Source: a virus
Length of the DNA: 36,681 nucleotides
Strand: one strand, 5' to 3'
IMG/VR virus record: IMGVR_UViG_3300027902_000020
Location: 1 to 36,681 of that record
Shown here one piece after another: positions 1 to 36,681 of the stretch (positions are counted from its first letter, which is position 1; every line of letters begins with the position of its first letter). Under the pieces are notes generated by a model that worked only from the letters and a program-made list of their open reading frames with translations, had not been told where the DNA came from and did no database searches. The translations under genes and the position numbers were made by a program.

Positions 1-5545: not shown

Positions 5546-5989
5546 TCATAATCCGTTTATTGCCCCAGGCACACGAGTTCTCCTGTAAAAATGCAAGTTA
5601 TTTATAGTGGGAGTGGGAGACGGTGTCGGGAATTGAAATACATAGCCATTGGTCATTGGAGTAGGCAAATCTGGATAGTTGGTTGCATAGTTGCCAAGTC
5701 CAAATACACTATTAAAAGCCAAATTTGCAATATCAGTTTTGCAATTATCATAAAAGCTTCCATATTTCACAAAGGGATAGGGACTGCCCCATCCTCTGCC
5801 ACTCCCTGTCCAGGCACTCCCATTCCAGTCATATATAGAGGGGGCAGTTCCATAACAGAGAAGGGTGTTTCCACTGTAATCGGCTATATATTGAACACCC
5901 GTGACATACATAAAAGTACCATTTTCTGTATACATCTCAATATAGTTTGTCGTCCCTCCCGGTACTGCCGGGAAATTTGCCATTGGCAT
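5546..5989 (-). CDS. probable virion surface or tail protein, 147 aa
   Basis: Strand-rich, aromatic- and glycine-rich protein (many N, Y, G, T residues; WNGSAWTGSGRGWGS in the middle) with a PTPSPTPT linker near the C-terminus. Such composition is typical of phage adhesion or decoration proteins. It lies five bases after the next structural gene in the same operon. No enzymatic motif seen. Confidence 0.5.
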   Translation of the reverse strand: MPMANFPAVPGGTTNYIEMYTENGTFMYVTGVQYIADYSGNTLLCYGTAPSIYDWNGSAWTGSGRGWGSPYPFVKYGSFYDNCKTDIANLAFNSVFGLGNYATNYPDLPTPMTNGYVFQFPTPSPTPTINNLHFYRRTRVPGAINGL

Positions 5990-5993
5990 ATTT

Positions 5994-6353
5994 TTAGTCC
6001 GTTATACTATTTATAAAACCAGAAATAGTTATAACATTGGCCGTCCCAGCAAATGCCTTAACAACCATTGAATTTTGCAAAATAAGTCCAGGGACAATAA
6101 GTTGAAGTCCTGATTTTGAGGCTAGAACTACAATTATATTCTGGTCGGGAACGCTCGCTCCCCCAAATTCAATAGTCAGCTGAACTGCCCCGGTATGACC
6201 GTTGTAGGCATATAACCAAACTTCATCAAACGTTCCCGCCGTTGTTCCGGAAACGGCTGTATGAATGGTTGTCCCGGCGGTTGCCGTTTCAACAACCTTA
6301 ATTGGTTTTCCGTCTGTGCTGCCTGATAATTTTCGCTTGACTGCTGTTGCCAT
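5994..6353 (-). CDS. probable virion structural protein, 119 aa
   Basis: Small beta-rich protein with VVETATAGTTIHTAV near residue 20 and alternating hydrophobic strands to the end. This resembles small phage proteins that form a beta-sandwich for capsid decoration or a tail collar, but I cannot name the family. It lies between the collagen-like tail protein and another surface protein. Confidence 0.5.
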   Translation of the reverse strand: MATAVKRKLSGSTDGKPIKVVETATAGTTIHTAVSGTTAGTFDEVWLYAYNGHTGAVQLTIEFGGASVPDQNIIVVLASKSGLQLIVPGLILQNSMVVKAFAGTANVITISGFINSITD

Positions 6354-6371
6354 TTTTTTATCTTTAATTGA

Positions 6372-7436
6372 TTATGAGAATACCTGCATTACTAGAAAAT
6401 CCCCTCCGCCGCCACCTGATGGTGTTTGCCAAGAGCAAGTACCATCTCCATCTTCTCGTAAGAATTTAGTTCCTCCTGATTCACCGGTAGAAAGAACTGC
6501 CGTTCCTTCAGTTGTCGGTGCGGACATCATAGCGTGTTTATGGTCTCTGCGCGCGGAAACGACAGCCGAACCAGTTGCAGCTGCGTCTCCATATGCCTGT
6601 GTACTTGGAACAGTCGCATCAAATAACGCTTTGTTAGCGTAAACCGTTTCTCCATTCGCTATTCCAACAACATTTACAAGTCCTGCGGCTGGTGCGGTAG
6701 CTTGAAGAAGCAATCCGTGATTTGTCGTGTTGGCGTTTAAGTTGGTGTTATTATCGGGTGTGGCGAAAGCGTCTAACTTTGTTGCGGCGATTGAAGTATT
6801 AGCGGCGTTATCTCCACTATTAGTCCCACTGGTATTTCCTAAAATAGTTCCTTCTGCGGTTGTGATTAAACGACTACCTGCGACTTTATCAACTTTATCT
6901 CCTAGAGCCGTAAGTCCAGCGAGTCCCCCAGCTGGGACAGCGAGTCCGTCTTTGAGAGTCTTTGAATTCGCTCCGTTCCATTGAGGGATGTAAGAATCGG
7001 TATTGGTGGCTGGTGCAACAACATCTCCACTACCTCCGCCACTTGTAATTGTGATTTTAGTAGCGTCATTTCCTGCGTCATCCGTTGCGGTGACTCCTGA
7101 TCCTGCAAAGTTTAGATTAGTTCTTGCAGTGAGAGGAGTTCCTTCGTCTTCTATGGTGTGGCCAGAAGTTCCAGCGGGTCCTTGGGGTCCTGTCGCTCCG
7201 TCAGCTCCAGCGGCACCCGTGTTGCCTTTATTCGCCAAAACTTGCCATTTAGTTGTGTCAGTCGGCAAAGTCCCTGCGGCGGCATCCACAAACATCACAT
7301 AGGATGATCCATTGTAATCAACGGAATCTCCCACTGCGTAGTCTGTCCCAGCGGCATAAGCACCTTTCGGAACAAGTCCTGAAGGGATATTAACTGGGGT
7401 ATTTTGGTTAAGTAGAAATACTTTTTTTATAGACAT
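6372..7436 (-). CDS. tail fibre or surface protein with carbohydrate-binding and collagen-like segments
   Basis: 354 residues. Residues 25-68 (AAGTDYAVGDSVDYNGSSY) resemble a carbohydrate-binding CBM5/12-type module. Residues 71-89 are a Gly-X-Y collagen-like run (GNTGAAGADGATGPQGPAG), which trimerises phage fibres. The C-terminal part is low-complexity beta with a GDAAATGSAV...RRDHKH segment, a common fibre repeat. Probably a trimeric host-recognition protein. Confidence 0.75.
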   Translation of the reverse strand: MSIKKVFLLNQNTPVNIPSGLVPKGAYAAGTDYAVGDSVDYNGSSYVMFVDAAAGTLPTDTTKWQVLANKGNTGAAGADGATGPQGPAGTSGHTIEDEGTPLTARTNLNFAGSGVTATDDAGNDATKITITSGGGSGDVVAPATNTDSYIPQWNGANSKTLKDGLAVPAGGLAGLTALGDKVDKVAGSRLITTAEGTILGNTSGTNSGDNAANTSIAATKLDAFATPDNNTNLNANTTNHGLLLQATAPAAGLVNVVGIANGETVYANKALFDATVPSTQAYGDAAATGSAVVSARRDHKHAMMSAPTTEGTAVLSTGESGGTKFLREDGDGTCSWQTPSGGGGGDFLVMQVFS

Positions 7437-7440
7437 AGTT

Positions 7441-7752
7441 TTAGCCGTAAGTTAGCGTAGCGTAGTCGTCCGCCACATTATCAAAATTAGAATTAGAATC
7501 CGCAAAGAGTTCATTCCCTGATGAATCAACTCGTGAAACTCTCCAAACAGCTCCGGATGTCTCCGATCCGATTGTCGCTTCGCAGATGTAGGTATATCCT
7601 CCAGCGGTGTATATTCGAGAGGTCAAATCTTCGGTCACCACGCTAACCAAGTTAGTTCCGTCAGAAGCATAAAGACGAACCTTCTTTACTCCGAAAGTTT
7701 TGTCGTGTTCTTCTCTTTCTATGTCCGAGACAGCTGTGCATCCTGATGGCAT
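7441..7752 (-). CDS. probable virion protein, 103 aa
   Basis: Strand-rich acidic protein with the segment YICEATIGSETSGAVWRVSRVD (described at about residues 54-75), a pattern common in small phage tail or neck proteins that precede fibres. ATG at 7752; four bases separate its stop from the fibre gene. No enzymatic motifs. Confidence 0.55.
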   Translation of the reverse strand: MPSGCTAVSDIEREEHDKTFGVKKVRLYASDGTNLVSVVTEDLTSRIYTAGGYTYICEATIGSETSGAVWRVSRVDSSGNELFADSNSNFDNVADDYATLTYG

Positions 7753-7756
7753 ATGA

Positions 7757-8335
7757 TTAAATGTTATATTTGATTAAACTGCGACGAAGAACCCAATAAT
7801 TTACCCTTATCTCTCTCGCCAAATTTTTCATACTATATTTTTTGTTTTTGTAAATATAAAACTTACAATGTCTAGTGTTGTTATTTTGTTCTAATCTTGT
7901 CGCCCATTTGCAGTTTTCTTTGCAGTAGTTTCCATTATTGTCGATTCTTTCAAGTGTCATTCCCTTCGGTTTGTCTCCCATATCTCTATAGAAATTTTCA
8001 AACTTTTTCCAATCATCACTATACTTGATTCCCCTTCCGCCATAATTTTTATAATCTTTATATTTTTTCTTATCGCACCTATCCTTCATATGGCACCACG
8101 AATCATAAATAGATGTCCTACTCATCCTGTGTGTGTATCTACTTAATTCAAGATTTTTATTCTTATGGCAACCGCAAGAAACAGTCTTTCCTGTATAAAC
8201 AGAATCGGTTCTTATAACCTTTTCTTTCCCACAATCACACCTAAAAAGCCAAAAGGAATGTTTATCTTTTCTGGCAAACTTCAATGCCGTTAAAAATCCG
8301 TATTTATTATTTTCTATAATTGTGCAATTACTCAT
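7757..8335 (-). CDS. HNH/AP2-type homing endonuclease
   Basis: 192 residues in the common phage layout: an N-terminal zinc-ribbon-like part (CDCGKEK about residue 33, SCGCHKNK about 53), a THRMSRTSIYDSW linker, NYGGRGIKY, then the nuclease signature LERIDNNGNY with ENCKWAT (about residues 129-147), and a C-terminal DNA-binding tail with an AP2/NUMOD-like shape. It overlaps the upstream gene by eight bases. Free-standing mobile nuclease between structural genes; no intron signs in its neighbours. Confidence 0.88.
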   Translation of the reverse strand: MSNCTIIENNKYGFLTALKFARKDKHSFWLFRCDCGKEKVIRTDSVYTGKTVSCGCHKNKNLELSRYTHRMSRTSIYDSWCHMKDRCDKKKYKDYKNYGGRGIKYSDDWKKFENFYRDMGDKPKGMTLERIDNNGNYCKENCKWATRLEQNNNTRHCKFYIYKNKKYSMKNLAREIRVNYWVLRRSLIKYNI

Positions 8336-8681
8336 AGTATTTTGACTTTTCCTTATTAAGTAATTCTTGTTTTCTTTGGATTTCTTCTTCCTGTCTCAAA
8401 AGCTGGATGTGCATATAAATCTTATCGAGCCTTGATACTCCGTGCGGGTTTCCCAGATTGATGTCCATTTTCTGCAAGGAATCAGCGTCTGGAAGGTAGT
8501 CAGCCATTTCTTGAATCTTTGCCATTGTGTCGGGGTTGAACATATCGTTCTTTAGTCCCAGATAGGAAAGAAATTCTATGTTCTTCAAATTGATTCCAGC
8601 GTCAAGAAACTCTTGGGGAAGGGATTGCGGTTGTGGTTCTGGTGGAGTTTCTACTCTTGGTTGGATAATGTTTTCGTTCAT
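8328..8681 (-). CDS. hypothetical virion-associated protein, 117 aa
   Basis: Proline- and glutamine-rich N-terminus (residues 8-25), a helical middle and a charged C-terminal helix (EEEIQRKQELLNKEK). The segment NPHGVSRLDKIY resembles a short linker found in podovirus internal proteins. It overlaps the 684-residue internal protein by four bases (ATGA). Function unknown, probably part of the ejectosome or tail assembly. Confidence 0.5.
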   Translation of the reverse strand: MNENIIQPRVETPPEPQPQSLPQEFLDAGINLKNIEFLSYLGLKNDMFNPDTMAKIQEMADYLPDADSLQKMDINLGNPHGVSRLDKIYMHIQLLRQEEEIQRKQELLNKEKSKYYE

Positions 8682-10732
8682 TTGGCTAGTTGGTTAATTT
8701 GTCTTTGGGTGGTTAAGTCTTTCTTTGGTTGTTGATAGGTGAAATGATATTTTTTGAATATCTGTGTTTTTATGAGGTCTTTGGCCTTGGTAATTATATC
8801 CGCCTTAGCCGTTGAATCCATTGCCTTGTATCTTTGGTCTTCGGTGACTTTTTTTAGTTTTGCGGAAACCAATTTGTTATATTCGTCATTGGCTTGTTGA
8901 AACTTGGTATCACCCACTTTTGATTTGAATTGCAACAATTCTTTACCAGAACTTTGATTCCAGTCGGTTGAAGTCGCTTGATAAGTATTAGTGTTAACAC
9001 CAAGTCCATCTAGGATAACACCAAGCACAGCCTCTGCTGATTTATCGTCTTTTAATTGAATCATATTTTGAATGGTAATTGGAGTGAATGCTCCATACAA
9101 TGTTCCGCCTAGTGTGGGTTTTTGTCCCATTATATTTTTTCCTTTGAGCCAACTTATCAAGGCACTCACTGGAGGTGTGGTTTTACCAGTCATAAAATTT
9201 AGGAGAACATCAAATCTCGAAGTTTGCCCTATCTTTGAGCCGAGTTCTGATTTTACCCCAGTCGAAGTGCTTTTGGTCATTCCGGTTATTTGTCTTGCGG
9301 CTAAAACTATCAATGAACCCGCACCACCGGTATAGTCAAATGTTGTATTTCCCACTTTAATCTTTCCAAAATTAGTGCTGGTTGGGTCTAATTCCGCACT
9401 TCCTGGTTTAATGGCATTGGCAACCATCATTAGGGTCGCAGTTTCTCCAATTATTTTTGCAAAGTTTTTAGCCGCCTCTTTTTTAGCTAGTCCAGTTTCA
9501 AGACCATAACCAAAAGTGTGTCCCGTTAGAACATCCCAGTTCGCCTTTAACATCCTAGGAGCCCAAAATATAAGTTTAACCGCAGGAGATTCTCCAACTC
9601 TACCAAGTTTCCCTCTTGCAGTGAGAGCGTTTATCATTGTTCCCAGGTCTTGAACTTGCACCTTGTCCATTTTTACCCCATTTCCCTCTGCCCGACTTGC
9701 CAACATATCAAACAAATCAATTCTTGAACGAATAGCACTTCCCGTGAAAGCATCATCCGCCGCTTTGAAAATTCTACCAAATCCAGGAATTTTACCCGGA
9801 AGTGATGTCGGGAATTGCTCCTCTGTTCTGGGTAAAAGCTTTGCCGTTGTGTATTCTCCGTTTATAAATCTTTTTCTTGAATATACATCTGCCCACAAAG
9901 CATCCTTAGCGTTTTTTCCTCCGAGTGTTTTATAAATATCTTGAAAAGACTTTCCCGCCATATCCCACCAAACTGTCGGATGTGTCATAAGCGTATGAAG
10001 TCCCTGTCTTCCGAGAAAGCTGTTATCAAAAGTCGCTACAATTGAAACGGAGTTATCCCTAACTACGTTAATTGCTTTATTTAGCAAATCTCCAACCGCG
10101 CGGGGTTTGTTTTCTCCCCAAGTCTGTTTAGTGTCTTGCCACGCTGATTTCAGCATATCCTTAACCGACATTCCTTCTCCCTTTAATGCACTGACATAAT
10201 TTTCCGAAACGACCTTTGATGCTCCATATTCTAGTGCTGATTTTTGTTGTGCGGGTGTTCTATCTACCTTTGGAATATCCAGTTCCTTCGCGTATTTTGT
10301 TTTGAGATCGTCAACTTTCGTCTGTAGATCAAAAATAGTTTTTCCCTGTTCTTGGGTTATTCTTGTTCCCATTTTCGCCTCCGCCAAATCAGCAAGGAAT
10401 TGTTCGTTTTCTTTGGGACTGAAAATTCTTTCTGATTGTTTGGTCTGGAATTCTTTGAATAGTTTTTCCATTTCAGCCTTTTTAGTGGGATCGTATCTTC
10501 CGATTTCTCCAATTTTGCTCGCCCAGTTTTTTATTCCCTGCAACTTATTTTTCAATACAAGCTTCTTTTCAAATAAAAGGTTCACATCTTTGGCGTTTTC
10601 TCCAGCGTATGTTTCAAATAGTTTCGTCCGTTCTTCCGTAGTCATATTCAAAAGGTCGGGAATATTTATATTCTTTGACTTTAGTGCCTCCTTGAAAGCT
10701 ATTACTTTTTCCGGTATCAAACAAAACGCCAT
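8678..10732 (-). CDS. large internal virion protein (polyvalent-protein type)
   Basis: 684 residues. The N-terminal 150 residues are helical and charged. The middle (about residues 320-430) has the features AADDAFTGSAIRSRIDLF and AVKLIFWAPRMLKANWDVLTG, which recall the conserved core shared by the large multi-domain polyvalent proteins that phages inject with their DNA. The region 430-480 contains hydrophobic helices that could cross a membrane. The C-terminus is a long basic helix. Probably a DNA-ejection protein comparable in role to T7 gp15/gp16 (inference). Length and position next to the 714-residue protein support this. Confidence 0.6.
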   Translation of the reverse strand: MAFCLIPEKVIAFKEALKSKNINIPDLLNMTTEERTKLFETYAGENAKDVNLLFEKKLVLKNKLQGIKNWASKIGEIGRYDPTKKAEMEKLFKEFQTKQSERIFSPKENEQFLADLAEAKMGTRITQEQGKTIFDLQTKVDDLKTKYAKELDIPKVDRTPAQQKSALEYGASKVVSENYVSALKGEGMSVKDMLKSAWQDTKQTWGENKPRAVGDLLNKAINVVRDNSVSIVATFDNSFLGRQGLHTLMTHPTVWWDMAGKSFQDIYKTLGGKNAKDALWADVYSRKRFINGEYTTAKLLPRTEEQFPTSLPGKIPGFGRIFKAADDAFTGSAIRSRIDLFDMLASRAEGNGVKMDKVQVQDLGTMINALTARGKLGRVGESPAVKLIFWAPRMLKANWDVLTGHTFGYGLETGLAKKEAAKNFAKIIGETATLMMVANAIKPGSAELDPTSTNFGKIKVGNTTFDYTGGAGSLIVLAARQITGMTKSTSTGVKSELGSKIGQTSRFDVLLNFMTGKTTPPVSALISWLKGKNIMGQKPTLGGTLYGAFTPITIQNMIQLKDDKSAEAVLGVILDGLGVNTNTYQATSTDWNQSSGKELLQFKSKVGDTKFQQANDEYNKLVSAKLKKVTEDQRYKAMDSTAKADIITKAKDLIKTQIFKKYHFTYQQPKKDLTTQRQINQLAK

Positions 10733-10733
10733 A

Positions 10734-12878
10734 TTATTTGCACACGATGGTTTCTAAAAATTTATTCCAATTCAGTTCTTCCTTGGGTATGTTTATTTTT
10801 TTAGTCTCTGCGATTAGTGAATTTTTAACTTTGGTTACTTTTTCCGATCCACCAGCCTTTTCGATGAAAGACTTTTTAATATCCGTCATCTTTGATAGTG
10901 CGGAATCAGGGTTTAATCTAGCGAGTGCCTGGTTTTCCTGACCCATTCCAGTTGATTCTCCGACCAACTTTGATTCATTGGCTAATCTCCAAATCATATT
11001 AGCGTCTTTTGTGGCGGTTGCGTGTTCATTCATCGCAACGAAAACATCTCTATCCAAAAGTCCGGCAGGAGCTTTCTTTTCTCCCATCGCTACTTTTACA
11101 GCCTCGTCATAGTTATTCAGGACATAATCAGTCGCTTTAGTTGCTTGCTCTTTGTTGATAACTTTGTCATATTCGGGCAAGTCTCTGAAATTTTTATCAA
11201 ATCCATAAATCATTTTATCCCTGACCGCTTTTGATTTCACTGTCTTTGCTAGTCCTGCCGTTCCGGTGGTTGATTGATAAGTCAATTCTGGACTCTTTAT
11301 CTTCCCTCCTTCTTGTGGGGGGAGTGCATCTGCGTAGGTAACAACATCTTTTCCATTAAACTTTGTGGTCTTATCTGTTTCGGAAAGGACAATTCCTTTA
11401 TAACCAGCATCCCTCGATGCATTTATAAGTGCATCTTGTTCTCCCTTGGCAGAATGATTTGGGAGTCCGTTTTCCGTTCTGGAAATCATTGTATTTACCT
11501 TGTCTTTCCCCAATATATCTTCAAGCTGTTTTCGTTGTTCTGGTATTCTTGTGTCCAAATAATCACTAGGAGCGATTGTTTTTTCTCTAACCTTTCCACC
11601 ATCTGCGAATTGTGAAGAAAATTCTTTATTCGGAGTGGAAAAACCAGTTTCTGCTTTACCCGAATTATACACTTTTATGGTGGGTTTTTCTGATGGTATT
11701 GTGCCGGTTTCGGGTTTTGGGGGCTCTACGGGCATTGTAGGGGCTTCAGAAGCGATTGTGGGGTTGGCCTCTCGTCCAGCCATTAAATCCTTAACCGCCA
11801 TATCAGTTGAAACTCCTTGACCGAGATGAACCTTCAATGTCGAAAGTTCTTCTTTGGTTAATGGGCTTCCCAGTTTTTCTTCGGCTTGCTTTAGTGCATC
11901 AGGAAGAAGTTTTGAAACTTTAGCACTTTTGAAAAGTCCTTCGAGAAATCCACCTCCGACTGAAAGGGCGGGTTGCATCACTGCACCAGTCGCCGCCGAA
12001 GTTCCGATTGTTTTTGCCAGTTCTGTGCCTGATTGTTTTTGTTGCATTCCCTGTCCCAGCCCTCCGAGTCCAAATTGAGTTAGACCTGCGACGGATTGTT
12101 CAGCTAAATACTTCAATCCAGCCTTTGAAGCGAAGAATTTAGCCAACGGAACGATGCCACCTTCTGTTTTAGCCAGTTCAAACGCCTTACTTGTCGTTCC
12201 AAAAGTCAGATAGTCAGCTAGTGTTCCGATTGCCTCTCCCGCGATTTGAGAATTGTCTTTATTAGCAAAGTCATAAGTGCTATTCACATTTTTTATAGAT
12301 TCCTGTGTCGCGTCTTGGATATTTTTAATCGCTTTCGCCCTGTCTTCTGGTGAAATAGTTTTGCTTTCATTTAATGCTTTCAAAACATCCTGTTGGTTTT
12401 TAAGGTTCTGGGCGTTTATTTTGTCCATATCATTGCTCCCACCGAGTTGATATTGAACCGCTTGTGTTGCATCAGCCAAAAGATTAGCCGTCCCAAAAGA
12501 AAATGAGTGTCCTAAATCACTTGCCGACTGCACGGGATTTTTAGCGACTGTCTCTATAGCATTTCCCATTCTTCCGACCCAATTTGATGGAGCATTGGCT
12601 TGTTGTTGTAAAATTTGTGCATTTCTTTCCGCATTATAAACTGGTGGAGCGTTTTGTATTTCGGGAAGTGTTTTTCCAATCCCCAGAAAACTTTTTATCG
12701 CCTCAAAGGGATGAAAACCTTGTTGTTCTTGATTATATTGGTCAAGGGCGACTTGAGCTGTCTTAATATCTTTTTGCTTAAAGTAATCGGGATTAACTTG
12801 CCCCATTGCACTTCTAAAATTCATCGTCCCAGCCGAACCTCCCTGATTCACTTGTCCCATTGCTTCTTGAAAATTCAT
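10734..12878 (-). CDS. large internal virion protein with ADP-ribosyltransferase-like segment
   Basis: 714 residues. The N-terminus carries a tandem duplication, NFQEAMGQVN then NFRSAMGQVN (residues 2-29). Helical glycine/alanine-rich core to about 320. After a proline-rich linker (377-400), residues 401-520 read like the ART fold of phage polyvalent proteins: IKVYNSG, GFSTPNKEF, a DYLDTR strand, then AGYKGIVLSE and DVVTYADA. The usual YHGT-type first motif is YNSG here, so activity is uncertain. The last 190 residues are helical. Likely ejected with the genome, and possibly acting on a host target. Overlaps the next upstream gene by four bases. Confidence 0.6.
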   Translation of the reverse strand: MNFQEAMGQVNQGGSAGTMNFRSAMGQVNPDYFKQKDIKTAQVALDQYNQEQQGFHPFEAIKSFLGIGKTLPEIQNAPPVYNAERNAQILQQQANAPSNWVGRMGNAIETVAKNPVQSASDLGHSFSFGTANLLADATQAVQYQLGGSNDMDKINAQNLKNQQDVLKALNESKTISPEDRAKAIKNIQDATQESIKNVNSTYDFANKDNSQIAGEAIGTLADYLTFGTTSKAFELAKTEGGIVPLAKFFASKAGLKYLAEQSVAGLTQFGLGGLGQGMQQKQSGTELAKTIGTSAATGAVMQPALSVGGGFLEGLFKSAKVSKLLPDALKQAEEKLGSPLTKEELSTLKVHLGQGVSTDMAVKDLMAGREANPTIASEAPTMPVEPPKPETGTIPSEKPTIKVYNSGKAETGFSTPNKEFSSQFADGGKVREKTIAPSDYLDTRIPEQRKQLEDILGKDKVNTMISRTENGLPNHSAKGEQDALINASRDAGYKGIVLSETDKTTKFNGKDVVTYADALPPQEGGKIKSPELTYQSTTGTAGLAKTVKSKAVRDKMIYGFDKNFRDLPEYDKVINKEQATKATDYVLNNYDEAVKVAMGEKKAPAGLLDRDVFVAMNEHATATKDANMIWRLANESKLVGESTGMGQENQALARLNPDSALSKMTDIKKSFIEKAGGSEKVTKVKNSLIAETKKINIPKEELNWNKFLETIVCK

Positions 12879-13669
12879 AATCCAAAATCTTTAGGATCAC
12901 CGCCCATCATTCTTATATATTGAGCTTGGTCTTCGGGTGTTTGGTCATTCCAATCTGAAATTTGAGCTATCTGCGAGTTTATCTTGGCATTGATTTGATA
13001 TTTTGTTTCGGCTACAGACGGGGTACTTTCTTGGTTCGCCTGATAAGATGTCATACCAATCTTAAACTTTTTAACATCTTCAGGACTCAACATTGAACCG
13101 AATGCCGCATCGAAATCACTTCCAGATATTCCAGTACCGCTTTTAATTGCCTGGTCTTTAGCCGACTGATAGGCTGAAAAGTCAACATATCCACCATCTC
13201 CTCGTTGAAGATTACCTCCAAAATTAGCAAGGGATTTCGCCGCAGTTGGTTTTCCCCTTGCCGCGATTTCAGATAAGGTATTTTTTGTATCCAAATTGAA
13301 TTTCTTTAGTGCAAGGTCATTTTCAAATGCTTGTTGTTCTGCCGCCTGTTTTCTTTGAAGTTCCGTATTTTTGGCATTATACATATCCGCCAGAGAGTTT
13401 ATCTGGTTGGTGTTAATCGCCGCCATATGAGCCGCCTGACCCGTAATAACTCCCATTGAGATGGGTTGATTCATTATCTTCACCTGATTTAGCTCGGCTT
13501 TGTTCTTAGCCTTTGCGATTGTAGAACCTAAAGCATCCACGCTCATTTTGGCGTAGTTAGGCGGTTCAGCGGTTGCTGATTTGGCTATGTTATCAGCCGA
13601 ATATACGACCGATTTGGTCGGCTGCCCCGTCGGGTCAAGACCCGTTGTTATCGTTGGTTTTTTCGCCAT
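12875..13669 (-). CDS. internal virion protein, 264 aa
   Basis: Alanine/glutamine-rich helical protein; a long coiled coil spans about residues 85-135 (AKNTELQRKQAAEQQAFEND). Composition and position, directly before the two large internal proteins, match the smallest of the three ejection proteins in podoviruses (inference). ATG at 13669 overlaps the upstream 63-residue gene by 35 bases. Confidence 0.55.
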   Translation of the reverse strand: MAKKPTITTGLDPTGQPTKSVVYSADNIAKSATAEPPNYAKMSVDALGSTIAKAKNKAELNQVKIMNQPISMGVITGQAAHMAAINTNQINSLADMYNAKNTELQRKQAAEQQAFENDLALKKFNLDTKNTLSEIAARGKPTAAKSLANFGGNLQRGDGGYVDFSAYQSAKDQAIKSGTGISGSDFDAAFGSMLSPEDVKKFKIGMTSYQANQESTPSVAETKYQINAKINSQIAQISDWNDQTPEDQAQYIRMMGGDPKDFGL

Positions 13670-13826
13670 CTTTTTCTTCCCCTTCGGGATTATTTAATAT
13701 ATTAGCTATTTCCATAAATTGTTCGATCTCGCCTCCCTTTAAATCGGTGCGGAGCAAAAATATCTTCAAATTATTAAGCTGTTCGGGTGTTAATAAGATG
13801 TTGATGACTTTCTTGACATCTGCCAT
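13635..13826 (-). CDS. hypothetical protein, 63 aa
   Basis: Starts MADVKKVINILLTPEQLNNL; two helices followed by an acidic disordered tail (NNPEGEEKDGEKTNDNNG). The start is 20 bases from the start of the divergent plus-strand gene, so the two share a short intergenic region. The 3' end overlaps the 264-residue gene by 35 bases. Function unknown. Confidence 0.55.
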   Translation of the reverse strand: MADVKKVINILLTPEQLNNLKIFLLRTDLKGGEIEQFMEIANILNNPEGEEKDGEKTNDNNGS

Positions 13827-13846
13827 ATAATTTGCTAGAAGGAATT

Positions 13847-14128
13847 ATGAAACAATTTATATATATCTTAATTGCACTTGCCGTTTTCGTCTTCGCTTTC
13901 TGTTTTTGCTTCCGCCAATGGGCTGATAAGGAGGTTTTCGTGCATCGTGTGTGTTTTCACCGCTATACCGCTCCTGCGATTCTGATTGATAAGGGTGCAT
14001 ACGATGCGGGTTGCCACTGGAAGCCCCTTGACCGACCAAATCTTGATGAACGCTGGAATACTTGTGAAAACTTCAATGTGGGCGACACCAATCCTCAATA
14101 TCCAGAGGCGTCTTTTGAATGTGATTAA
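13847..14128 (+). CDS. exported cysteine-rich protein, 93 aa (only rightward gene)
   Basis: ATG at 13847 with AGAAGGA just upstream; an in-frame ATG at 13832 is possible. The N-terminus is a signal peptide or membrane anchor (MKQFIYILIALAVFVFAF, residues 1-18), followed by a 70-residue domain with C36, C56, C73 and C92, likely to form disulfides outside the membrane. The opposite-strand frame over this interval looks much less protein-like. It is placed tail-to-tail with the 14125 gene (four-base overlap) and head-to-head with 13826, so it interrupts the leftward operon like a moron. A role such as host-surface change or superinfection exclusion is a guess. Confidence 0.6.
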   Translation: MKQFIYILIALAVFVFAFCFCFRQWADKEVFVHRVCFHRYTAPAILIDKGAYDAGCHWKPLDRPNLDERWNTCENFNVGDTNPQYPEASFECD

Positions 14129-14817
14129 CTGTGTTGATCCACTAAAACTCCACCGGCGAATCTAAAATATCTTTTTAATCCATTGTCGTCTGTGTATCCA
14201 TAAGTGTGGTCAACGCCGGAATCTCCATCCACATCTATCCCCTCTTTAACATACAAAACCTTCCACTTCTTACTGCTTGTTCCCAAACTGACACTATTGT
14301 TGTTCAGGGGAACCAATGCTGAATCAAATATTAACTGTGCTGTCGTGTCGGCATAGATTCTTTGCGTACCATAAAATTCCACAACTGGTTTTCCTGAATA
14401 GGTCTTTGCCACCAATCTTGTTTTATTGCCACAGGATAATTTTACTTCCCCGCTCTCATTGTAAGCATCTAATCCCACTGATTTTCCTGACCCCCCCGAT
14501 ACGGTATAGCTGTAAAGTCTGGCGAGGGGCGATCCACCAGCATCTAAAAATGTGAAAACCCCACCGCTACTGATACTTATGTCTCCACTAAATAGTCCCG
14601 ATGAGGCATTTATGGTTCCCGTTACTGAAAGTGTTTTTGCGCTTAAATCTAGTTGAAATATACCAGTATCATAAGTATTTCCCCCTCCCCACATCTTTCC
14701 ACCTATCAGGGTGAACTGATTTGATCCAGAACCGATTGATAGTCTTTTTAGTCCAACAACCTGATCTCGGTTGAAATTCATATCCTTCGGTTGTATTTTT
14801 GTTGAAGTATATTGCAT
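14125..14817 (-). CDS. tail or adhesion protein, 230 aa
   Basis: Beta-rich, serine/glycine-rich protein with alternating strand repeats (SVTGTINASSGLFSGDISISS, about residues 66-86, described not quoted in full elsewhere) and a C-terminal SVSLGTSSKKWK segment that is common in phage tail-tip and spike proteins just before a chaperone or receptor-binding end. ATG at 14817 overlaps the upstream stop (TGATG). Probably part of the receptor-binding apparatus. Confidence 0.6.
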   Translation of the reverse strand: MQYTSTKIQPKDMNFNRDQVVGLKRLSIGSGSNQFTLIGGKMWGGGNTYDTGIFQLDLSAKTLSVTGTINASSGLFSGDISISSGGVFTFLDAGGSPLARLYSYTVSGGSGKSVGLDAYNESGEVKLSCGNKTRLVAKTYSGKPVVEFYGTQRIYADTTAQLIFDSALVPLNNNSVSLGTSSKKWKVLYVKEGIDVDGDSGVDHTYGYTDDNGLKRYFRFAGGVLVDQHS

Positions 14818-16160
14818 CAACTTATTTTTATATAGTCTACTACCGGCGTGGATGTGCCGCTGGTATTGAGCGTCATCTTTACCTGGAGCGTATTTACATC
14901 GCCAAGCGAGCCATCAAAATAAACAATCTGTCTTATTGAATCTATTATTGGTGTTTGGGTTATCCAACTGCCATCATTTATTTTTGTTTCTATTCCAATG
15001 CTAGTTCCGGCAGGAAGGGATGCGTATTTTATTTCTACATTCTGGTAATTTCCATAAGCGACGGGAGTAATTAGGTATCCTGAATATAAATTTGATGAAA
15101 TATTATCCACACCCGTTCCTCCCGTAGCTTCATAGGAAACAAGGAGGTTGTCACCAACGGTTGTTATGCAACCGATTATTTCTCCCGTATTCAAGAGACT
15201 TGGGATATATCTTTTATGAATTGAACGAGGAAGTTCACTATTAAAATTAGTAATTGACCATATTCCAGCACTTCCAAAGAAAAGAGCTTGTCCCTTGTAC
15301 TGAACACCACTCTGATGAGCACCAAAACCCCCCTGTGAGTCTGGCGTGGTTATTTCCCCCCTTAAAACTTTATCTTTGATAAGCTGAACGCCGTCATAAA
15401 AATACAAATTACCGGTTCCGCCACACTGCATATAAAGATTATTGTCGGCGGGTATAATTGTATTTATCCATCTTTCAGGAACATAATCTTCATAAGTCCA
15501 CGAATCTGAATAGGTATCCCAAACCAAAACCATCGCGTTTGATTCTGAAGACCTAGAGTATGTACCAATTATAAGATTTCCCTTCCATTTTCCCAATGTG
15601 CTTGCCCTTTGTTCATAGGGTATGTCTAGTGCATTATCATTCCAAACAAAAGTTGATCCATTCCACCAAACCGAGGCTATATAATCCTGATCTCCAATAT
15701 ACAGTGTGAGATTTTGGACCACCATCGGTTTAAACATTGCATCTGCCCTGGTAAAAGTATGCTCATTTTCATACCAAGTATTGGTTCCATAATTATATCT
15801 GCCTAGCTTGTTTCCCGTTGCAAAAAAAACTTGACCATGATAATTACATGCTCCCAATATTCCTCCCGTCATACTGGTGAGTGTGTGAAATAAAGACCAT
15901 CCCCCTGCACTTGTCCGCTTCCATACCTTCCCCGTGTGGCAGGAAAACCACAGAGTTTCGTCTCCCGTAATGGGAGCTACGCACTTAACAAGCTCAGTCA
16001 CCGTTGATCCGCTTTCCTTGACCATTGAATTGCTCGCTAAAACCTGTCCGGGATAGGAATGAATATCCAATCCATAAATAGAATCGAATTTTTGGTCATC
16101 CCGACTACTTTTTCCCTCGCCTCGATAAAAATCACTATGTATTATTGGTTTCACCGGCAT
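14817..16160 (-). CDS. tail protein, probably beta-propeller, 447 aa
   Basis: 447 residues with repeated strand motifs containing W and G at regular spacing (VWKRTSAGGWSLFHTL, LGRYNYGTNTWYE, LVWDTYSDSWTYEDY, NLYFYDGVQLI), the pattern of a six- or seven-bladed propeller. The last 100 residues form a separate beta domain. Proteins of this kind form the distal nozzle or tail hub in short-tailed phages. No catalytic residues recognised. Confidence 0.6.
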   Translation of the reverse strand: MPVKPIIHSDFYRGEGKSSRDDQKFDSIYGLDIHSYPGQVLASNSMVKESGSTVTELVKCVAPITGDETLWFSCHTGKVWKRTSAGGWSLFHTLTSMTGGILGACNYHGQVFFATGNKLGRYNYGTNTWYENEHTFTRADAMFKPMVVQNLTLYIGDQDYIASVWWNGSTFVWNDNALDIPYEQRASTLGKWKGNLIIGTYSRSSESNAMVLVWDTYSDSWTYEDYVPERWINTIIPADNNLYMQCGGTGNLYFYDGVQLIKDKVLRGEITTPDSQGGFGAHQSGVQYKGQALFFGSAGIWSITNFNSELPRSIHKRYIPSLLNTGEIIGCITTVGDNLLVSYEATGGTGVDNISSNLYSGYLITPVAYGNYQNVEIKYASLPAGTSIGIETKINDGSWITQTPIIDSIRQIVYFDGSLGDVNTLQVKMTLNTSGTSTPVVDYIKIS

Positions 16161-16302
16161 CTTTATCGTCTTTTATTGGTTTAGATAAAACTTGTTCTAG
16201 CCTGTCTATGGCGGGCTTATTTTTTAATCCTCCCGCCTTCAATCCTAAATCCATTAACTCTTGGATTATTTTTATATCTTGTTCATTTAATTCATACTTC
16301 AT
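16135..16302 (-). CDS. hypothetical protein, 55 aa
   Basis: ATG at 16302 and TAG at 16135-16137, overlapping the next gene by 26 bases. MKYELNEQDIKIIQELMDLG then a basic helix and an acidic tail (KDDKDAGETNN). It closely fills the gap between two tail genes. The start is helical and amphipathic, like small phage assembly factors. Function unknown. Confidence 0.6.
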   Translation of the reverse strand: MKYELNEQDIKIIQELMDLGLKAGGLKNKPAIDRLEQVLSKPIKDDKDAGETNNT

Positions 16303-16318
16303 ATTAAAATTTTAACAA

Positions 16319-17308
16319 TTAAGCATTGGCAATCTTAGTTTCCGTTCCCGACGAACCCTTATAATATAATGCACCGCTTTTGGAATATATGTATCCTCCA
16401 CCACTGGGAGTTCCCGCCGCTCCAACATTAACCGTATTTAACCAACCAGTTCTTATCATTTGTCCCGTTGCGTTTATCGCTTCTCCAACGAAAGTTCCTG
16501 AATGCAGGTCTATCCCCGTATAAATATTTTGATCCATCTTAATTCCAGTCCCCACTCCCGCAGTATAGGGTGTATAAATATGAATACCCACATCACTAAA
16601 TCCGTAAATTCCCACACTTGTAGTGTATCCATTTATAAGACATCCCACAGTAGATAAATAAAATGGTTCTCCGTTTGGAAGACCGGTCCCTGCACCATCG
16701 ACAATCTGCAAACCAGCCTTTCGGGGACTAACCCACCAAGATGGTCCCTCGTTTCCTACCAGATTATCCGTGTTTATCTCAATTCCAGAGTAAGCCACAT
16801 TAGCCACATTGCCATCGGATGCCTGAACCCAGAGAGATGTATTAAATCCTGGGGTGCTAAATGTCCCATTGTACGCCGTTGCGACATGGATTCCATGAAA
16901 ATTATAGCTTCCACCCGTTTCATTAAATCCCCTCACATCTAAAACGGTATACCCAGATGTCGATCCGGGAAGGAAATATCCCTCAAATTGGTAGGATGAC
17001 TGGGGTGTACCAAACCTTCCTAGTGTTAGTGCCTTGTAATGATCTTGTAGTCCCAGTATTACTCCGCCATCCTCCCGAGGAGACGCCTCCGTTCCAAATG
17101 CACTGAAAATAAAGGATGGTTCGTCTATATTTCCACCCCCAACATACCATGTTTGTTTATCTGCACTTTCTAAAAGTTCGACATTGGTTAAGTCAATGCC
17201 CGCACCAATGGAATCATTAACATTTCCCACGGCTGTTTTAATGGCCGCAAGCGATGTATCTCCGGCACTATTTTGCGTTAAACCCGTTAGGGCTGATATA
17301 TCTGCCAT
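16319..17308 (-). CDS. tail spike-like protein, 329 aa
   Basis: 329 residues: a short helical N-terminus (residues 1-40), then a long glycine/asparagine-rich beta region with repeating G-I-x-I motifs (YSGIEINT, AGLQIVDG, VGIYGFSDVGIHIY, GTGIKMD, TGIDLH) that reads like a beta-helix or beta-prism. It ends with GYIYSKSGALYYKGSSGT, a common C-terminal cap of phage fibres and spikes. Probably a receptor-binding or glycan-binding component. Confidence 0.65.
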   Translation of the reverse strand: MADISALTGLTQNSAGDTSLAAIKTAVGNVNDSIGAGIDLTNVELLESADKQTWYVGGGNIDEPSFIFSAFGTEASPREDGGVILGLQDHYKALTLGRFGTPQSSYQFEGYFLPGSTSGYTVLDVRGFNETGGSYNFHGIHVATAYNGTFSTPGFNTSLWVQASDGNVANVAYSGIEINTDNLVGNEGPSWWVSPRKAGLQIVDGAGTGLPNGEPFYLSTVGCLINGYTTSVGIYGFSDVGIHIYTPYTAGVGTGIKMDQNIYTGIDLHSGTFVGEAINATGQMIRTGWLNTVNVGAAGTPSGGGYIYSKSGALYYKGSSGTETKIANA

Positions 17309-17312
17309 AATT

Positions 17313-17669
17313 TTATAAGTAAGAACAAGTGGCTCTAATTATCAACTTGGAGACATCGTTCTTGTTCAAAAGTGTTCCGGTGAAATTGTCCACTATTCTT
17401 GTATTAATATAATATGATGTTTTGGCGGTAATATTTAGTGTTTTATTTTTGGTCATCAGTGTACTCGAATATGTTACATTTGTTCCAACGACGAAGTGTA
17501 ATGAGAAATCTGCATCACTTTCTGAATTATTCGCCGTTGATAGTGTTGTTTGGACATCCTGATATTGCGTCGCAACTCCCGCACTCCATTGAGCAACAAC
17601 ATTATATTCAGTTTTCCATACACCGATTGGAATAGAAATGGCTACCGCGCCTAAATTATACCATGTATT
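17313..17669 (-). pseudogene. out-of-frame C-terminal domain of the tail fibre gene
   Basis: A 118-codon open frame with no start codon (NTWYNLGAVAISIPIGVWK at its beginning) runs from the run of five A bases at 17668-17672 to the TAA at 17313-17315. WYNLG...IPIGVW is a common C-terminal module of phage fibres that follows a WTVEVTD-type strand, and that strand is the end of the 17656-18672 gene. With one A fewer the two would form a 452-residue protein. Frameshift mutation, sequencing error in the homopolymer, or +1 recoding are all possible. Confidence 0.7.
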
Positions 17670-18672
17670 TTTGGGTTGGATTTACTTGGCTTCTTTGCGT
17701 TACATCAGTCACCTCCACTGTCCATTTCGTTGGGTTAAGGGGAAATCCAAAAGGAGATTTTTGAATCGAATAACAAGGATTAGTAATCGCTCCGCCCGCT
17801 AAGGTATAATCCGTTCCGCCATAAACCGTGACTGACGTGTTGGGTGCGCCGTAGGCAACCTTGGTGATTATGAAATACTTAGTCGCCGCCGCGTCAGTTA
17901 ATCTTACTTTCATTCCCGCCGAATATTTAGTCGTCTTGTCTCCAGAAATGGTAAATACATAGGATGGTGCATCCACCGAAGAATAGGTCCAAGTTTCTGA
18001 TGTTGCAATCCACCCAGAATATCCATCCCCATCTTTAATTAGTGTTCCTGATGTCCCATCAAATAATACTGGATTATTGCTAATAGCTGAACCTGGTCCG
18101 ACCACATTTCCTCCCCCTGCTGATACGCCCCAAGTTCCATCTCCCCGTAAATATTGGGATTGAATACCGGGAAGTTTTGGACAGAATCCGTGCATACTAT
18201 CTGAAGCATCATTGGTGGTGTTGTCAGTAAAAGTAAGGGTTCTATCTGTTTGATCTCCCGTGTTTGTCCCCGAAACAGAGGCATCTAATGGAACGGTTGG
18301 TGTCTTTCCGTTCGCGATAGTAAGAACTCCACTCGATGCGGGTTGCGTGATTGTAATCTTATTGATTGTGGTCGCCGTCGCATCACCCAAGACGGGTGTG
18401 ATAAGGGTTGGCGAGTCTGCCGAAACCTTAGCATTAAGTGCGGTTTGAGTTGCAGTACTTATCGGCTTATTGACATCTGATGTGTTGTCAACATTGGAAA
18501 GACCCACCTGCGCCCTAGTAACTCCATGCGGGTTTGAAGTATCATCAATGTGGGATTCAATGGTCGTCATGTCAGCCTCAATTTCCGTGAGTTGCGTGTC
18601 GTTAGTGTTATCTATCGTATTGATAGCGTCCGTCCCCGCTATTCGGGTATAGCCTTTATTCAACGTACTCAT
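17656..18672 (-). CDS. tail fibre protein, N-terminal 338 aa
   Basis: N-terminal helical segment (residues 1-45), then the classic fibre repeat SNPHGVTRAQVGLSNVDNTSD (about residues 47-67), STATQTALNAKV, and beta-repeat sequence. It stops four codons after a frame break (KYMV), whereas the expected C-terminal domain continues in another frame at 17313-17669. Directly upstream lie the connector and an 86-residue protein, so this fibre is probably attached near the tail collar. Confidence 0.75.
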   Translation of the reverse strand: MSTLNKGYTRIAGTDAINTIDNTNDTQLTEIEADMTTIESHIDDTSNPHGVTRAQVGLSNVDNTSDVNKPISTATQTALNAKVSADSPTLITPVLGDATATTINKITITQPASSGVLTIANGKTPTVPLDASVSGTNTGDQTDRTLTFTDNTTNDASDSMHGFCPKLPGIQSQYLRGDGTWGVSAGGGNVVGPGSAISNNPVLFDGTSGTLIKDGDGYSGWIATSETWTYSSVDAPSYVFTISGDKTTKYSAGMKVRLTDAAATKYFIITKVAYGAPNTSVTVYGGTDYTLAGGAITNPCYSIQKSPFGFPLNPTKWTVEVTDVTQRSQVNPTQKYMV

Positions 18673-18929
18673 ATTGGTGTTCTATCCGTCCAATTAGTTG
18701 ATAAATTATCTCTTTGCCACGGGTAGGCGGTTGCCTTCCAAGGATGGTAATTTTTAATCCATAGTCCGTATTCTAATGAATATTCCGATTGTGTGGGAAC
18801 ACTTCTATTATTCCAAGATGCTTCTGTTCCGTATCCAGAAATAGTTTCAGAAACAGAGTTTATAACATCGCTGTCGCTGTTTATCGCTGGTGAGTTAAAT
18901 TGAGTTGTCCTTTTAGTCCAATTAGTCAT
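18669..18929 (-). CDS. small structural protein, 86 aa
   Basis: Polar, tryptophan-rich protein (MTNWTKRTTQFNSPAINS; six W residues) with no helix-forming stretch. It overlaps the connector gene by eight bases and the fibre gene by four. Repeated N-W-T-x-R-T at both ends (residues 3-8 and near 78-84) suggests an internal beta repeat. Probably a tail or collar component. Confidence 0.55.
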   Translation of the reverse strand: MTNWTKRTTQFNSPAINSDSDVINSVSETISGYGTEASWNNRSVPTQSEYSLEYGLWIKNYHPWKATAYPWQRDNLSTNWTDRTPI

Positions 18930-19602
18930 AATTTACATCACGCGGATTAACCGAGTATTCTCTGTCTTGGTTTCGACTGCGATAATATTCTTTCATTTCG
19001 TTTTTTAATTTCTCCAAGTCGTTATCAATCGTCATTAACTTGTTCTGATTTCCGTCTACTGTAATGTATTTTTTCAGATAGTCTTTCGCCATTCCTAGCG
19101 CGATTCCGACTTGATAAGGTCTGGCAATATTCGGTTCGTCTGATGTCGCTGATAATTGCGTAGCAAGCGGTTCATAAAATATCTTTAATCCTCCCGTTAT
19201 GGAGGCGGTGGGAATGGGATAAAGAAAAATTGAATTGTCGTAGGTATCCACGAATGGTTTGGATTGAGAGAAATTCTGCTGGATGGTTGTGGTGTCCGTG
19301 GGGATACTCATCTCGTTCACATCAAATCTATTGGCCACCTTCCAGTTGGTTCCGTCATAGGTGACTTCTATTCTTTTAATCTTAAAAATGTCAGTCGGAA
19401 AAACATATTCTTGCTGGTTGGCGACGGTATCGGCGGTGGCGATTTCTCCACCAATGTCCCAATCGTCCATTGCGGCGACAACCTCGCCCATTAAGATGTC
19501 ATACCAAACATTAGCGGAAACCAAAGTATCGGCATCAGTGAATGTCGTGGAGTTTGTGTTGGTTAGGAATCTTGCGTAGCTCCGCAGTTGTGTAAGTGTC
19601 AT
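18922..19602 (-). CDS. head-tail connector / adaptor protein
   Basis: 226 residues, N-terminal helix (MTLTQLRSYARFLTN), ANVWYDILMGEVVAAMDDW, then strand pairs YVFPTDIFKIKRIEV and IFLYPIPTA, a GLKIFYEPLA strand and a C-terminal helix of about 40 residues. This order is typical of the gp4/gp6-like adaptor family that sits under the portal in podoviruses and siphoviruses. It is the first morphogenesis gene after the glycan cassette. Confidence 0.7.
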   Translation of the reverse strand: MTLTQLRSYARFLTNTNSTTFTDADTLVSANVWYDILMGEVVAAMDDWDIGGEIATADTVANQQEYVFPTDIFKIKRIEVTYDGTNWKVANRFDVNEMSIPTDTTTIQQNFSQSKPFVDTYDNSIFLYPIPTASITGGLKIFYEPLATQLSATSDEPNIARPYQVGIALGMAKDYLKKYITVDGNQNKLMTIDNDLEKLKNEMKEYYRSRNQDREYSVNPRDVNYD

Positions 19603-19603
19603 A

Positions 19604-20371
19604 TTATTGGTTATAAATTAGTGTTTCTCTAAATACTTGCCTGTTTTGGGGATTATATCCCAGTTTTCGGGTCAATTTAGCCCTATTCTCTTCCTCTATC
19701 GCCTTATACTTTTGTTTCATTTCCGAATTCCATCTCGTAGCGCCCTGTTTGTGCCAATACCAGCCAAAACCACTCATTACGATCTTCATTCCGAATTCGT
19801 CTCTGGCTCGAAGGAAAAGGTCAATGTCTTCCTGCCCTCCTCCTGCGAAGCAGGGGTCGTATATTCCTATTTTTTCTAGTATTGATTTCTTTGTGCAAAT
19901 CAGCGAACCATCTTGCATTCTGTCTCCAAGTAAACCTCCCTCTGTCATCACTGGTCTTTGATAGTCTTTTAATTTCTTGCCCTCCAATTCTCTTTCAGTC
20001 GTTGAGCATATTCCAGTGATTGCTACGTTCTCAAACATTCCGAATGGTCTTTGCAGTTCCTTGATTGAATTGTCCTCGATCTCGATGTCGTTATTCGCAC
20101 AAATCACGAATACATCCTCTTTCACGTTTTGAAATATCCAGTTGAATCCTCGGTTGCAAGTCCTTCCAAATCCCTGATTGGTCTTGTTAGTCAGCACGAG
20201 ATCGGACTTTGCCATTACTTCGAGCGCTCCTTTGGCTTTCGGGAATTCTCCTGCGTCATCTACTGAAATCAGGAATACATCATTCTGCCGGAAACTCTTT
20301 ATGGCATTATCGGCCAACTGAACCAGTTCCTCCGTTATCAACATCTGTGGCATAACGCAATAAATTTTCAT
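19604..20371 (-). CDS. family 2-type glycosyltransferase
   Basis: 255 residues from the ATG at 20371, which has GGAG nine bases upstream. GT-A fold: an ISVDDAGEFP nucleotide-binding strand near residue 40, NQGFGRTCNRGF, the metal-binding ANNDIEI motif (DxD-like) at about residues 91-97, an acceptor-side CAFAGGGQEDIDLFLRA-type segment (here PCFAGGGQEDIDLF). Transfers a sugar from a nucleotide donor. Its 3' neighbour is the connector; upstream is a methyltransferase that it overlaps by 65 bases. Confidence 0.8.
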   Translation of the reverse strand: MKIYCVMPQMLITEELVQLADNAIKSFRQNDVFLISVDDAGEFPKAKGALEVMAKSDLVLTNKTNQGFGRTCNRGFNWIFQNVKEDVFVICANNDIEIEDNSIKELQRPFGMFENVAITGICSTTERELEGKKLKDYQRPVMTEGGLLGDRMQDGSLICTKKSILEKIGIYDPCFAGGGQEDIDLFLRARDEFGMKIVMSGFGWYWHKQGATRWNSEMKQKYKAIEEENRAKLTRKLGYNPQNRQVFRETLIYNQ

Positions 20372-20861
20372 TTGGTTTTTCTCCACTGATTGATAATTTT
20401 ACACTCTGTATAAAATCCAACGAAAACTCTTTTAACAAATGATCGCATTCTTCCCCAATAGGAAGCCTTTTTACATCCACAAAACCCACATCTTGCATTA
20501 ACTTCTTTATATAGTCGTACCATAATATGTTTCTATGAAAATCAAAATCGTGTGTTCCGTCTCCCAGAATCCCCCGTTTCATATATTCTTGTTCTTTTGG
20601 GGATGAGGTGAAAAATATGTTGACAATTCCCTCGAAATCTGGACAACTGAACTCAAACTTTCCTCCTGGTTTCAAAACTCTATAGGCTTCTTTTAGTATA
20701 AATTCCGTGTCTTTTATGTGTTCCAAAAACTCACAACTGTATATTTCTTCTATGCTGTTGTCTGCAAACTTCCAAGGCTTTGTTGCGTCGTTCCCATACC
20801 GAGCGTCCATATTGAAATATCCGTCTCTTGGTGTTTCTCCGCCTCCTAATTCGAGCCTCAT
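20307..20861 (-). CDS. SAM-dependent methyltransferase (class I)
   Basis: 184 residues from the ATG at 20861 (ATGA overlap with the upstream stop, GGGAAAAG upstream). Opening LELGGGETPRDGY (motif I region), a CEFLEHI motif near residue 51, EAYRVLKPGGKFEFSCPDF (motif post-I/IV). This is the layout of small glycan or lipid O-methyltransferases of the Methyltransf_11 type. Within a glycosyltransferase cassette it probably methylates a sugar. Confidence 0.8.
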   Translation of the reverse strand: MRLELGGGETPRDGYFNMDARYGNDATKPWKFADNSIEEIYSCEFLEHIKDTEFILKEAYRVLKPGGKFEFSCPDFEGIVNIFFTSSPKEQEYMKRGILGDGTHDFDFHRNILWYDYIKKLMQDVGFVDVKRLPIGEECDHLLKEFSLDFIQSVKLSISGEKPNENLLRYATDVDNGGTGSVGR

Positions 20862-21496
20862 AGCTTTTCCCAGCAAAATCTTATTCTTTTCCCTTCGTTG
20901 ATCTGATTATGTTTCTTTAGGTCATATAGCATCTTGCAAAACTCCTCATCCCTATCTAGCTCAACGCCTTCATCTTCAAAGTATTCCGCTTTTATGTCTC
21001 GTCTCTCGACTACATTGAGGTTTTTTCGGCATCTATCCATAAACTCAACATCCACATACCCGTAATAACCGCTGAAATCCTCGTCATATCCGCCTATTCT
21101 CTCGAAATCGTCCTTATGGATCATGTAGCAAGCGTCGCTGTCTCTTAACCATTTCCGCCCAAATAAGTACATTTCTCCTTTCTTTTTGTCTATTTCCAGT
21201 ATCTCATCAATCATTTCTTTCGTTATCAGGTGGTCTATGTCGGCGTATATCACCCAACCCTCCGCCTCCTTAAACCCCAGATTAGTTGCTCCTCCCGCAT
21301 TCCAAGGAATATCATCTAAAACTCTGTAAACATCAGCTCCCCTTAACTTTCCGAGTGGCTCTTTTGCGTGGTCGTCCACGATTATCACTCTTGTTTGCGG
21401 GTGTTTTTCTTTTAGGATTCCTGGGAGTCTTTGCTTTTGGCCGTAATATGTGTAGAGGATTGATAAATTTTCCATATATTCTGAAATTAGCGACAT
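20858..21496 (-). CDS. family 2-type glycosyltransferase
   Basis: 212 residues (or 205 from ATG at 21475). GT-A features: TRVIIVDDHAKE, NAGGATNLGFKEAEGWVIYADIDHLI with the DID metal motif, FGRKWLRDSDACYMIHKDDFERIGGYDEDFSGYYGYVDVEFMDR type acceptor region (here described by its GGYDEDF and YVDVEF motifs). Its 5' end overlaps the upstream methyltransferase by 164 bases in another frame. Confidence 0.78.
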   Translation of the reverse strand: MSLISEYMENLSILYTYYGQKQRLPGILKEKHPQTRVIIVDDHAKEPLGKLRGADVYRVLDDIPWNAGGATNLGFKEAEGWVIYADIDHLITKEMIDEILEIDKKKGEMYLFGRKWLRDSDACYMIHKDDFERIGGYDEDFSGYYGYVDVEFMDRCRKNLNVVERRDIKAEYFEDEGVELDRDEEFCKMLYDLKKHNQINEGKRIRFCWEKL

Positions 21497-21953
21497 CGCT
21501 GTATTCTTCCTGCCATCCCAAGTTTTGCATAAAAACCCTTAATGAGTCCTTGTTCCATTGTGAGTAATCATCGGCATCGGCTTCGGTGGGAACAACTATA
21601 TAAACCGTATCAGCAATATTTTTAATGGCTTCAATCGCTTTGTCGGGATATTCAAGATGTTCGAGTGTGTCTCCCAGAAATACAGCATCATATTTTCCCT
21701 TAACATCATAAGCACTCATCACTTCGCAGGGAACGCCGTGTTCTTGGGCCAATCTAATCCCCTCTTCATCTGTATCTATTCCCTTCGCTCCTATTTTTGA
21801 GGTAATCAGACCGTCCCCGCATCCTATGTCTAAAACCTTCTTTTCTTTTATCCAATCAATCACCTTAAGAACATGGTCTCGGTAAGCGCTGGGTTGCTCA
21901 AACTGCTTCCAGTGGTAGTCGCCAAATTCTTTATATTTTATAAATTCAGGCAT
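21333..21953 (-). CDS. SAM-dependent methyltransferase with basic tail
   Basis: 206 residues. Motif I VLDIGCGDGLI (about residues 39-49), GIDTDEEG (motif II), FLGDTLEHLEYPDKA (motif post-II) and VYIVVPTEAD are typical of class I small-molecule methyltransferases. The last 45 residues are a lysine/arginine/proline-rich tail, exactly the part that overlaps the next gene, so the tail is probably overprinted sequence. Likely methylates a sugar made by the cassette. Confidence 0.8.
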   Translation of the reverse strand: MPEFIKYKEFGDYHWKQFEQPSAYRDHVLKVIDWIKEKKVLDIGCGDGLITSKIGAKGIDTDEEGIRLAQEHGVPCEVMSAYDVKGKYDAVFLGDTLEHLEYPDKAIEAIKNIADTVYIVVPTEADADDYSQWNKDSLRVFMQNLGWQEEYSDVANFRIYGKFINPLHILRPKAKTPRNPKRKTPANKSDNRGRPRKRATRKVKGS

Positions 21954-22473
21954 CTAATAAGTCGTTAATTGTAAATTCGTCTCCCACACGCATTAAATTC
22001 CACCAGTGAAGACTCTCTATTTGCTTCCCCATCCACGATCCCTTTTGGGTGTTGCAGAAGTCGAGTCCGCTTTCTTGGCACGCCCTTTTGATTCCATCTC
22101 CCTCGCGGTTCCAAGGTGCAAAGAACGCATTGATGGGCTTGCAAGACCCGACCATCCTTGTGGAATTCTCTCTCCAATATTCGAGGGATTTTTTAATGTC
22201 TTCGAGGCATTCTTCATAAGACAGGACGCTGTAATCTTTATGCTCCCATCCGTGAAGTCCTATTTCCAGATGCGGAGCGGTGGCTAGATAGTAAAATAAT
22301 GCGTGATTCTGCCAAAGGTCTTTCATTAGAACCGCCGCCGTGTGAATCTTTCCTTCTTTTATAAATTGTTCGTGGAGTTTCTTGAATTGGTATGTGTTGG
22401 TAAAAACATTTACATCGTCATCCCGTATGAGTATTGAATTTGAACCAGGGGTGATTTCTGACATTGCCTTCAT
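21946..22473 (-). CDS. polysaccharide deacetylase (CE4, NodB-like)
   Basis: 175 residues. The CE4 motifs are recognisable: IRDDDVN (residues 16-22; metal-binding Asp), LHGWEH with His74 and His78 (metal ligands), FFAPWNR (117-123; motif 3). Shorter than secreted NodB enzymes and with no signal peptide, so it acts in the cytoplasm, perhaps on a sugar-nucleotide or lipid-linked glycan. Sits between a DUF616-like gene and a methyltransferase. Confidence 0.78.
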   Translation of the reverse strand: MKAMSEITPGSNSILIRDDDVNVFTNTYQFKKLHEQFIKEGKIHTAAVLMKDLWQNHALFYYLATAPHLEIGLHGWEHKDYSVLSYEECLEDIKKSLEYWRENSTRMVGSCKPINAFFAPWNREGDGIKRACQESGLDFCNTQKGSWMGKQIESLHWWNLMRVGDEFTINDLLDA

Positions 22474-22963
22474 TTACTTTAACTTTTATATCTGGGAATT
22501 TACTCAATACGTAGGGAAAGGAAATCTGGTCTCTTGTGCTTCGCTTCATTTCTTCCCACCACGCTTCGTTGAATTCTTTTACTCTCGGGGTGTTTCTTCT
22601 CACCATTGTTCCGCATTCGTATAGTCCGGCGTGTTCGGGAAATCCTTGCGACCGGTAATAATCCACTTGCGGTTTTAGTTCTTCAATCCTCCCTGCGTCC
22701 GATTCTGCTTCTTCGTATATACAATCTCGGCAAGGATGCTTCCAGACTCCTATATCCGCGTCTCCTAAAAAATGTTCTATGAGTAATTCTTCTGGTACCT
22801 GTAAAAAGATATTCCCATCCAGCCAAACACTAATATCGTCATCTATAAACTTGTGAGCCAGAATTTTGTATTTCTTGGCTTCCATCACTCCTCCGTCTCC
22901 CGTGAAGCATTTTATATCGTCCCTAGGAGCGTCACGTTGCCCTGTAATGCACGTAAATATCAT
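22418..22963 (-). CDS. DUF616-type glycosyltransferase-like protein
   Basis: 181 residues with the layout I associate with DUF616/TOD1: an opening FTCITGQRD strand, IKCFTGDGG, YKILAHKF, the WLDGNI (D-G-N) metal-binding segment near residue 47, WKHPCRDCIYEEAE, the AGLYECGTMVRR region, and WWEEMKRSTRDQISFPYVL. It overlaps the previous gene by four bases (ATGA) and the deacetylase by 56 bases. Likely transfers a sugar. Confidence 0.72.
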   Translation of the reverse strand: MIFTCITGQRDAPRDDIKCFTGDGGVMEAKKYKILAHKFIDDDISVWLDGNIFLQVPEELLIEHFLGDADIGVWKHPCRDCIYEEAESDAGRIEELKPQVDYYRSQGFPEHAGLYECGTMVRRNTPRVKEFNEAWWEEMKRSTRDQISFPYVLSKFPDIKVKVNEGNVRNHPWFKFNTHTG

Positions 22964-23610
22964 AGTGGGTATATTCCTCGTTTCATAAAATCTAGGTCCT
23001 CCTGCTGGTAATCTCGCTTTCCTGCCTTAATTTCTTTTTGTATATTCTTCAGTCTATCGGGATTGAGCCAAGCATAATGCAGAATCTTCCAGTCTTCGGG
23101 TGTTTCTATCTGGACATATTGTAAAACTCCGTCGTAGGTGATGTGTGAATGGTAGCCTTCGGTGAAGTATAGGTTCTTGTCGTTATAGAAAATCTTATTG
23201 ACGTTAGTTCTGACCGGATTCTCAAAATGATGCAGTGGGTCTTGGATTAGGTTGTAGAATTCCATTCCCATTGTAATCGGCGCGGGATGAGGTTCGATTC
23301 TTACGCTTTCAATGAATTCCCGATAACCTTCTCCGACTAACTTCTCGTCTTGGTCTATATTCACTATCCAGCAGTCTTTCGGCATCTTCGAGAGCAGCCA
23401 GTTTCTTTGCTTGCTCATCTCTTCGAAAGGATTTTGATAGAGCGTGAGGTTATAGACTTTCTTATATTTATTTAGGAGTTCCCACGTTCCGTCTTTTGAG
23501 CCTCCATCCACTATATGAAATTCATCCACTATCGGATAGACACTTTCTATCGAGCGAAGTATCTCGTGAATCCCGTCCTGGCAGATTAGGTTTCCAATAA
23601 TTTTTGCCAT
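22960..23610 (-). CDS. family 2-type glycosyltransferase
   Basis: 216 residues from the ATG at 23610 (MAKIIGNLICQDG); the frame is open to 23652, but that would extend the overlap with the upstream gene. GT-A features: the DEFHIVDGGSKDGTWELL strand-loop, the IVNIDQDEKL metal motif, HSHITYDG and a C-terminal ILHYAWLNPDRL segment. A short family 2 enzyme of the WaaE/SpsA type. Confidence 0.8.
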   Translation of the reverse strand: MAKIIGNLICQDGIHEILRSIESVYPIVDEFHIVDGGSKDGTWELLNKYKKVYNLTLYQNPFEEMSKQRNWLLSKMPKDCWIVNIDQDEKLVGEGYREFIESVRIEPHPAPITMGMEFYNLIQDPLHHFENPVRTNVNKIFYNDKNLYFTEGYHSHITYDGVLQYVQIETPEDWKILHYAWLNPDRLKNIQKEIKAGKRDYQQEDLDFMKRGIYPL

Positions 23611-25853
23611 TGTTTTACGATAGTTGACCATTCGTATGTTTTCTTCGCCCATTCTTTATTTCCAATGTCTCCGTTTTCTATCAGGTTTATATATTCCTCA
23701 TTATGTTGCGCGTCTCCGAAGGTCGCTTCCCTGTCGTACCATCTTTTGCAATCCGTATGAACTTTTCTGCATTGAACCGTCTCATATAGTGCGAAAGCGT
23801 CGGAAGTTGCCATTCTACATTCTGCCAGTTGTGCTTTAACCGCCGAAATACAGTGAATTTCTGCAAAGTCGGTACAATATGCGAATACACCCGCTTCAAG
23901 GTACTTTTTGGCTATCTCCCTATGGTTAATCATATATCCGCCCTCTGCGCGCCCCTCAGACACTAATAGATTGAATCTAGCGACCTGTGTTGCCTTCCAC
24001 GCCATCATTTCCTTGTTATCAGCTTGGAAGTCTGAAAATATCTCCCATCCGTAATACCAGGCTAACCTCCAAGGCTTATCCGGTTGCCTCTTGATGAGTT
24101 CCTCGAAGATGTCGAGCGTTGCGTCTAAGTGTCTATCTGGGGACGAGGTATTCAAAATAAGGTATTTGTTCTTTTCAACCTTTTCCTCAAATAAACTAGG
24201 ATCGACCCCATTTGGAATAACAACCACTTTGTCATCCGGTACATTCGGAAACAGTCTTCGGTGTGCCTTGCTCTTAACGAATATCTTGTCAATCTTTGCC
24301 ACTCTTTCGGGTGTGAATTCTTCTTTGGGAAGGACATCGTGCAGGTCTAGGAAAATCTTTGTAGAGTTTATCTTTATATCAACGGGTTTGGGGTGTCTCC
24401 AAATAATCGTCGCGTCCTGTTTGTCTTTGGGATTCCATTCCCAGAAAGGCTTGTATTGAACGCCGTCGTAGACCTTCGCACCTCCGCAGTTGTTATAAAC
24501 TGTCACATTCCAATCTTTTGAAAGACCTTTCGCGAGATTGATTACAGCTTCCTCGCTTCCGCCAATTCCGTCTTTCATCGCTACATCGGGATTCCAAATC
24601 TTTGAAGTGTATGAGCAATAGAATACAAGGTCTTTTCCGCTTGAGGTTTCTTTCACGAACGTAGCATTGTAAGCCGCGCACATCTTGGGGTGCTGTCTTA
24701 TCCTTGGGTCCATTTTGTCAAAGTACTTCTTTAGTTTCTTTTTATCTTTAATCTGCAAAATATCGCTTGTCGCTTTTTCAACTTTCTTGGTTATTTCAAA
24801 AACATCATTGAAAACTTTAGCCTTGTCTTGAATTCGTTTGTCCTTTGGAAACAGTCTTTTCAGTTCTTCCAGAATCTTAGTCGCCTTTTGGTATTCGCCC
24901 GTTTCAAGGTATATGTCCATCATCTGCATCAGGGGGTTGTAGTCGTAATCCCTGGGGTTATGGACAATCATCGTCATATCCGGTTTTGGTAATTGGAGTC
25001 CTATCTCTAGGAAATTGAGAGCCTGTTCAAATCTTCTGTCCTTTCTTAATGATTCACCTAGTTTGAAAAATGCGGCGGGATAAATCGGCCTCAACTCCAT
25101 TGCCCTGTATAAATAAGTCCGGTCTTCGGCCAAATCGCTTAGAACTAGGTAGGCTTGATACTTTTCTTCATCTGAACCGGAGACTTTCACGAACTTTTCA
25201 AACCATTCTATCGCTTTATCCGTGTTTCCCACCCCCCAGTTGGCGTTTGCCATCAAATAATAGCTCTTTGCTTCGGTTGGTTCGTCTTTTAACGCCGCTT
25301 CAGCAATTTCTAGGTTTCTTTTGGCATTCACTGTTGCTCTTTTCCCATCTGTTAGGTGCAAAACTTCTATTTCTTTTATAAAATAACTTTCTATTTCTCT
25401 ATTATTCTTAAAATCCTCGTGAACTCTGCCAACCCACTCGATGCATCCGTCATTTTTGACGATTCGGGTCTTTAAATGCTTTACAGTGCAATCTCCGTCA
25501 TTGAAATCATATAGGTAGAACATCACGCCACAGTCTATTGCCTGCTCCTTCATTTTTTCAATAACTTTCGGCAGGTGTTCTGCTCCTTTTAGGACATCAT
25601 CAGCATCGAGCCAAAGGATATACTCGCCTTTAGCGTGGGAAAAGTTGAAGTTCCTGGCCTTGGCGAAGTCATTTATCCAATTAAAATGAGACACATTCGC
25701 TCCGTACTTCTGACAGACTTCCTCGCACTTCTTGTTTTCTCCCGTGATTGTGATTTGAATATCTCCAACATACGGCGAAACATAAGAAAGGCATCTATCC
25801 AGGAGTTTAGCTTCCGCATCCGTGGCTTTAGTTATCATACAAAGGCTAAGCAT
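23586..25853 (-). CDS. GT2 - TPR - GT4 fusion glycosyltransferase
   Basis: 755 residues. Residues 1-150 are a GT2 domain (LCMITKATDAEAKLLDRC, ITGENKKCEEV, the WLDADDV motif at 81-87). Residues about 170-345 are TPR-like helical repeats (LEIAEAALKDEPTEAKSYYLMAN, YPAAFFKLGESLR). Residues about 395-755 are a GT4-like GT-B domain with a GGSEEAVINLAKGL N-terminus, IPNGVDP and a C-terminal EAGVFAYCTDFAEIHCISAVKA donor-site region. Such fusions can perform two successive sugar transfers on one chain. Overlaps its neighbours by eight and 25 bases. Confidence 0.85.
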   Translation of the reverse strand: MLSLCMITKATDAEAKLLDRCLSYVSPYVGDIQITITGENKKCEEVCQKYGANVSHFNWINDFAKARNFNFSHAKGEYILWLDADDVLKGAEHLPKVIEKMKEQAIDCGVMFYLYDFNDGDCTVKHLKTRIVKNDGCIEWVGRVHEDFKNNREIESYFIKEIEVLHLTDGKRATVNAKRNLEIAEAALKDEPTEAKSYYLMANANWGVGNTDKAIEWFEKFVKVSGSDEEKYQAYLVLSDLAEDRTYLYRAMELRPIYPAAFFKLGESLRKDRRFEQALNFLEIGLQLPKPDMTMIVHNPRDYDYNPLMQMMDIYLETGEYQKATKILEELKRLFPKDKRIQDKAKVFNDVFEITKKVEKATSDILQIKDKKKLKKYFDKMDPRIRQHPKMCAAYNATFVKETSSGKDLVFYCSYTSKIWNPDVAMKDGIGGSEEAVINLAKGLSKDWNVTVYNNCGGAKVYDGVQYKPFWEWNPKDKQDATIIWRHPKPVDIKINSTKIFLDLHDVLPKEEFTPERVAKIDKIFVKSKAHRRLFPNVPDDKVVVIPNGVDPSLFEEKVEKNKYLILNTSSPDRHLDATLDIFEELIKRQPDKPWRLAWYYGWEIFSDFQADNKEMMAWKATQVARFNLLVSEGRAEGGYMINHREIAKKYLEAGVFAYCTDFAEIHCISAVKAQLAECRMATSDAFALYETVQCRKVHTDCKRWYDREATFGDAQHNEEYINLIENGDIGNKEWAKKTYEWSTIVKQWQKLLET

Positions 25854-26034
25854 ATTTTTTGAATTCAGGACTTAAATGTTTTTTCGGTGTTTTCTTGAAA
25901 TTAGCAATCACCTCCTCCTTGGTGTCTCCAATTATATTTCTTTCGCCATCCACATTGTCTATGCAACTCCACAAGATGAAATATGGTTTATATGGATTGT
26001 TGTCTATTTTCTGGACAAGTGATTCTATTTTCAT
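25846..26034 (-). CDS. hypothetical protein, 62 aa
   Basis: Small alpha/beta protein (MKIESLVQKIDNNPYKPYFI; basic C-terminus). It overlaps both neighbours (eight and four bases), which supports it as a real gene coupled to the glycosyltransferase operon. Function unknown. Confidence 0.6.
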   Translation of the reverse strand: MKIESLVQKIDNNPYKPYFILWSCIDNVDGERNIIGDTKEEVIANFKKTPKKHLSPEFKKYA

Positions 26035-26390
26035 AGTTTTTCCGCTGCCCTAAAGACATTAAATTTTTTAAAGAACCATTGGCTTTCCGCCGCCCTTTCC
26101 GCATCTGTTCCGTGAAAGAACAATCTTCCTTGTTGGTGAAACTTCATCAGCTCGTCCATTGCCTTACTAAGCGTTTCGGGAATTGAACCCGTCAGTCGCA
26201 TCTCTTCCATTGCTGTATTGGTGTCTTCTTTCATTCTTCCAAACTTCTGGTCTGACAATCCCACTCTCTTTGCTCTCATAAACCCAACGAATCTATTGAA
26301 TTCTTCTGGGTTGTTTCTTATCCACGCCCTCACGCACGCCTCTATGGCTTCGCGCCGTGCTATCGGATTTGTGTCTTGTCCTTTACCCAT
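26031..26390 (-). CDS. hypothetical protein, 119 aa
   Basis: Helical, charged protein with a clear ATG at 26390. Residues 9-30 (ARREAIEACVRAWIRNNPEEF) form an amphipathic helix; the remainder has Q/K/R-rich helices and an HGTD turn. It is the gene after the major capsid protein, so it may be a capsid or maturation accessory protein, but nothing proves this. Confidence 0.6.
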   Translation of the reverse strand: MGKGQDTNPIARREAIEACVRAWIRNNPEEFNRFVGFMRAKRVGLSDQKFGRMKEDTNTAMEEMRLTGSIPETLSKAMDELMKFHQQGRLFFHGTDAERAAESQWFFKKFNVFRAAEKL

Positions 26391-26396
26391 TTGCCT

Positions 26397-26483
26397 TCAA
26401 ACCTGCGGATAGGCGGTTTGACGACCCATCCGAGGCAAATTAAATTGTTTAACTTGTATCCTTAAGTTAGGAGAAATCCTAAC
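26397..26483 (-). other. two stem-loops after the capsid gene
   Basis: A perfect 7-bp stem with a tetraloop (26466-26472/26477-26483) covers the last capsid codons; a second perfect 7-bp stem with an 11-base loop lies at 26397-26403/26415-26421 in the intergenic region. Neither is followed by a T-run. They may stabilise or delimit the capsid mRNA. Confidence 0.45.
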
Positions 26484-28070
26484 GCATAGTAGTTGCTGTT
26501 CGCGTTCTTGTATTCTACCGTGAACTTTCCAACGACTGCGCGCTGATCGTAATCGCCGGATCGTGCCAAACCTGTGTCAATCATCGGTCTCTGAAGGAAA
26601 GCGATGCCTAACTTGTCTGGGTTGATAGCGAGAACTCTGTGCGTGGTGTCGCCGGATTGATAGATATAGCGGTGAGCGTGGACTTGCAATTTTCCAAATC
26701 CCGTTTCGACAATTTGTTAATCCTCTTGCGAGGTGCTAGGTCATTTCTGCCTAACTCTCACGATGTCGCGTGAGGTCGGACTATATCATCACCAAATCTT
26801 TCATTTAGTGCTTGACGTATAGTCTCTGAGGATTCATTTCGGTTTAATGTTTTAATCTCGACAAGTATATCTATTTCTCTAGGAGTGTATGCCATTGTGA
26901 TGGGATGCCCCTTGCTGTTCTTCCATCTCTTCATCTTGTTCCGGTTTAGAATATACTCTTCTAACAATTCAGCCTGCTTTTTTTTCCCGATTAAGTATTC
27001 TCTCAGTGTTTGAATTGTTTTTAATACCGACTTATAACCATCTATCCTTATTTGTTTGCAGGGCTTGCTCCATTTCCCGTTTGCCACTCTTACGTCTGGT
27101 TTTCTGTGGGTGTAGTGTTTCGCAACTCCGATTACTTCCAGTATTCTGTTGCATTCTGTAATAATCTCTTCGTTGGAATTTACTATGCAAATGAATGGGG
27201 TTAGCCTTACGTGTTCGTGATGTTTATAAGTTTGCATTGAGATTGTTCCCTCGCCGTCTATTATGCCAGCGAGCCAACCAAAATGTCTTTCCTGCTGATT
27301 ATCCATTGGTTCATCCATAATGTTTTCACCTTATAGGTAATTATGGTTTTAAGAGTTTCCAGCATTTGGTCAAGTTTTAGATGTGCTCGATTAGTTAACA
27401 CATCGACTGCCAACACAACTTCCTTGACATTCGTCCCTGTGACAACATTGGTTGTTTTGTTGGTGAAGTCATCTGTCTTATCTTTGAGAACTTTTCCAAG
27501 GAAGAGGTCGGTGGCCACATCGCCGTTCGACTGGTTCCAGCATTCTGCTTGCAATCCTTTGAGGATAGAAGCTGACCATACTGTACCAGAGTTCATAGCG
27601 GTGTAGGTATTTGCCGTACTGATTCCTTGAAGAATTCCACGGAATTTCGGAGCCGTTCCAGAAGCACCCGTGACGAGTGTTGCTCTCACAACATCGAATT
27701 CAGCGGCATTGTGCCAATCAACCATGGCTTTGGCGGTCTGGCGAGCCAGTTCGTTTTCGCTATGGTAGTGGTCAAGGAGCTGTTGAGTTTTGGTAACCTG
27801 GAATGGAATTGCAATATTCTCTATGAGGTTCGTGTCGCGAGAAGGAGCTGTTCGAGTAACTGAGGTGTAATCCGTATCTTCGGCTACGGCTGCTGTAGCA
27901 GCGGTGCGATATGTGTCGGTGAGGGTGCTGTGGATTGTGTCCGTAGCAGAACCCTTCGGCAACATATTGAAGATAGAGCTTTCCTGGGCGGTGAGGTACT
28001 CAATGAGACCTAATACATCTTCTTTGCGAGACGCATCTCCGTAAGAGGTGAAAATATTTGCTGATGCCAT
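26462..28070 (-). CDS. major capsid protein, SU10/DUF5309 type, split by an intron
   Basis: Join of exon 1 (28070 down to 27398) and exon 2 (26709 down to 26462), giving 921 bases and 306 residues. Exon 1 holds the HK97-fold N-terminal arm and core (ESSIFNMLPKGS, ARQTAKAMVDWHNAAE). Exon 2 begins ETGFGKLQVHAHRY and ends AYALGF-like strand SNYYALGF. Without splicing, the reading frame runs into the intron and stops at 27261. Splicing restores VDVFETGFGK, the counterpart of the VDVYESDFG strand of this capsid family, and the QRPMIDTGLARSGD segment (family LRPF...LAKTGD). Codon 225 is the split one. Confidence 0.9.
26710..27397 (-). mobile_element. group I intron in the capsid gene, 688 bases
   Basis: Minus strand. 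P1: exon GAUGUGU (27404-27398) with intron GCACAUC (27386-27380), ending in the required U-G pair. P10: intron UCGA (27390-27387) with exon-2 UCGA (26709-26706). P3: CUUGAC (27374-27369)/GUCAAG (26816-26811). P4: UGCUG/CAGCA (27364-27360, 27297-27293). P5: CCAUAAU/AUUAUGG. P6: GGA/UCC. P7: GACUAUA (26824-26818)/UAUAGUC (26785-26779). P8: CACUAAAU/AUUUGGUG. P9: CUCACG/CGUGAG. The 3' end is G at 26710 (omega G). The AUAUAGUCC stretch is the textbook P7 3' strand. All elements agree with one fold. Confidence 0.92.
26758..27318 (-). CDS. LAGLIDADG homing endonuclease inside the intron
   Basis: 186 residues with the motif GWLAGIIDGEGTISM (residues 14-28), a good LAGLIDADG helix plus first catalytic acid, and a helical C-terminal region. 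One motif is visible, so the protein would act as a dimer. The start lies in P5 and the stop after P7-P9, so the frame overlaps the intron core: the last 20 residues are encoded by P7, P3, P8 and P7. Cuts intronless capsid alleles and drives intron spread (known of the family). Frame differs from the capsid exons. Confidence 0.92.
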   Translation of the reverse strand: MDEPMDNQQERHFGWLAGIIDGEGTISMQTYKHHEHVRLTPFICIVNSNEEIITECNRILEVIGVAKHYTHRKPDVRVANGKWSKPCKQIRIDGYKSVLKTIQTLREYLIGKKKQAELLEEYILNRNKMKRWKNSKGHPITMAYTPREIDILVEIKTLNRNESSETIRQALNERFGDDIVRPHATS

Positions 28071-28081
28071 CTATGTGAAAG

Positions 28082-28693
28082 CTAAATAGCTCCCATCTTT
28101 TTCACGAGTTCGATTTTTTCGTTCTCGTTTAAGCCTACGGTTCTTGCCTTATCGACAAGACCTTGGACTTCTTTCCGTTCGGGAGCAGATAGCCTGTTTT
28201 TACTTTCTACAACTGTTTTTTCCTTTTTAGAGGCTTCCACTGCACCCACATATTCTTTTACTTTTTCCCAAGCATCTGGGAGTGAGAGCCCATCGGCTTT
28301 GGCCACCGACCTGACAAGGTCTAAATGTTCCTTAGCTTCGGGCTTCTCATAGACGAAATCACGTTCGGTGACGGCTTGTTCCAGTCCTGATACTTTAGTC
28401 ATAAGTTGCTCCAGGTCAGCCTTCGCTGGTTTAGGAGCCTCTTTGACTTCTTTCTTTCCAACGAAAGAGGATAGATTCTTATAATGCTTTTCAGCATCAG
28501 CGTCGTCTTTGAATGTGCGTCCAGAGATTTCCTCAAGTTTAAGGGTGAATGCGGATTTGCCTCCAACATCCTCGGCTCCTGGCTCTTGAGGGGTCTCTGT
28601 GTCCGGTTGGGATTCAGAATCTTCGAAGAGATTCTCAATTCCCTCGTCCTTGGATTCCTCTTGGTCGTCGGTTTCTAAGGGTTTGTTGTCCAT
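28082..28693 (-). CDS. scaffold protein
   Basis: 203 residues, very acidic N-terminal half (DDQEESKDEGIENLFEDSES), alanine/lysine-rich helical C-terminal half ending EKIELVKKMGAI. This two-part composition and position directly before the major capsid gene are typical of phage scaffolds that guide procapsid assembly and are then removed. No protease motif is visible in the window. Confidence 0.8.
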   Translation of the reverse strand: MDNKPLETDDQEESKDEGIENLFEDSESQPDTETPQEPGAEDVGGKSAFTLKLEEISGRTFKDDADAEKHYKNLSSFVGKKEVKEAPKPAKADLEQLMTKVSGLEQAVTERDFVYEKPEAKEHLDLVRSVAKADGLSLPDAWEKVKEYVGAVEASKKEKTVVESKNRLSAPERKEVQGLVDKARTVGLNENEKIELVKKMGAI

Positions 28694-28712
28694 TTTGATA
28701 AAAAGTTAAGGG

Positions 28713-28976
28713 TTAATAAGCGTCAGGTCGACCTTCCTGGCGATCCCTATCCAATCGACGAAAGATGCTCTCCTCTTCGGATGGCAATTCATCGACTGCG
28801 TAGGCTGTGTTAAATATATCTGAAATCCATTTCTCAATGATTACTCTGGCTGTTTTCTTGGCGGTGAACTCTTCGTAGCTGGTTGAGTCCAGTTCTACCT
28901 GCCTAATTAAATCCGCCAATGCCAAGAGGGCGTCTTTGTTGTCTGTTAGGAATTTCTTGGCGGTTTCTTTTTTCAT
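28713..28976 (-). CDS. hypothetical protein, 87 aa
   Basis: Helical soluble protein with acidic C-terminal end (VDELPSEEESIFRRLDRDRQ). It overlaps the portal gene by four bases (ATGA) and lies 19 bases before the scaffold. Small helical proteins between portal and scaffold occur in podoviruses but their function is generally unclear. Confidence 0.6.
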   Translation of the reverse strand: MKKETAKKFLTDNKDALLALADLIRQVELDSTSYEEFTAKKTARVIIEKWISDIFNTAYAVDELPSEEESIFRRLDRDRQEGRPDAY

Positions 28977-30913
28977 CTAACTGGTGTTGGTGAAAGATTG
29001 GCTTCAGTTGGCATTCCCTGCGTAGCGGGCTGGGGATTCTGCTGGGTTGCTTGCATTGGCTGTCCGGTTGTTCCCGGCATCACTGGATTTTGGGATGGCT
29101 GCAGTCCAGCTTGAGCCTCTATCTGCCTTTGGATGTCAGGCGGAGCGTCTTTGTAATTCAGGCTTTCGGATGGTGATTTTCCTTGTTGCGTTTGGGGTTG
29201 CATCTTCTGAACCATTTTTTCCGCATCTAGTCCGAGTGTGTCGAATATTTCACGAGCCACTCCATCCACAGGCATTCCCAATCCTCCTAAAATATTCATT
29301 GCTTGAATTAGCTGATTGACCATCACACCTTTATTTATCTGTTCGTCACCGATTTCTATGTCTATGTCGAACTCAGTGTTAAATAAGTCTTTGCGAAGTT
29401 CCGGGAATCTATCTTCTCCATATTGAGCCATTTCGGTAGCCAGTTTTTCAATTTCCATCTCCTGTTCCTGCTCGAACTTTTGGATGGCCGCGTTGGCGTC
29501 ATCAATGCTAGTGAGGGGTGTCCTTGCCAGAAAGTCGGCGAACTCTTTTTCCTTTTTCTCATAAATAACCGCTTTGGCCAGTTCTCTGTCAAGTTCCCTT
29601 AGGGCGTCTACACTTCCGGTAATTCTAACTATTTCTCCATTCTTGATTGTATCCCTGATAATGGGGATTAGTTTTTCTTCGAGAACCTTTTTAAGATTAA
29701 GGAAGATTCCCTCCATAATCAGATTGTATCCCTTCGATGTTCCGCGCTCTTGAATCAGGGCATTGGTGGCTGGCTGTTGGGCAGCTTGTTCATCTGTTAT
29801 TTGAGTCTGCGTAACTCTTTGTCCCCACAGGTAAGCCTGCTCTTCGTCTTTATAACTTGATGGATCAACTGTTCCGGTGTCTAGTCTGGTTATGTCTCCT
29901 TCCTGTGAGGTCTTAATTGCTCCGGTTGAAAAGAGTCTCTTGAGTTGTTGCGGGGTGATGTTTCCTCTCACCTCCCAAAGACCAGCCTGGGCTATGCGCG
30001 CCGTGTTTAATCTGATATTTATAATCTCGTTCAAGTATGTCTGAATCTGAAACAACACCTCTGGCACTCCTCGTCCATCGAATCTATTGACCAAATCTCT
30101 AAACTTAAACTCTTGATAAGGATGACCTTTTGTTTCTTCCATTTTGTGAACGATGTACGAATTGCCATTGCTTGAATAGCAAACTTTCCCATAGACATAA
30201 TCTTCGTCCTTTTCGTTTTCAGTGAAGACAAACTTCGGAAAGTATCCATAGCGTTCATAGACTTCGACATAAGGAATTTGAGTGTTCTGTCCTCCTTGCA
30301 TATCAAGTCCTGTTCTATCTAGGCTCTTTGAACCCTTTACTTCTTCTTTGTTGTTCCAGTCATAGGCCTTAAATTCCGGCAAAGTCAAAAGATTTCTTTC
30401 AATCACTGGCGTTTCGTCTAGGTTTGGCGCGGTTGGGTCGACAGTCATATTCAAGCGGTCAACTACCCTCAATTTCATCTCTCCGCTTTCTTTCCATACT
30501 TTTAGAAAAGCCGTTCCGTCAATGACTATGCTTCGCAAAAGGTCATTCAGTTTCTTTCCAAAATGAATCTTGTTTAGGTAGTATCGCAAAACATATCTGA
30601 ATATTTGAGCGACTTTGTATGAATCAGGCTTCTTGGCTTTGACTTCGATGTCCTTGGTGTCTATGTCTATGTTCTTGAGAACTGTTTCGACTGTCCATTC
30701 AGTGAAAGGAATAAATATCTTCTTCCGGCCGGTCTGGGGGTCTCGTTCTTCTTCAAACACTCCGAAATAGTTTCTTCTGGCTCTTTTAACCGCCCGTTGC
30801 CCGTCATAAAAAAACTCGTCCGTAACATAGGCTTGGTCTGATTGCCATTCAGATAATTCGTCTTTGAGAATCGCTATGGCTTTTTGTTCCCCCGTTGTGG
30901 GTTGGTATGTCAT
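28973..30913 (-). CDS. portal protein
   Basis: About 646 residues from the ATG at 30913; a GTG at 30925 overlaps the terminase stop and is an alternative. N-terminal clip/wing region with YDGQRAVKRARRNYFGVFEEE, then VDRLNMTVDPTAPN, a VRGNITPQQLKRLFSTGAIKTSQ segment, and a long helical stem (about residues 380-560). The length and long helical C-terminal barrel fit the P22-like portals of podoviruses. The last 60 residues are a Q/P-rich disordered tail, as in many portals. Confidence 0.85.
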   Translation of the reverse strand: MTYQPTTGEQKAIAILKDELSEWQSDQAYVTDEFFYDGQRAVKRARRNYFGVFEEERDPQTGRKKIFIPFTEWTVETVLKNIDIDTKDIEVKAKKPDSYKVAQIFRYVLRYYLNKIHFGKKLNDLLRSIVIDGTAFLKVWKESGEMKLRVVDRLNMTVDPTAPNLDETPVIERNLLTLPEFKAYDWNNKEEVKGSKSLDRTGLDMQGGQNTQIPYVEVYERYGYFPKFVFTENEKDEDYVYGKVCYSSNGNSYIVHKMEETKGHPYQEFKFRDLVNRFDGRGVPEVLFQIQTYLNEIINIRLNTARIAQAGLWEVRGNITPQQLKRLFSTGAIKTSQEGDITRLDTGTVDPSSYKDEEQAYLWGQRVTQTQITDEQAAQQPATNALIQERGTSKGYNLIMEGIFLNLKKVLEEKLIPIIRDTIKNGEIVRITGSVDALRELDRELAKAVIYEKKEKEFADFLARTPLTSIDDANAAIQKFEQEQEMEIEKLATEMAQYGEDRFPELRKDLFNTEFDIDIEIGDEQINKGVMVNQLIQAMNILGGLGMPVDGVAREIFDTLGLDAEKMVQKMQPQTQQGKSPSESLNYKDAPPDIQRQIEAQAGLQPSQNPVMPGTTGQPMQATQQNPQPATQGMPTEANLSPTPVR

Positions 30914-30918
30914 ATTGT

Positions 30919-32088
30919 TCACCAATCTGTTTGTGCAAAATTTTCAAATCTTACATCTTGAGTTGGTTGGTTTGTATATAAAGCGTATCGTAGGGCATCT
31001 AAAGCGTGGTCATTCTCTTTCACTGGCTTCTCTGGTTCATTGTTCTCTGGTTTCTTGTCCGGGTATCGGTAGGTCTCCAGCTCCCAGATTAGGTTCTTGC
31101 AGTCGGGATGGATGTGGATTCTTCCTTGCTTAAATAATTCTCTAATGTGGTCAATCCCCGCAACAATGTCTTTACTAACTTCTCGGCAATTAAGACCCGC
31201 TCTATTAAGTATTGCAATTCGGTCTGGTTCGGCGGGATCGGGGTAGACTTTGGTAGATTTGTATAGCCGTGCTTGTTCACTTATTTGTTCGGTGGTTTGT
31301 TTGGATTTATACCACTCTTCTCTTATCCAGTTATGTGAGTCCGAATCTATTTTAATAGGAATGATTGCCGCCGGATTTGTATATCCAAAGTCGATTCCAA
31401 GGATTGTGTCTGTAAATGTTTCCGGGAAGTCTGTGGTGACGTGCTTTTCTCTGCTAAATTCCTTATAAACTAATCCTTCTGTTTTTCTAAAGTCCGCCAA
31501 ATACTCTTGGGCGAATCTGTCTTCCGGTATTTCTTTTTTAGCTTTGTCTAATTCCTCAATTGGAAGATGAGGATTATCGTAGCTTGTAAAATGAAAACTC
31601 TTGTAGTCTTTGTCTTCTTGTTCTTTATTGTATAAATCGTAGAAGTGGTTGAATCCTTTTGGGGTTGAGATGAACATCACCTTCCCCTTGGTGTCCGTAA
31701 GTGTTGGACGAATTACCTCTTCCCAGTTCACCCAGAAGTTTCTCATCATTGCTATTTCATCTATCACAATGAAATCAAATGACTGTCCCCGGAGCGTTTC
31801 AACTGCTTCCCATCCCCTTAGGTAAATCATTTGCTTGCCAATTCTTATCTCCAGCCTCGACCCATTAAACTCCGCCATCTCAAATTCTTTCTTTAACATT
31901 TCCCACGCTATGTCTCTTGCTTGCTGATAGGTCGGAGCTATATAAGCTATTCTTACCTTTCCAGCGGCAATCTTTGCGGCTATTTCTTTTACAGCCAGAG
32001 TGGTCTTGCCAAAACGACGACCGCAATTGATAACCCTAAACCGACTCTTGTCCCTCGCTATTGTTGCTTGTGCTGGATGCAATGCCAT
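30919..32088 (-). CDS. terL: large terminase subunit
   Basis: 389 residues. ATPase: CGRRFGKTT (Walker A, 22-30) and FIVIDEIA (Walker B, 106-113). Nuclease: GIDFGYTN (231-238) with Asp233, and DHALDAL (360-366) with the last metal-binding Asp. The order and distances are normal for a short TerL of the podovirus kind. It packages DNA into the procapsid through the portal, whose gene follows at once. Overlaps TerS by 53 bases. Confidence 0.97.
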   Translation of the reverse strand: MALHPAQATIARDKSRFRVINCGRRFGKTTLAVKEIAAKIAAGKVRIAYIAPTYQQARDIAWEMLKKEFEMAEFNGSRLEIRIGKQMIYLRGWEAVETLRGQSFDFIVIDEIAMMRNFWVNWEEVIRPTLTDTKGKVMFISTPKGFNHFYDLYNKEQEDKDYKSFHFTSYDNPHLPIEELDKAKKEIPEDRFAQEYLADFRKTEGLVYKEFSREKHVTTDFPETFTDTILGIDFGYTNPAAIIPIKIDSDSHNWIREEWYKSKQTTEQISEQARLYKSTKVYPDPAEPDRIAILNRAGLNCREVSKDIVAGIDHIRELFKQGRIHIHPDCKNLIWELETYRYPDKKPENNEPEKPVKENDHALDALRYALYTNQPTQDVRFENFAQTDW

Positions 32089-32326
32089 TTTGTTCTGCTA
32101 ATTCTGGTTCAACTCTAATTATGATGGGTCGTCCTCCCTCTCCGGTCAGTTCGGTTGGAATCATCCTTGTAAATGCTTTCCCCAATTGTTCCGTCGCCCA
32201 CATTCGATCTTTCTTATCTTCTCCCTCGAGCATCTCTTTTAGAAATGCAAAGAATGGTTCAGATAATGCCGCGTATCTGTCCCTTATTCTAATCTCTTCG
32301 TATTTTCCCTTTCTGCCCGTTTTCAT
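32036..32326 (-). CDS. terS: small terminase subunit (likely)
   Basis: 96 residues: a helical, basic N-terminal part (MKTGRKGKYEEIRIRDRYAA), helices to about residue 60 and a disordered, S/N/E-rich C-terminus. It has no clear HTH, but size, position directly before TerL, and the overlap fit a small terminase that recognises packaging DNA. Family match not certain. Confidence 0.6.
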   Translation of the reverse strand: MKTGRKGKYEEIRIRDRYAALSEPFFAFLKEMLEGEDKKDRMWATEQLGKAFTRMIPTELTGEGGRPIIIRVEPELAEQNGIASSTSNNSEGQESV

Positions 32327-32333
32327 TGATGCG

Positions 32334-32486
32334 TTAATTCTTTTTTTTAGCTTTCTTGTGCTTTGTTTTTCTTCCCACCCTAGTTGGCAAACTTTTAATA
32401 GACGGAGTTTTAGCCGCCCATTCTCGTGCCATTGCTGGTTTGTTTTTGAACATCCAGCGTGCTTGTTTTTTCGATTTAAACGGCAT
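32334..32486 (-). CDS. small basic phage protein, 50 aa
   Basis: ATG at 32486 overlaps the previous stop (TAATG). MPFKSKKQARWMFKNKPAMA followed by REWAAKTPSI and a very basic end. This is a common small protein of phages and their relatives (pattern MPFKSKxQxRWMF); function unknown. The basic end suggests nucleic-acid binding. Confidence 0.8.
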   Translation of the reverse strand: MPFKSKKQARWMFKNKPAMAREWAAKTPSIKSLPTRVGRKTKHKKAKKKN

Positions 32487-32638
32487 TACTTTTTCTTTCT
32501 TCCGGTTGCCGACATTTTAGCCATCTTCTTGGCCCCATATTTTTTTCTCCCGATAAAAGCGGCAAGTGCAGGACTGCCAACCTTTTTTGCGAGAGCCTTA
32601 AATCTGGCTCCCGATCCCAATCTTGGTTTTTTAGCCAT
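32486..32638 (-). CDS. small basic phage protein, 50 aa
   Basis: ATG at 32638 (MAKKPRLGSGARFKALAKKV), a lysine-rich protein with LAAFIGRKKYGAKKMAKM at its centre. Widespread type of tiny phage protein seen beside terminase genes; function unknown. The upstream ATG at 32677 belongs to the structured leader, so the later start is preferred. Coupled by TAATG to the next gene. Confidence 0.75.
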   Translation of the reverse strand: MAKKPRLGSGARFKALAKKVGSPALAAFIGRKKYGAKKMAKMSATGRKKK

Positions 32639-32648
32639 AATTTTGTGC

Positions 32649-32712
32649 TTTCGCCCGCAACCGGGCGTAGTCCCCATACCATATTTTCAGGTATGACAGG
32701 ATGCGAGCGAAA
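32649..32712 (-). promoter_or_regulatory. structured leader of the packaging operon
   Basis: Between the terminator at 32722 and the ATG at 32638: a 6-bp hairpin with a four-base loop (32652-32657/32662-32667), a 5-bp hairpin (32676-32680/32690-32694), and TTTCGC/GCGAAA pairing (32707-32712 with 32649-32654) that closes the region or competes with the first hairpin. Possible antitermination or ribosome-access element. Confidence 0.5.
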
Positions 32713-32714
32713 AC

Positions 32715-32765
32715 AAAAAAAGGAGATGACGCAACAAACACAAGGGTGCTTATTTAGTCATCTCC
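32715..32765 (-). terminator. rho-independent terminator just after the operon promoter
   Basis: Minus strand: GGAGATGAC (32757-32765) pairs perfectly with GTCATCTCC (32722-32730), 26-base loop, followed by seven T (32715-32721). It lies about 30 bases after the predicted start of the 32802-32830 promoter and before the first packaging gene, so transcription must pass or be stopped here. Confidence 0.85.
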
Positions 32766-32801
32766 TCCGATTGGCTACGGGCAGAGATTTCTATTAATAA
32801 T

Positions 32802-32830
32802 ATAATATAGTACTTTTTTAGTCCTGTCAA
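32802..32830 (-). promoter_or_regulatory. sigma70-type promoter of the packaging operon
   Basis: Minus strand: TTGACA (32825-32830), 17-base spacer, TATTAT (32802-32807). The start would lie near 32794. It drives the leftward packaging and structural genes through the terminator at 32722-32765. Confidence 0.75.
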
Positions 32831-32860
32831 TAGCCGTTTTTCTTTGATTTTTGCCCGCTT

Positions 32861-33055
32861 CTAATCATCTGTGGGTAATTCTCCAATAACTATTTGAAAA
32901 TCCATTCTAATTTCTGGTATTATGGGCTTCACCTTGGCATAGACAATTCTTCCGCTGCGCTTGCTAATAAATACATCACAATCTTCCAATCTCTCCATTT
33001 CTTTTTCGATTCTGGCCTTATTGACAAACTCTATCTCAGTTTGTTCAAGATTCAT
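32861..33055 (-). CDS. hypothetical protein, 64 aa
   Basis: Small alpha/beta protein (MNLEQTEIEFVNKARIEKEM; then CDVFISKRSGRIVYAKVKP). Charged helix followed by three strands and an acidic end. It lies between the folded RNA at 33.1 kb and the packaging promoter; no family recognised. Confidence 0.6.
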   Translation of the reverse strand: MNLEQTEIEFVNKARIEKEMERLEDCDVFISKRSGRIVYAKVKPIIPEIRMDFQIVIGELPTDD

Positions 33056-33075
33056 AATCTTATATATTAAATTGC

Positions 33076-33226
33076 TTAGAATCTGGGAGAGGGTTTTAGA
33101 CTCTTTAGCCGATTCCGTTATCAGCGGGGCCGTCTTGGACTTTCAACCGATGTATCTTGGGAAGGGCTGATGAGTTCCTTTCCGCAGCAACATTGTTCCG
33201 TTGCCCTCACCTATCCCAGAATCTAA
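33076..33226 (-). ncRNA. candidate structured RNA, about 150 nt
   Basis: Minus strand, 33226 to 33076. Closing stem TTAGA.TCTGGGA with TCCCAGA.TCTAA (12 of 13 paired) plus GAGGG/CCCTC; hairpin GCAAC/GTTGC (33200-33204/33187-33191); hairpin GGAAAGG/CCCTTCC (33177-33183/33160-33166); arm AGACGGCC with GGCT...GTCT. The two loops share a perfect 6-bp kissing pair, ATCAGC (33166-33171) with GCTGAT (33120-33125). No protein frame of quality crosses it. Class unknown. Confidence 0.6.
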
Positions 33227-33247
33227 ATAATCTAAATCTCTTAGTGA

Positions 33248-33604
33248 TTAGAGAGATTTAAGTTCTTCATGTTTTTTCTCCAAACCTTGATAGGTTATCA
33301 CTTTTCCGGTTGCCTTGGTTTGTTCCTTAAGCCATTCCCAATCGGCGGCTCTTTCTTTTTTCATCCATTCGCTGAATTGAATCGGGTCGGCGTGCGCCCA
33401 TCTATGACAATCTATACAAAGCAATACTCCATTCCTTATTTCGTGCCTTAGTCTTGGATAGCGATTCTTGCACTTTGCGTGATGCGCGTTATAGTTCAAT
33501 CCCCGGCGCTTGCACCGCTCGCAATATTCCTTTTTGTGGATTATTTTTCCCCAGAGAAGATTGTTTTTTCTTATTAGCGGCTTCTTGGTTTTCTTTTTGG
33601 TCAT
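33248..33604 (-). CDS. HNH endonuclease
   Basis: 118 residues. CERC (C28, C31) zinc knuckle, AHH (H41, H42), LRHEIRNGVLLC with N58, CIDCHRWAH with C63, C66, H67 and H71: a complete HNH/NinG-like nuclease core. The N-terminus is strongly basic. HNH nucleases next to terminase genes often assist packaging, but a homing role is also possible. ATGA overlap with the gene upstream. Confidence 0.85.
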   Translation of the reverse strand: MTKKKTKKPLIRKNNLLWGKIIHKKEYCERCKRRGLNYNAHHAKCKNRYPRLRHEIRNGVLLCIDCHRWAHADPIQFSEWMKKERAADWEWLKEQTKATGKVITYQGLEKKHEELKSL

Positions 33605-33858
33605 AATTTCATTGATAATTGGGGGAAAGTTTGTATTTCTATGGCTGGTTTTTCATTTCCAATATATCTATATCCCTTGATGTTGTGTGGCGGATCTTCT
33701 TCATAAACTGACTCTATATTGGGGCTTTCCGATTGGCGGACTCTTCTTTCGGCATTTGATCGCTTATAACCGAGTTTGTCCACCAAATAATTAAACTCCG
33801 ATACGGTCATATATCTTCTTTGGGCTATCTCGAAATTTAATGTTGATTTGAGGCTCAT
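33601..33858 (-). CDS. hypothetical protein, 85 aa
   Basis: 85 residues: helical and basic N-terminal part with SEFNYLVDKLGYKRSNAERRVRQ (about residues 20-42), which reads like a small DNA-binding helix set, then a strand-rich end. It resembles small phage helix-turn-helix proteins that sit beside replication genes. Coupled by overlap to the HNH gene. Confidence 0.55.
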   Translation of the reverse strand: MSLKSTLNFEIAQRRYMTVSEFNYLVDKLGYKRSNAERRVRQSESPNIESVYEEDPPHNIKGYRYIGNEKPAIEIQTFPQLSMKL

Positions 33859-33883
33859 ACCTATTTATTACAAGGAGGAGAGA

Positions 33884-34135
33884 TTAGCCATAAGGATTTA
33901 GTTTACAGATGGCTTTTGCTATTTTACCAGCGCAAGCGTCAATCCGTTCATCATATGATAATTCCCACGCTTTTTCCCATTTATTTTTATATGCGGTATC
34001 TTTCATCTTGATTAAATTATCTATGGTTTTTCTTGGAAGGACGACGTTATAAGACTTAGAATGGAAGTTATTAGGAAATACAAATCCGATTTCTTCAGCA
34101 AATTCCATACTTATTTCTTCAAATTCTTCTTTCAT
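33884..34135 (-). CDS. hypothetical protein, 83 aa
   Basis: ATG at 34135 with GGGAG nine bases upstream; an in-frame TTG at 34150 is less likely. Acidic helical N-terminus (MKEEFEEISMEFAEEIG), mid-strand and a C-terminal helix with ACAGKIAKAIC. No known motif. Next upstream is the adenine methyltransferase. Confidence 0.55.
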   Translation of the reverse strand: MKEEFEEISMEFAEEIGFVFPNNFHSKSYNVVLPRKTIDNLIKMKDTAYKNKWEKAWELSYDERIDACAGKIAKAICKLNPYG

Positions 34136-34160
34136 ATTATTTACTCCCAAGGTTTAGAAA

Positions 34161-34640
34161 TTAGTAGGTTTTACGTTCCCAACTTACAAATCCGGGTTTC
34201 TTTTCGTAGATTAGGAAATAATATCTTCCAAACCACCTGGCGTCCGCAACAACCTTTATGTGTGTTATTTCAAACCCTGCGTCTTTAGTCAGTTGCAGTC
34301 TTCGAGGGGTCATCTGGCTGTTTAGTCCCGTGTTATTAACTAGAAATGCAATTCCTTTTTCGGCGATTTGTAATGCTTTTTCTGTGAATTTCCAACTTTG
34401 ATGAAACGGCGGATTTCCAATCACCCAATCAACCTTTTTATCCCATAAGAGAAAGTCATCTCCATCCTCTATTTCGCATTCCGCACATTCTACCGGACAA
34501 TTCTTCTGCCAAATCTTGTTCTTTCCGCTTCCAGCATCCAACGCCGTGTCTCCCGCCTCAAATGGAATAATCGCCATTAAGTCTTTAACCATCTGCTCGG
34601 AAGTATAATGGAAGCTAATATCTTTGGGCTTCGGTTTCAT
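34161..34640 (-). CDS. DNA adenine N6-methyltransferase (NPPF type)
   Basis: 159 residues. Motif I region ALDAGSGKNKIW, an acidic motif II, motif IV IGNPPFHQSW (NPPF, residues about 75-84) that marks amino-methyltransferases, and a C-terminal strand-helix part. It is short and lacks an obvious target recognition domain, so it may be a compact viral modification enzyme or rely on a partner. Might protect viral DNA or regulate. Modifies DNA or RNA adenine. Confidence 0.75.
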   Translation of the reverse strand: MKPKPKDISFHYTSEQMVKDLMAIIPFEAGDTALDAGSGKNKIWQKNCPVECAECEIEDGDDFLLWDKKVDWVIGNPPFHQSWKFTEKALQIAEKGIAFLVNNTGLNSQMTPRRLQLTKDAGFEITHIKVVADARWFGRYYFLIYEKKPGFVSWERKTY

Positions 34641-34655
34641 ATTCTTAGAAATAAC

Positions 34656-34949
34656 TTACATACACCCACAAGTTATTAGTTGTTCCCCGCAATTCGGACA
34701 TCTTTCCATATCGCAACCCTCCTCGTGGTATCTTCCATATTTAACTCCGCAATCGTGGCATATTCTTTCCCTTACCGGGATTGGCGGGTTGCATCCCATA
34801 TTGTCTTCTCCATAATAGGGAATCATCTTTTTTTTGCTATATTTGTCATTTGCCCTTTTTTGCTGGGCTAAAAACAATTCCCTGTTTTCTTTCCTCCATT
34901 TTTTAAGATACTCCCTGTTTTCTTTCACACTTTTTCTTATTTCTTTCAT
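34656..34949 (-). CDS. zinc-ribbon protein, 97 aa
   Basis: From the ATG at 34949 (a TTG at 34991 opens a longer frame). Basic coiled N-terminal half rich in K/E/R, then a zinc-binding C-terminal end: CHDCG, a H-x3-C step and CPNCGEQLITCGC. Size and layout fit small zinc ribbons of phage early regions that bind nucleic acid or polymerase. A consensus TATAAT lies at 34971-34976 but without a good -35 box. Confidence 0.6.
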   Translation of the reverse strand: MKEIRKSVKENREYLKKWRKENRELFLAQQKRANDKYSKKKMIPYYGEDNMGCNPPIPVRERICHDCGVKYGRYHEEGCDMERCPNCGEQLITCGCM

Positions 34950-35052
34950 ATTTTCTTTAATTTTATTTATTATTATACTAATTATCTCCAAGGGGGGGTT
35001 TTACTTTTTCTTATTTTTCATTTGTTTGTCAACCCCTACTCCCTAAGGTTTT

Positions 35053-35277
35053 TTACTTCCTTAGAATTCCGATTAAATAGTTTATACTTTTCTTGTTTTC
35101 CTTTTGGCAAGCTCGGTAGGCTTCGTAGATTTTCTGCTTCGGGTATTTCCACATTAGCCAGTAGCAGTTTGCCCTAAAGTAAAGGGAGAGTTCCTTTCCC
35201 ATCTCCTGCCACTCCGTTGATGGCTTCTGTTCCTTCTTCCATTTTTTGTTTAACAGTTTTTCTTTTAGGGATTCCAT
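35053..35277 (-). CDS. hypothetical protein, 74 aa
   Basis: ATG at 35277 (an open frame reaches back to a TTG at 35313). A charged N-terminal helix then KELSLYFRANCYWLMWKYPKQKIYEAY, a stretch with several aromatic residues typical of small helical phage proteins. It overlaps the 35174-35440 gene in another frame by about 100 bases. Function unknown. Confidence 0.5.
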   Translation of the reverse strand: MESLKEKLLNKKWKKEQKPSTEWQEMGKELSLYFRANCYWLMWKYPKQKIYEAYRACQKENKKSINYLIGILRK

Positions 35278-35440
35278 CTTGATTATTGCATAATTCAAAT
35301 ATTTCTTCTTCAATCATATCCTTTTCGTGTTCGATAACTTTTAGAATAAATAGTTTTACCTCCGCAAATCCCAAATACTCGTTATCCATCACATCTTTCA
35401 ACAATATATTCAATTCTTCTTCCCAATAATAGTCTTTCAT
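35174..35440 (-). CDS. hypothetical protein, 88 aa
   Basis: ATG at 35440. Acidic helical protein (MKDYYWEEELNILLKDVMDN) with a basic segment KRKTVKQKM near residue 60; the last 30 residues are the part that overlaps the next gene and may be unconstrained. Function unknown. Confidence 0.5.
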   Translation of the reverse strand: MKDYYWEEELNILLKDVMDNEYLGFAEVKLFILKVIEHEKDMIEEEIFELCNNQDGIPKRKTVKQKMEEGTEAINGVAGDGKGTLPLL

Positions 35441-35444
35441 ATTT

Positions 35445-35753
35445 TTAATTATGTAATAATTTCCAACCCTTTTCCATCTCGGCGGTAGGCATAACTTTCC
35501 ACGCTCCCTTTTTATTTATTGCGATACAAACTTCTTGGAACTTCTTGCCTATTTTCAAAAGGTGTTTCTTACCCTTGAATTTATAATGAGCCTTCGCTTC
35601 AATTTTGTTCGGATCGTATGGCTTGCGCGGCTTTGCTTTAAACTCAACAACACTTTCGCATTTCAAACAAGTCGCCGTGACAATTCTGGTGTTGTCGTCG
35701 AAAATATAAGTCCATTTATTTGTTTTGCATATCCTGCACGATTTCATCGCCAT
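35445..35753 (-). CDS. zinc-ribbon protein, 102 aa
   Basis: CRIC (C6, C9) and CLKC (C29, C32) form a zinc ribbon of the TFIIS/RNA-polymerase type, followed by a basic C-terminal part (KGKKHLLKIGKKFQE). Such proteins in phage early regions often act on transcription or DNA. ATG at 35753 lies inside the 3' end of the RHH gene, so the pair is coupled. Confidence 0.65.
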   Translation of the reverse strand: MAMKSCRICKTNKWTYIFDDNTRIVTATCLKCESVVEFKAKPRKPYDPNKIEAKAHYKFKGKKHLLKIGKKFQEVCIAINKKGAWKVMPTAEMEKGWKLLHN

Positions 35754-35892
35754 ACTTTTTTATTATCAGATAGAAAAATAAATTCCAACTCAACCCACTC
35801 TTTTTTTTTGTCTTCCGAAGTGATAATATTGTTTTTTCATTTAGTCTAAATGGATATACTTTATAGGCCTTTTTCTCTTCTTTCTTTTCCAT
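35716..35892 (-). CDS. ribbon-helix-helix protein (likely), 58 aa
   Basis: ATG at 35892, TAA at 35716-35718. Basic start, then a strand YKVYPFRLNE and two helices (KTILSLRKTKK; SWNLFFYLIIKKYGDEI), the pattern of CopG/Arc-type ribbon-helix-helix repressors. It overlaps the next gene by 38 bases. A run of nine A at 35801-35809 could allow slippage in this gene. It is the first protein gene after the structured region and may be the early repressor. Confidence 0.55.
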   Translation of the reverse strand: MEKKEEKKAYKVYPFRLNEKTILSLRKTKKKSGLSWNLFFYLIIKKYGDEIVQDMQNK

Positions 35893-35973
35893 TTTCTATG
35901 TATTACATTTGTATATACCTATTGTATTACATAAACCTATCTCCAAAACCATATTAATTTAAGTCTAAACCTC

Positions 35974-36270
35974 GCTAGATTTGTGAGATTCCACTGATTC
36001 TAGCCTATGGTCTTCCTTTTCAGAGAAGATATGTAAAATAACACGCTCGCTTCACCTTTTGGACACTCGATCTTATGGTTAGAGCCTACCTATGCTCGCG
36101 GATCGAACAGTATAATCAGGTTCATCACGCGCACCCTTTATTTCAAGGGATTTCAGAATACTCCTGCAATTAAGAGCAAATTGGAGCCGGGTTGTGCGTA
36201 TCTCTACGGCCAGCGCCCGGAGTTGATTTGCCCTCAATCGGTAATCGGTTATTTTTGAATTAGGAAACCG
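35974..36270 (-). other. highly structured region, possible large ncRNA
   Basis: No protein frame with good features. On the minus strand: TCGGTT/AACCGA (36266-36271/36245-36250); a 14-bp stem 36226-36239/36168-36181 with three G-U pairs, which would be A-C mismatches on the other strand; CCGGG/CCCGG inside it (36216-36220/36187-36191); CCCTT/AAGGG (36145-36149/36134-36138); TTCGATC/GATCGAG (36101-36107/36066-36072); TCTTC/GAAGA (36025-36029/36011-36015); GCTAGA/TCTAGC (35999-36004/35974-35979). Confidence 0.5.
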
Positions 36271-36291
36271 ACTTATCGAAAACCAGATATT

Positions 36292-36432
36292 AAAAACAAA
36301 AAAGCAACTTTCAACTACTACCTTGCCTTGAAAGCGTTTCCTGAACGTGAAACAATTGCAAGGCAGTATGTGAAAATTGCCATTGTTGTTCAGGTTATTA
36401 CCGCTTTCAATCGGTCTTTGTTTCAAACTACT
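36292..36432 (-). ncRNA. candidate small RNA with terminator
   Basis: Begins after the promoter at 36439-36467. Helices: ACCG/CGGT near 36410-36400, CCTGAAC/GTTCAGG (36388-36394/36340-36346) enclosing GGCA/TGCC (36378-36381/36362-36365), and CTTTCAA/TTGAAAG (36328-36334/36308-36314) followed by TTTTTTGTTTTT (36292-36303), a terminator-like end. About 140 nt if it stops there, or the 5' part of a longer RNA to about 35970. Confidence 0.5.
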
Positions 36433-36464
36433 GTAATTATCTTATAGGATTTTCAAAGTACTGT
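36421..36464. repeat. tandem 14-base operator-like repeats
   Basis: TTTCAAACTACTGT (36421-36434) and TTTCAAAGTACTGT (36451-36464) on the plus strand, 13 of 14 identical and exactly 30 bases apart (three helical turns). One covers the spacer next to the -35 box, the other the predicted start. A dimeric or cooperative regulator could bind both. Confidence 0.6.
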
Positions 36465-36467
36465 CAA
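36439..36467 (-). promoter_or_regulatory. sigma70-type promoter
   Basis: Minus strand: TTGACA (36462-36467), 17-base spacer, TAAGAT (36439-36444). Transcription would run leftward into the structured RNA region and the small early genes. Flanked by the 14-base repeats. Confidence 0.7.
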
Positions 36468-36547
36468 CCCCCTATAAACATTGACTCAAATTGACTTATC
36501 CACAAATACTTTATTCTCTTATTGGAAAGATTAGAGAGGGCTACAGA

Positions 36548-36681
36548 TTACTTGATGTCCTGTATTCGTCTTCTTTGATCCTCTTCGGGAATTTCATCAA
36601 GTTTTGGAAATTTATCATAAGCCTGAAGTGCATAATAAATAGTTGAAGATGAAATATTTAAGTTCCGTCCAAGGTCTTGGA
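36548..36681 (-). CDS. C-terminal end of an HTH-like protein (5' part outside window)
   Basis: The last 43 codons are visible, ending TAA at 36548-36550. The segment LGRNLNISSSTIYYALQAYD looks like a helix-turn-helix (NISSSTIYYALQ as recognition helix), with an acidic then basic tail. Endings of this type occur in small phage repressors and ParB/KilA-N-like proteins. The beginning is not in the window, so identity is open. Confidence 0.55.
   Translation of the reverse strand, partial: QDLGRNLNISSSTIYYALQAYDKFPKLDEIPEEDQRRRIQDIK

Follow-up and report, generated by a model that had tools for sequence, protein, structure and literature searches.

Introns within phage capsid genes have been described in several systems. 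In mycobacteriophage LittleE, the major capsid protein (MCP) gene carries an insertion of ~820 bp; RT-PCR demonstrated its splicing, and the N-terminal sequence obtained for the capsid protein from virions reads across the splice site (PMC3706429). A capsid intron is also present in the lactococcal phage Tuc2009 (PMC3706429), and crAss-like phages of the Delta and Zeta groups carry group I introns in their MCP genes, one of these MCPs being split into five fragments (PMC7886860). Mobile, ORF-bearing phage introns, also in capsid genes, are already known, and the locus described here adds one clear example. LittleE resembles it in that exon 1 ends in U, the intron ends in G and carries a LAGLIDADG-like ORF, and an intron-free relative (Omega) exists, whereas its endonuclease ORF lies on the opposite strand and its MCP and phage group are different (PMC3706429). 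The crAss-like phages are large gut phages with recoded stops, and what they share with our locus is the intron class and the host gene (PMC7886860). In addition, Stenotrophomonas phage StenR_269 (OR838459) has an annotated 'intron homing endonuclease' with 30% identity to the endonuclease of our intron, directly beside the MCP gene. Unlike ours, it is annotated as a free-standing gene between the scaffold and MCP genes, and the MCP is annotated in one piece. In this cultured phage (L031, 2962-3411) the endonuclease gene lies immediately upstream of the MCP gene, which is uninterrupted.

The window, that is, the whole stretch of 36,681 nt analysed here (IMG/VR record IMGVR_UViG_3300027902_000020), contains an MCP reading frame on the minus strand that is interrupted by an insert (27397-26710). 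The features of the interrupted gene are as follows:

27398-28070, minus strand: exon 1 of the MCP gene, codons 1-224 and the first base of codon 225 (SU10_MCP match)
26710-27397, minus strand: group I intron, 688 nt, with its terminal G (omega-G) at 26710 (Rfam, splice-site search, consensus fold, L002 alignment)
26462-26709, minus strand: exon 2 of the MCP gene, up to the stop codon (SU10_MCP match; contiguous with exon 1 in L002)
27261-27263, minus strand: stop codon at which the capsid frame first terminates when unspliced, 135 nt into the intron
26758-27318, minus strand: homing endonuclease ORF, 186 aa, with a single LAGLIDADG motif (WLAGIIDGEG) and an I-CreI/I-CvuI fold
27327-27332, minus strand: AAGGTG, resembling a Shine-Dalgarno sequence, 8 nt ahead of the ATG of the endonuclease ORF (from the sequence)

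Translation of the joined exons gave 921 nt and 306 codons with a sole, terminal stop. As the preliminary description had claimed, the capsid frame stops early unless the insert is removed: read from 28070 without splicing it terminates at 27261, giving 269 aa versus 306 aa when joined. In profile searches, the spliced product matched Pfam SU10_MCP (PF17236) over residues 12-295 (154.6 bits, E 5e-45), a full-length profile match well over the curated cut-off of 24.1 bits, and the earlier assignment to the SU10-type capsid proteins was thereby confirmed. It also matched the PHROG 1328 major head protein (1.6e-34). Profile searches further placed a terminase large subunit upstream of the MCP gene (30919-32088), and the gene at 28973-30925 gave a weak head-tail adaptor match in PHROG; because these two lie nearby, the head module here is of an ordinary kind. 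Closely downstream of the capsid gene, the structural region (22418-25853) holds three genes resembling glycosyltransferases (TOD1/MUCI70-like; GT2; a 755-aa GT2-TPR-GT4-like fusion).

The exact junction was examined using an intron-free relative. The virus contig L002 (IMGVR_UViG_3300036766_000507), from another metagenome, encodes the nearest relative of the window's MCP, with 89% identity, and the joined window exons aligned with it over 233 nt, across the predicted junction, with 85% identity and zero gaps. With 15% of its DNA differing, L002 is an intron-free relative at the window site, not an isogenic allele. Most of the more distant SU10 MCPs in L005-L029 (except L014) are likewise uninterrupted over this site. 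Intron-free alleles of the target site, as expected for a mobile group I intron, are therefore present. Furthermore, we enumerated splice sites blind, from U-ending 5' sites with a guide-strand G and G-ending 3' sites with P10, taking into account an open joined frame and the capsid-HMM score. The best solution was 27398/26709, the very pair named in the preliminary description, so that enumeration and gap-free alignment agree on those sites. A 7-bp P1 was found in ~2% of shuffled intron starts, and P1 alone is thus not decisive.

These data bear on two other explanations of the insert. Were it a mere endonuclease-gene insertion, the capsid would be built from two separately translated halves; split structural proteins do exist, and an internal TTG in exon 2 could start a 75-aa ORF (26689-26462). 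However, the two MCP halves join without gain or loss of a residue relative to L002, the insert ends follow the group I rules for P1, P10 and omega-G, and the 75-aa ORF is without the first residues of the exon-2 strand. We consider this arrangement very improbable. An intein, removed by protein splicing, would account for the interruption of a conserved protein motif and for the LAGLIDADG domain carried within it, but the length of 688 nt is not divisible by 3, the capsid frame meets a stop within the insert, an RNA core is present and no intein splicing domain was found with Pfam and PHROG profiles. On frame and in-frame stops the intein was rejected, and we regard it as virtually impossible.

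L002 has mobile elements of its own. At 4365-5000 it holds a different group I intron, inserted at MCP residue 143, with an HNH ORF that lies inside the P1 loop, as the guide strand overlaps the end of the ORF. A further HNH-type ORF (L002 6037-6672) stands between the post-capsid ORF and a glycosyltransferase gene and is absent from the corresponding place in the window (25815-25841); it is probably a free-standing mobile endonuclease.

The intron of the window, read as RNA, forms the following elements together with its flanking exons:

27398-27404, minus strand: P1, 5' exon strand GATGTGT, with the U of the splice-site U.G pair as its last base
27380-27386, minus strand: P1, internal guide strand GCACATC
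27387-27390, minus strand: P10, intron strand TCGA, pairing with exon 2 at 26709-26706
27369-27374, minus strand: P3, 5' strand CTTGAC
26811-26816, minus strand: P3, 3' strand GTCAAG (pairing covaries over 55 related introns)
27359-27363, minus strand: P4, 5' strand GCTGG
27294-27298, minus strand: P4, 3' strand TCAGC
26818-26824, minus strand: P7, 5' strand GACTATA (Rfam alignment)
26779-26785, minus strand: P7, 3' strand TATAGTC (Rfam alignment)
26790-26810, minus strand: P8 hairpin (Rfam alignment, consensus fold)
26757-26777, minus strand: P9 hairpin, CTCACG/CGTGAG (Rfam alignment, consensus fold)

Both splice sites follow the expected pattern, with 7 bp in P1 (GATGTGU/GCACAUC), 4 bp in P10 (UCGA) and G26710 at the end. 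The covariance-model check proposed beforehand succeeded in part. Rfam RF00028 (Intron_gpI) matched the minus strand at 26912-26757 with 40.8 bits (E 8e-9 when the local stretch was searched and 3e-7 over the entire window), but this falls below the curated gathering score of 50 bits, because the ORF between P4-P6 and P7 splits the model. The model misplaced the 5' half of the core; the true half gives P3 as 27374-27369/26816-26811 and P4 as 27363-27359/27298-27294. Two relatives with the same core and little or no ORF exceed the cut-off, the third intron of L044 (70.9 bits) and that of L164 (77.2 bits).

The P3 pairing was assessed over 55 related introns that had a recognisable P4 and had not been selected on P3. 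On average 5.56 of the 6 positions pair, compared with 3.85 (sd 0.11) when the strands were shuffled among introns, and the pair types are diverse across the 55. This covariation is strong support for the fold. In addition, the consensus fold of 45 related introns contains P4, P5, P6, P8 and P9; its P3 was not counted as evidence because P3 had been used to select those sequences. The Rfam match, the 45-intron consensus and the P3 covariation together identify the conserved core of a group I intron, and the fold first proposed for this insert, with P1 and its U.G pair, P3, P4, P7, P8, P9, P10 and the terminal G, is upheld by the pairings, the covariation and the consensus. Group I introns of subgroup IA have P7.1/P7.2 as features, and in the window intron P3' follows P7 immediately and leaves no space for them.

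The low Rfam score would also fit a mobile intron or pseudogene that no longer splices, in a genome that makes a truncated capsid protein. Against this, the core helices are all preserved, as are P1, P10, the terminal G and the endonuclease ORF, both exons are stop-free with full SU10_MCP similarity, and loss of the MCP is impossible for a virus; we judge a non-splicing insert unlikely. Separately, we observed that the unspliced capsid frame stays open for ~45 codons past the 5' splice site (27261-27397), across P1, P3, P4 and the endonuclease start, in which the window intron differs from introns with an early in-frame stop. It is possible that ribosomes reading from exon 1 into the intron interfere with the folding of P1-P6 or with splicing.

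The endonuclease ORF occupies most of the intron. It starts in the P5 region, with P4' read as ..QQ.., and its last ~25 codons traverse P7, P3', P8, P7' and P9. Sequence-profile support was weak (Pfam PF14528, 1.1e-3, below the cut-off), and when viral and genome contigs were scanned with the single sequence, neither relatives nor a close homologue turned up, nor did a search with the exact window-core pattern yield relatives. Relatives were recovered by the alignment query only, built from three MCP-linked endonucleases. An AlphaFold2 model based on 24 relatives (pLDDT 85.3) had I-CvuI and I-CreI as its best Foldseek matches (E ~1e-7). The LAGLIDADG motif and the I-CreI fold place the product in a known family of intron-encoded homing endonucleases. 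With I-CreI and I-CvuI, whose genes lie within rRNA introns of algal chloroplasts, the window endonuclease has the fold and the single LAGLIDADG motif in common, at 16-18% identity. The C-terminal 'SSETIR...DDIV' was considered as a protein domain and rejected; it is the ribozyme core (P7, P7') read in frame, and the model is of low confidence there. Such core-encoded tails are common to several related endonucleases, and in L014 the terminal G of the intron is the last base of the endonuclease stop TAG.

Very probably, then, the MCP gene of the window, which belongs to a tailed phage, holds a mobile group I intron with an endonuclease, which splices to give a 306-aa capsid protein and spreads by homing. 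The transcribed RNA would fold as a P1-P9 ribozyme, and an external guanosine would attack after U27398, which contributes the U to the U.G pair of P1. In the second step, exon 1 would attack with its released end after G26710, which would join 27398 to 26709 and restore the SU10/HK97-type capsid protein. The endonuclease would be translated from the internal ORF with its own ribosome-binding site and, acting as an I-CreI-like homodimer, would be expected to cut intron-free MCP alleles near the VDV(F/Y)ExxFG codons; repair of the break would copy the intron into the cut allele. Because the MCP is required in hundreds of copies, splicing would have to be highly efficient, for which LittleE provides a precedent. 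Virions could form only if a mobile intron in so highly expressed a gene were spliced out almost completely.

Introns with the same or a very similar core were found in IMG/VR (CTCAGAGACTA(T/C)ACG-core introns of L014, L044, L065, L164, L194, L216, L225, L252 and others). They share with the window intron the P3-P4 arrangement, MCP host genes and, often, a related LAGLIDADG ORF, but their insertion sites differ, the L164 intron (274 nt) is ORF-less and the ORF of the third L044 intron is decayed. Within SU10-type MCPs, the introns of L216, L225, L252 and L164 lie at an LH|EW site, all in the same phase, with the first L044 intron 4 nt upstream. Those of L194, L044 (second) and L002 (residue 143) lie between LH|EW and VDV. 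At the VDV(Y/F)ExDFG site, three divergent SU10 MCPs carry introns near that of the window, which is taken as position 0: L065 at -4 nt, the third of L044 at +6 nt and L014 at +8 nt. These four introns thus fall within 12 bp at different positions, with related cores; three have intact related endonucleases and the third of L044 a decayed one. The arrangement suggests that introns either arrived several times at a single conserved target or slid along it. Since the window is a metagenomic virus record, an assembly or sequencing artefact was also weighed. Introns of this kind occur in the homologous genes of independent contigs, several of them sharing the insertion motif, and a chimera would not yield P1 and P10 pairing with the flanking exons; we hold an artefact to be extremely improbable.

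The L044 locus (2401-4735) is one SU10-type MCP gene with four exons and three group I introns, of which the first has a two-motif LAGLIDADG-like ORF and the second is ORF-less. Its second and third introns were recognised by Rfam, and the first was located by the core pattern and splice-site search. On L194, a second group I intron match over the Rfam cut-off (3424-3652) was observed upstream of the MCP intron analysed on that contig. The automatic splice-site search fixed no sites for L036 and L052.

To see which genes host such introns, IMG/VR was scanned for the core sequence, which gave two samples with 142 distinct introns in total. An MCP-like exon 2 was found in at least 56 of the 142 (22/36 in the sample defined by the core of the window itself, 34/106 in the other), a lower bound with MCPs called by similarity to PHROG-identified head proteins. 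Some of the remaining introns are in apparent tRNA-gene, tail or portal contexts, and among the recognisable protein-coding hosts in IMG/VR the MCP gene ranks first, both for this intron type and for this endonuclease clade. A pattern intended as a control, for a different intron subgroup, gave zero matches; its replacement gathered the same broad intron family and is the second sample, not an independent control. Endonuclease homology, followed with the alignment query, gave 80 loci, and 62 of these, distributed over several MCP families, have an adjoining MCP gene or fragment, usually directly downstream, a figure that describes the clade of the three MCP-linked query endonucleases. When near-identical endonucleases were merged, 47 of 62 clusters had an MCP, and PHROG labels of the downstream ORFs agree (phrog_1357, 23 members; 267, 12; 10, 8; plus others). 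In cultured phages, two endonuclease queries either matched nothing or reached distant relatives, whose neighbours are thyX and a DHH gene rather than an MCP gene. A relaxed P7-core search between endonuclease and MCP was positive in only 6 of the 24 loci examined, and part of the 80 may be endonuclease genes that stand free beside the MCP gene, as in StenR_269, rather than introns.

Of the preliminary interpretation, the intron, its splice sites and the SU10 MCP have stood, and neither the LAGLIDADG endonuclease nor the mobile nature of the intron had been mentioned. Its view of a capsid gene as an unusual intron site is not supported, given the published capsid introns (PMC3706429, PMC7886860) and the rank of the MCP among hosts in IMG/VR; for this intron and endonuclease group, whose relatives lie beside capsid genes in many unrelated phages, the capsid gene looks like a favourite target and not an odd one. 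On balance, we lean slightly towards a lineage with I-CreI-like single-motif LAGLIDADG endonucleases that is specialised on the MCP genes of tailed phages. It would have spread over several MCP families without easily detected similarity, with repeated insertion into a small number of conserved codon runs (LH|EW and VDV(Y/F)ExDFG in SU10-type MCPs) at slightly shifted nucleotide positions, with up to 3 copies per MCP gene. On that view, the group I introns of uncultivated phages would have their chief protein-coding refuge in the MCP gene and not in DNA-metabolism genes. Should a single intron and endonuclease lineage indeed concentrate in the capsid genes of phages unrelated to one another, gene calling and phylogeny that rely on the MCP would miss or truncate many MCPs, and intron-encoded nucleases aimed at the capsid genes of rival phages could act in phage-phage competition. 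This possible wider capsid bias, which would interest specialists, matters more than the single example. On L163, L186, L202, L203 and L236, related introns were observed to be followed by short frames like those read through the 3' halves of tRNAs, which suggests that the same intron family may also occur in tRNA genes of virus contigs.
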